From NCBI GenBank assembly GCA_026400395.1, contig JAPLPD010000166.1, positions 1 through 45,410 on the forward strand: a DNA stretch of 45,410 nt, given 5' to 3'. Every line of letters starts with the position of its first letter. Positions within the stretch are counted from its first letter, which is position 1. Of the stretch, positions 1 through 45,410 are shown in pieces. The notes under the pieces are model-generated. The model made no database searches, was not told the DNA's origin, and saw only the letters and a program-made list of their open reading frames with translations. This DNA is from Alphaproteobacteria bacterium (GTDB lineage Bacteria; Pseudomonadota; Alphaproteobacteria; Rhizobiales; Xanthobacteraceae). Made by a program: the position numbers and the translations under genes.

Positions 1-2
1 GC

Positions 3-797
3 GCGATCAACCGCAGCGGCTCGCACGATCACTTCAGTCAGAGCTGCCAGGGCGCCATCGGCGCGACGCTCGCCGACACCTGGGCGGTGCTGCGCGCCAT
101 CGCCGACCGCACCGGCGGCGATCCGGGATTCGTCGGCCTGACCGGCGAGGTGTACTTCTCCCGCCGCGCCAAGCCGGCGCGGCTCGGCGTGCTGGAGACC
201 GGCGGCTGGGGCGTCACCACCGAGGGCGCGCGCAAGGCATTCGCCGCGGCCAAGGAAAAACTCGCCAAGGCTGGCATCGAGTTGAAGAGCCGCGCCGACG
301 ATCCCGGCATAGAAGCCGTCGAGCAGGCGATTGCCGACGCGCAGCCGCTGACCCTGGCGATCAACGCCTGGGAGGGCCGCTGGCCGCTCAACACCTACGT
401 CGATCTCGACCCGAACAAGCTGAGCCAGGGCGCGCGCGACCGGCTGAAGGTCGCCGAGGCCACAACTCAAAAGCAATACGCCGATCTGCTGGTCCGCCGC
501 GTCGCGGCGCGCGCGGCCTATGCGAAGGTCGCGGCCCAATACGACGCCTTCGTCACGCTGGGCGCATGCGGCGCGGCGCCGGTCGGACTTGGCTCGACCG
601 GCAACACCGCCATGAACGTGGCGGCATCGCTGCTCGGCTGTCCGGCGCTCACCCTGCCGATGCTGCACGACGAGGGCATGCCCCTCGGATTGCAGCTGCT
701 TGGTGCGCTGGACCGCGATGCGGCGCTGTTCGAGGTGGCGAACTTCGTCGCACGCGACGTATTCGACCGGGCGGATCTGGTGGGAGCGGCGGCCTGA
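3..797 (+). CDS. Amidase (amidase-signature family), C-terminal part
   Basis: The gene enters from the left edge, so its start and the N-terminal catalytic Lys-Ser-Ser region lie outside the window. The visible 264 residues have the C-terminal half of an amidase-signature protein. Near the edge is SHDHFSQSCQGAIGATLAD, the block after the catalytic region; further on come RLGVLETGGWGV, a helical middle, and the closing block GSTGNTAMNVAASLLGCPAL followed by GMPLGLQLLG, typical of GatA-like amidases. Family enzymes hydrolyse carboxamides to acid and ammonia in the cytoplasm; the substrate cannot be read from sequence. The stop lies four bases before the next start, so the two genes are probably co-transcribed. 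It could equally be annotated as an Asp-tRNA(Asn)/Glu-tRNA(Gln) amidotransferase-like protein, but a stand-alone amidase fits the context better. Confidence 0.88.
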   Translation, partial: AINRSGSHDHFSQSCQGAIGATLADTWAVLRAIADRTGGDPGFVGLTGEVYFSRRAKPARLGVLETGGWGVTTEGARKAFAAAKEKLAKAGIELKSRADDPGIEAVEQAIADAQPLTLAINAWEGRWPLNTYVDLDPNKLSQGARDRLKVAEATTQKQYADLLVRRVAARAAYAKVAAQYDAFVTLGACGAAPVGLGSTGNTAMNVAASLLGCPALTLPMLHDEGMPLGLQLLGALDRDAALFEVANFVARDVFDRADLVGAAA

Positions 798-801
798 CCG
801 G

Positions 802-1989
802 ATGACGGCTTTAGCCGAAGCGTTCGACATCGTCATCGTCGGCGCGGGCGCGGCTGGATTGATGTGCGCGCTGACCGCCGGTCAGCGCGGGCGTAAGGTT
901 CTGCTGATCGACCAAGCGGACAAGGTCGGCGCCAAGATTCTCATCTCGGGCGGCGGCCGTTGCAACTTCACCAACCTGCACAGCAAGCCGGATCGCTTTC
1001 TCTCGGATAATCCGGACTTCTGCCGTTCGGCATTGGGTCGCTACACGCAGGACGATTTCATCGCGCTGGTCGAGCGTCACGGCATCGCCTATCACGAGAA
1101 GACGCTCGGCCAATTGTTCTGCGACGGATCGGCGCGCGCCATCGTCGCCATGCTGATGGCCGAGTGCGCCACCGGCGGAGTCAGCGTGCGCGTCGATCAC
1201 ACCATCACGGATGTGTCGCACGGCGACGGCTTTCGAGTGGAAGCCAGCGGGGGCAGCTTTTCGGCGCCCGCGCTGGTGCTGGCGACCGGCGGCCTGTCGA
1301 TCCCGAAGATGGGCGCGACCGGATTTGCCTATGACCTCGCGCGCCGCTTCGGCCTGCGCGTCACCGAAACATTGCCGGGGCTGGTGCCGCTGACCGCCAC
1401 GCCGCGCGCGCTCGGGCTCAGGCAACTGCTCGCCGGCGTCGCACTGGATGCGATTGCCTCATGCGGAGCCGCGCGTTTCCGCGAGAATATCCTGTTCACC
1501 CACCGCGGCCTGTCCGGACCGGCGATCCTGCAAATCTCATCGTACTGGCGGCAGGGCGACACCATCATGCTCGACGTGACGCCGGACAAGGATGCCAGCG
1601 CGTTCCTGATCGAGCGCAAGCACGCCCGTCCCAAGGCAGAGGCCAAGACAGTGCTCGCCGAGCTTTTGCCAGCGCGGCTGGCACATGCGCTCGCCGAGGC
1701 TTGTCTGCCGGCGGGGCCGATCGCCAACATCCCGGATCGCGCACTGGCTACGTTTGCCGCGCGGCTCAAATGCTGGGAGATCCAGCCCACCGGATCGGAG
1801 GGCTGGGCCAAGGCCGAGGTGACGCTAGGCGGGATCGACACCCGCGACCTGTCATCGAAAACGATGCAGGCGCGGAATGTCCCCGGTCTTTATGCCATCG
1901 GCGAAGCCGTCGACGTCACCGGCTGGCTCGGCGGCTACAATTTCCAGTGGGCCTGGTCGAGCGGCTGGTGCGCCGGCCAAGCGGTGTAG
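802..1989 (+). CDS. HI0933-family NAD(P)/FAD-dependent oxidoreductase
   Basis: A 395-residue flavoprotein. The N-terminus carries the FAD Rossmann motif VGAGAAGLMCAL and the family hallmark ISGGGRCNFTN about 45 residues later. The C-terminus has TLGGIDTRDL and LYAIGEAVDVTGWLGGYN, the second FAD contact of the HI0933/YhiN/BaiN group. The physiological role of the group is poorly known; some members reduce bile-acid intermediates or act as flavin reductases. I chose the ATG at 802 because FAD binding begins about ten residues later; an in-frame upstream start at 700 would lie inside the amidase gene. Its stop is only three bases from the stop of the convergent binding-protein gene. Confidence 0.9.
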   Translation: MTALAEAFDIVIVGAGAAGLMCALTAGQRGRKVLLIDQADKVGAKILISGGGRCNFTNLHSKPDRFLSDNPDFCRSALGRYTQDDFIALVERHGIAYHEKTLGQLFCDGSARAIVAMLMAECATGGVSVRVDHTITDVSHGDGFRVEASGGSFSAPALVLATGGLSIPKMGATGFAYDLARRFGLRVTETLPGLVPLTATPRALGLRQLLAGVALDAIASCGAARFRENILFTHRGLSGPAILQISSYWRQGDTIMLDVTPDKDASAFLIERKHARPKAEAKTVLAELLPARLAHALAEACLPAGPIANIPDRALATFAARLKCWEIQPTGSEGWAKAEVTLGGIDTRDLSSKTMQARNVPGLYAIGEAVDVTGWLGGYNFQWAWSSGWCAGQAV

Positions 1990-1992
1990 AAG

Positions 1993-2916
1993 CTACGCCT
2001 TCCACAAATCGCTGAACTGCGTCGCCACCACGTCTTCGTATTTACCGACGCCCTTGGTCAGTCCGACGGCCTGATCGAACTTGCACATGCTGTCGAAAGA
2101 AGCCTTGGAGATCGCCGGGTCGTAGAACGGCAGGTCGCGCTCGACCAGTTCGGCGATCAGGCTCGCCTCGTATTGCGGGAACCACTTCTCGCCGACCTTG
2201 GTGGCGCGCTTCGGATCGGCCTTGAGCGCCTTCTGCGTCTTGACCAGCGCACGCACCGCTGCGGCCGCCTTCTCCGGCTCCTTCTCGACCAGATCGGCTC
2301 GGCTCGCCAGCACCCCGAACGTGTAGCCGCGCAGGCTCGCGGGACCGTCGCCGCGCCGCGCGTCCAGCACCATCGTGCCCAGCCCGCGCTTCACCGCGAC
2401 CTCGGCGCCCATGCCGTTGGCCCAGAAGCCGTCGATCTTGCCCTCTTCCATCGCCTTGGCGGCGTTGACACCGAACGAGACGCTGGCCTGAGCCGGCATC
2501 GGCGGCGGCGCGATCTGCACGCCGTCGCGCTTCGGATCGATGCCGTATTCCTTCAGCATCTCGATCAGACCGATGTCGATGAGCGGCGCCGCGCCGATAC
2601 GCATGCCTTTGACCGCCGCGACGTCGCCGCGCTTCACGTTCAAATCCTTGCGCATGATCAGGAACCAGTAGGTGTGCTGCGCCAGCGCGCCGAGGAACTT
2701 GACGCCGTTCCATTCCGGAAACGCCGTCGGCGCCGAATGGGACGAGCCGCCGACGAAATCCGCCTTGCCGTCACGCAACGCCTCATAGCATTTGCCGACC
2801 GGGTAGATCAGCTCAAGCTCGGCATCGAGGCCCTCTTCCTTGAAGAAGCCCATCTCCACCGCGGCGATGGCGGGGAAGTACGAGTTGGAAACGAGATCGG
2901 GAATGACGACTTTCAT
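1993..2916 (-). CDS. NMT1/SsuA-type substrate-binding protein, no signal peptide
   Basis: A 307-residue periplasmic-binding-protein type 2 fold of the NMT1/SsuA (nitrate, sulfonate, thiamine-precursor) group. It opens with VVIPDLVSNSYFPAIAAVEM and FFKEEGLDAELELIYP, the usual first lobe, and has GKADFVGGSSHSA, the ligand-pocket strand. The ATG at 2914-2916 has a GGAG six bases upstream. No N-terminal signal peptide or lipobox is visible, which is unusual for a binding protein: it is either cytoplasmic, an enzyme-like member of the fold, or has a start outside the called frame. No permease or ATPase for it is adjacent. It lies 70 bases downstream of the DUF2848 gene on the same strand and is probably co-transcribed with it. 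Ligand unknown. Confidence 0.82.
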   Translation of the reverse strand: MKVVIPDLVSNSYFPAIAAVEMGFFKEEGLDAELELIYPVGKCYEALRDGKADFVGGSSHSAPTAFPEWNGVKFLGALAQHTYWFLIMRKDLNVKRGDVAAVKGMRIGAAPLIDIGLIEMLKEYGIDPKRDGVQIAPPPMPAQASVSFGVNAAKAMEEGKIDGFWANGMGAEVAVKRGLGTMVLDARRGDGPASLRGYTFGVLASRADLVEKEPEKAAAAVRALVKTQKALKADPKRATKVGEKWFPQYEASLIAELVERDLPFYDPAISKASFDSMCKFDQAVGLTKGVGKYEDVVATQFSDLWKA

Positions 2917-2944
2917 GGACTACTCCGTTGCATTGTTTGTTGTC

Positions 2945-2975
2945 ATTCCCGGATCGCCACGGTGCGGCGGGGAAT
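2945..2975. repeat. Imperfect hairpin between the DUF2848 and binding-protein genes
   Basis: ATTCCC (2945-2950) pairs with GGGAAT (2970-2975), and CGCC (2955-2958) with GGCG (2966-2969), with a four-base bulge on one side. It resembles the intergenic palindromes elsewhere in the window. It may be a repetitive extragenic element or may modulate read-through between the two minus-strand genes. Confidence 0.4.
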
Positions 2976-2986
2976 AACGGGAAAAG

Positions 2987-3646
2987 CTAACCCTCGTCCG
3001 GCAGCGACACGATCGAATAGCCGTGCGTGAGCTTTCGCCCCAGCACCGGATCCTCCAGCTCCATGTCGAAGGTGCCGGAATAGGAAATGTCGCCGTGCAC
3101 CGCGAAGGTGCCGCAGAACATGGCAGTGCCTGGCGCCAGCTTATCGCCGCCGGTGTACAAGCGGATCAGTTCCTCGGGCGAGCGCATGTTGGTGACCGGC
3201 CCCTCCTGGTAGAGCCGCCGCTGGCCGCCGCCCGGCACGAATGAGCGTAGCGTGATCTTGTCCCAATGCGGCTTCACCTCGTCGTAGCGCCACAGTGTCG
3301 CACCGACCGGCTTGGCGCAGAGCTGCTTCGAGAGGGTGACGCCGACGGTCTCGGCCTTGCGGTCGGTGTGGTCGGAACCCAGGCCCACCCACAGCCCGTC
3401 GTCGAGGGAGAACAGCACGAACTCCACCTCGCCTGACGATTTGTCGGCCATGACCTCGATCGACGGCGCCGTACTCAGCAGCGAATAGGCCACCCGGTAG
3501 AAGATCGGCACGGTTTTCGGCCGCTGCACCCCGATCGCCTCAAGCTCCTTGATATGCGCTTCAAGCGCCGCGACATTGCGGCCGGTCCAGCCGGCAATCA
3601 CCAGGTTCCGAATTGCTGCGATATCAAGTTTTCGTTCGCTCGGCAC
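2987..3646 (-). CDS. DUF2848-family protein
   Basis: A 219-residue cytoplasmic protein recognised as DUF2848 by the blocks FVLFSLDDGLWVGLGSDHTD, VTLSKQLCAKP and LWRYDEVKPHWD, plus a C-terminal segment with FCGTFAVHG. The C-terminal part resembles fumarylacetoacetase-like folds (a metal site of acidic residues is expected), but no reaction is established for the family. Translation starts at GTG (3644-3646), five bases after a strong AAGGAG. It is the first gene of a likely two-gene minus-strand unit with the NMT1-type protein, and is divergent from the ABC operon that starts at 3743. The pairing suggests that the enzyme acts on the compound recognised by the binding protein. Confidence 0.82.
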   Translation of the reverse strand: MPSERKLDIAAIRNLVIAGWTGRNVAALEAHIKELEAIGVQRPKTVPIFYRVAYSLLSTAPSIEVMADKSSGEVEFVLFSLDDGLWVGLGSDHTDRKAETVGVTLSKQLCAKPVGATLWRYDEVKPHWDKITLRSFVPGGGQRRLYQEGPVTNMRSPEELIRLYTGGDKLAPGTAMFCGTFAVHGDISYSGTFDMELEDPVLGRKLTHGYSIVSLPDEG

Positions 3647-3665
3647 GCGGGCTCCTTCTCCGTGC

Positions 3666-3693
3666 TTGCATCATAAGTTTCTGACATTACACA
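3666..3693 (+). promoter_or_regulatory. Possible sigma70-type promoter of the ABC operon
   Basis: TTGCAT (3666-3671) and TACACA (3688-3693) are separated by 16 bases in an AT-richer stretch between the divergent DUF2848 and permease genes. The permease ATG at 3743 follows a clear GGCGGAGGA ribosome site. Placement is by eye only. Confidence 0.25.
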
Positions 3694-3742
3694 CTAAAAC
3701 CTCGATCTTAAAGCGCAACGGAAAACAAAAAAGGGCGGAGGA

Positions 3743-5476
3743 ATGTCGGTTCAAACGATCGCCACCCCGGTCCGGGTCGCGGGTCCGCGCAGGCGGGTCC
3801 GGCTCGAACATTTCGTCATGGGCGGTGCGGTCCTCTGCCTGATCGTTCTGGTTGTGCTGCCGCTGTGTTCGCTGCTGCTTGGCAGCGTTCGCGGCGAAAA
3901 CGGCATGAGCTTCGACAATTTTGCCGAGGTGGTCAGCGGCCGGCTCTACGTCAACGCCTTGAGGAATTCGCTGATCCTCGGTGCCTGGACCGGGCTGTTC
4001 AGCCTCGTGATCGGCGTCTCGCTGGCCTGGGCGGTCGCCCGCACCGACGTGCCCTGCAAGCCGCTGATCCAGTTGACGGCGAGCCTGTCCTATTTATCGC
4101 CGCCGTTCCTGACTGCGATCGCGTTCGTCTACCTGTTCAGCCCGAACGCCGGACTGATCAACGTGTTAATGCGCGACGTGCTCGGGCTGCCGCTTCTGAC
4201 GTTCAATATTTTCTCGATGACCGGCCTCGTCCTGGTCACCGTGCTGCACACCTTCCCGTTCGTCTATCTGCTGGCGTCGAGCGCTCTCTTATCGGTCGAT
4301 GCGTCGTACGAAGAAGCCGCGCAAATTCTCGGCGCGAGCAAGCTGCGAACCGCGCTGACCGTAACCGGCCCGCTGGTGGCGCCGGCGATCCTGTCCGGCA
4401 CGCTGCTCGCGTTCGTCAACGCCATCGCGCTGTTCGGCTCGCAGGCGATCATCGGCCTGCCGGGGCGGATCGTCACCCTGCCGACGCGCATCTACGCGCT
4501 GTTCGACTATCCGCCGGAGTACGGGCTCGCGTCGGCGCTGTCGCTGCTGTTCGTGGTAATCACCGTTGTCGCACTTTATCTCCAGCGCGCGTTCCTGGCG
4601 CGGCGCTCCTACGTGACCCTCGGCGGCAAGGGCGCGCGGCCGCAATTGATGAATCTCGGGCCGGCGCGGTGGGTGCTGTTCGGATTCATGGTGATCGCGT
4701 TTATCGTCGCGATCGTCCTGCCCTATTCGACCCTAATCGCGGTGTCGCTGTCGAAGTCATGGGGCCTCGACTTCTGGAAGGGCCTGACACTGCAGAACTA
4801 CAAGTTCATCCTGTTCGAATACAACGTCACCCAGCGCGCGATCCTGAATAGCCTGTTCCTGGCAACAATCGCCGCGACGGTCGCGGTCCTGCTCGGAGCC
4901 ATCATCGGCTGGATCGATATTCGCACCCGCATTCCCGGCCGCAAGCTGCTCGACTATTTCGCGCTCATCCCGCTTGGACTGCCCGGCATCGTCGTCGCGG
5001 TGGCGCTGATCCAGTTCTGGCTGGCGATGCCGCTGGCGCTGTACGGCACGCTGGCGATCCTGCTGCTCGCCTATGTGGGCCGCTACATTCCGCTCGGTGT
5101 CCGCGCCGCGAACTCTTCGTTGCGGCAGATCGATCCGTCGCTGGAGGAAAGCGCGCAGATCCTCGGCGCGTCGTGGCTGACCACCATGCGCGAGGTGACC
5201 TTGCCGCTGATCCGGCCGGGCCTGTTCGCCGGCTGGCTGCTGGTGTTCGTGCCCGTCATCCAGGAGCTTTCGGCGTCGATCCTGCTGTTCTCGTCCAGTT
5301 CGATCACGCTCGCGGTCGCCGTCTATAACCTCTACGAAACCGGCTATATAGAACCAGTCGCGGCGCTCGCGATCATCAACATGGTCATCGTCGGCGCGGC
5401 GATCCTGCTCGCCAACAAGCTGGGCGGCGGCAAGATCGCCAGCCGCTCGGGCGCGACACAAGGACTGGCTTCGTAA
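3743..5476 (+). CDS. ABC transporter fused double permease (FbpB/ThiP type)
   Basis: A 577-residue inner-membrane protein of about twelve hydrophobic segments. It is two binding-protein-dependent permease domains in tandem. The first EAA loop is EEAAQILGASKLRTALTVTG (about residue 190) and the second EESAQILGASWLTTMREVTL (about residue 470); these loops dock on the ATPase. The length and duplicated plan match the ferric/thiamine (FbpB, AfuB, ThiP) permease family, in which one polypeptide forms the whole channel. The start has a GGAGGA site. The stop overlaps the ATPase start by one base (TAATG), giving translational coupling. It is the first gene of a four-gene importer operon ending at 8568. 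Confidence 0.93.
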   Translation: MSVQTIATPVRVAGPRRRVRLEHFVMGGAVLCLIVLVVLPLCSLLLGSVRGENGMSFDNFAEVVSGRLYVNALRNSLILGAWTGLFSLVIGVSLAWAVARTDVPCKPLIQLTASLSYLSPPFLTAIAFVYLFSPNAGLINVLMRDVLGLPLLTFNIFSMTGLVLVTVLHTFPFVYLLASSALLSVDASYEEAAQILGASKLRTALTVTGPLVAPAILSGTLLAFVNAIALFGSQAIIGLPGRIVTLPTRIYALFDYPPEYGLASALSLLFVVITVVALYLQRAFLARRSYVTLGGKGARPQLMNLGPARWVLFGFMVIAFIVAIVLPYSTLIAVSLSKSWGLDFWKGLTLQNYKFILFEYNVTQRAILNSLFLATIAATVAVLLGAIIGWIDIRTRIPGRKLLDYFALIPLGLPGIVVAVALIQFWLAMPLALYGTLAILLLAYVGRYIPLGVRAANSSLRQIDPSLEESAQILGASWLTTMREVTLPLIRPGLFAGWLLVFVPVIQELSASILLFSSSSITLAVAVYNLYETGYIEPVAALAIINMVIVGAAILLANKLGGGKIASRSGATQGLAS

Positions 5477-6519
5477 TGGCGAGCATCGCGATCAACGGAC
5501 TGACCAAGACATTCGCGGCGGGCGATGACGCGCCCGCGGCGGTCTCCGGTCTTGAACTCGACATCAAGGACAACCAGTTCATCACCCTGCTGGGCCCCAG
5601 CGGCTGCGGCAAAACCACAACGCTGCGGATGATCGCCGGCTATATCATGCCGGATGCCGGCACCATCCATGTCAACGGCCGGCTGGTCTCCGCGCCGGGC
5701 AGCGTGGTTCCGCCGGATCAGCGCGGCATGGGCATGGTGTTCCAGAACTACGCGGTGTGGCCGCACAAGACCGTCTACGAAAACGTCGTGTTCGGTCTGA
5801 AGGTGCGGCGGACACCGTCGGCTGAGGCCAAAAAGCGCGTCGCCGACGCGCTGGCGCTGGTGAACCTGACCGGCCTTGAGCAACGCTATCCGAATGAGCT
5901 TTCGGGCGGACAGCAGCAGCGCGTCGCGCTGGCGCGAAGCCTCGTGGTCGAGCCGGAAATTCTTCTGCTCGACGAGCCGCTATCCAACCTCGACGCCAAG
6001 CTGCGCGAGCAGATGCGCGTCGAGTTAAAGCGGCTGCAGCGCCGCACCGGCATCACCTTCGTCTATGTCACCCATGATCAGGCGGAGGCGCTGGCGCTGT
6101 CCGACCACATCGCGGTGATGCACGGCGGGCGCCTGCAGCAATACGGCACGCCGCAGGAGGTCTATGGCAGACCGGCCAATCGCGTCGTCGCCGACTTCAT
6201 GGGCCTGGTCAATCTGGTGCCTGGCAAGGCGGGCGGACCCGGCATCGTCGAAGCCGCCGGCGGCCTGAAGTTGCAGGTTCCACTGCCTGACGGCGTCAAG
6301 ACCGGCGACAGCGTCGAGGTGTCGATCCGCCCCGAGAACATCCGCCTGAACGCGTCCGGCAGCGGCCCGCGCGCATCCGTCACCGAGCGCGAGTATTACG
6401 TGAGCCTCGACTCCGGTCCGGCGCTTCGGGTACAGACCCATCCCGGGCAGGTTTTCGCTATCGGCGACAACGTCGCCGTCGAAATCGACACCGCGCAATG
6501 CAGCGTTTTTCGTAATTAA
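5476..6519 (+). CDS. ABC transporter ATP-binding protein (MalK/FbpC type)
   Basis: A 347-residue ATPase with all expected elements: Walker A GPSGCGKTTTLR near residue 40, Q-loop around GMVFQNYAVWPH, signature LSGGQQQRVALARS, Walker B ILLLDEPLSNLDAKLRE, and switch histidine in VYVTHDQAEAL. After residue 240 a TOBE-like domain follows (VEVSIRPENIRL), as in spermidine/putrescine, ferric and sugar ATPases. It energises the fused permease upstream, with which it overlaps by one base. The complete motif set argues for a working importer. Confidence 0.95.
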   Translation: MASIAINGLTKTFAAGDDAPAAVSGLELDIKDNQFITLLGPSGCGKTTTLRMIAGYIMPDAGTIHVNGRLVSAPGSVVPPDQRGMGMVFQNYAVWPHKTVYENVVFGLKVRRTPSAEAKKRVADALALVNLTGLEQRYPNELSGGQQQRVALARSLVVEPEILLLDEPLSNLDAKLREQMRVELKRLQRRTGITFVYVTHDQAEALALSDHIAVMHGGRLQQYGTPQEVYGRPANRVVADFMGLVNLVPGKAGGPGIVEAAGGLKLQVPLPDGVKTGDSVEVSIRPENIRLNASGSGPRASVTEREYYVSLDSGPALRVQTHPGQVFAIGDNVAVEIDTAQCSVFRN

Positions 6520-6546
6520 AGCCATCACACCCACAGGAGCAGTCTC

Positions 6547-7494
6547 GTGACCACCCAGGTCGACAACGTCCATATCCAAGGCAACGAACACTGGACCAAG
6601 AAGGGCGACGCCAAGCTGTTCCTGTGGGAGAAGCGGCGCGCGCAGAACTCCCAGGAGCGCGGAACCATCCTGTTCGTGCACGGGTCGTCGATGGCGTCAC
6701 AGCCGACCTTCGACCTGCAGGTTCCGGGACGGCCGAGCGCGATGGATTATTTCGTCGGCCAGGGCTTCGACACCTGGAGCGTGGACATGGAAGGCTACGG
6801 CCGCTCCAGCAAGGATCGCGGCGTTGACGCCACCATCTCCGAGGGCGCCGACGATCTCGCGGCGGCTTCCGATTACATCTTCAAGACCCGCAAAAATGCC
6901 GGCCCGCTTCTGGTGTATGGCATTTCGTCGGGCGCGTTGCGCGCCGCCATGTTCGCGCAGCGCCATCCCGAGCGGGTCAAGCGGCTTGCCCTCGACGCCC
7001 ATGTCTACACCGGCGAAGGCAGCCCCACCCTGGTCGAGCGAAAGAAGCGGCTGCCGGAATTGCTCAAGACCAAGCGCCGGCCGATCGACCGCAAGTTCGT
7101 CCGCTCGATCTTCGAACGCGATCACCCCGGCACGGCCGACGACGACGTGATCGAGGCGTTTGCAACGCACATTCTCGAACTCGACGACTCGATCCCGAAC
7201 GGGACCTACATCGACATGTGCAACTACCTGCCGGTGGTCGATCCGACCAAAATAACGGTTCCGACCATCATCATGCGCGGCGAATACGACGGCATCGCCA
7301 GCTTCAAGGATTTGCTGAACTTCTTCGAGAAGTTGCCGAACCCGGACAAGACGTTCTCGGTCATGCCTGGCATCGCGCACGCCTCGTTCCAGCAGAAGAA
7401 CTACCAGATCGCGTATCACGTCCTGCAGAGCTTCTTCACCCAGCCGGAGCCGATCTATTCGACCTACAAGGCAGGCGACGCGGCAAAGCACTAA
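6547..7494 (+). CDS. Alpha/beta hydrolase inside the ABC operon
   Basis: A 315-residue alpha/beta-fold hydrolase. LFVHGSSM forms the oxyanion-hole region, YGISSGALRAAM carries the nucleophile elbow G-x-S-x-G (Ser127), YDGIASF gives Asp248 and GIAHASF gives His278, so the triad looks complete. No signal peptide is seen, so it should act in the cytoplasm. Translation starts at GTG 6547 after AGGAG. It lies 27 bases after the ATPase gene and 63 before the binding-protein gene, all on one strand, so it is probably part of the operon. The inference is that the imported compound is an ester, amide or lactone cleaved after uptake. The substrate cannot be named. Confidence 0.9.
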   Translation: MTTQVDNVHIQGNEHWTKKGDAKLFLWEKRRAQNSQERGTILFVHGSSMASQPTFDLQVPGRPSAMDYFVGQGFDTWSVDMEGYGRSSKDRGVDATISEGADDLAAASDYIFKTRKNAGPLLVYGISSGALRAAMFAQRHPERVKRLALDAHVYTGEGSPTLVERKKRLPELLKTKRRPIDRKFVRSIFERDHPGTADDDVIEAFATHILELDDSIPNGTYIDMCNYLPVVDPTKITVPTIIMRGEYDGIASFKDLLNFFEKLPNPDKTFSVMPGIAHASFQQKNYQIAYHVLQSFFTQPEPIYSTYKAGDAAKH

Positions 7495-7503
7495 CGCCTC
7501 GAC

Positions 7504-7532
7504 GTCATGGCCGGGCTCGTCCCGGCCATGAC
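7504..7532. repeat. Perfect extragenic palindrome before the binding-protein gene
   Basis: GTCATGGCCGGG (7504-7515), a five-base loop CTCGT, and CCCGGCCATGAC (7521-7532) make a 12-bp perfect stem. This style of palindrome is common between genes in Bradyrhizobium relatives. It sits between the hydrolase stop and the binding-protein ribosome site, where it could protect or separate the binding-protein message. Confidence 0.75.
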
Positions 7533-7557
7533 GAATACAAAAACTTGGGAGGAAGCA

Positions 7558-8568
7558 ATGCTCAAGCGCAGAGACTTGATCGCGGTTGCAACTTTGGTCG
7601 CGCTGGGCCATCCGGCGTTCGCGCAGGATGCCATCGACCTCGCCAAGGCCAAAGCCGAAGCCAAGGTGGTTTGGTACACCTCGACGCCGCTGCCGCAGGC
7701 ACAGAAGATCGTCAATCTGTTCGAGAAGGAACACGGCATCAAGGTCGAGCTGTTCCGCTCGGGCGGCTCAGCGATCCTTCGCCGCTTCCAGCAGGAGGGC
7801 GACGCCGGCCGTATCGCCGCCGACGTGCTGACCACATCCGATCCGGCGGCCGCCGCCATGCTGGGACGCAAGGGCGCGTTCGTTGCCTTCAAGCCGAAGA
7901 ATTTCGACAAGATTCCCAACGAGGCCAAAGACAAGGACGGCTTTTTCGTCGCCCAGCGGCTTAACCTGATGACCAACTACATCCGCTCGGACAAGGTGCC
8001 CGCCGCCGACGAGCCGAAGACCTGGGCCGATCTCGCCGATCCGAAATACAAGGGCAAGATGGTGATCGGCGATCCGTCGTTCACCTCGCTGCTGGTGTCG
8101 GTGGTCGGCATGATGTCGAAGGAGCGCGGCTGGGGTTTCTACGAGAAGCTGCGCGCCAACGATACGATGGTGGTGCAGGGCAACCAGCAGGCCGCCGACA
8201 TGCTCAAGCGCGGCGAGCGGCTGATCGCGGTAGGCGCGCTGGATTCCTACGCCGCCGAGGATCGCGCCGCCGGCCATCCGATGAAGACGCTGTATCCGAG
8301 CGACGGCGTGTTCGTGATCCCGTCGCCGACGTCGGTGGTGAAGGGCGGACCGAGCCCGAACGCCGCGAAGCTGCTGGCCGGGTTCATCATCAGCGACGAG
8401 GTGCAGAAGATGTTTCCAGCCGACGGCGGCTTCGCCGCGCGGACCGACATCGCCGCGCCGGCCGGCTCGCCGCCGCTGTCGAGCCTGAAAATCCTGCCGG
8501 TGGATTACGACTACACCGAAAAGGAAGCCCCGCGGATCAAGAAGCGGTTCAACGATATATTCCAGTAG
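7558..8568 (+). CDS. ABC transporter substrate-binding protein (FbpA/AfuA-like fold)
   Basis: A 336-residue periplasmic binding protein. The ATG at 7558 follows GGGAGGAAGCA; a longer frame opens at 7507 but runs through the palindrome and lacks a ribosome site. MLKRRDLIAVATLVALG then AFAQ is a signal peptide with cleavage after about residue 22. The mature part starts with KVVWYTSTPLPQAQKIVNLF and continues with the DVLTTSDPAAA block typical of the ferric/extracellular-solute-binding family 1 group. I see no adjacent Tyr-Tyr pair, the usual ferric ligand, so iron is not the obvious cargo; the neighbouring hydrolase points to an organic solute. It is the last gene of the operon, and its stop is seven bases from that of the convergent RND gene. 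Confidence 0.9.
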   Translation: MLKRRDLIAVATLVALGHPAFAQDAIDLAKAKAEAKVVWYTSTPLPQAQKIVNLFEKEHGIKVELFRSGGSAILRRFQQEGDAGRIAADVLTTSDPAAAAMLGRKGAFVAFKPKNFDKIPNEAKDKDGFFVAQRLNLMTNYIRSDKVPAADEPKTWADLADPKYKGKMVIGDPSFTSLLVSVVGMMSKERGWGFYEKLRANDTMVVQGNQQAADMLKRGERLIAVGALDSYAAEDRAAGHPMKTLYPSDGVFVIPSPTSVVKGGPSPNAAKLLAGFIISDEVQKMFPADGGFAARTDIAAPAGSPPLSSLKILPVDYDYTEKEAPRIKKRFNDIFQ

Positions 8569-8575
8569 GCGCGAA

Positions 8576-11500
8576 CTATGACGCCGCCGGCTTTTGAGCG
8601 TGCAGCGTCTCGTCGAGCACCTGCACCGGGCCGCGGCCGCCGAGCCGGCGGTGCAGCCGATCGAGCAGCAGATAAATCACCGGCGTCGTGTAGAGCGTGA
8701 GCATCTGCGATACCAGCAGACCGCCAACGATGGTCATGCCGAGCGGCCGGCGCAATTCGGAGCCCGGCCCGGTGGCGATCATCAGCGGAAGCGCGCCGAG
8801 CATCGCAGCGAGCGTGGTCATCATGATCGGGCGAAATCGCGCCAGACACGCCGCGCGGATCGCCGCGGCAGGCGCCATGCCCTCCTCGCGCTCCGCCGAC
8901 AGCGCGAAGTCCACCATCATGATGCCGTTCTTCTTGACGATGCCGATCAGCAGAATAATTCCGATGAACGCGATCACCGTGAGTTCGGCGCCGAACAATT
9001 GCAGCGCCAGCAGCGCGCCGAGTCCGGCCGACGGCAGGGTCGAAATGATGGTGAGCGGATGCGCCAGGCTTTCATACAACACGCCGAGGATGATGTAGAT
9101 CGCCAGCAGCGCCGCCAGGATCACCATCGGCTGCGCGCCGACGGAGCGCTGATACGCCTTGGCGTCGCCGGCGAATTCGGTGTGCAGCGTATCCGGCAGA
9201 TGCAGTTCGGCGACCGCCCGTTCGATCGCCCGCGACGCGGTCTCGATCGGGATGTCCGGCGCGAGATTGTAGGTGATGGTCACCGCCGGAAATGAGCCCT
9301 GGTGGTTGATGACCAGCGGCGCCAGCGTTTTCTCGATGCGCGCCACGCTGGACAGCGGCACCTGGGTGTTGCCCTGCCCCGCCACATAGACCTGCGTGAG
9401 ATCGGACGGATCGCGCTGGAACAGCGGATCGACCTCGAGGATCACACGATACTGGTTTCGCTCCGAATAGATGGTGGAAATCTGCCGCTGCGAGAAGGCG
9501 TTGTTCAGCGCATTGTCGATATCCTGTATGCGCACGCCGAGCCGCGAGGCCGCGAGCCGGTCGATCACCACGTTGGCCTGCAGGCCGTTCTGTTCGCGGT
9601 CGGTGGTGACGTCCGTTAGCTCCGGAAGCGTCTGAACCTTGGCGACGACCTGCGGCACCAGCCGGAGCAATTCGTCGAGGTCCGGGTCCCACAGCGTGAA
9701 CTGGTAGGACGAACTCGAGGAACGGCCGCCGGCGCGTACGTCCTGTGCCGGGAACATGAACACCCGCATGCCGCCCACGTCGAGCAGTTTGGGCCGCATC
9801 CGGTTGATCACCTGTTGCGAAGTCAGGTTGCCGCGCTCGGCCGGCGGCTTCAGGCTAATGAATAGCCGGCCGTTGTTCACCGCGCCGCTGCCGCCTCCGA
9901 CCGAGGAGCCGACAAAAGCCACCGCCGGATCGGACAGCACGATCTGGGTGGCGCGCTGCTGCAACTCCTTCATCGCCTCGAACGAAATGTCGGGCGCGGC
10001 GCGCGCTCCGCCGAAAATCAGCCCGGTGTCATCCTGTGGAAAGAATCCCTTGGGCGTCTTGATGTAGAGCCCGATGGTGAGCCCGATGGTGGCGACAAAC
10101 ACCAGCATCGTCAGAAAACGGTGACGCAGCACCACGTCCAGACTGACGGCGTAGGCGGCGACCGAGCGATCGAGAACCCGCTCGACCGCCCGGTCGAACC
10201 AGGTGGCGTTCCGGCTCGGCGCCGACTTGACGAAATGGGCGCAGATCATCGGGGTGAGGGTCAGCGATACCAGGGTCGAAATGGCGATCGCGAAGGTCAG
10301 CGTCAGCGAAAATTCGCTGAACAGCCGGCCGACCAGTCCACCCATGAACAGCAGCGGAGTGAAGGCTGCAACCAGCGAGATGCTGATCGAGAGCACGGTA
10401 AAACCGATTTGCCTCGCGCCCTCGATGGTGGCGTGGAGCGGCGTCATCCCCTTTTCGAGATTGCGGAACACGTTCTCGATCACCACGATGGCGTCATCGA
10501 CGACGAAGCCGACCGATACCGCGAGTGCCATCAGCGAAATGTTATCGATCGAGAAACCTGCGACCCACATGGCGGCGCAGGTGCCAGCCAGCGCCAGCGG
10601 GACGGTGACCCCCGCGGCGATGGTCGCCGCCATCCGGCGCAGAAACAGGAACACCACCATCATCACCAGGACAATGGTGGCGAGCAGCGTCCATTGCATG
10701 TCGCGGACGCTGGCGCGAATCGTGGTGGTGCGGTCCGAAAGCACCGATATCTTGATGTCGGCGGGAATCCAGCGCTTGAGTTCCGGCAGCATCTCGTAGA
10801 TGCGGTCAACCGTGTCGATGACGTTGGCGTTGGCTTGCTTGGTGATGACGAGCAGCACCGACGGCTGAGCGTTGAACCAAGCCGCGGAGCGGCTGTTGCG
10901 GACACCAAGCTCGACGTCGGCGATGGCGCCCAATCGCACCACAGTGCCGCCCGACGATTTGATCACGAGGTTCTTGTACTGCGGCACGGTGCGGAGCTGA
11001 TCGTTGGTGCCGATGGTGTGCGCCAGATCGGGGCCGTCGAAGGTGCCGAGCGCACTCGCCGCGTTGGCGTTGGAGACGGCGCTGCGCACATCCTCCATGC
11101 TCACACCCATCGACGCGATCGCCACCGGGTTGACGCGGATGCGCATGGCCGGCTGCTCGGCGCCGTTGACGGTGACCTCGGCTACGCCATCGACCTGGGC
11201 GATGCGCTGCGCGATCACGCTGTCGGCAACATCGTACATGTTGCTGGCCAGCATGGTGTTCGAGGTGAGCGCCAGGATCAGGATCGGCGCCGCCGATGGG
11301 TTGACCTTGCGCATGGCCGGCAGCGTCGGCAGATCGCCGGGCAGATCGGTCAGCGCAGCGTTGAGCGCGGCCTGAACATCGCGCGCGGCGCCGTCGATGC
11401 CGCGGCCGAGATCGAACTGGATCGTGATGTTGGCGCTGCCGAGCGAGCTCGACGACGTAATCTCGGTCACGCCGGGGATTTCGCCAAGCCGGCGCTCCAG

Positions 11501-11707
11501 CGGCGCGGCGACGGTCGAGGCCATGATGGCAGGATCGGCGCCGGGACGGCTCGCCGACACGCGGATGGTCGGGAACTCGACCGTCGGCATGCTCGACACC
11601 GGCAGGAAGCCATAGGCCACGGCCCCGGCCAGGAACAGACCAAGCGCCAGCAGCGCGGTGCCGACGGGACGTAGGATGAACGGGGTGGAGAAGTTCAAGG
11701 CCGTCAC
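8576..11707 (-). CDS. RND multidrug efflux permease (MdtC-like)
   Basis: A 1043-residue inner-membrane proton-driven exporter of the HAE-1 RND family, full length. Hallmarks are FILRPVGTALLALGLFLAGA (first membrane helix), VVDDAIVVIENVFRN in TM4 with the paired Asp of the proton relay, and GIVKKNGIMMVDFAL in TM10 with its Lys. Two large periplasmic porter loops lie between TM1-2 and TM7-8. Translation starts at GTG, overlapping the stop of the upstream RND gene (GTGA). In MdtBC-type pumps two different RND subunits form a heterotrimer, and the gene order here (adaptor, RND, RND) matches that plan. Typical substrates are bile salts, novobiocin and related compounds; the actual spectrum is unknown. 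Confidence 0.93.
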   Translation of the reverse strand: MTALNFSTPFILRPVGTALLALGLFLAGAVAYGFLPVSSMPTVEFPTIRVSASRPGADPAIMASTVAAPLERRLGEIPGVTEITSSSSLGSANITIQFDLGRGIDGAARDVQAALNAALTDLPGDLPTLPAMRKVNPSAAPILILALTSNTMLASNMYDVADSVIAQRIAQVDGVAEVTVNGAEQPAMRIRVNPVAIASMGVSMEDVRSAVSNANAASALGTFDGPDLAHTIGTNDQLRTVPQYKNLVIKSSGGTVVRLGAIADVELGVRNSRSAAWFNAQPSVLLVITKQANANVIDTVDRIYEMLPELKRWIPADIKISVLSDRTTTIRASVRDMQWTLLATIVLVMMVVFLFLRRMAATIAAGVTVPLALAGTCAAMWVAGFSIDNISLMALAVSVGFVVDDAIVVIENVFRNLEKGMTPLHATIEGARQIGFTVLSISISLVAAFTPLLFMGGLVGRLFSEFSLTLTFAIAISTLVSLTLTPMICAHFVKSAPSRNATWFDRAVERVLDRSVAAYAVSLDVVLRHRFLTMLVFVATIGLTIGLYIKTPKGFFPQDDTGLIFGGARAAPDISFEAMKELQQRATQIVLSDPAVAFVGSSVGGGSGAVNNGRLFISLKPPAERGNLTSQQVINRMRPKLLDVGGMRVFMFPAQDVRAGGRSSSSSYQFTLWDPDLDELLRLVPQVVAKVQTLPELTDVTTDREQNGLQANVVIDRLAASRLGVRIQDIDNALNNAFSQRQISTIYSERNQYRVILEVDPLFQRDPSDLTQVYVAGQGNTQVPLSSVARIEKTLAPLVINHQGSFPAVTITYNLAPDIPIETASRAIERAVAELHLPDTLHTEFAGDAKAYQRSVGAQPMVILAALLAIYIILGVLYESLAHPLTIISTLPSAGLGALLALQLFGAELTVIAFIGIILLIGIVKKNGIMMVDFALSAEREEGMAPAAAIRAACLARFRPIMMTTLAAMLGALPLMIATGPGSELRRPLGMTIVGGLLVSQMLTLYTTPVIYLLLDRLHRRLGGRGPVQVLDETLHAQKPAAS

Positions 11708-14700
11708 TCCGCGGCGGTTCGCGGCACGTCCCGGTCAGGCCGCGGCGCCGGCGCAACGAACGGCTCGGTTCGGGTGAAGCGCTGCTTCAGCCGGTCCATC
11801 GCGAGATAGATCACGGGCGTGGTGTACAGCGTCAGCAACTGGCTCAAAAGCAATCCGCCGACGATGGTGACGCCGAGCGGATTGCGCAATTCGGAACCAG
11901 TGCCGCTTTCCAGCGCCAGTGGCAGCGCGCCGAACAGCGCGGCGAGCGTCGTCATCATGATCGGGCGAAACCGCAGCAGCGATGCCTGAACAATGGCCTC
12001 GCGCGGCGAAAGGCCCTGCACGCGCTCGGCGTCGAGCGCGAAGTCGATCATCATGATCGCGTTCTTTTTCACGATGCCCATCAGCAACACAATGCCGATC
12101 AGCGCGATCACCGACAGGTCATAGCCCAGCAGCATCAGCGCCAGCAGCGCGCCAACGCCGGCGGATGGTAGCGTGGTCAGGATGGTGAACGGATGGATCA
12201 GGCTTTCGTACAACACACCAAGCACGATGTAGATCGTCACCGCAGCAGCCAGGATCAGCCACGGTTGCCTGGCCAGCGACTTGTCGAACTCGGCGGAATC
12301 GCCGGAGTATGATCCGGTCACCAGCGACGGCATCTCGATTGCCTGCTGCGCCGACGAGATCGCGGCGACCGCATCGCTGAGTGCCGATCCACGCGGCAGG
12401 TTGAAGCTGATGGTGACCGATGGAAATTGCTCCTGATGAGCCAACATGAGCGGCGCCGAGATACGTTCGAAGCGCGCGAAGGTCGAGAGCGGAACCTGGT
12501 TGCTGCCGGTGACCGCGTTCGGCGTCGCGGAGGTGTTGGTGTTCGTCGTGCCGGTCGCGGTGTTGCCGACCGTCGCCGTGGTGCCGGTCGAGGTGTTGGA
12601 GCCGGTGACGTAGAGCTTCGCCAGCGACGCCGGATCGCGCTGGTAGCTCGGCTGCGCCTCCAGGATCACGCGGTACTGATTGGCCTGCGAATAGATCGTC
12701 GATACCTGGCGCTGCCCGAATGCGTCGTTCAGCGTGTCGTTGATCGCCTGCATCGAAACGCCGAGCCGGCCGGCGGTCTCGCGATCGATCTGGACCTGCA
12801 TGCGCAGGCCGCCCTCCTGGGATTCCGAGGCGACGTCGATCAGGCGTGCATCCTGCCGCAGTTTGTCGGTCAGCTTCTCGGACCATTCGAGCACGCCGGC
12901 CGCATCGGTGCCGACCAGGGTGTACTGGTACTGCGCACGGCTGGCCCGAGTGCTGATCTGGATGTCCTGCACCGACTGGAAGTACACGTTCATGCCCGGG
13001 ATCGGCGCGACCGCCTGCTTCAGGCGCAACACAATGTCGTCGGCGCTGGCGGTGCGTTCGGTGCGCGGACGAAGTGTGATGGCAAGACGTCCGGCATTCG
13101 GCGTCGGGTTCATCCGGCTGACGCCAAGCACCGACACGATGCCGGCAACGTCCGGGTCTTTCTTGATCGCCGCCTCGACCTGCGCCTGCAACCGCTGCAT
13201 CTGGGCAAACGAGACTTCGGTGCCGGCCTCCGACACCGCCGAGATCAGGCCGGTGTCCTGCGACGGCAGAAATCCCTTCGGCATGATGACGTAGAGCCAG
13301 ATCGTGGCGACCAGCGTGCCCAGGGTGACGAGAAGCGTCAGAGCCTGGCGGCGCAACACCCATTCAAGGCTCTGGCCGTAGAGTTCGACCGTGCGGTCGA
13401 TCGCGTTGTTGAAGAAGCGGCCGACCGAATTGCCGGCGCCCGCGGCCTGATGGCGCAGGATGCGGCTGCACATCATCGGCGTGAGAGTCAGCGACACGAT
13501 GGCGGAAACCACCACGGCGATGGTGAGCGTCAGCGCGAATTCGCGGAACATCCGGCCGACCAGCCCGGTCATGAAAAGCAGCGGGATGAACACGGCGATC
13601 AGCGACAGCGTCAGCGAGATCACCGTGAAGCCGATCTCGCGCGCACCGCGCAACGCCGCGTCGAGCGGCGACTCACCGTTCTCGATGTGGCGGACGATGT
13701 TCTCGATCATGACGATGGCATCGTCCACCACGAAGCCGGTGCCGATGGTCAGCGCCATCAGCGACAGGTTGTCGAGCGAGAAGCCGCAGAACCACATCAC
13801 GCCGAAGGTCGCGATCAGCGACAACGGCAGGGCCACCCCGGCGATGATGGTGGCGCGAACGGTGCGCAGGAACAGCAGCACCACGAGCACGACCAGCACC
13901 ACGCTGAGAAGCAGCGTGAACTGCACGTCGTGGATCGACGCGCGGATCGTGGTGGTGCGGTCGTTGACGATGGTGAGCGTGGCGCCGCTCGGCATGGCGC
14001 GCTGCAGCCGCGGCAGCTCTTTTTTAATCCGCTCAACGGTCTCGATGACGTTGGCGCCCGGCTGGCGCTGGATATCGATGACCACCGCCGGCGTTCCCTG
14101 ATACCAGGCGCCAACCTTTTCGTTCTCCAGGCCCTCGACGACCTGGGCAACGTCGGTCAGCAGCACCGGCGCGCCGTTGCGGTAGGCGACGACTAGCGAC
14201 TTGTAGGAGTCGACGCCGATCAACTGATCGTTGGCCGATATGGTGTAGGACTGGTGCGCTCCGTCGAGCGAGCCCTTCGCGCCGGACACGTTGGCGCTGA
14301 CGATCGCCTGGCGAAGGTCCTCCAGCCCGATGCTGTAGGCGGCGAGCCGCGCCAGATCGGCCTGGATCCGCACCGCGGGCCTGATGCCGCCCTGGATCGA
14401 TACGCGGCCCACGCCGCCCACTTCAGCCAGCCGCTGCGCCATCAGGGTGTCGGCCAGGTCGCTGAGACTGCGGAGCGAGGTGGTCGGCGACGTGAGCGCC
14501 AGGATCAGCACCGGCGCATCCGCTGGGTTTACCTTGGAGTAGGTCGGCGTATAAGGCATGCCTTTCGGCAGGGTCGAGCCCGCGGCGTTGATCGCCGCCT
14601 GCACGTCCTGCGCCGCGCCATCGATGTCGCGGCCGAGATCGAACTGCAATGTGACCTGGCTGATGCCGAACGAACTCGACGACGCCATCACCGAGAGCGA

Positions 14701-14925
14701 CGGAATCTGGCCGAACTGCCGCTCCAGCGGCGCGGTCACCAGCGCGGCGATGGTGTCTGGACTGGCGCCCGGCAGTTGCGTGGTGACCTGGATGGTCGGG
14801 AAATCCACCTGAGGCAGCGACGAGACCGGCAGCCACCAATAGCCAAGCCAGCCACCCAGCATCGCCGCGAAAGCCAAGAGCGAGGTTGCGACCGGACGCC
14901 GGATGAAGGGCGTTGAGACGCTCAT
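11704..14925 (-). CDS. RND multidrug efflux permease (MdtB-like) with Thr/Asn-rich insertion
   Basis: A 1073-residue RND exporter, paralogue of the next gene. It has the TM1 block FIRRPVATSLLAFAAMLGG, TM4 VVDDAIVMIENIVRHIENG with the Asp pair, and TM10 GIVKKNAIMMIDFALDAER. It is some 30 residues longer than its partner, largely because of a Thr/Asn/Gly-rich stretch at about residues 772-808, where the partner has only a short GQGNTQ loop. That stretch contains an 11-residue tandem repeat (see the separate entry). ATGA overlaps couple it to the adaptor upstream and the second RND gene downstream. Proposed to form the inner-membrane heterotrimer with its partner. Confidence 0.93.
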   Translation of the reverse strand: MSVSTPFIRRPVATSLLAFAAMLGGWLGYWWLPVSSLPQVDFPTIQVTTQLPGASPDTIAALVTAPLERQFGQIPSLSVMASSSSFGISQVTLQFDLGRDIDGAAQDVQAAINAAGSTLPKGMPYTPTYSKVNPADAPVLILALTSPTTSLRSLSDLADTLMAQRLAEVGGVGRVSIQGGIRPAVRIQADLARLAAYSIGLEDLRQAIVSANVSGAKGSLDGAHQSYTISANDQLIGVDSYKSLVVAYRNGAPVLLTDVAQVVEGLENEKVGAWYQGTPAVVIDIQRQPGANVIETVERIKKELPRLQRAMPSGATLTIVNDRTTTIRASIHDVQFTLLLSVVLVVLVVLLFLRTVRATIIAGVALPLSLIATFGVMWFCGFSLDNLSLMALTIGTGFVVDDAIVMIENIVRHIENGESPLDAALRGAREIGFTVISLTLSLIAVFIPLLFMTGLVGRMFREFALTLTIAVVVSAIVSLTLTPMMCSRILRHQAAGAGNSVGRFFNNAIDRTVELYGQSLEWVLRRQALTLLVTLGTLVATIWLYVIMPKGFLPSQDTGLISAVSEAGTEVSFAQMQRLQAQVEAAIKKDPDVAGIVSVLGVSRMNPTPNAGRLAITLRPRTERTASADDIVLRLKQAVAPIPGMNVYFQSVQDIQISTRASRAQYQYTLVGTDAAGVLEWSEKLTDKLRQDARLIDVASESQEGGLRMQVQIDRETAGRLGVSMQAINDTLNDAFGQRQVSTIYSQANQYRVILEAQPSYQRDPASLAKLYVTGSNTSTGTTATVGNTATGTTNTNTSATPNAVTGSNQVPLSTFARFERISAPLMLAHQEQFPSVTISFNLPRGSALSDAVAAISSAQQAIEMPSLVTGSYSGDSAEFDKSLARQPWLILAAAVTIYIVLGVLYESLIHPFTILTTLPSAGVGALLALMLLGYDLSVIALIGIVLLMGIVKKNAIMMIDFALDAERVQGLSPREAIVQASLLRFRPIMMTTLAALFGALPLALESGTGSELRNPLGVTIVGGLLLSQLLTLYTTPVIYLAMDRLKQRFTRTEPFVAPAPRPDRDVPRTAAE
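12548..12598 (-). repeat. 33-bp tandem repeat coding an 11-residue Thr/Asn-rich motif
   Basis: GTGCCGGTCG(C/A)GGTGTTG occurs at 12548-12565 and again at 12581-12598, exactly 33 bases (11 codons) apart. In the protein this gives SNTSTGTTATV followed by GNTATGTTNTN and a degenerate third unit TSATPNAVTGS. It lies in a periplasmic loop of the RND permease. Confidence 0.75.
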
Positions 14926-16190
14926 CGTTGGGCGCTCTGGCCCGTACTTGGAGTGGCCTCGGAACGCTGCTGGCCGCGTTCACGCCGTTCGCCGTTGCCA
15001 CGCCGGCGCTGAGCCGGTTCCGCGGCGGGAACCGGCGCCGCTTCGGCGTTGGTCACCGCAACCTGCGCGCCGGCGGTGAGACGGGCAAAGCCCGTGGTCA
15101 CCACGCGCTGATCGGGCTGCAGACCGCTGGTGATGACCGCCTGAGTTTCATCCTGTTGCGTCACCGTCACCGGCCGGACCGCGACCTTGTTGTCCTGCTC
15201 GACGACGTAGACGAACGTGCCGGCCGGTCCGCGTTGGACCGCCGCCGTCGGCGTGACGACAACCTGCTTGAGCGTGTTGATCAGCAGACGGACGTTGATG
15301 AATCCGCCCGGCCAGAGCTGCATTTCGCGGTTGGCGAATTCGGCCTTGAGCTTGATCGTGCCGGTGGTCGAGTCGACCTGGTTATCGACGACCTTGAGTT
15401 CGCCGGTCTCGATCACGGTCCTGTTGTCCGGCCCGAATGCGTCGACCTGGAGCGTGCCGCCAGCGAGCGCACGATTGACAGCGCCGAGTTGCTGTTGCGG
15501 CAGGGTGAAAAACACCGAGATCGGCTGGAGCTGGGTGATGACAACGATGCCGCTCGCATCCGAAGCCTTGATGATGTTGCCCTGATCGACCTGACGGATC
15601 CCGGTGCGGCCCGAGATCGGCGCCACCACCTGGGTGTAGTCGAGGATCGCCTTGGCGTTGTCGATCTGCGCCTGATCGAGATTCACCTGGGCTTCCTGCT
15701 GCGCAACCGTCATCTTCTGGGTGTCAAGCTGCTGCCGCGCGACCGAATTGCTGGCGACCAGCCGGGTGTAACGTTCGAGATCGAGACGCGCGTTGGCGAG
15801 TGTCGCTTCGTCGAGCGCCTTCTTCGCCACCGCCTGATCGTAGGCGGCCTGATAGGTGATGGGATCGATCTTCGCCAGCACGTAGCCGCGCTCCACGTTC
15901 TGGCCTTCGGTGTAGTTGACGCTGAGCAGCTTGCCGTCGACCTGCGACCGAACCGTAACGGTGTTCAACGCCCGGATGGTGCCGACGCCGTCGAGATAGA
16001 CCGGCACGTCGGACCGCTTGGTCAGCGCCGCGATGACCGGAACCGGCCCGTCATCGCCGCCGCCCCGGCCAAAGCGGGACTGCTGCTGCTGCTGCTGTTG
16101 CTTCGCCGGCTGCATCCAAACGGCCGCAGCGCCTCCCGCGAGAGCGAGGACAACGATTGCCGTCATGATCGAACGTCGTCTGAGTGCCAT
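14922..16190 (-). CDS. RND periplasmic adaptor (MdtA-like membrane fusion protein)
   Basis: A 422-residue adaptor that bridges the RND trimer and the outer-membrane channel. MALRRRSIMTAIVVLALAGG is a membrane anchor/signal. A linker with seven consecutive Gln (residues 31-37) and a Gly-rich patch follows. Then come the barrel-sandwich (VRSQVDGKLLSVNYTEGQNV), an alpha-hairpin rich in Gln/Ala, the second lipoyl half (PISGRTGIRQVDQGNIIK) and the beta-barrel/membrane-proximal region (AAVQRGPAGTFVYVV). The frame extends upstream to 16238, but I prefer ATG 16190, since it places the Arg cluster directly before the hydrophobic segment; GGAG lies immediately in front, a tight spacing. It overlaps the RND gene by ATGA. 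The C-terminal tail is Arg/Gln/Gly-rich and probably disordered. Confidence 0.92.
   Translation of the reverse strand: MALRRRSIMTAIVVLALAGGAAAVWMQPAKQQQQQQQSRFGRGGGDDGPVPVIAALTKRSDVPVYLDGVGTIRALNTVTVRSQVDGKLLSVNYTEGQNVERGYVLAKIDPITYQAAYDQAVAKKALDEATLANARLDLERYTRLVASNSVARQQLDTQKMTVAQQEAQVNLDQAQIDNAKAILDYTQVVAPISGRTGIRQVDQGNIIKASDASGIVVITQLQPISVFFTLPQQQLGAVNRALAGGTLQVDAFGPDNRTVIETGELKVVDNQVDSTTGTIKLKAEFANREMQLWPGGFINVRLLINTLKQVVVTPTAAVQRGPAGTFVYVVEQDNKVAVRPVTVTQQDETQAVITSGLQPDQRVVTTGFARLTAGAQVAVTNAEAAPVPAAEPAQRRRGNGERRERGQQRSEATPSTGQSAQR
16081..16103 (-). repeat. CTG/CAG trinucleotide run coding poly-Gln in the adaptor
   Basis: A run of CTG units ending in CTGTTG on the plus strand encodes seven Gln in a row just after the membrane anchor of the adaptor. 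Changes in repeat number would keep the reading frame and alter only the linker length. Confidence 0.7.
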
Positions 16191-16276
16191 CTCCAGCCCT
16201 GCGTCGCAGTTGCCCCATAGATAAAGGCGCGACCGCAAGATTCACAGCACATTGCGTATATTTTAGGGGCAGACTT

Positions 16277-16303
16277 AATACCTCCACGAAGCTTGGAGGT
16301 ATT
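16277..16303. promoter_or_regulatory. 10-bp perfect inverted repeat in the outer-membrane-factor/adaptor gap
   Basis: AATACCTCCA (16277-16286), loop CGAAGCT, TGGAGGTATT (16294-16303). It lies eight bases past the outer-membrane-factor stop and about 87 before the adaptor ATG. No T-run follows on either strand, so it is not a classical terminator; a regulator operator, an attenuator or an mRNA processing hairpin are alternatives. Confidence 0.5.
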
Positions 16304-16310
16304 CCAAAGC

Positions 16311-17762
16311 TTAGGCGGGCCCATCCTTGGGAGTGTCTTTTGGCACATCCGGCCTGGGTTTCTGCCAGCCGCCGCCCAGTGCCTGGAATAGCCCGACCAC
16401 CGCATTCAGCCGGGACAGCTGATTGTTGGCCAACGTGTCCTGGGCGTTGAACAGCGCCTGCTGGTTAATGAGGACGGTCGTCAGGTCGACAGTCCCCTCC
16501 CGCAGCCGCGTCTCGGTGATCTCGAACGCCCTCCGGGTGCTGGTCACCACATCGTCCTGCAGCCGAACCAGCCGGATGGTCTGCTGAACTGCGATCAGCG
16601 CCCGCTCAACATCAGCAAAGCCGCTGACAATTGCCTTTCGGTAGAGCTGCAACAATTCGTCCTGTTGGCCGATCCGCAAGTCGAGTTGGCCCTGCAGGCG
16701 CAGGCCATCGAACAGCGGCTGCGTTAGGCCGGCGGCTACGTTGTAAAATGCCGACTCCGGCCGCAGCAGCGTCTTGAGTACCGCGCTTTGATAGCCGCCC
16801 TCGCCGGTCAACTGGATGGTCGGGAAGAAAGCCGCTCGCGCCGAATAAACATCAGCGCCGGCGGAAGCGAGTTGTGCCTCGGCCTCGCGGATATCCGGAC
16901 GCTGCGCGATCAGATCGGATGGCAAGCCCGGCGTCACCGGCGGTATGCGCACGCGCGCCATGCTGCCGCCGTGGACCCTGATCGATTCCGGCGTGCGCCC
17001 AATGAGCACAGCCAGCGTCGCAATATTCTGCTGCACCACCTGCTCGAGCGGCGGAATCGCGGCGCGCTGGATGTTGACCACGCTTTCCTGCTGTGCGGTG
17101 TCGAGCGCTGACGCAGTGCCGACATCGAACCGCTGCTTCACCAAGTTGTAGACACGGGTGGCGGCGGCTAGGTTGTCTCGCGCGATGCGTAGACGGTCCT
17201 GCGCCGCCAGTACCTGGAAATAGGTGTTGGCGACACTGACGACCGTGGTCAGCGCAACGACCTCGCGGTCAAATCGGGTGGCAACGGCAAGCTCCTCGGC
17301 GGAGCGCAGCGCCGCGCGATTCTTGCCCCAGAAGTCGATCTCGTAGCTGGCACTGAGCGACCCGGAATAGGTGATGCGTTCGGATCGGCCGCCGGCACCG
17401 CCGCTCTGCGATGCGCGCGAGCGGAGCGCACTGGCGTTGAGATCGACAACCGGCAGCAGTGCCGAACCGACGATGCGCGAATTCGCATCGGCTTGAACAA
17501 TGCGAGCGACCGCCGCAGCGATATCGAAATTGGAGGTCAGCGCCTCCTCGATCAGATCGCTCAACTCCTTGGAGCCAAAGCCGCGCCACCACACCACCGA
17601 CGGCAGAGCACTGTCGGCCTGAAGCGGCCCAGCGCGGTAGCGACCCGGGATGGCAATCCCGGCCGGCACGTCGTCGTTGGGCAGAAAGCATCCGGAGAGC
17701 GGTGTGGCCAAAACAAACGCGACAGCAGTCGCGACGAGACGCTTTGCGCGGCTCGAAACCAT
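16311..17762 (-). CDS. NodT/OprM-type outer-membrane efflux lipoprotein
   Basis: A 483-residue outer-membrane channel lipoprotein. MVSSRAKRLVATAVAFVLATPLSGC contains a signal peptide with lipobox LSGC (acylated Cys25). The body has the two repeats of the TolC/NodT fold; PSDLIAQRPDIREAEAQLAS is the conserved block of NodT proteins, and the closing block is TTVLINQQALFNAQDTLANNQ. It completes the tripartite pump with the adaptor and RND genes downstream. The frame extends upstream to 17813, but the ATG at 17762 gives the only sensible lipoprotein signal; a GGAG lies 12 bases upstream, a long spacing. First gene of the pump operon; no regulator gene is adjacent. Confidence 0.91.
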   Translation of the reverse strand: MVSSRAKRLVATAVAFVLATPLSGCFLPNDDVPAGIAIPGRYRAGPLQADSALPSVVWWRGFGSKELSDLIEEALTSNFDIAAAVARIVQADANSRIVGSALLPVVDLNASALRSRASQSGGAGGRSERITYSGSLSASYEIDFWGKNRAALRSAEELAVATRFDREVVALTTVVSVANTYFQVLAAQDRLRIARDNLAAATRVYNLVKQRFDVGTASALDTAQQESVVNIQRAAIPPLEQVVQQNIATLAVLIGRTPESIRVHGGSMARVRIPPVTPGLPSDLIAQRPDIREAEAQLASAGADVYSARAAFFPTIQLTGEGGYQSAVLKTLLRPESAFYNVAAGLTQPLFDGLRLQGQLDLRIGQQDELLQLYRKAIVSGFADVERALIAVQQTIRLVRLQDDVVTSTRRAFEITETRLREGTVDLTTVLINQQALFNAQDTLANNQLSRLNAVVGLFQALGGGWQKPRPDVPKDTPKDGPA

Positions 17763-17922
17763 CGAACACTTGGACTCCGACCGACACATACAACCGCTCA
17801 AAAAAAGAAGCACAACATCTGCAGCAACAGCAGACTGCAGAAAAAACTAGCAACCTTGAGGTGGCCGCCCAATCGAAATCACCGTGGAAGCGGCGATACT
17901 GTGGGGGCGTTGTGGATATGTC

Positions 17923-17956
17923 ACGGCGGCGGAACCTCCGAAGGTTACGCCGCCGT
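17923..17956. promoter_or_regulatory. 15-bp near-perfect hairpin upstream of the efflux operon
   Basis: ACGGCGGCGGAACCT (17923-17937), loop CCGA, AGGTTACGCCGCCGT (17942-17956), with one mismatch. It lies between the stop of the minus-strand binding protein (18030) and the pump operon start (17762). It may terminate the upstream transcript, although no T-run is visible, or act as an operator/attenuator for the pump. The 17763-18029 gap (267 bases) holds no gene that I can see. Confidence 0.5.
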
Positions 17957-18029
17957 AATGTAAGAGCGATTCCGGCAACACCGCTAGAGACTTGGCTCTG
18001 GAGCTGAAGAACCGAGGGTTCTCGCCCGC

Positions 18030-18995
18030 TTACTTCGGCTTGTAGACGATGTCGAACAGCCCCTCGATATCCTTCGTCGTTTTCGCCGCCGCGATGAACT
18101 TGAATTCGAGTGCATCCTGCAATGAGCGTTCGATATCCCTGATTTCACCGATTTGCATGGCCGATTTCGGATAGAAGCCCTCCACCGCCTGCTTGGCGAT
18201 CTCCGGCGTGACCTTCATGTTCTTGGCGAAGATTTCGATCGCCTGCGGATTGCTGTACGCCCAGTCGATCGACTTGTTGATGACCTGCATGAATTTGGTG
18301 ATCGCTTCACGCTTGGTCTTGAGCGAGTTCACGCTGGCGAGGTTCACGCGGATGGTCTGCCCGGCCAGTTCCTTGGCTTCGTTCGCACGGGAGACAATGC
18401 GGATCTTGCCCTCATTGACGTCCTTGAGGACGAACGGCACCACCGACCAGCCGATGTCGATCTGGCCGGTCATGGTCTGGGTGTAGGTGCCGGGCACGCC
18501 GCCGGTCGGCACGGGCTTCGCTTTAGAGCCGGCCTGCTTCAGCAGTGTCAGCAGAATCAGGTTCGATGACGAACCGGGCGACGAGAACGCGATGGTTTTG
18601 CCTTCGCCGGCGTCCTTCAGTGATTTGATCGGGCTGTCCGACTTGACCCACCAGAACAACTCATTGGCGCCGGTCATCTCCGCCGAGATGACACGGTATG
18701 GGGTGGCTTCGCCGCCTTTCACGTAGGCTCCGATCGCCCCGAGGATGCCGTTGGACATAGCGATATCGACGCTGCCGGAGGCGACGGTGGCAATCGTCTG
18801 GGCGCCGCCGTCGGTGTAAAACACCTCGACCTCGAGCCCGGCGTCCTTGAAGAAGCCCGCAGCTTCACCGAATTCGACCCAGGTGCTGTCCCAGAATCCA
18901 CGTTGCGGAATGGCAACCTTGAGCTTTTCCACCGCGAAGCTCACGCTGGTGCCCGCGATAAGGATGGCCAGCACGGCAAGAACCGTCTTCTTCAT
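18030..18995 (-). CDS. NMT1/SsuA-type periplasmic substrate-binding protein
   Basis: A 321-residue binding protein with a clear signal peptide (MKKTVLAVLAILIAGTSVSFA). The mature protein begins with LKVAIPQRGFWDS and AAGFFKDAGLEVEVFYTDGG, followed by the pocket strand GSVDIAMSNGILGAI, the pattern of nitrate/sulfonate/taurine-type receptors. A GGAGGAA site precedes the ATG at 18995. No permease or ATPase gene is adjacent, so it is an orphan receptor that must use a transporter encoded elsewhere. Ligand unknown. Confidence 0.9.
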   Translation of the reverse strand: MKKTVLAVLAILIAGTSVSFAVEKLKVAIPQRGFWDSTWVEFGEAAGFFKDAGLEVEVFYTDGGAQTIATVASGSVDIAMSNGILGAIGAYVKGGEATPYRVISAEMTGANELFWWVKSDSPIKSLKDAGEGKTIAFSSPGSSSNLILLTLLKQAGSKAKPVPTGGVPGTYTQTMTGQIDIGWSVVPFVLKDVNEGKIRIVSRANEAKELAGQTIRVNLASVNSLKTKREAITKFMQVINKSIDWAYSNPQAIEIFAKNMKVTPEIAKQAVEGFYPKSAMQIGEIRDIERSLQDALEFKFIAAAKTTKDIEGLFDIVYKPK

Positions 18996-19228
18996 CGCAT
19001 TTCCTCCGTCGGCTTTATATCTCGCCGTTGGCCGCGATACTGCCCGTTTGACCGGCTGGAAACAATTGCCCGGCCCCTGCCCTCATGCCGCAGGAACCCC
19101 ACCGATTGACAGTTCCACCATGGAGAATTCGGCGAGGTTCCACGCCGGTCTGCTGAAGGCCGATGAAAGCTCAGCCCTGCGACAGCATGTTCAGCCGCGA
19201 CCGACAGCGGCGCGTCCGCGGCAAAACG

Positions 19229-19474
19229 CTAGCGCTTCGGTTCGTTGGCCGGGCGCACGTTGCCCCACGGATCGACCTTACGCGGCGCCAGCGACGGCAA
19301 CCGCTTCATCTGCTCATCGTATTCTTTCTCGGCCGTGGCCTGCTCCTTCTGCGCACGCGCCGTGCGTTCCTTGTCAGCAGGGTCACCGGGGGTGGGATTC
19401 TGGGCTCCGCGCTGGGCCAACGTCGGGACCGCCAGCATTGCCATCGCAACCAGCACTGCAATCAACGTTCTCAT
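19229..19474 (-). CDS. Small secreted hypothetical protein
   Basis: An 81-residue protein with a signal peptide (MRTLIAVLVAMAMLAVPTLAQ), then a charged, Lys/Glu/Ala-rich stretch likely to form one helix, and a Pro-rich end with DPWGNVRP. I do not recognise a named family. AAGG about eight bases upstream supports the ATG at 19474. The 233-base gap between it and the binding-protein start (18996-19228) shows no other gene. Confidence 0.7.
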   Translation of the reverse strand: MRTLIAVLVAMAMLAVPTLAQRGAQNPTPGDPADKERTARAQKEQATAEKEYDEQMKRLPSLAPRKVDPWGNVRPANEPKR

Positions 19475-19608
19475 GATTGGCGCCTTTGTCCCGCCCCCGC
19501 GGCGGCCTGATCATAACAATGGGATGGGTGCATCGCACAATTTATTCTTGCTGCATCGCAGCATTTGGGGCATGGTAAGGCGAAAGAAGAGCATCAGAGA
19601 CGAGATCC

Positions 19609-19992
19609 ATGAGCAAAAACAAAAGCCAAGCCTGGAATACCAAATACGGTCCTCGCCGCGTGCGCAGCGAAGCGCCGACTCTGGCCGAGGCGATCGACGC
19701 CGCCCAGGGACTGTCCGACGACATCGACGCCCAGGCCAATATTGCCGGCTCTTTGATGGGTTTGCCGAGCGAGCAGGTCCTCGCAGAATTGCTCAAGCTC
19801 GCCCCGCCGCGCAAGGACGTCAGCAAGACGTTCGCCTTCGTCGGCACCGCCGACGCCCCGCGCACCGTCGTGGTCGAGCGCAAGACATCCCGCCGCATCA
19901 TCCCAGCGGCGGACCGCGCCGCGCTGAAGCGCACCGGCGTGATTTCCCTGGGCGAACGCAGCAGTCGGACCTTGTCGCGTCAGCCGAACTGA
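19609..19992 (+). CDS. Conserved-looking hypothetical protein, 127 residues
   Basis: A soluble, basic 127-residue protein with no signal peptide. It starts MSKNKSQAWNTKYGPRRVR, has a helical acidic middle (LAEAIDAAQGLSDDIDAQA) and ends with a Lys/Arg/Ser-rich segment. It is a plausible real gene, because it fills the gap between oppositely directed genes and the codon pattern resembles its neighbours. No function can be assigned. Its stop is eight bases before the stop of the convergent fumarylacetoacetase-type gene. Confidence 0.65.
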   Translation: MSKNKSQAWNTKYGPRRVRSEAPTLAEAIDAAQGLSDDIDAQANIAGSLMGLPSEQVLAELLKLAPPRKDVSKTFAFVGTADAPRTVVVERKTSRRIIPAADRAALKRTGVISLGERSSRTLSRQPN

Positions 19993-20000
19993 CCGCGGGT

Positions 20001-20828
20001 TCAGGTCTCGTCGGCGATCGTCGTCCGCAAAACGCCGATCCGCGAAATCTCCACCTCCAGCACATCGCCGGGCTTCATCCAGAGCGGGGGTTTGCGGCTA
20101 TGGCCGACGCCCTCAGGCGTGCCAGTGGCAATGATGTCGCCCGGATTTAGCTCGGTGAAGTCCGAACAGAAGCTGACGATCTGCTGGCACGAGTAGATCA
20201 ATTTATCTGTTCCGGAGTGCTGCACCTGCTGACCGTTCAGCCGCGTGGTCAGCGTCAGCGCGGCGGGATCGGGAATCTCGTCTGAGGTGACAAGCCATGG
20301 CCCGAGCGGGCCGGTGCCGGGCCAGTTCTTGCCGGATGTGACCGAGAACTTCTGATAGTCGCGCACGCTGCCATCGACGAAGACCGTATAGCCAGCGACG
20401 TGATCGAGCGCACGCTCGATCGGAATGTGACGGCCCCCCTTGCCGATCACCATGGTCAACTCGCCCTCGAAGTCGAAATTATCCGAGAGCCTGGGGCGGA
20501 TCATCACGCCGGCGTGCCCGACCAGAGTGTCGGTGAAGCGGATGAACATGCTCGGCTGCTTCGGCAGTTCGCGGCCGACCTCAGCAGCGTGGGATTTATA
20601 GTTGACCCCGGCGCAAAGGATTTTGTGCGGGTTCGGGATCACCGGCAGGAAACGGATGTCTGACAGCTTGTGGTCGGGCTTCGCGGCGGCCGCCTTGCGC
20701 ATCTCATCGAGAGCGCCGGCTGCCAGCGCATCGCGCAACGAGGCATGGCCTTTCATGGTGACGACGCCATCCCCGACGATGGCTCCGTAACATTCCTTGC
20801 CGCCGGCCATGTAACTCGCGAGTTTCAT
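20001..20828 (-). CDS. Fumarylacetoacetate hydrolase family protein
   Basis: A 275-residue enzyme of the FAA-hydrolase fold. Diagnostic blocks are KILCAGVNYKSHAAEVGREL, the metal-binding DNFDFEGELTMVIGK (Glu-x-Glu), VFVDGSVRDYQ (Asp), and the end DIIATGTPEGVGHSRKPP. Family members cleave C-C bonds of acylpyruvates or hydrate/isomerise ring-fission products in aromatic degradation, using Mg or Mn. The start at 20828 follows AGGAG with a six-base spacer; a longer frame to 20879 lacks this. It is downstream of a dihydroxyphthalate-decarboxylase-like gene on the same strand, a context consistent with aromatic catabolism. Confidence 0.92.
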   Translation of the reverse strand: MKLASYMAGGKECYGAIVGDGVVTMKGHASLRDALAAGALDEMRKAAAAKPDHKLSDIRFLPVIPNPHKILCAGVNYKSHAAEVGRELPKQPSMFIRFTDTLVGHAGVMIRPRLSDNFDFEGELTMVIGKGGRHIPIERALDHVAGYTVFVDGSVRDYQKFSVTSGKNWPGTGPLGPWLVTSDEIPDPAALTLTTRLNGQQVQHSGTDKLIYSCQQIVSFCSDFTELNPGDIIATGTPEGVGHSRKPPLWMKPGDVLEVEISRIGVLRTTIADET

Positions 20829-20936
20829 CGGGCGCTCCTGCAGTCGCATTTCTCGGCCGACCCAGCTGCGCCGGCCCATCTTGAGCAGTCTTTGTTGGGT
20901 ATGACCGAACGCCGGCCCCGCTTTTCAAGTCCGGCC

Positions 20937-21932
20937 CTAATGGGTCATCTCGTGGATCTGCCGCACCGGCACAAACAAGTCGTCGACTTTGGGCGCCTTG
21001 GCGATCACGCCCTGCTCTTCGAGATAGCGCACCAGGGCGTTGAGGGTCGGCCGGTTGGCTTCGATGCCGTAGGGCCACGGATCGCCGCCGAACACCGCGT
21101 CGATCTGGTCCATTTCCTCGGTCATCCACGGCAGCATGTAACGAAGCGTCCCGCGATACTTCATTTTCTTCAGCGCAAGATTCTTGGACTGGTTCAGCGC
21201 GTGATAGAGGGCAGACGCAACGAACGGATGCTTCTCGTGCACATCGCGGCGGATCACCACGGTGTGCATGATCGGGAAAATCTTGGTGCGGTTGTAGTAG
21301 TCGATCTCGGCGGAGCGATAATCCGGATAGAGCCGAACGATATCGGGATTCCTGCCGAATGCCTCGGGGACGCCAGTACCGATGATCGCCTGCAATTCGC
21401 CGTCCTCCAGCATCTTGCTCATGGATTTGCCGGACGTGTTGGCGCTGATCGACATCTTTTTGGCGGTCGGCAGGATGGTCGGATTGCCATGGGCTTTGGC
21501 GCTGTTGATGTCGCCCTCGACCCATTCGTTCTTGGAGAAGTCGATACCGTACTCGTCGCTGAGCAGACCGCGAATGAAGATCGCCGCCGTCATGGTGTAG
21601 AGCGGCACGCCGATGCGCTTGCCCTCAAGCTCCTTGGGCGATTTGATGTACTTCTTGTTGATGAAGATGAAGCTGTGCCGGAACACCCGCGACGCGAACA
21701 CCGGAATGGCAACCAGCGGGCAATTGCCGGCGACGAAGCGGGAGACATACTCGGAGCTGGAGAATTCCGCGGAGTCGAATTCGAGGCCCGCCGCCATGCG
21801 GTCGAAGATATTGCGCGGATTGTCGTCCATCAGGAAGTTTAGATCGACGCCATCGACCCGCACCTCGCCGGTGTGGAGCGCGAGCATGCGGTCGTAGAGT
21901 CCGCAGGCGAAGGTGAGCGGCAGTTTCGACAT
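20937..21932 (-). CDS. 4,5-dihydroxyphthalate decarboxylase-like / PBP2-fold protein (copy A)
   Basis: A 331-residue protein without signal peptide, starting MSKLPLTFACGLYDRMLAL. It shares with copy B (starting at 22107) the blocks YDRM/YLHM near the start, PVFASRVFRHSFIFIN, GKRIGVPLYTMTA, YNRTKIFPIMHTVVIRRDV and DDPWPYGI-like GGDPWPYGI. These are features of the 4,5-dihydroxyphthalate decarboxylase (Pht5) family, a PBP2-fold enzyme group often annotated as ABC receptors. The lack of a signal peptide favours a cytoplasmic enzyme. Expected role: decarboxylation in phthalate-type aromatic degradation, or a related reaction. The frame runs to 22034 upstream, but the conserved N-terminus begins at 21932. 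Confidence 0.83.
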   Translation of the reverse strand: MSKLPLTFACGLYDRMLALHTGEVRVDGVDLNFLMDDNPRNIFDRMAAGLEFDSAEFSSSEYVSRFVAGNCPLVAIPVFASRVFRHSFIFINKKYIKSPKELEGKRIGVPLYTMTAAIFIRGLLSDEYGIDFSKNEWVEGDINSAKAHGNPTILPTAKKMSISANTSGKSMSKMLEDGELQAIIGTGVPEAFGRNPDIVRLYPDYRSAEIDYYNRTKIFPIMHTVVIRRDVHEKHPFVASALYHALNQSKNLALKKMKYRGTLRYMLPWMTEEMDQIDAVFGGDPWPYGIEANRPTLNALVRYLEEQGVIAKAPKVDDLFVPVRQIHEMTH

Positions 21933-21994
21933 TTCCAACCCTATCGTTCTCGTTTTGAGGTTCGCAGTGTAACAGGTGACCGCCGATCGGGAAG

Positions 21995-22007
21995 CATGAC
22001 AGTCATG
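21995..22007. promoter_or_regulatory. Perfect palindrome in the divergent promoter region
   Basis: CATGAC-A-GTCATG, a 13-base perfect inverted repeat in the 174-base gap between two divergent paralogous genes. The position is right for an operator controlling both; no regulator gene is adjacent, so the binding protein is unknown. Confidence 0.4.
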
Positions 22008-22106
22008 TCCCGGTCTTGTGCCCCCGATCCGCATATTGCTCTATAGAAAGCAGCGGTGGCGGCCCGCCACCGGGTTGGGCGCGCCTCGCGCCAGGAATGT
22101 AGAACG

Positions 22107-23102
22107 ATGTCCGACCTTCGCCTGACCTTCGCCATCGGCGACTATCTGCACATGCGCGAGTTGACGCTCGGCCGGGTCAAGCCGGAAGGCATCGACCTCA
22201 CCGTTCTGACGCTCCCGCTGGAGACCATCGCGTACCGGTTCCTGGCCACCTATGAGTGGGAGGTTTCGGAATTCTCGATGGCGACCTATTGCACGATGGT
22301 GGCTAACGGCAACGCACCGATGGTCGGACTGCCTGTGTTTCCGTCCCGCGTGTTTCGGCATGGTGCGATCTTCGTGCGCGAAGATTCACCGATCAAGACC
22401 GGTGCCGACCTCAAGGGCAAACGGATCGGCATCCCGCAATGGACGCAGACCGCCGTCACCTATGTGCGGGGCTGGCTTCAGCACGACGCCGGCGTGCCGC
22501 TGACGTCGATCGACTGGGTTCAGGCCGGCGTGAACGATGCCGGCCGAAAGGAGATGACAACGTTCGAATTGCCGTCCGGCTACCGGCTGACCAGCATGCC
22601 CGACAACAATCTCGGCCAGTTGCTGGTCGATGGCGACATCGACGCGGTGATCTCGGCACGGCCGCCCAATGTCTTCCTTGACGGCAAGCACGGGATCAAG
22701 CGGCTCATGCCCGACTATCGGGCGCAGGAAGAGGCGTATTTCCGCAAGACCGGGATTTTCCCGATCATGCATCTCGTGGTCATGCGCCGCGACGCTTACG
22801 AGGCCAACCGCTGGATCGCGCGCAACCTGATGGACGCCTTCGAGAAAGCCAAGCGCGCGTGCCTGCCGGAGCTATATCAAGGCGGAACGTCATTCCTGCC
22901 AGTCGCCTGGGGCTATGACCACGCCGAGCAGACCAACCGGATGATGTTTCCCACTGACGATCCTTGGCCGTACGGCATCAAGAACAACCTCAAGACACTG
23001 GAGCCGTTTCTCACCTTTTGCCACGAGCAGGGCGTTACCAAGCGCAAGCTCACCGTGGAGGAGTTGTTTCCAAAGGAAGTCGGTTTCGAACTGAAAATCT
23101 GA
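22107..23102 (+). CDS. 4,5-dihydroxyphthalate decarboxylase-like / PBP2-fold protein (copy B)
   Basis: Also 331 residues and signal-free. It starts MSDLRLTFAIGDYLHMREL at the ATG 22107, with AGGA upstream; the frame opens at 22056 but the family start is here. Shared blocks with copy A are GLPVFPSRVFRHGAIFV, GKRIGIPQWTQTAVTY, FRKTGIFPIMHLVVMRRDA and TDDPWPYGIKNN. The equal length and back-to-back arrangement point to an old duplication. The family reaction is decarboxylation of 4,5-dihydroxyphthalate to protocatechuate, but substrate specificity is not deducible. The GST gene starts 44 bases downstream and may be co-transcribed. Confidence 0.84.
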   Translation: MSDLRLTFAIGDYLHMRELTLGRVKPEGIDLTVLTLPLETIAYRFLATYEWEVSEFSMATYCTMVANGNAPMVGLPVFPSRVFRHGAIFVREDSPIKTGADLKGKRIGIPQWTQTAVTYVRGWLQHDAGVPLTSIDWVQAGVNDAGRKEMTTFELPSGYRLTSMPDNNLGQLLVDGDIDAVISARPPNVFLDGKHGIKRLMPDYRAQEEAYFRKTGIFPIMHLVVMRRDAYEANRWIARNLMDAFEKAKRACLPELYQGGTSFLPVAWGYDHAEQTNRMMFPTDDPWPYGIKNNLKTLEPFLTFCHEQGVTKRKLTVEELFPKEVGFELKI

Positions 23103-23146
23103 TTTCGCCCGATAAAACAGAGTCAAAAAGTATCGGAATAAGCAGT

Positions 23147-23941
23147 ATGGCGCTCGCGCTCTATCATAACGACATGTCGAGCTGCGCGCAGAAGGTGCGG
23201 CTGATGTTGGCCGAGAAGGGCCTCGAATGGGAAAGCCGTCATCTCGACCTCCGCGCCGGCGAGCACCAGAAGGATTGGTACATCAAGCTTAACCCGCGCG
23301 CGGTGGTGCCAACACTGATCGACGGCGACATTGTCGTTCCGGAATCCAACGTCATCAACGAATATCTCGATGAGCGTTTTCCCGATCAGCCGCGGAAGCC
23401 TGCCGATCCGTTCGGCCGCGCCAGGATGCGGCTGTGGACCAAGCAGCTCGTCGAAGGCGTGCACGACGCGGGGATCGCCGTGCTCAGCTTCGCGCTGGCA
23501 TTCCGCCACCAGTACCTGACCAAGGGCGAGGCCGGCGCCGCGATGCTGGAAAGCATCCCCGATCCGATCAAACGCGAACGCCGCCGCGATGTGATCGAGA
23601 AGGGCCTCGACTCGCCGTTCTTCAAGATCGCAGTGGACCGGCTGCTGACGCTCTATCGAGACATGGACCAGACGCTCGCCAGCCATCCGTGGCTCGCCGG
23701 CGACAGCTACAGCATCGCCGACGCGGCGTTCACGCCCTACATCGTGCGGCTCGACCATCTCGACGTCATGGGACTCCTCGATTCGACGCCGCGGACCGCG
23801 GACTGGTATCGCCGGATCAAGGCCCGGCCGAGCTTTGACGCCGCCATCGTGCGCTGGGAGAACGCCAAGTATCTCGAACTGATGAAACGCCAGGGCCGGG
23901 AAAACTGGCCCAAGATCAAAGAGATCGTGGCCGCTCACTGA
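23147..23941 (+). CDS. Glutathione S-transferase family protein
   Basis: A 264-residue GST-like protein. The N-terminal thioredoxin-like domain is LALYHNDMSSCAQKVRLML (Ser/Cys at the catalytic position), then NPRAVVPTLIDGD with the cis-Pro, and ESNVINEYLDERFPD with the glutathione-binding Glu-Ser. The C-terminal helical domain contains WLAGDSYSIADAAFTPYI. Length is a little above the usual 200-230 because of an extended C-terminal domain. In aromatic catabolic clusters such proteins serve as isomerases, ether-cleaving or dehalogenating enzymes; the adjacent dihydroxyphthalate-type gene makes such a role possible. The ATG at 23147 is chosen because the fold begins there. Confidence 0.92.
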   Translation: MALALYHNDMSSCAQKVRLMLAEKGLEWESRHLDLRAGEHQKDWYIKLNPRAVVPTLIDGDIVVPESNVINEYLDERFPDQPRKPADPFGRARMRLWTKQLVEGVHDAGIAVLSFALAFRHQYLTKGEAGAAMLESIPDPIKRERRRDVIEKGLDSPFFKIAVDRLLTLYRDMDQTLASHPWLAGDSYSIADAAFTPYIVRLDHLDVMGLLDSTPRTADWYRRIKARPSFDAAIVRWENAKYLELMKRQGRENWPKIKEIVAAH

Positions 23942-23944
23942 GCG

Positions 23945-23973
23945 TTGTCCACACGCGTCCACAGCTATCCATA
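23945..23973 (+). other. Three DnaA-box-like 9-mers in 10-bp register
   Basis: TTGTCCACA (23945), GCGTCCACA (23955) and CTATCCATA (23965) lie head to tail, ten bases apart, in the short gap after the GST stop. Each differs from the DnaA-box consensus TTATNCACA at one or more places. Chance is possible. Confidence 0.25.
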
Positions 23974-24078
23974 GTGGCGGCACGCATAACGGGAAGGCGA
24001 ATCACGTCTGTCGCATTGATGCCTCATACGAGACCCATACCCGCCTACAACGGGGGCACGTCAGTGACGAGCCCATTC

Positions 24079-24324
24079 ATGTCGAACAGAGCGCACTACT
24101 ACGTGGTTTACGATGGCGCTTGGAAGATTCAGTGTGACGGCGAGAATTCCGAGCCGTATCTGCGCCGAAGTCATGCCTTCAAGGACGCCGTGGCTCTTGC
24201 CCACCTGGATGTCCGGAATGGGCGAGAGGCTGATGTGATCGTACAGTGCGAGGACGATCTCTTCCGGCCGGAGTGGGATTCAACCCGCGACAGCTATCCG
24301 CCGCCTCTGGTGCCCGAAGGTTGA
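24079..24324 (+). CDS. Small DUF2188-like protein
   Basis: An 81-residue soluble protein, MSNRAHYYVVYDGAWKIQC..., whose pattern (aromatic strand with GAWK, a helix SHAFKDAVALAHLDVR, then a strand ADVIVQC) resembles the DUF2188 fold, a short beta-alpha-beta domain of unknown function. The frame is open upstream to 23974, with alternative starts at 24019 (ATG) and 24064 (GTG); none has a strong ribosome site, and the recognisable domain begins at 24079. Function unknown. Confidence 0.55.
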   Translation: MSNRAHYYVVYDGAWKIQCDGENSEPYLRRSHAFKDAVALAHLDVRNGREADVIVQCEDDLFRPEWDSTRDSYPPPLVPEG

Positions 24325-24431
24325 GCCGCCGAGTCAAAGCGCTGACGCGTCCTGTGCGCCGGCTGAGATAAGGCTGGCAAGGGTGATGCGAAGGGCTAAA
24401 ATGTGACGCAACGCAACAGGGCGCGTTCGTC

Positions 24432-24842
24432 ATGGCATCGGCATCTCACACCACGGCGGCGCGTTCGGCTCGTGCGTTACCTCGCGTCATCATCGTCGAA
24501 GACGAGCTGCTGGTGGCGTGGCACCTGGAATCGCTGACCCGCGAACAGAACCTCGAGGTGTGCGCGCTCGTTCCGGATGGCGACGGCGCCATCGAACAGG
24601 CTGCCGACCTGGACGCCGACCTGATCCTGATGGATATCAGGCTGGCGGGCCGGATGGACGGCATCGAAGCAGCCCGCCGCATCCGCGAGCAGCGCACCAC
24701 GCCGATCATCTTCATCACGGCACACGGCGATCCGGCGACGCGCGCCCGAATCGAGCAGGAGCTACCGGGCACTCCGGTGCTGGCGAAACCGATCACCGCC
24801 GACAGCCTGAAAGAAGCAATCGCGTCCGTGATGAAGTCTTAG
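24432..24842 (+). CDS. Single-domain response regulator (receiver)
   Basis: A 136-residue CheY-like receiver with no output domain. The acidic pocket is Glu23-Asp24 in VIIVEDELLVAWHLE, the phospho-acceptor is Asp68 in LILMDIRLAGRMDG, Thr96 lies in IFITAHGD and Lys119 in VLAKPI. All key residues are present, so it should be phosphorylated. No histidine kinase is adjacent. The N-terminal 16 residues are a disordered Ala/Ser-rich lead. Such stand-alone receivers in alphaproteobacteria are usually phosphorelay intermediates; partners are unknown. Confidence 0.92.
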   Translation: MASASHTTAARSARALPRVIIVEDELLVAWHLESLTREQNLEVCALVPDGDGAIEQAADLDADLILMDIRLAGRMDGIEAARRIREQRTTPIIFITAHGDPATRARIEQELPGTPVLAKPITADSLKEAIASVMKS

Positions 24843-24858
24843 CCGTCGAAGGACGGCG
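24843..24858. terminator. Short hairpin between convergent genes
   Basis: GCCGTC-GAAG-GACGGC, a six-base-pair GC stem with a tetraloop, sits between the receiver stop (24842) and the TPP-enzyme stop (24865). There is no T-run, so terminator strength is doubtful. Confidence 0.35.
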
Positions 24859-24864
24859 GCCGCT

Positions 24865-26559
24865 TCACGTCACCGCGGTCGGCGCCAGCGCTTCGATATC
24901 CGTGACAACGTCGATGATCACCGGGCGGTTGGCGGCGAGCGCCTGGGCCAATGCACCGGGCAATTCACTCGCGCGCTCGACCCGAATGCCCAGCGCGCCC
25001 ATCTCCTCGGCGATGCGCGCGAAGTTGGTCTTGCGGAAGGTCCAGAGCTCACGCGCCTGTTCGGTCTGCGTGCCGCCATAGACGCGATCGAAGCCGCGCT
25101 TGGACTGGTTGCCGCCGCCGTTGTTGTTCACCACCGTGACCGCGTTGATCTTCCAGCGCACCGCCGTCTCGATGTCGCCGATGTGGTACCAGAAGCCGGC
25201 GTCGCCGGTGAACGTCACCACCGGCCGGTCCGGCGCGCCGCACTTGGCGCCCAGTCCAGCCGGAAACGCCCAGCCGAGATGGCCGGCGCTGCGCATATAG
25301 CTCTGCGTGTTGGTTCGCAGATCGTACATGCCGCCCATCCAGATGCCGGCGTGGCCGGTATCGACCACGACGATCGCGTCGTCCGGTACATGTTTGGAAA
25401 GTTCGTGGCAGATGCGCGCCGGATTGATCGGCACAGCGTCCGACTCCAGCATCGGCTTGTAATTGGCGTACCACTCCTTGACGAGCGACTGCGCTTGCAC
25501 GACCCACGCCTTACGCTTGCCGGCGGTGGACTTGTCGCAAACCGCCAGCATCTTCGCCAGCGTCGCCTTGGCGTCGCCATTGACGCGGGCTTGTAGCGGA
25601 TAGTTCAACCCGAGCGCCTCCGGATTGATGTCTATCTGGATCGCCGGCGTGCCGATCTTGGGCACCGCCCAGAAATGCGTGGTCATGCCGCCGGTCGTGG
25701 AGCCTATGAAGCAGATCAGATCGGCCGCGTTGACGACCTTGTTGGCGCTCTCGCGCGAATAGGTGCCAACCACGCCGCATGAAAGCGGATGAGCCGCGGT
25801 GATCGAATCCTTGCCGTTGAGCGACGTCACCACCGGAATTTGCAAAGCCTCGGCCAGCGCGACCAGTTCGTGCGCCGCGCCCGAAGCACGCACGCCGCCG
25901 CCGGCGACAATCACCGGGCGTTCCGCGTTCTGCAGCACCTTCAGAGCGGCAAGCACGCTGGCCTGATCCGGCTCCGGCCGGAACGGCGGCACCCTGGAAA
26001 ACTCCGGCTCGACCATCGGCTCCATCTCGCCTTCGTCGCCGTCGACCTGGCCCTCATTGCCGCGGAATTGCAGATGCACCGGCCCCGGCGTGCCGGTGGT
26101 GGCGGCGCGGAATGCCTGCCGCACCATGTCAGGGAAGCGGGTCACGTCATCGACCGTGGCGTTCCACTTGGTCACCGGCTCGAACGCCGGCACATCGTCG
26201 ACTTCCTGATAGACGTGACGGAACTTGGTCTTTGGCTCACGGCCGCCCGTGAAGGCGATGACTGGCGAGTTCGCCAGCCATGCGTCGCGCAGGCCGGCGG
26301 CGAGATTGAGCGCGCCGATAACCTGGGCCATGCATATGCCGGGCTTGCCGGAGGCGCGGGCGTAGCCGTCGGCCATATAGGCCGCGGTCGCCTCGCTGTG
26401 GACGTGCAGGCGCTTGATCTTGGTCCGCGTTTCCATCACCGCGAAGGTCTTTCGCAGCACGGCCGGCACATGAAACACATGCGTCACACCGTAGGCCTCG
26501 AGCATGTCCGCCATGCACTCGGCGCCCAGCATTTTCCTGTTGTGACCCAGCGTTGCCAT
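24865..26559 (-). CDS. Thiamine-pyrophosphate enzyme, acetolactate-synthase-like
   Basis: A 564-residue TPP-dependent enzyme with three domains. The N-terminal PYR domain has catalytic Glu56 in HVHSEATAAYMADGYARA; the middle domain includes RPVIVAGGGVRASGA; the C-terminal PP domain has TFTGDAGFWYH and VTVVNNNGGGN, the Mg/TPP motif (GD...NN, here with Ala at the third position of GDG). These belong to the acetolactate synthase/benzoylformate decarboxylase superfamily, which decarboxylates 2-oxo acids or condenses aldehydes. The start at 26559 has GGGAG eight bases upstream; the longer frame to 26667 overlaps eutB. It is divergent from eutBC, so it may use acetaldehyde made by them, but that is inference. 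Confidence 0.9.
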   Translation of the reverse strand: MATLGHNRKMLGAECMADMLEAYGVTHVFHVPAVLRKTFAVMETRTKIKRLHVHSEATAAYMADGYARASGKPGICMAQVIGALNLAAGLRDAWLANSPVIAFTGGREPKTKFRHVYQEVDDVPAFEPVTKWNATVDDVTRFPDMVRQAFRAATTGTPGPVHLQFRGNEGQVDGDEGEMEPMVEPEFSRVPPFRPEPDQASVLAALKVLQNAERPVIVAGGGVRASGAAHELVALAEALQIPVVTSLNGKDSITAAHPLSCGVVGTYSRESANKVVNAADLICFIGSTTGGMTTHFWAVPKIGTPAIQIDINPEALGLNYPLQARVNGDAKATLAKMLAVCDKSTAGKRKAWVVQAQSLVKEWYANYKPMLESDAVPINPARICHELSKHVPDDAIVVVDTGHAGIWMGGMYDLRTNTQSYMRSAGHLGWAFPAGLGAKCGAPDRPVVTFTGDAGFWYHIGDIETAVRWKINAVTVVNNNGGGNQSKRGFDRVYGGTQTEQARELWTFRKTNFARIAEEMGALGIRVERASELPGALAQALAANRPVIIDVVTDIEALAPTAVT

Positions 26560-26644
26560 TTCGTTTCTCTCCCTGCGGCGGGCAAGATGGCACGGCCCGT
26601 CACAGGCGACAATCGGATATACTCTCGCCAGCAAATCTCTGGAC

Positions 26645-28027
26645 ATGGCAATGTACAGCGCGACCATCGGAGTTCGCCGTTACCCGTTTGGCGATCTCGC
26701 GACCCTGCTGGCCAAAGCATCGCCGTTGCGGAGCGGCGACCAGTTGGCCGGCCTGGCCGCCGAGAGCGGCGAGGAGCGGGTCGCCGCGCAATTCGTCTTG
26801 GCCGATGTGCCGCTCGCATCGCTCCTTCACCAGCATGTCATCGCTTACGAAACCGACGAGGTGACACGCCTTATCGTCGATAGCCACGACCGCGCCGCCT
26901 TTGCTCCCATCGCGTCGCAGACCGTCGGCGAATTCCGCGATTGGCTATTGTCGGACGAAGCCACAACGCCCGCCCTCGCCGCATTGGCGCCCGGCGTCAT
27001 GCCGGAGATGGCCGCCGCGGTGTGCAAGATCAGCGCCCTGCAAGACTTGATGGTGATGGCGGCAAAATGCACCGTGGCCAAAGCGTTTCGCAGCACGGTC
27101 GGCCTGCCCGGCCGCCTCTCGGTGCGATTGCAGCCGAACCATCCGACCGATGATGTCCGTGGTATCGCAGCGAGTATCCTCGACGGCCTGCTGCTCGGCG
27201 CGGGCGATGCGGTCATCGGCATCAATCCCGCGACCGACAGCCCCGATCGGACGCACCGCCTGCTTTCGATGCTCGACGACATCCGGATCAAGCTCGACAT
27301 CCCGACGCAGTCCTGCGTGCTCGCGCATGTCACGACAACATTGGAATTGATACGCAAAGGCTCACCAGTGGACCTGGTGTTTCAGTCGATTGCCGGCACC
27401 GAAGCCGCCAACAAGAGCTTCGGCATCAATCTCGCCCTGCTCAAAGAGGCGCGGGAGGCGGCGCTGGCGCTTCGGCGTGGCACCGTCGGCACTGACGTCA
27501 TGTATTTCGAAACGGGTCAGGGCAGCGCACTTTCGGCCAACGCGCATTGTGGGGTCGATCAGCAAACACTCGAGGCGCGCGCCTACGCCGTGGCGCGTGC
27601 GTTCAAGCCGCTACTGGTCAACACCGTCGTCGGCTTCATCGGCCCGGAGTATTTGTTCGACGGCAAGCAAATCACCCGCGCCGGCCTGGAGGACCATTTC
27701 TGCGGCAAGCTGATGGGCGTGCCGATGGGCGTCGATGTTTGCTACACCAACCACGCCGAGGCCGACCAGGATGACATGGACGCGCTGCTCGCTCTGCTGG
27801 TCGCCGCCGGCGTCAACTTCATCATGGGCGTCCCCGGCGCCGACGACGTGATGCTCGGCTATCAGAGCACGTCATTCCATGACGCCCTCGCCATGCGCGA
27901 TCTGTTCGGCCGGAAGCCCGCGCCGGAATTCGAGGCATGGCTTCAACGACAGGGGCTGATCGATAGCTCCGGCCACATCCGGCCACTCGAATCGCCTGGC
28001 CGTTTCCGCGCGCTGTTGACGGGCTGA
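26645..28027 (+). CDS. eutB: Ethanolamine ammonia-lyase large subunit
   Basis: A 460-residue EutB, close to the usual 450-465. Recognised by KASPLRSGDQLAGLAAESGEE-type opening, CKISALQDLMVMAAKC, LPGRLSVRLQPNHPTDD, GINPATDS, FQSIAGTEAANKSFGIN, and the end VNFIMGVPGADDVMLGYQST. With EutC it converts ethanolamine to acetaldehyde and ammonia using adenosylcobalamin. ATG codons occur at 26645 and 26651; the second (MYSATIG) aligns better with family N-termini. Only 85 bases separate it from the divergent TPP gene, too little for a full cobalamin riboswitch. No eutE, shell or permease genes are nearby, so this is the simple, compartment-free type. Confidence 0.96.
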   Translation: MAMYSATIGVRRYPFGDLATLLAKASPLRSGDQLAGLAAESGEERVAAQFVLADVPLASLLHQHVIAYETDEVTRLIVDSHDRAAFAPIASQTVGEFRDWLLSDEATTPALAALAPGVMPEMAAAVCKISALQDLMVMAAKCTVAKAFRSTVGLPGRLSVRLQPNHPTDDVRGIAASILDGLLLGAGDAVIGINPATDSPDRTHRLLSMLDDIRIKLDIPTQSCVLAHVTTTLELIRKGSPVDLVFQSIAGTEAANKSFGINLALLKEAREAALALRRGTVGTDVMYFETGQGSALSANAHCGVDQQTLEARAYAVARAFKPLLVNTVVGFIGPEYLFDGKQITRAGLEDHFCGKLMGVPMGVDVCYTNHAEADQDDMDALLALLVAAGVNFIMGVPGADDVMLGYQSTSFHDALAMRDLFGRKPAPEFEAWLQRQGLIDSSGHIRPLESPGRFRALLTG

Positions 28028-28031
28028 GCCG

Positions 28032-28835
28032 ATGTCCGAAGACCGCTCCCTGCTCGACGATGAAATGTGGTCCGATCTGCGCCGACTGACGGCCGCGCGC
28101 ATCGGGCTGCGCCGCACCGGCGCATCGCTTGCGACCGGGCCGCTGCTTGATTTCAAGCTGGCCCACGCCCGCGCGCGCGATGCCGTGCATGAGCCGCTCG
28201 ATGAAGCGCGCTTGATAGCCGAACTCGCAGGATTGGGACTCGAAACCATCGCCTCGGCGAGCGCCGCTGAAAGCCGAAAGCAGTTTCTGATGCGTCCCGA
28301 CCTCGGCCGCCGTCTCGCAGCACACTCCGAGCAGATGCTGGCATCGCACGCCGCCCGCTACGATGTGGCGTTCGTAATCGCCGACGGCCTATCGGCGCGC
28401 GCCGTTCAACAACACGCGGCGCACGTTCTCGGCTTCGTTGTACCGATGCTGCGCGATGAAGGCTGGCGCATCGCTCCGCTGGTCATCGTTCGTCACGGGC
28501 GGGTCGCGACCGGCGACGCCATCGCCACATTGCTCGGCGCCGACTGCGCCGCGGTTCTGATCGGCGAGCGTCCGGGCCTATCGGCGCCCGACAGCATGGG
28601 CGCCTATCTGACATGGCAGCCCGCCCCGCACACCACCGACGCGGACCGCAACTGCATCTCCAACATCCGGCCCGATGGGATCAAATACTCCGAAGCCGCC
28701 CACAAGCTTGCCCACATGCTGCGTGCCATGCGCGCACGGCGCATATCGGGCGTGCAACTCAAAGATGATTCGGATCGGCTGCCGGATGGCGCTAACATCG
28801 AAGCCGCCATTCCTGATGCCGGAAAACAATTATGA
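28032..28835 (+). CDS. eutC: Ethanolamine ammonia-lyase small subunit
   Basis: A 267-residue EutC. Conserved blocks are RIGLRRTGASLATGPLLDFK, LAHARARDAVHEPLD, FVIADGLSARAVQQHA and ERPGLSAPDSMGAYLTW, ending with RNCISNIRPDG and EAAHKLAHML. It binds adenosylcobalamin together with EutB. The start is four bases after the eutB stop. Its last codons overlap the next gene by ATGA, so all three are translated from one message. Confidence 0.96.
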   Translation: MSEDRSLLDDEMWSDLRRLTAARIGLRRTGASLATGPLLDFKLAHARARDAVHEPLDEARLIAELAGLGLETIASASAAESRKQFLMRPDLGRRLAAHSEQMLASHAARYDVAFVIADGLSARAVQQHAAHVLGFVVPMLRDEGWRIAPLVIVRHGRVATGDAIATLLGADCAAVLIGERPGLSAPDSMGAYLTWQPAPHTTDADRNCISNIRPDGIKYSEAAHKLAHMLRAMRARRISGVQLKDDSDRLPDGANIEAAIPDAGKQL

Positions 28836-30007
28836 AAACATCGACCGATCGCATCCTCACCACCCACACCGGCAGCCTGCCGCGGCCGAAGCCGTTGCTG
28901 GACCTGATCCTGGCCCGAGAGAAGGGCGACACGATCGACGCCGCGGCTTTCGAGGCGGCGACCGTGAAGGCGGTGGATCAGGTCGTTGCCCAGCAGGTCG
29001 CCTGCGGCATCGACATCGTCAGCGACGGCGAGATGAGCAAACCGTCCTACACCACCTATATCCGCCACCGCGTCGAGGGCATCGCCCACGATCCGCGCGC
29101 CGCCGAAAAGGGCCGCGACATCATGATCGGCCGCGATCTGCTGGCGCATCCGGATTTCGGCAACAGCCGGCGCAATTTTTCCGCCTCGCCGTTTCCGGGC
29201 TGCGTCGGCCCGCTGAAATACAAGGACCGCAGCGCACTCGACCGGGACCTCGCCAATCTGAAAGCCGCGGCGGCGAAATCGAACCCCGCCGATGTGTTCA
29301 TGACCGCACCATCGCCCGGCATCCTGACGCGATTCATCATCAACCTGCACTATCCGAACGAAGATGCCTACGTCGAGTCGCTGGCCGAGATGATGAAGAC
29401 CGAATACCGCGCCATCGTCGAAGCGGGCTTCGTGCTGCAAATCGACTGCCCCGATCTCGGCTCGTGCCGCAACAACCAGTACCGCGACCTGAGCGACGAT
29501 GAGTTCCGCCGCAAAATTGCCGAACGCAACATCGCGGCGCTGAACGGCGCCATCGAGGGACTGCCCGCCGACCGGATGCGGCTGCACATCTGCTGGGGCA
29601 ATTACGAAGGACCGCACAGTTTCGACCTTCCCCTGCTGAAGATCATCGATATCGCCTTCAAAGCGCGCATCCAGGCGTTCAGCATCGAAGCCGCCAATCC
29701 GCGCCACGATCATGAGTGGGAGGATCTCAAGACATTCAAGATTCCCAGCGACAAGATTTTGATTCCCGGCGTGATCGATTCGACGACGAACTTCGTCGAG
29801 CATCCGAAGCTCGTCGCCCAGCGCATCCAGCGCTACGCCGACATCGTCGGCCGCGAGCGGGTGCTGGCCGGCGTCGATTGCGGCTTCGGCACCGCCGTTC
29901 GCACCGATCCGATCGTCGCCGACAGCATCGTCTGGGCAAAGCTCAAGGCACTCGGCGAAGGCGCAGCGATCGCGAGCCAACGCTTGTGGGGCTCGAAGGC
30001 CGCGTGA
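28832..30007 (+). CDS. MetE-like zinc methyltransferase (cobalamin-independent methionine synthase II type)
   Basis: A 391-residue single-barrel protein similar to the C-terminal half of MetE. The N-terminus has TTHTGSLPRP; the zinc ligands of the family are all present: His252 and Cys254 (LHICWGNYEGPH), Glu286 (SIEAANPRH) and Cys350 (GVDCGFGT). The family includes methionine synthases, methylthiol:coenzyme M transferases and epoxyalkane:coenzyme M transferase, all of which activate a thiol on zinc. The ATGA overlap with eutC makes a metabolic link to ethanolamine likely, but no known pathway requires one. Its own stop overlaps the following gene (TGATG). Confidence 0.9.
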   Translation: MKTSTDRILTTHTGSLPRPKPLLDLILAREKGDTIDAAAFEAATVKAVDQVVAQQVACGIDIVSDGEMSKPSYTTYIRHRVEGIAHDPRAAEKGRDIMIGRDLLAHPDFGNSRRNFSASPFPGCVGPLKYKDRSALDRDLANLKAAAAKSNPADVFMTAPSPGILTRFIINLHYPNEDAYVESLAEMMKTEYRAIVEAGFVLQIDCPDLGSCRNNQYRDLSDDEFRRKIAERNIAALNGAIEGLPADRMRLHICWGNYEGPHSFDLPLLKIIDIAFKARIQAFSIEAANPRHDHEWEDLKTFKIPSDKILIPGVIDSTTNFVEHPKLVAQRIQRYADIVGRERVLAGVDCGFGTAVRTDPIVADSIVWAKLKALGEGAAIASQRLWGSKAA

Positions 30008-30375
30008 TGGCACCCTGGAAAACGATCCTCGCGGCCACCGTCACCGCATCGCTGCTGATGCCTGTGGTGAACGCGGATGCTGCCACCGGTCAGCGCAAGT
30101 CCGCAAAGGTCACGGTCTATCCCAAGAAGCGCGCGTGGCACGGCTACGGGTATCTGCCCGGCTATCGGCCGTCGCTGGCGGAGACCAACGGTTTGCCGGT
30201 GCTCGGCCCGGACCCGCGGCGCAAGCGCGAATATCGCTACTACAGCTGGTATGACGGCCAGCCTCGCTACAGCTGGGGTCGGCCGGGATTCTATCGCGGG
30301 CAGTGGAACGGCGGCGGCTTCGGCCCATGCTGGGCATCGACGCCGATCGGCATGATGCCGACGTGTGGGCAATAA
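30007..30375 (+). CDS. Small secreted Tyr/Trp/Gly-rich protein
   Basis: A 122-residue protein with a signal peptide (MAPWKTILAATVTASLLMPVVNADA). The mature part is basic (KKRAWHGYGYLPGYRP) and rich in Tyr, Arg, Trp and Gly (YYSWYDGQPRYSWGRPGFYR), with two Cys near the C-terminus. I do not recognise a named family; such periplasmic proteins are common in Bradyrhizobium relatives. Its ATG overlaps the stop of the MetE-like gene by one base, so it is translated as the last gene of the eut operon, which is odd for an exported protein. A strong terminator follows. Confidence 0.75.
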   Translation: MAPWKTILAATVTASLLMPVVNADAATGQRKSAKVTVYPKKRAWHGYGYLPGYRPSLAETNGLPVLGPDPRRKREYRYYSWYDGQPRYSWGRPGFYRGQWNGGGFGPCWASTPIGMMPTCGQ

Positions 30376-30387
30376 TTTGCGGGCTAT

Positions 30388-30415
30388 AACCTGCGGGCCT
30401 TAGCGCCCGCAGGTT
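30388..30415. terminator. Strong bidirectional hairpin terminator
   Basis: AACCTGCGGGC (30388-30398), loop CTTAGC, GCCCGCAGGTT (30405-30415) is an 11-bp perfect stem between the converging eut operon and the cyclase gene. It is followed by CATTCTTC on the plus strand; no long T-run is present. Confidence 0.75.
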
Positions 30416-30433
30416 CATTCTTCGCCGGTCGCG

Positions 30434-31405
30434 CTACTTGATCGCCAATGGATTCACTGGCGATCCGACCGCACCGGTGATCGGAATTGCGGGCGCAACG
30501 AACAGAAACTCGTAGGTTTTGTCGGCGGCGCAATCCTCGCCCAGTTCCTTGAGCTCGAAGATTTCGCCCATGGTCATGCCCATGATCGGGATGGTGATCC
30601 AGTGCCAGGGCTGGTTGATGCCGTCCTCGCTCTCGTTCGGGCGGACCTCGCAGCCCCATGTATCCGAGGCGAGCGCGGCGAGTTCGACGCGCTTGACCCA
30701 CTCCAGCGTCTCGAACGCAAAGCCCGGCGCGTCGCCGCCCGGATAGCCGTCCCAGCTTCCGAGTGTCTGGCAACGCTGCATCATGCCGGTGCGCACGATG
30801 ACGTAATCGCCGCGCTTCATCTCTACCTTCTGCGCCTTGGCGCAATCGTCGAGATCCTTGCAGGTGATGCCGTAACCGTCGTCGAGCGATTCGACGCCCT
30901 TGAAGCGCGCCACATCGAGAAGCACGCCGCGGCCGACCATCTTGTTCTTGGTCTTCTCGATGCCGCATTTTTGCGCGCCCGCGGTCGTCACCTCGCGGCA
31001 GTCGTAGCCGTTCCACATGTAGTTCTCATAAAAGACGTGGCCGAGGCCGTCCCATTGGGTGCCACATTGCAGCGGCATCACCACCATGTCGTCGGCAGCG
31101 CGGATGCCACGTTTGTCGAGCACGCCGGAGTAGGCATCGGTGCCGGTGCGCAGCATGGTGTGGATCGGATTGGTCCGGCCCATCGACGGGTATTTGCTCT
31201 TGGCGCCCTGCGGACCGAGATGATCGAAGTTGAGCGCGAGGGAAATCACCTTGCCCTTCTTGACCAGACGCGTCGCCGCGACAATGTCTTCGGCGCTCGT
31301 GTAATTCAGCGTTCCGATCTCGTCGTTCGGACCCCACTTGCCCCAGTTCTTGTATTTTTCCGAAGCGTCACGGAGATCCTGACGCGTGTATTTCTTGGCA
31401 GTCAT
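30434..31405 (-). CDS. Cyclase/kynurenine-formamidase-like metal hydrolase
   Basis: A 323-residue member of the cyclase (KynB-like) family. It begins MTAKKYTRQDLRDASEKYKN, has GKWGPNDEIGTLNY near the N-terminus, and the metal-site block MPLQCGTQWDGLGHVFYEN around residue 115. In classical members this block reads HxGTHxDxPxH; here the first two His are replaced by Gln, a pattern I believe is seen in a subgroup. It is about 100 residues longer than bacterial KynB. AGAGGAAA precedes the ATG at 31405; the frame runs far upstream without support. The family hydrolyses amides or lactones; the substrate is unknown. Confidence 0.88.
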   Translation of the reverse strand: MTAKKYTRQDLRDASEKYKNWGKWGPNDEIGTLNYTSAEDIVAATRLVKKGKVISLALNFDHLGPQGAKSKYPSMGRTNPIHTMLRTGTDAYSGVLDKRGIRAADDMVVMPLQCGTQWDGLGHVFYENYMWNGYDCREVTTAGAQKCGIEKTKNKMVGRGVLLDVARFKGVESLDDGYGITCKDLDDCAKAQKVEMKRGDYVIVRTGMMQRCQTLGSWDGYPGGDAPGFAFETLEWVKRVELAALASDTWGCEVRPNESEDGINQPWHWITIPIMGMTMGEIFELKELGEDCAADKTYEFLFVAPAIPITGAVGSPVNPLAIK

Positions 31406-31563
31406 GGCGTTTCCTCTGGCGTTAATCGATGTGTCGGAGCGACGTCTAGGTCGGACGTTTAGCGGGATGCAACCGTTATTTGCCGAAACCAAGTGCCCCG
31501 CGGTCCAACCAATGATATCAACTGATCGACCCTGAGCAACCAGCCGCCGGGACGGCTCGGGAT

Positions 31564-32604
31564 ATGCGAAAGACTGCAGAACAGGAGCAGGTCTTGAATT
31601 TTCTGAAGGTGGCCGTTGACCTGGGCGCATGGCGCCCGGCGTTTTACGCTCGAGGCATCGCGGTTTGCCTTGCCCTGCTCGCACCTGTCGCCGCTCAGGC
31701 CGACGACCCCTATCCCAACAAGCCTGTCCGCGTTGTCGTCGCCTTCGGTCCCGGCGGACCGAGCGATCTGATCGGCCGGCTGATTGGGCAGAAGCTGACC
31801 GAGCGGCTCGGCAAGCAATTCTACATCGAGAACCACGCCGGCGCCGGCGGCAACATCGGCACCGGGATTGCCGCGCGTGCGGAGCCGGATGGCTACACCA
31901 TCCTGATCGCAAGTTCGCACTTCACGATCAACCCAAGCCTCTACGGCAAGGTGCCCTACGACCCGATCAAGGACTTCACCCCGGTGACGCTGATCGCAAA
32001 TTCGCCGAACGTGCTGGTGGTCAATCCGAGCCTGCCGGTCAAGTCGGCCAAGGAACTGGTCGACTTGGTTCGTGCGAGTCCTGGCATGTACAGCTACGCG
32101 ATGCCGGGCGCGGGCACGCCGGCCCATCTGTCCGGCGAAATGTTCCGCCTTGGGCTCAATCTCGACATGGTCGCGGTGCCGTTTGGAGGCGGCGGCCCGA
32201 TGATCCAGTCGGTGGTGGCAGGCCACACGCCGATTGCATTCTCGTCCATGCCGCCGGCCGCGCCACAGATCCAGAGCGGCAAACTGCGCGGCCTTGCCGT
32301 CACCAGCCTCCATCGAGTGTCCGCCGTGCCGGACGTTCCGACTATGGTGCAAGCTGGCTATCCCGACCAACTTGGCTCGACGCCGCAAGCATTCCTGGTG
32401 CCGGCCGGCACGCCGAAGGCGATTGTCGATCTGCTTTACAACGAGACAAAGGCCATCGCCGCGATGCCGGACGTCAAGACCAAACTCGCTGCGATCGGCT
32501 TTGAGCCGATCGCCAACACGCCGGACGAGTTCGCCGCGGAGATCAAGGCTGAACTGCCAAAATGGAAGAAGCTGATCGAGGACGCGAATATTTCCGTGCA
32601 GTAG
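31564..32604 (+). CDS. Bug-family (TctC-like) tripartite tricarboxylate receptor 1
   Basis: A periplasmic receptor of the Bug family, 346 residues from the ATG at 31564. After a long basic lead and hydrophobic core (GIAVCLALLAPVAAQA) comes the family opening YPNKPVRVVVAFGPGGPSD, then FYIENHAGAGGNIG and the pocket blocks GYTILIASSHFTINPSL and VPFGGGGPMIQSV. A TTG at 31594 with AGGAG six bases upstream could be the true start and would give a shorter, more typical signal peptide. Bug proteins bind carboxylates such as citrate, glutarate or aromatic acids and feed TctAB membrane proteins; none are encoded here. Its stop is 12 bases from the convergent LLM gene. Confidence 0.9.
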   Translation: MRKTAEQEQVLNFLKVAVDLGAWRPAFYARGIAVCLALLAPVAAQADDPYPNKPVRVVVAFGPGGPSDLIGRLIGQKLTERLGKQFYIENHAGAGGNIGTGIAARAEPDGYTILIASSHFTINPSLYGKVPYDPIKDFTPVTLIANSPNVLVVNPSLPVKSAKELVDLVRASPGMYSYAMPGAGTPAHLSGEMFRLGLNLDMVAVPFGGGGPMIQSVVAGHTPIAFSSMPPAAPQIQSGKLRGLAVTSLHRVSAVPDVPTMVQAGYPDQLGSTPQAFLVPAGTPKAIVDLLYNETKAIAAMPDVKTKLAAIGFEPIANTPDEFAAEIKAELPKWKKLIEDANISVQ

Positions 32605-32616
32605 CGGGTATCGCGG

Positions 32617-33747
32617 TCAGACCGGGACCCGCAGACCCGCCCGCTCCAGGCGCGGCAACACCTCGGCGCGGAAATACGGCAGTTCGTCGGCATAGTTGAC
32701 CAGCGATACAGCTATCCCGGTCAGCCCGGCGCGGCTGAGCTCGATCAACTGCCCCGCGATGTGATCCGGGTCACCGATGATCGGCACACCGCTGTTGCCG
32801 TGGGCAAACTGGCTGCGCTGACGCAGGAACTCCTCCAACGGCACGGTGTCGCGGGTGATGTTGCGGAGCGCCAGCAATTGATCGACCGCCGCCCAGTCGG
32901 CCTGATCGACCACGACGTGGTGATGATAGTCCTCGGCTTCCTTCATGGTCGGCCGGCAAGTGATGACTCCGACGGTGAACACGCCGATCTGGCGGCCCAG
33001 CGCAGCGGCCTCCGCCTTCACGGTGGCCACGCGCTGCGCGGTCTCCTCGACCGAAACGCGCGAGGACTGCATGAAGAAGGCGTCGCAGTTGCGCACGGCG
33101 AAGGCGCGGCCGACCGGAGAAGCGCCGGCGTTCATGATCACCGGCTGCGTCCCGCCATAAGGCTTAGGCTTGGCGCGCACGCTCTTCAGCTTGATAAACG
33201 TGCCATCGAAATCGAACTGCTCGGGGTCCGACCATATCCGTTTGATGGCGTCGATCCATTCTTGCGCATAGTCGTAGCGGTTGGCGTGGTCGCGCTGCTC
33301 GACGCCGAACATTTCGAACTCGCCCTCGTTCCAGCCGACTACGATGTTAAGCCCGAAGCGGCCTTCGCCGATGTGATCGGCGGTGACCATCTGCTTCGCC
33401 GCGATTATCGGATGAAACAGCGGAGCATGGACCGTCCCAAACACGGTGATGCGCCGGGTTGCCTGCAGCAGGCCGGTCGCCCATGTGATCGTCTCAAGCG
33501 TCGCCTCCTGGTAATCGGTGTCGCCGCCGTAACCCTTCCAGCGGCCGATCGGCAGCATAAAATCGATGCCGGCCTCATCCGCCATCCTCGCCAATCGCAG
33601 GTTATCGGCCCAGGTGCCGGACCAGCGCTCGGGCACCTTGGTCACCGCCCGGCCCGACGAGCAGTTGGCGCCGAACAGGCCGATCTTCAGCGCATTGCCG
33701 CCCGCGAGCAGGCTTCGCCGCGACAACGATGAGTTTGCATTCGGCAC
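32617..33747 (-). CDS. LLM-class flavin-dependent monooxygenase (RutA/SfnG-like)
   Basis: A 376-residue TIM-barrel flavin monooxygenase of the bacterial-luciferase-like group. Diagnostic blocks: LKIGLFGANCSSGRAVTKVP (first strand), ADEAGIDFMLPIGRWKGYGG, GRFGLNIVVGWNEGEFEMFG, and ANRYDYAQEWIDAIKRIW. It resembles pyrimidine oxygenase RutA and dimethylsulfone monooxygenase SfnG, which use reduced FMN supplied by a separate reductase; no reductase gene is nearby. The N-terminus SRRSLLAGG before the barrel looks like a twin-arginine motif, unusual for a cytoplasmic enzyme. Divergent from Bug receptor 2. Confidence 0.9.
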   Translation of the reverse strand: MPNANSSLSRRSLLAGGNALKIGLFGANCSSGRAVTKVPERWSGTWADNLRLARMADEAGIDFMLPIGRWKGYGGDTDYQEATLETITWATGLLQATRRITVFGTVHAPLFHPIIAAKQMVTADHIGEGRFGLNIVVGWNEGEFEMFGVEQRDHANRYDYAQEWIDAIKRIWSDPEQFDFDGTFIKLKSVRAKPKPYGGTQPVIMNAGASPVGRAFAVRNCDAFFMQSSRVSVEETAQRVATVKAEAAALGRQIGVFTVGVITCRPTMKEAEDYHHHVVVDQADWAAVDQLLALRNITRDTVPLEEFLRQRSQFAHGNSGVPIIGDPDHIAGQLIELSRAGLTGIAVSLVNYADELPYFRAEVLPRLERAGLRVPV

Positions 33748-33859
33748 GATAATCCCTCAGGCTTGCTACAAGCTGGTCCGGACCCAATACCGGACGGCAG
33801 CGTCGTTGGCGACGCCAAATAAAGAACAAATCGAGGAAGCGACAGAGGGAGAAAATCCG

Positions 33860-34825
33860 ATGACGACGATCGTGCGTACGCTCGTGCTTGCCGCGGCGTG
33901 TCTCGTTTCCGGTTCGGCGTTGGGCCAACAGTATCCGAACAAGCCGGTGAAGATCATCATCCCGTTCTCGGCGGGGGGCGTCACCGACCTTGGGGGCCGC
34001 ATTATCGCGCAGCGGCTGTCGGAAAAGCTCGGGCAGCAGTTTTATATCGAGAATGTGCCGGGCGCCGGCGGCAACCTTGGCATGGCCCAGGCCGCGCGCG
34101 CGCCGGGCGACGGCTACACGGTGCTCATTTCGTCATCCAGCGTCACCGTGAACCCGAGCCTCTATCTGAAAATGCCTTTCGACGTGGAGAAGGATCTGAT
34201 TCCGGTCACCAAGGCAGGCGGGTCGCCGAACTCGTGGCTGGTCCACCCGAGCTTCCCCGCCAACAACATGCGCGACTTGATCGAGCTGTTCCGAAAAGAC
34301 CCCGGCAAATACAGCGTGGGCTCCCCCGGCGCCGGGACCACCCCTTCGCTTTCGATCGAGCAGCTCAAGTTCGACCTCCAGGTGGATTTCGTCACCGTGC
34401 CATTCGCAGGTGGCGGGCCGATGACGCAATCGTTGCTCGGAGGCCATGTGCCGATCTCCTGCGGCGCTATCGGCAATTCGGTCGAACTGATCAAAGACGG
34501 AAAAATCCGCGCGCTCGGCATCACCGACAAGAAACGGCTGGAGACCTTGCCGAACATCCCGACGCTCGACGAACTGGGCATAAAGGACCAGGAGGCCGAG
34601 ACCATCGCCGGCGTGTTCCTACCGGCCGGCACGCCCCAGGAGATCGTCGACAAGCTGCAAACCGAAATCGCCGCCGTGGTTAAATCGCCCGACATCAAAG
34701 CGCGGCTGCTGGAGCTCGGAATCGTGCCCGAAGGCGATTCGCCAGCCAGCTTCGCCGCCTACGTGAAGGCCGACATCGCCAAATGGAAACGCGTGATCGA
34801 AGCCGCCAAGATTCCGAGGATATGA
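33860..34825 (+). CDS. Bug-family tripartite tricarboxylate receptor 2
   Basis: A 321-residue receptor. Signal peptide MTTIVRTLVLAAACLVSGSALG; mature start YPNKPVKIIIPFSAGGVTD; then FYIENVPGAGGNLGMAQAAR, GYTVLISSSSVTVNPSL and VPFAGGGPMTQSLLGGHVP. The start at 33860 follows AGAGGGAGAAAA; the frame extends upstream to 33566 but overlaps the divergent LLM gene. Receptor 3 follows on the same strand after 81 bases; the two are clearly paralogous (shared NKPVKII, FYIEN, GAGGNLGM), a tandem duplication. No TctA or TctB gene is present. Confidence 0.93.
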   Translation: MTTIVRTLVLAAACLVSGSALGQQYPNKPVKIIIPFSAGGVTDLGGRIIAQRLSEKLGQQFYIENVPGAGGNLGMAQAARAPGDGYTVLISSSSVTVNPSLYLKMPFDVEKDLIPVTKAGGSPNSWLVHPSFPANNMRDLIELFRKDPGKYSVGSPGAGTTPSLSIEQLKFDLQVDFVTVPFAGGGPMTQSLLGGHVPISCGAIGNSVELIKDGKIRALGITDKKRLETLPNIPTLDELGIKDQEAETIAGVFLPAGTPQEIVDKLQTEIAAVVKSPDIKARLLELGIVPEGDSPASFAAYVKADIAKWKRVIEAAKIPRI

Positions 34826-34906
34826 ACGCGGTGAAGCCCGCTTCGCACTGCTCAATGACTTTATGAAACTTCCAACGAGAAAACTCGAAGCCCAAGGAGT
34901 TCTGGA

Positions 34907-35890
34907 ATGAAGTGTCTTGCCCCGGCGCTGGCCATCAGCGCCGCCCTGCTGCTGTCAGGTCCTGCTATCGCTCAAGGCCCCGGCCCGGGCGGATGGCCGA
35001 ACAAGCCGGTGAAGATCATCGTGCCGTTCGCGCCCGCCGGCCCGACCGACATCGCCGCGCGCCTGATCGCGCAGAAAATGTCCGACAACCTGAAGCAGCA
35101 ATTCTACATCGAAAACCAGGCTGGCGCGGGCGGCAACCTCGGCATGGGCAATGCCGCTAAGTCGCCGGCGGACGGCTACACCGTCCTGTTTGTGTCTTCG
35201 AGCTATGTGGTCAATCCAAGCCTGTACCCGAAGGTGCCGTACGATCCCTACAACGACTTCAAACCGCTGACGGTGGCCGCAACCGCGGCCAACGTACTGC
35301 TGGTCAATCCCGAGGTGCTGCCCGTCAAGACGCCAAAGGAGTTGGCCGAACACGTACTCAAGAATCCGGGCAAATACACCTTCGCATCGGCCGGTACAGG
35401 CACCACGCCGCACCTGTCCGGCGAATTGTTCAAGCTCACCTTCAAGCTGGACACTGTACATGTGCCTTTCGGCGGCGCCGGTCCGGCGATCCAGTCGATC
35501 ATCGCGGGTCACACGCCGCTGGCCTTCACTTCGCTGCCGCCAGCGGTCCCGTTCATCAAGGACGGAAAGCTGCGGGCGCTGGCCGTCGCCAACAAGACGC
35601 GTGTCGCCGTGCTTCCCGATGTGCCGACGCTCGCCGAGACCGGCATTCCCGATCAGGAGGCCGATACATTCCAGGCGGTGCTGGTCCCGGCGGGGGTGCC
35701 GCAAGACCTCGCCACCTTCATCTATCAGGAGGTCGTCAAGGCGACCAAATCGCCGGACGTGACGGCGAAGATGGAGCAGCTTGGGCTGGAAATCATCTGC
35801 AACACGCCGGAGCAGTTCACCCAGCAGATCAAGGTTGAGATCGCCAAGTGGGGCAAGGTGATCAAGGACGCTGGCATCAAGGTGCAGTAA
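34907..35890 (+). CDS. Bug-family tripartite tricarboxylate receptor 3
   Basis: A 327-residue receptor with signal peptide MKCLAPALAISAALLLSG, cleaved near AIAQ. It has NKPVKIIVPFAPAGPTD, FYIENQAGAGGNLGMGNAAK, GYTVLFVSSSYVVNPSLYP, and VPFGGAGPAIQSIIAGHTP. AAGGAG lies seven bases before the ATG. Compared with receptor 2 the pocket residues differ (for example SSYVV against SSVTV), so a different ligand is likely. Co-directional with the enolase-superfamily gene downstream, from which it is separated by a repeat element. Confidence 0.93.
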   Translation: MKCLAPALAISAALLLSGPAIAQGPGPGGWPNKPVKIIVPFAPAGPTDIAARLIAQKMSDNLKQQFYIENQAGAGGNLGMGNAAKSPADGYTVLFVSSSYVVNPSLYPKVPYDPYNDFKPLTVAATAANVLLVNPEVLPVKTPKELAEHVLKNPGKYTFASAGTGTTPHLSGELFKLTFKLDTVHVPFGGAGPAIQSIIAGHTPLAFTSLPPAVPFIKDGKLRALAVANKTRVAVLPDVPTLAETGIPDQEADTFQAVLVPAGVPQDLATFIYQEVVKATKSPDVTAKMEQLGLEIICNTPEQFTQQIKVEIAKWGKVIKDAGIKVQ

Positions 35891-35927
35891 CAACGCAATT
35901 GCGACAAACGGCAAGACAACGACAGTC

Positions 35928-36029
35928 GTCATCACCGGGCCGCGCCGAAGGCGCGTAACCCGGCGATCCATCTCCTATCAAACTGCCTTTCGCATTAAGG
36001 TGGATCGCCGGGTCAAGCCCGGCGATGAC
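35928..36029. repeat. Composite extragenic palindrome (BIME-like)
   Basis: GTCATCACCGGG...CCCGGCGATCCATC on the left (35928-35972) and GGTGGATCGCCGGG...CCCGGCGATGAC on the right (35999-36029) are mutually inverted and each contains a smaller stem. The two arms flank about 26 bases of unrelated DNA. It lies between Bug receptor 3 and the tartrate-dehydratase-like gene. The style matches repeats seen in Bradyrhizobium relatives. Confidence 0.75.
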
Positions 36030-36074
36030 GGCAGCGAACGTGGAAACGCCATCAGGACGCCCCGGGGGACAACA

Positions 36075-37244
36075 ATGCGCATCGTCGATATTCGCGAGAC
36101 TGCGATCCCGCTGAAGTCCGATCTCAGCAATTCGGGTTTCAATTTTTCGGAAATGACCACGTCGGTCGTCGCCGTAATCACCGACGTGGTCCGTGAGGGC
36201 AAGCCGGTCGCGGGCTTCGCTTTCAACTCCACCGGCCGCTACGCCTGCGGCGCGCAGATGCGCGCGCGGTTCGTCCCACGCATTCTGAAGGCCGATCCGA
36301 AATCGCTCATTAACGAGGCCGGCGACAACTTCGACCCGGAAAAGATTCTCGCGGTGATGATGCGCAACGAAAAGGCAGGCGGCCACAGCGAACGGTCGGT
36401 CGGCATCGGCACCATCGAGGTGGCGGTGTGGGACGCCATCGCGAAGATCGAAGGCAAACCGCTGCATCGCGTGCTGGCCGAGCGCTACAACGAAGGGAAA
36501 GTCCAAGACAAGGTGTTCTGTTACGTCGGCGGCGGCTGGTATGCGCCCGGCAAGACCACCCAGAATCTGCAAGACGAGATGCGTCGGCATCTGGATTCCG
36601 GCTACACCATGGTGAAGATGAAGGTCGGCGGCATGACGCTGGCCGAGGACATGAGCCGCATTGAGGCGGTGAAGACCGTAGTCGACAACCGCGGTATCCT
36701 CGCGGTGGATGCCAATTGCAAGTTCGAGCGCGACGAAGCGATCGCCTACGCCAAGGCAATGTCGCCGTACAAGCTGCGCTGGTACGAGGAGCCGTGCGAT
36801 CCGCTCGACTTCGCCGCTATCGCAGCGGTGTCCGACGCCTATGACGGCGCGCTCTCGACCGGCGAAAACCTGTTCTCCACCCAGGACGTCGAGAACCTGG
36901 TGCGATTCGGCGGCCTTAAAGCCGCGCGCGGCGACATCATCCAGGTCGACCCGCCGCAAGCCTACGGCATCGTGCAATATGCGCGCACGTTGGACATGCT
37001 GGCGAAGCACAACTGGCCGCGCTCGGGCCTGTTCCCGCACGGCGGCAACCAGATGTCGCTGCATATCGCAGGCGGCTTCGGATTGGGCGGCGCCGAGTCC
37101 TACCCCGGCGTATTCGGCGCGTTCGCCGGATTTGCCGACGACGCCAAGCTCGAAAACGGCTTCCTCAAGCTGCCCGACCGGCCCGGCATAGGATTCGAAG
37201 GCCAAGCCGCGCTCTATAGCATAATGCGCGATCTCGTCGCGTAG
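36075..37244 (+). CDS. Enolase-superfamily dehydratase, D-tartrate-dehydratase-like
   Basis: A 389-residue enzyme of the mandelate racemase/enolase superfamily, recalled as close in length and motifs to the D-tartrate dehydratase (TarD) of Bradyrhizobium japonicum. Catalytic elements: the KxK base pair Lys181/Lys183 (MVKMKVGG), metal ligands Asp212 (LAVDANCKF), Glu238 (RWYEEPCD) and Glu264 (TGENLFS), and His322 in FPHGGNQMSLH. The superfamily abstracts a proton alpha to a carboxylate using Mg; TarD dehydrates D-tartrate to oxaloacetate. Identity of the substrate needs assay, but a sugar-acid or hydroxy-diacid is expected. ATG at 36075 is the family start; the frame extends into the repeat element. 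Confidence 0.9.
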   Translation: MRIVDIRETAIPLKSDLSNSGFNFSEMTTSVVAVITDVVREGKPVAGFAFNSTGRYACGAQMRARFVPRILKADPKSLINEAGDNFDPEKILAVMMRNEKAGGHSERSVGIGTIEVAVWDAIAKIEGKPLHRVLAERYNEGKVQDKVFCYVGGGWYAPGKTTQNLQDEMRRHLDSGYTMVKMKVGGMTLAEDMSRIEAVKTVVDNRGILAVDANCKFERDEAIAYAKAMSPYKLRWYEEPCDPLDFAAIAAVSDAYDGALSTGENLFSTQDVENLVRFGGLKAARGDIIQVDPPQAYGIVQYARTLDMLAKHNWPRSGLFPHGGNQMSLHIAGGFGLGGAESYPGVFGAFAGFADDAKLENGFLKLPDRPGIGFEGQAALYSIMRDLVA

Positions 37245-37277
37245 CGTCTGTGCGGCAGGCTTGCTACGGTTCCCCGA

Positions 37278-37418
37278 ATGCCCAATAGCAAGGCGCCAAC
37301 CTGCAAAGAACTCTTCGCGCGCGAGCAACCTATGTTGCTGCCATGCGCCGATGATGCGCTGTCGGCGCGGCTGATCGAACGCGCCGGCCGCCGTGACGCC
37401 GCTCGGCGGATGGAGTAG
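37278..37418 (+). pseudogene. Remnant of an isocitrate lyase/PEP mutase-family gene
   Basis: A 46-codon open stretch, MPNSKAPTCKELFAREQP then LLPCADDALSARLIERAG, matches the first 35-40 residues of isocitrate lyase/phosphoenolpyruvate mutase-family enzymes (pattern LRELLAR...LPGAYDALSARLIEqAGF). After ERAG the similarity stops (RRDAARRME) and a TAG follows, so the rest of a roughly 280-residue gene has been lost. It lies between the tartrate-dehydratase-like and hydroxyacid dehydrogenase genes, where a member acting on oxaloacetate or methylisocitrate would fit. Confidence 0.6.
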
Positions 37419-37481
37419 AAACATCGCCCGGCGGCACCGTCGCTGGGCACATTTCCGTCATACCGCGTCCAGGACTTCGTC

Positions 37482-38447
37482 ATGCCCCGACTACTGATCG
37501 TTCTCACGCTGCCGCCAGATGTCACCGAGCAGTATCGTTCCCGTCTTGCCAAAACATTCCCCGAGATTTCCGTCGATGTCGCGGCGACGGCCGACACCGC
37601 CGCCACCGCCCTGGCACAGGCCGACATGCTGGTCACCTTCGGGCAGATGATGAAGAACCTGAAGCTCGACTTCGCCCAAGCGTCCAGACTGAAATGGGTT
37701 CAGGCCCTCGGCACCGGGCTCGACGGCATAACCGACCAGCCTGCCCTGAAGCCGGACGTCACGGTGACCAGCCTGCACGGCGTCCACGGCGCGCCGGTAT
37801 CGGAGGCGGCGCTCGCCTCGATGCTTGCGCTGAGCCGCGATCTGCCGGGTTTTGTCCGCGCCCAGGACGAGCATGCCTGGAAGCGCTGGCCGGCGAAGCT
37901 GTTGCAAGGCAAGACCGTCGGCATCCTCGGCATGGGGATCATCGCTGAGGCACTCGCGCCGAAGTGCAAGGCTCTGGGCATGACCGTGGTCGGCATCACG
38001 TCATCGCCGCGGCAGGCCGCGGGCTTCGACCGCGTTCATCCCGTAACCGAGCTTCTGACGGTGCTGCCGGAATGCGACCACCTTGTGCTGCTGACGCCCT
38101 ATTCTCCGGCCACGCACCAGATGGTCAATGCCCAAGTTTTCGCGGCGATGAAGCCCGGCGCCTACCTGATCAATCTCGCGCGCGGCGGCGTGGTGGATGA
38201 GGATGCGCTGATGGATGCGCTCCGCTCGAAGCGGCTCGCCGGCGCTGCGCTCGATGTGTTCAACCAGGAGCCGCTGCCACCCGACAATCCGCTGTGGACG
38301 TTCAAGAACGTCATCATCACCACCCATCAGGGCGGCTTCTGCGACACCTATCCCGATCTCGCCATGCCGATCCTTGATCACAATGTCCGCTGCTTCCTTG
38401 ACGGAAATCTCAAGGGCATGATGAACGTCGCGCGGGCAGCCGCATAG
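37482..38447 (+). CDS. D-2-hydroxyacid dehydrogenase
   Basis: A 321-residue NAD(P)-dependent dehydrogenase of the 2-hydroxyacid family. The Rossmann loop is VGILGMGIIAEALAPKC (third Gly replaced by Ala). The catalytic Arg is in NLARGGVVDEDALMDAL, the Glu in NQEPLPPDNPLW and the His in TTHQGG. It interconverts 2-oxo and 2-hydroxy acids (for example glyoxylate or hydroxypyruvate). It starts after AGGA with a seven-base spacer, and its stop is 21 bases before the cupin gene. In this cluster it probably works on acids from the dehydratase or related steps. Confidence 0.93.
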   Translation: MPRLLIVLTLPPDVTEQYRSRLAKTFPEISVDVAATADTAATALAQADMLVTFGQMMKNLKLDFAQASRLKWVQALGTGLDGITDQPALKPDVTVTSLHGVHGAPVSEAALASMLALSRDLPGFVRAQDEHAWKRWPAKLLQGKTVGILGMGIIAEALAPKCKALGMTVVGITSSPRQAAGFDRVHPVTELLTVLPECDHLVLLTPYSPATHQMVNAQVFAAMKPGAYLINLARGGVVDEDALMDALRSKRLAGAALDVFNQEPLPPDNPLWTFKNVIITTHQGGFCDTYPDLAMPILDHNVRCFLDGNLKGMMNVARAAA

Positions 38448-38468
38448 AAACCAAAAGGACCAGGCATC

Positions 38469-38978
38469 ATGGCAAACGAACACTGGAAAAACTTCCCTCC
38501 GGTCCGCCGCGTCGTCACCGGACACGACGCCAACAACGTCGCCAAGGTTCTGATCGACGGACCGGCAACGAACCACAAGGGCGCCGAGGGGCGGTCCACC
38601 CTGATGTGGATCACCGATGAGAATCCGGCCGACGTCGGAATCGGCGAGAAGATCGAGGACATGGGCGCCCGCGTCGTCGGTACGCCGCCGCCGCCGAATG
38701 GCACCCGCTTCTGCGTGATCGACTTTCCACCCGGCAACCATGCGCACATGCATCGCACCGAGACGATCGACTATGTCATCGTCATCGAAGGCGAGATCGA
38801 GATGGACATGGACAATTCGACGGTGAAGCTCAAGCAAGGTGACATCATGGTCCAGCGTGGGACCAACCACGCCTGGGCCAACCGCAGCGGCAAGAACGCG
38901 CGGGTTGCCTTCGTGCTGGTGGACGCCAAGCCGCTCGGCATCGGAACGCCGGTTCTGGGCGCCGCCAGCGCCCGCTGA
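38469..38978 (+). CDS. Cupin-domain protein
   Basis: A 169-residue single-cupin protein. The metal-binding motif 1 is HAHMHRTETIDYVIVIEGEIE and motif 2 GTNHAWAN; these hold the His/Glu ligands of a mononuclear metal. The N-terminal 70 residues are a separate lid-like segment. Such small cupins act as dioxygenases, isomerases or regulators, and are often found in hydroxyacid and aromatic operons. It lies 21 bases downstream of the hydroxyacid dehydrogenase and 15 bases upstream of a Bug receptor, so one transcript probably covers all three. Confidence 0.88.
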   Translation: MANEHWKNFPPVRRVVTGHDANNVAKVLIDGPATNHKGAEGRSTLMWITDENPADVGIGEKIEDMGARVVGTPPPPNGTRFCVIDFPPGNHAHMHRTETIDYVIVIEGEIEMDMDNSTVKLKQGDIMVQRGTNHAWANRSGKNARVAFVLVDAKPLGIGTPVLGAASAR

Positions 38979-38993
38979 CGAAGAGAGGTGACC

Positions 38994-39950
38994 ATGATCC
39001 GCATTTTGGCAACCTTGGCGAGCCTGGTGGCCGTGTCCGCCGCGAACGCACAAACCTATCCCAACGCCCCGGTCCGGCTGATCGTGGCGACTTCGGCGGG
39101 CGGCGTAACCGACACCATGGCGCGCATCGTCTCGCAGCGGCTGACGGAATCGCTCAATCAGAGCGTGATCGTCGAGAACCGCCCCGGCGGAAATGGTTCG
39201 GTGGGTGCGATCGCGGTGGCGCGGGCTCCGACCGACGGGCTGATGCTTCTGGTCACCTCGGATGCCACCATTACCGCAAACCCGTCGCTGTCTCGCAAGC
39301 TCGGCTACAGCGCCAAGGACTTTACCCCGATCATCGTGCTCTGCCGCGCCACACCGGTGTTGGTGATTAACGCCTCAGTACCGGCCAGCAACGTGACGGA
39401 ACTGATCACGCTCGCGAAGAGCAAGCCCGGCACACTGAACTATGGCTCCTACGGCGTCGGCACCTACGCACATCTCAGCATGGAGGAGTTCAAGCAGCGC
39501 ACCGGCACCGATATCGTACACATTCCCTATCGCGGCGCGACGCCGGCGGCACAGGCGCTGCTCGCAGGCGACGTGTCGATGCTGCTGCTCAATCTCAGCA
39601 GCATCGAGGCTCACGAGAAGACCGGAAAGGTCAAAATACTCGCGGCTGCGGGCGAGCGGCGCGCACAGGCGAGGCCCGACCTGCCTACCATCTCGGAAGC
39701 CGCCGTGCCGGGATTCGCGACCAGCGTATGGTTCGCGCTGTTTGGGCCAGCCAACATGCCGGCCGACCTGGTGGCAAAGATCCACGCCGACGTCAGCAAG
39801 GTGCTCGACCTGCCGCAGACCAAGGAGTTTTTCGAGAAGAACAGCTTCGAACGGGTCGATCAGTCGCTGGCTGATTTCGCCAAGCTAGTCGAGCGTGATT
39901 CCAAACATTGGGAATCTCTGATCAAGCAGATCGGCGCGAGGGTGGACTGA
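38994..39950 (+). CDS. Bug-family tripartite tricarboxylate receptor 4
   Basis: A 318-residue receptor. MIRILATLASLVAVSAANA is the signal peptide; then YPNAPVRLIVATSAGGVTD, VIVENRPGGNGSVGAIAVAR and IPYRGATPAAQALLAGDV. The ATG at 38994 follows GAGAGG with a five-base spacer; a GTG at 38988 is possible. It belongs to the more usual Bug subtype (VENRPGGNGS) and differs from the tandem pair of receptors 2 and 3. The flavoprotein gene follows 51 bases later. Confidence 0.92.
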   Translation: MIRILATLASLVAVSAANAQTYPNAPVRLIVATSAGGVTDTMARIVSQRLTESLNQSVIVENRPGGNGSVGAIAVARAPTDGLMLLVTSDATITANPSLSRKLGYSAKDFTPIIVLCRATPVLVINASVPASNVTELITLAKSKPGTLNYGSYGVGTYAHLSMEEFKQRTGTDIVHIPYRGATPAAQALLAGDVSMLLLNLSSIEAHEKTGKVKILAAAGERRAQARPDLPTISEAAVPGFATSVWFALFGPANMPADLVAKIHADVSKVLDLPQTKEFFEKNSFERVDQSLADFAKLVERDSKHWESLIKQIGARVD

Positions 39951-40001
39951 CGGGCGCGCGCCTCACCGGCATAATACGTCGCGCGGAAAGTTGTGAACGG
40001 A

Positions 40002-41402
40002 ATGAATTCGACGGACCACGAAGTCATCGTTATCGGCGGCGGAATCGCCGGCATGGTTGCCGCCAACCGCGCGGCGGAGCTTGGACAACGCGTCGTCGTG
40101 CTGGAGAAAAGCACCGAAGAGCAATACATCTTCAATTCGCGCATCACTTACGGCACGTTCCATATCAACTTTACCAGCCCCGAGGCGAACGAGGATGAAC
40201 TCGTCCGCAAGGTCGAAGCGGTCACCGAAGGATATGCGCGCGCGGACCTGTCCCGCGCCGTAGCCAAGGCCGGCCGCCGGTTGATGCAATGGCTGCGAGA
40301 CGAAGGAATCGAGCTCACCGATCTGGGGCAGTATCACACCCATGTGCTGTCGCCGGTGCAACGCAGCGGCGCCGGACTGAAATGGGACGGATTCGCCGGT
40401 GACTTGGCGTTGAAGCGTCTGGAGGCCAATCTGAAAAAGCGCGGCGGGCAGATCCTCCGCGGCAGCAAGGCGGTGTCGCTTAAGCTCAACGCTGATGGGA
40501 TCGGCGTTGAAATCGCGCAATCCACCGGCATGGCGACCCTCCACGCGAAATCCGTCGTCGTCGCCGACGGCGGCTTCCAGGCCAACCGCGACATGGTGCG
40601 CGCGCATATTTCCCCCGCACCGGAGAAACTCGTGCAGCGGCATGGCGGAACTGCCACCGGCGACGGTCTGCGCATGGCGCAATCGCTGGGCGCCGCCGTG
40701 ACCAGCGAACTAGGAAATTTCTACGGCCATTTGCATGTGCGCGAGGCAATCGACAACGCCCAACTCTGGCCGCGTCCGCAAGCGGACGATGTCGCCGCCG
40801 CCGGCATTGTCATCGACGCTCAAGGCCGCCGCGTTGCCGACGAAGGCTACGGCGGTATCTATCTGTCGAATGCGATTGCGCGGCTGCCGGATCCGCTCGG
40901 CACCACGATCATATTCGATCAGGCGATCTGGGACGGGCCACCCGGCCGTGGCCATGTCCAGCCGCCCAATCCGCTGGTCGTCGAAGCCGGCGGCACGCTG
41001 CACCGCGCCGATTCGATCGCTGAGCTGGCGGGGCTGATCGGGGTCCCGCCGCAGCAACTTCAAAACATCGTCGCCGAGTACAACAACGCAATCGACGCGG
41101 GCACGCTGCAACAGCTTTCGCCGCCGCGACGGAACGATCCGGTCAAGGCATGGCCGATCCGGGTGGCTCCGTTCTACGCCATGCCGATTAGCACGGCGAT
41201 CACCAACACGATGGGCGGTATCGTGGTGGACGCCGAGGCCCGCGTACTCGACATGACAGGTCTGCCTATTCCCGGGCTCTACGCCGCCGGCTCCACCGTC
41301 GGCGGAATCGATGGCGGGCCCCATTCGGGATACTTCGGCGGCTTGATCAAGGCGACCATCGGATTGCTCGCGGCCGAAACCATCGCGGCAACCCGCGCCT
41401 GA
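40002..41402 (+). CDS. FAD-dependent oxidoreductase, fumarate-reductase flavoprotein-like
   Basis: A 466-residue flavoprotein of the succinate dehydrogenase/fumarate reductase/tricarballylate dehydrogenase/KstD group. FAD binding: VIVIGGGIAGMVAANRAAEL with Glu at the ribose position (VVVLEKS) and the closing block LYAAGSTVGGIDGGPHSGY. Internal blocks include ATGDGLRMAQSLGAA. The reaction is probably desaturation or reduction next to a carboxylate. Starts: ATG 40002 or GTG 39993; GGAAAG at 39985 suits either. It follows Bug receptor 4, so the receptor may bring in its substrate. Confidence 0.9.
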   Translation: MNSTDHEVIVIGGGIAGMVAANRAAELGQRVVVLEKSTEEQYIFNSRITYGTFHINFTSPEANEDELVRKVEAVTEGYARADLSRAVAKAGRRLMQWLRDEGIELTDLGQYHTHVLSPVQRSGAGLKWDGFAGDLALKRLEANLKKRGGQILRGSKAVSLKLNADGIGVEIAQSTGMATLHAKSVVVADGGFQANRDMVRAHISPAPEKLVQRHGGTATGDGLRMAQSLGAAVTSELGNFYGHLHVREAIDNAQLWPRPQADDVAAAGIVIDAQGRRVADEGYGGIYLSNAIARLPDPLGTTIIFDQAIWDGPPGRGHVQPPNPLVVEAGGTLHRADSIAELAGLIGVPPQQLQNIVAEYNNAIDAGTLQQLSPPRRNDPVKAWPIRVAPFYAMPISTAITNTMGGIVVDAEARVLDMTGLPIPGLYAAGSTVGGIDGGPHSGYFGGLIKATIGLLAAETIAATRA

Positions 41403-41467
41403 GACAATCGGCTTTCCTCCGCGCCTTGCGCCTCATCGTGGGCCGGGGCTAAGTTTCGGCCAACGGA

Positions 41468-42811
41468 GTGCAACATGACACGACCGACCACCCGACTGGC
41501 CACCATGTCGCATCGTGGCGGCACCCGCAGTCGCAGGCCGACGCCGGTATCAACTTCAAGCATTACGTCGAGATCGCGCAAACCGCCGAGCGCGGCAAAT
41601 TCGACATGATCTTCCTCGCCGACAACATCGGCGTGCGCGAGGCGCACATGGAGGCGCTGTCACGCTCGGCGCAGTACATCGCCAACTTCGAGCCGATCAC
41701 GCTGATCTCGGCGCTCGCCGCTGTGACCGAGCGCATCGGGCTGACCTGCACCGCGAGCACGAGCTACAACGAGCCGTTCCACGTCGCACGCAAGTTCGCG
41801 TCGCTCGACCACATCAGCGGCGGCCGCGCCGGCTGGAACCTGGTCACCTCGGGCCAGGCGGTCGAGGCCCGCAATTTCGGCCGCGATTTTCACTTCGGCC
41901 ACGCCGAACGCTACCAGCGCGCCAACGAGTTCGCCGAGATCGTCGTCGCGTTGTGGGATAGCTGGGACGACGACGCCTTCCCGCGCGACAAGGAGTCAGG
42001 CCGGTTCTTCGACCCGGAGAAAATGCACTTCCTCAATCACGTTGGGCAGCACTTCAAGGTCAAAGGCCCGCTCAACATTCCTCGCCCGCCACAGGGGCGG
42101 CCGGTGATCGTCCAGGCTGGCACATCGGACGACGGCATGGATGTCGCCGCGCGGTTCGCCGAGGTGATTTTCAGCGCCAACCTTACGATCGATACCTGCC
42201 AGAAATACTTCAAGGAGGTGAAGGCACGGGCGCAGGACAAGTTCGGGCGCAACCCGGACCATCTCAAGGTGATGCCTGGCCTCAGCCCCTACGTGGGCCG
42301 CACCGAGGAAGAGGCCAAGGAAAAATACGGCTACCAAAACTCGCTGATGCACCCGATCGTCGCGCGGGAAATCCTGTCGACCGTGCTCGGCGGCGTCGAT
42401 CTGACGCCCTACAACTTTGACGGCCCGCTGCCGGACAACCTGCCGATGTCGAACGGCAGCCAGAGCACCTTCAAATACGTCACCGACCTGGCGAAGAATG
42501 ACAACCTTACCATGCGCCAGATCGCACAGGTGGTGGCCGGCGCCCGCGCCAAACTCGTCATGGTCGGCACGCCGAAGCAACTCGCCGACCAGATGGAGCA
42601 GTGGTACGTCGAGGAGGCCGCCGACGGCTTCAACATCATGCCGCCGTACCTGCCGGGTGCGCTCAACGATTTCGTCGATCTGGTAATCCCGGAACTGCAG
42701 CGCCGCGGCCTGTTCCGCACCGAATACACCGGCCACACCCTGCGCGAGCACCTTGGGCTGCCGCGCCCAGCGAGCCGCTACGCCCAACGCTCCAACGAGG
42801 CGGCGGAATAA
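41468..42811 (+). CDS. NtaA/SnaA/DszA-type LLM flavin monooxygenase with an abnormal N-terminus
   Basis: A 447-residue luciferase-like monooxygenase of the nitrilotriacetate/pristinamycin/dibenzothiophene-sulfone class. Blocks: TGHHVASWRHPQSQADAGIN, AERGKFDMIFLADN, SGGRAGWNLVTSGQ, FGRDFHFGHAERYQRANEF, VIVQAGTSDDGMDVAARFAE. These use reduced FMN from a partner reductase. Members normally have about 15-20 residues, forming the first barrel strand, before the GHH motif; here only nine precede TGHH, starting at GTG 41468. A well-placed GGAG (six-base spacer) instead serves an ATG at 41473 in another frame, so an indel or deletion may have damaged the start. The rest of the gene is intact. Confidence 0.85.
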   Translation: MQHDTTDHPTGHHVASWRHPQSQADAGINFKHYVEIAQTAERGKFDMIFLADNIGVREAHMEALSRSAQYIANFEPITLISALAAVTERIGLTCTASTSYNEPFHVARKFASLDHISGGRAGWNLVTSGQAVEARNFGRDFHFGHAERYQRANEFAEIVVALWDSWDDDAFPRDKESGRFFDPEKMHFLNHVGQHFKVKGPLNIPRPPQGRPVIVQAGTSDDGMDVAARFAEVIFSANLTIDTCQKYFKEVKARAQDKFGRNPDHLKVMPGLSPYVGRTEEEAKEKYGYQNSLMHPIVAREILSTVLGGVDLTPYNFDGPLPDNLPMSNGSQSTFKYVTDLAKNDNLTMRQIAQVVAGARAKLVMVGTPKQLADQMEQWYVEEAADGFNIMPPYLPGALNDFVDLVIPELQRRGLFRTEYTGHTLREHLGLPRPASRYAQRSNEAAE

Positions 42812-42820
42812 TCCGGCGCC

Positions 42821-43792
42821 TTACTTCTTGGGCGATTCAGTCCGATCCCGGTTGCGATCGAGTTCCCGGCGAATATAAGCGCCGAAATCAGCCGGGCTAT
42901 TGCTCTCGACTGGATGCATACCGCTCGGAGCGAAGCGCGCGCGGAACGATTCTGTGCGAACGATCTCGTTCACATGCTTGTTGAGAAGGGCAACGACCGC
43001 TGGCGGGGTCTTCGCGGGCGCCACGAGGCCGACGAAGCCCTGATGAACGAACTTCGGAAATCCGCTTTCGACCATGGTCGGAAGCTCAGGCCAGCCCGGA
43101 TCCCGCTTCTGCGCGGTTGAGGCAAGTCCTCGCACCTTGTTATCCGCCACCAGCGGCATGGCAGCTCCCTGAAATACAAAGGCCCCGTCGATCTCGCCGG
43201 CTACCACGGCGATGCCGGCCTGGGTGATGCCGCGGTACGGCACATCGACAATGTCGATGCCTGCCTCCGCGCCAAGCTGCGCGATGGCCAGCGCGTTTAC
43301 CGTTCCCGCCCCGGAACTGCCGAAACTAAGCTTGCCGGGATTGGCTTTGCCATAGGCAATCAACTCGGCGACCGATTTGTAAGGCTTCGTTGGATTGCTG
43401 ATGAGGATCAGCGCCGGGCCTTCGAGGATCATACCGACCGGTGCGAAATCGGCGACCACGTCGTAAGGCATCGCCATGCCCTGCGGATTGGTCACGTTCG
43501 CCGATGAGGTGACCAGCAGGGTGTTTCCGCTCGGTTCCGCTCGGGCGACGTAGGCTCCCGCCACCATGCCCGATCCGCCGACACGGTTTTCGATCACCAC
43601 CGGCACACCGAGCCGCATTTGCAACTCTGGGGCGAGCGCGCGCGCCGGCAAGTCGGACAACCCGCCCGCCGGATACGAAACCACCAGCGTGATCGGTCGT
43701 CCGGCAAACAAATCCGCCTGCGCACCGACCGGCGTGTGCGCCGCCGCAGCGAACGCGGCGCCGATCATGGCGGAACGCAGTCCCCGCATCAT
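42821..43792 (-). CDS. Bug-family tripartite tricarboxylate receptor 5
   Basis: A 323-residue receptor. MMRGLRSAMIGAAFAAAAH and PVGAQA form the signal peptide; then GRPITLVVSYPAGGLSD, PVVIENRVGGSGMVAGAYVAR, SSGAGTVNALAIAQLGAEAG and VPYRGITQAGIAVVAGE. The ATG at 43792 follows GAGAG; the frame upstream to 43990 has no ribosome site. Receptors 1 to 4 are on the plus strand, this one on the minus. It is convergent with the LLM gene (nine-base gap) and divergent from the DoxX gene. No membrane partner is adjacent. Confidence 0.92.
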   Translation of the reverse strand: MMRGLRSAMIGAAFAAAAHTPVGAQADLFAGRPITLVVSYPAGGLSDLPARALAPELQMRLGVPVVIENRVGGSGMVAGAYVARAEPSGNTLLVTSSANVTNPQGMAMPYDVVADFAPVGMILEGPALILISNPTKPYKSVAELIAYGKANPGKLSFGSSGAGTVNALAIAQLGAEAGIDIVDVPYRGITQAGIAVVAGEIDGAFVFQGAAMPLVADNKVRGLASTAQKRDPGWPELPTMVESGFPKFVHQGFVGLVAPAKTPPAVVALLNKHVNEIVRTESFRARFAPSGMHPVESNSPADFGAYIRRELDRNRDRTESPKK

Positions 43793-43952
43793 AGGAGCTC
43801 TCGACCCTTGTCTGCCGATAGCGGTACTGAAGCGCAAATCCACCCGCAAGGCGGCATGGTGCATTGTCGCAATGCGGTCAGCGCCTTGTAGGCTGTCCGC
43901 GACTAACGCTAAAGTTCCCATCTGTCTTCCCACCCGACGAAAACACTCGCCG

Positions 43953-44426
43953 ATGAACCAAACCCCACTCCTCGTGCCCGCGCTCGGCACCGTCTATGCG
44001 GCGCTGGCGCCGTGGGCCGAAGCGCTGCTGCGCTTCTTTGTCGGCTTTGCGATGATACCGCACGGGATGCGCATGTGCCTGGGTTACTTCCCTGGCACCG
44101 GCGGACCGATCAACACCGTGCAGGGCGTCGCGGGCCTCTACGACCGCAAGGGCTTCAAACCCGGCTGGCTGTGGGCTTATGGCACCGTGCTCACGCAGTT
44201 CTTCGCCGCACCATGCGTTGCTCTCGGCTTGTTCACGCGGCCGATGGCGCTCCCGCTGTTCCTGCTGCTCGCGCTGTCGGCCCACGATCACGGCAAGTTC
44301 GATGGCTGGTTCTGGAACCGGATGGGCTTCGAATATCCGGCGATGTGGGCGATCGGCGCGCTGTATTTTCTGATCAACGGCGGCGGATTGATTTCGCTCG
44401 ATCATCTGCTGGGATTTGCATTCTAG
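43953..44426 (+). CDS. DoxX-family membrane protein
   Basis: A 157-residue protein with about four hydrophobic segments: ALLRFFVGFAMIPHGMRM, WLWAYGTVLTQFFAAPCVAL, MALPLFLLLALSAHDHG and AMWAIGALYFLINGGG. DoxX proteins are small inner-membrane proteins found beside oxidoreductases, with proposed roles in quinone-linked electron transfer or redox homeostasis. It lies 11 bases upstream of the class II aldolase gene and so is probably co-transcribed with it. Confidence 0.88.
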   Translation: MNQTPLLVPALGTVYAALAPWAEALLRFFVGFAMIPHGMRMCLGYFPGTGGPINTVQGVAGLYDRKGFKPGWLWAYGTVLTQFFAAPCVALGLFTRPMALPLFLLLALSAHDHGKFDGWFWNRMGFEYPAMWAIGALYFLINGGGLISLDHLLGFAF

Positions 44427-44437
44427 GGAGAACTCCA

Positions 44438-45271
44438 ATGGCCGACCCACTCGCTCAGGCACGGCACGACCTCGCCGTCGCCAACCGCGTCGTTTCGCTT
44501 GAAGGCATCATCGACGCGTTCGGCCACGTCAGCATGCGTCATCCCACCAAGCCGGACCGCTACCTGATCTCGCGCTCCCGCTCACCCGAGGTGGTGGAGG
44601 CGTCCGACATCTACGAATACACCCTCGACAGCGAACCGGTGTCGCCGCTGCCGGACGGCATCCGCGGTTACGGCGAACTTGTCATTCACGGCGAAATCTA
44701 CAAGGCGCGTCCCGACGTCAACGCGGTCGCCCATCATCACTCCATGGCATTCCTGCCGTTCTGCAATTCCGGTGAGCCGTTGGTGCCGCTCTATCACATG
44801 GGCGCGCAGATCGGCGAGACGGTGCCGTTCTGGGATTCCCGCGACGAGTTCGGCGACACCTGCCTGCTGGTGCTCAAGCCCGAGGAGGGCCGCTCGCTCG
44901 CCAGGACGCTTGGGCCGAACTGGCTGGTGCTGATGCGCCGCCACGGCGCGACGGTGGCCGCAAAGAGCCTGACCGAACTGGTCTTCCGGTCGATCTACAG
45001 CGTCCGCAATGCCGAGCTTCAGCTCATGTGCAAGACGCAAGGCCACGCCCTGAGCCCCCTCACGCCGGGCGAAGCGAAGATGGCCTGGGACCGTAACTTG
45101 CAGCCACGTCCGCAGGCGCGCGCCTGGGAATACTGGTCTACGCGGCTGAAGAAGGCCGGCGAATATCCGGCCGGCCCACCGAAAAAATTATCCAAGGCGG
45201 CGCCCAAGGTGGCGCAAAAGCCCAGCGCGCGAAAAAAGTCAGCGCCGGCGGCCCGCGGCAAGAAACGTTAG
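44438..45271 (+). CDS. Class II aldolase/adducin-family protein with a basic tail
   Basis: A 277-residue class II aldolase-fold protein. The zinc site is visible: His99 and His101 in AHHHSMAFLPF and His169 in MRRHGATVA. GHVSMRHP and YLISRSRSPEVVEASDI are family blocks near the N-terminus. Members cleave or epimerise sugar phosphates, or decarboxylate 3-oxo sugar acids. The last 30 residues (PPKKLSKAAPKVAQKPSARK and following) form a Lys/Ala/Pro-rich, histone-H1-like tail that is not part of the fold. GGGAG upstream supports the ATG at 44438. Confidence 0.92.
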   Translation: MADPLAQARHDLAVANRVVSLEGIIDAFGHVSMRHPTKPDRYLISRSRSPEVVEASDIYEYTLDSEPVSPLPDGIRGYGELVIHGEIYKARPDVNAVAHHHSMAFLPFCNSGEPLVPLYHMGAQIGETVPFWDSRDEFGDTCLLVLKPEEGRSLARTLGPNWLVLMRRHGATVAAKSLTELVFRSIYSVRNAELQLMCKTQGHALSPLTPGEAKMAWDRNLQPRPQARAWEYWSTRLKKAGEYPAGPPKKLSKAAPKVAQKPSARKKSAPAARGKKR

Positions 45272-45272
45272 G

Positions 45273-45404
45273 TGTAGCGCGACAATCTGGATGAGAACTC
45301 CGCGACAATCAGGATGGCCATTTTGGCGGTCGCGGCGAGGAGATGATTGTCGCGGCGCGACGATAACGCAAGCGATATTTTCGTGACGCGTGATTTGATT
45401 GTCG
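45273..45404. mobile_element. Repeated GCGACAATC motifs, possible mobile-element end
   Basis: Immediately after the aldolase stop the sequence changes character. GCGACAATC occurs directly at 45279-45287 and 45302-45310, each followed by a GGATG-like run, and inverted at 45345-45353 (GATTGTCGC) and, shortened to eight bases, at 45397-45404. Multiple short terminal repeats starting with TG are what IS21-type elements show at their ends. The window stops before any transposase could be seen, so this is an inference. Confidence 0.35.
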
Positions 45405-45410
45405 TGGAGC

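Follow-up and report, generated by a model that had tools for sequence, protein, structure and literature searches.

Two genes, each encoding 331 residues, stand back to back in the window, by which we mean the whole analyzed stretch of 45,410 nucleotides; it is the entire contig C246 of a genome (G000) of 5.3 Mb that is 99% complete. The arrangement raises the question of whether the two proteins are enzymes or transport receptors, whether they belong together by origin or by function, and whether the palindrome between their start codons controls both genes. When the frames were read again, the divergent orientation, the 331 codons of each gene and the FPIMH and DPWPYGI blocks in both were found as the preliminary description had given them. 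The pair is laid out as follows.

20937 to 21932, minus strand: gene 1, 331 amino acids, dihydroxyphthalate-decarboxylase-like protein of the PBP2 fold, predicted to be a cytoplasmic enzyme
21933 to 22106, no strand: spacer between both start codons, 174 bp, aligned with eight equivalent spacers
22107 to 23102, plus strand: gene 2, 331 amino acids, predicted dihydroxyphthalate-decarboxylase-like PBP2-fold enzyme of another subfamily (Leu14-His15 for Asp-Arg)

The two proteins are 35% identical in the multiple alignment and 38% identical in a pairwise search. Their equal length is a coincidence, because the orthologues of gene 1 vary from 324 to 331 residues.

Family, conserved residues and predicted localization

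Among solved structures, the sole strong match to each gene in the sequence search was PDB 9jp7, a 4,5-dihydroxyphthalate decarboxylase. The match ran end to end over residues 1-322 in both cases (E 2e-67 for gene 1 and 1e-59 for gene 2), and a 25-member family profile matched 9jp7 with an E of 2e-128. In the Pfam scan, both genes matched NMT1/THI5 barely over the cut-off, and gene 2 also matched a phosphonate-binding model below the cut-off. The NCBIfam scan of the two genes gave nothing above the curated cut-offs.

AlphaFold2 models of both proteins were built from 4-row alignments. The pLDDT and pTM were 75.5 and 0.80 for gene 1 and 67.1 and 0.69 for gene 2, in which the loop of interest (residues 12-24) had a pLDDT below 50. 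Foldseek ranked 9jp7 first for both models (E 2e-32 for gene 1 and 3e-32 for gene 2). With VIA-align, the gene 1 model was superposed on 9jp7 with a Z of 36.0 and an rmsd of 2.5 over 317 aligned residues; the lower matches were SsuA (Z 19.5), chorismate dehydratase (7an7; 17.3) and DszB (13.6).

We aligned 42 rows, comprising copies from the genome, orthologues from relatives, proteins from three plasmid loci, sequences from two distant contigs and 9jp7. The alignment takes in 15 of the 16 family copies of G000 (L015 on contig C139 was left out), and a search of contigs for the family yielded two distant relatives only. Met1, Glu56, Gly104, Gly178 and His223 are invariant in all 42 rows, including both genes and 9jp7, and Arg82, His86, Thr115, Asp284, Tyr288 and Asn293 are also kept by both genes. 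Thus, inspection of the putative active-site residues found the family-invariant polar residues intact in gene 1 and gene 2 alike.

Three positions set the gene 2 orthologues apart. All four gene 2 orthologues carry Leu14-His15, whereas the other 38 rows have Asp14 (35/38) and Arg15 (32/38); at position 60, the gene 2 orthologues have Ala, whereas 34 of the 38 others have Ser60. In the model, these positions lie just past the first and third strands. It is in these places that PBP2 proteins bind their ligand. The substrate of gene 2 is therefore likely to differ from that of gene 1, as far as alignment and model can indicate. Of the earlier idea of two specificities under one operator, the first part is plausible in view of the Leu-His loop of gene 2, and the second fails because the palindrome is not conserved (see below).

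As a proxy for a leader, and not as a signal-peptide predictor, we used the mean hydropathy of an N-terminal 11-residue stretch. None of the 42 family members reached 2.0 (maximum 1.55), and the same proxy showed no hydrophobic leader when gene 1 was extended upstream as far as possible. In contrast, the receptor encoded at 18030-18995 scored 3.07. A missed signal peptide was therefore rejected for both genes within the reach of this proxy. An NMT1-domain protein of 307 residues encoded elsewhere in the window (1993-2916, minus strand) also has a called N-terminus without a hydrophobic leader (hydropathy 1.46); it is either a cytoplasmic PBP2-fold protein or has a misplaced start.

Homology, fold, invariant residues and the leaderless N-terminus place both proteins in the 4,5-dihydroxyphthalate-decarboxylase-like PBP2 family, in agreement with the first assignment. 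Judged from sequence and models, gene 1 and gene 2 most likely encode cytoplasmic PBP2-fold aromatic-acid decarboxylases. An identity of 35-40% fixes neither the substrate nor the reaction type.

Neighborhood, origin and distribution of the pair

The genes around the pair are given below.

18030 to 18995, minus strand: NMT1-type periplasmic substrate-binding protein with a hydrophobic leader (PF09084, E 1.4e-20)
20001 to 20834, minus strand: FAA-hydrolase-family protein, downstream of gene 1 (PF01557, E 1.8e-63)
23147 to 23941, plus strand: glutathione S-transferase (GST)-like protein, downstream of gene 2 (PF13409/PF02798)

Pfam confirmed the FAA-hydrolase and GST neighbors noticed earlier; the GST-like protein is maiA-like, under the curated cut-off. 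In most congeners, the FAA-hydrolase gene adjoins gene 1 or stays at the gene 1 locus. The order ABC permease, ATPase and second permease beside gene 1, followed by the FAA-hydrolase gene, was found in G002, G004, G005 and G007 and also, outside the genus, in G018. In these five relatives, gene 1 stands at the head of an operon with the importer and FAA-hydrolase genes. An NMT1 receptor with a leader lies near the gene 1 importer units in relatives. The first permease had no match at E <= 1e-50 in G000 or six other congeners; the importer has thus been lost from G000. Of the seven genomes without the importer, five still have gene 1 (G000, G001, G003, G008 and G010). The conserved set of receptor, importer, gene 1 and FAA hydrolase, with the GST gene opposite, looks like a unit for organic-acid uptake and catabolism.

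The aromatic route suggested at first thus holds in part: the neighbors fit organic-acid catabolism, and phthalate itself is not indicated. No homologues of the phthalate Rieske oxygenase or dihydrodiol dehydrogenase were listed on contig C246. Homologues of these two enzymes of pCAR3 occur on other contigs of G000, as do gentisate 1,2-dioxygenases. Since no phthalate pathway genes stand beside the pair, phthalate was rejected as the substrate by context. Near other family copies lie a LigAB-type ring-opening dioxygenase (in L054), an amidohydrolase (in L060) and Mo-hydroxylases (in L052); the dioxygenase and the Mo-hydroxylases, like the aromatic enzymes around the pCAR3 copy (see below), speak for the decarboxylase reading. 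Further along the window (26645-28835, plus strand), EutB/EutC (ethanolamine ammonia-lyase) genes lie between TPP-enzyme and MetE-like genes; G004 (L043) has them at the corresponding position, and they were not seen in G003 (L045) or G002 (L046).

Public records often label proteins of this family as an 'ABC transporter substrate-binding protein', and many of the plasmid relatives carry this annotation, although they are probably enzymes. Together with the marginal NMT1/THI5 match and the importer genes that adjoin gene 1 in relatives, this label is what suggests that both are periplasmic substrate-binding proteins of ABC importers whose export signals are unusual or were missed. We consider this unlikely: the 42 members and the upstream extension of gene 1 show no hydrophobic leader, the cluster already has a leader-bearing receptor at 18030-18995, and gene 1 persists in five genomes without the importer. 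It is very unlikely that gene 1 encodes a ligand sensor of the cytoplasm which modulates the ABC importer in trans, in the manner of the NrtC/CmpC regulatory domain. In five relatives, a cytoplasmic PBP2 protein shares its locus with importer genes, and the fold matches of gene 1 include the regulatory domains of CmpC and NrtC (Z about 16-17); however, 9jp7 is far closer (Z 36), all family-invariant polar residues are retained, and gene 1 is kept where the importer is missing.

A maximum-likelihood tree was calculated from the 42 alignment rows. Gene 1 was placed in a clade of 21 rows (support 100/100). Gene 2 belonged to a different clade (100/99), which also holds another G000 copy and a Paraburkholderia protein. 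The 9jp7 clade (100/100) contains L007, the G000 copy on contig C122, and a Cupriavidus protein; neither gene 1 nor gene 2 fell in it. L016 formed a very long branch. Thus, the expected relationship to the characterized decarboxylase stands at the level of the family, and placement in its clade does not. When the orthologues of gene 1 and of gene 2 were forced together, the AU test rejected the topology (p 3.7e-5); with the wider gene 1 clade, a group named after seeing the tree, p was 0.003. Tree placement and the former test rule out a local duplication as the origin of the pair, and with it the proposal of an enzyme beside a partner that diverged from it in place.

Orthologues were sought at E <= 1e-100 in 10 congeners beside G000. 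Gene 1 orthologues (74-91% identical) were found in eight of them, and gene 2 orthologues (73-78% identical) in three (G004, G006 and G010). The intact divergent pair is present in three of the 11 genomes (G000, G004 and G010). Six have gene 1 without an intact gene 2 (G001, G002, G003, G005, G007 and G008), G006 lacks gene 1 and has gene 2 facing the gene of the FAA hydrolase, and in G009 (80% complete) neither gene was found at this threshold.

Traces of gene 2 were observed in some of the genomes that lack it. G002 retains a degraded C-terminal half (E 1e-52 or better), and G003 has a 16-codon scar in the same place, with 31-32 bits against a maximum of 23.5 over 100 mononucleotide shuffles. 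G001 has a scar that is suggestive at best (19 bits; the maximum for mononucleotide shuffles was 25.8), and no remnant was detectable in G005, G007 or G008. From the remnants in G002 and G003, gene 2 was therefore more widespread formerly, and it has probably been lost on two or more occasions; it is dispensable. An obligate partnership was rejected, as gene 1 occurs without an intact gene 2 in six genomes and gene 2 without gene 1 in one. A hetero-oligomeric enzyme made of an active subunit and a diverged partner would suit genes that are adjacent and divergent in 3/11 congeners, but we give it very little credence, as each gene occurs without the other intact one and both proteins keep the invariant residues.

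The intergenic spacer

The following elements were located between the start codons.

21964 to 21998, minus strand: upstream motif of gene 1, in the sense of gene 1 CATGCTTyCC...CACCTGTTACACTGC, in which TACACT is a -10-like hexamer
21995 to 22007, no strand: palindrome CATGAC-A-GTCATG, most probably without operator function, missing from 8/8 other equivalent spacers
22002 to 22022, plus strand: GTCATGtCCCGGTCTTGTGCC, a decayed REP element from which the palindrome has its right half
22054 to 22072, no strand: perfect inverted repeat (9-nt arms, 1-nt spacer) within the leader of gene 2, resembling a terminator on the minus strand

The palindrome was confirmed at its place in the 174-bp spacer. 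However, it is not beyond chance, because 30 of the 260 successive 174-bp tiles into which the window was divided contain an inverted repeat of the 6+1+6 type, as do 5% of 2000 spacer sequences shuffled by mononucleotide, and because the spacer itself holds a longer 9+1+9 repeat. The conservation of the palindrome, on which its interpretation had been made to depend, was checked in the eight other equivalent spacers, including those of the G004 and G010 pairs, and it was absent from all of them.

Each half of the palindrome can be traced to another element. The REP consensus matched 22002-22022 with a score of 36, which none of 500 mononucleotide shuffles reached (maximum 34). With up to three mismatches, the REP element has 179 matches in G000 versus 14 for the reversed pattern. 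Copies that are intact or nearly so were found in the spacers of G010 (score 62) and G003 (50), and no significant match was found in those of G001, G002, G004, G006, G007 and G008. The left arm of the palindrome overlaps the gene 1 upstream motif. The core of this motif, CTG[TC].?TA[CG]ACTG, is present in eight of the nine spacers, whether gene 2 is present or not. Since it is kept in spacers without gene 2, the motif belongs to gene 1 alone. The promoter scan called no consensus sigma-70 promoter in the spacer; from its sequence, TACACT is a plausible -10 hexamer of a gene 1 promoter. The simplest reading is that a REP element was inserted beside the putative promoter of gene 1 and that the palindrome arose by accident.

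Despite the perfect 6+1+6 repeat between divergent starts, a genuine operator by which a single regulator acts on both genes has next to no probability: non-conservation, the frequency of such repeats in the tiles, the REP-derived right half and the gene 1-only motif speak against it, and no regulator was identified among the scanned immediate neighbors of the pair. The palindromic promoter common to both genes, which the preliminary description had placed here, was accordingly given up.

Proposed function and comparison with known systems

Based on these results, we propose, with a probability of about 0.7, that both proteins are cytoplasmic cofactor-free decarboxylases, that gene 1 belongs to an uptake unit, that gene 2 acts on a different substrate and that the palindrome is non-regulatory. 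A hydroxylated aromatic or heteroaromatic carboxylate would bind in the cleft between the two lobes, which may then close on it. We infer that CO2 would be removed without a cofactor, via protonation of the carboxyl-bearing ring carbon. Conservation makes Glu56 and His223 (numbered as in gene 1) the leading candidates for the acid/base residues; Arg82, His86 and Thr115 are candidates for carboxylate binding. Gene 1 would have its place in an ancestral acid-uptake unit with a periplasmic NMT1 receptor, the ABC importer (lost in G000) and the FAA hydrolase. Gene 2 would be a dispensable member of a different subfamily with an altered pocket loop and probably a different substrate. Each gene probably has a transcript of its own, and the palindrome would play no part in regulation.

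There are precedents for such a reaction. According to a review (PMC13040137), 4,5-dihydroxyphthalate undergoes non-oxidative decarboxylation, which is a precedent from the family. According to a second source (PMC6100217), DszB is cofactor-free and uses proton attack on the aromatic ring, a precedent from the fold. Our literature search found no mechanism paper on 9jp7 and gave nothing further on the wider functions of the family; such papers may exist elsewhere.

The enzyme family is already known, the window pair is ordinary, and its arrangement is unstable within the genus. The point of interest is the expansion of the family in the genus. By the profile (E <= 1e-30), all 11 genus genomes have 7-22 copies (16 in G000), and 33 of the 61 genomes searched have none. 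To our knowledge, no activity has been assigned to any family member within this genus. It is possible, and we advance it only tentatively, that the genus has turned the PBP2 fold into many cytoplasmic lyases, most of them of the sort that is labelled as ABC receptors, each for a different (hetero)aromatic acid and some encoded alongside an importer whose own receptor shares the fold, and that the loop of gene 2 marks an undescribed substrate or reaction. If these proteins are enzymes, a whole set of decarboxylases is overlooked when the aromatic-acid catabolism of these bacteria is annotated, and the paralogues would be useful for mapping how a binding fold turned catalytic.

A second divergent family pair was observed in G000 (L052:8472-15299; G000:C4:16501-23289). 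Its two genes enclose a Mo-hydroxylase operon of three genes (xanthine-dehydrogenase-type) together with a cupin gene. Judged by position, this minus/plus arrangement with a gap of 4.6-6.2 kb is found in 8/11 congeners, the intervening genes having been read in G000 only. This pair is better conserved than the window pair (8/11 versus 3/11).

Among known systems, the NMT1/SsuA/TauA periplasmic receptors have the PBP2 fold and the weak Pfam NMT1 match in common with the window genes, which differ from them in being leaderless. The desulfinase DszB and the chorismate dehydratase MqnA are lyase-type enzymes on the same fold, with 10-16% identity; for the catalytic Cys27 of DszB, no counterpart was identified in the window genes, a comparison made without residue-by-residue alignment. 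The 4,5-dihydroxyphthalate decarboxylase of pCAR3 (Novosphingobium sp. KA1, L063) is 39-40% identical to both window genes. Unlike them, it adjoins a Rieske oxygenase and a Gfo/Idh/MocA dehydrogenase of the dihydrodiol-dehydrogenase type; a nadC-annotated gene (quinolinate phosphoribosyltransferase; L063, 3735-4592) also lies beside these three genes. The enzyme of 9jp7, from Comamonas testosteroni KF-1, has the same fold as the window genes and a full-length identity of 36-38% to them, and it shares the invariant Glu and His, the FPIMH and WPYG blocks and the lack of a leader. It differs in that its closest copy in G000 is the one on contig C122 (67% identical), and not the window genes.
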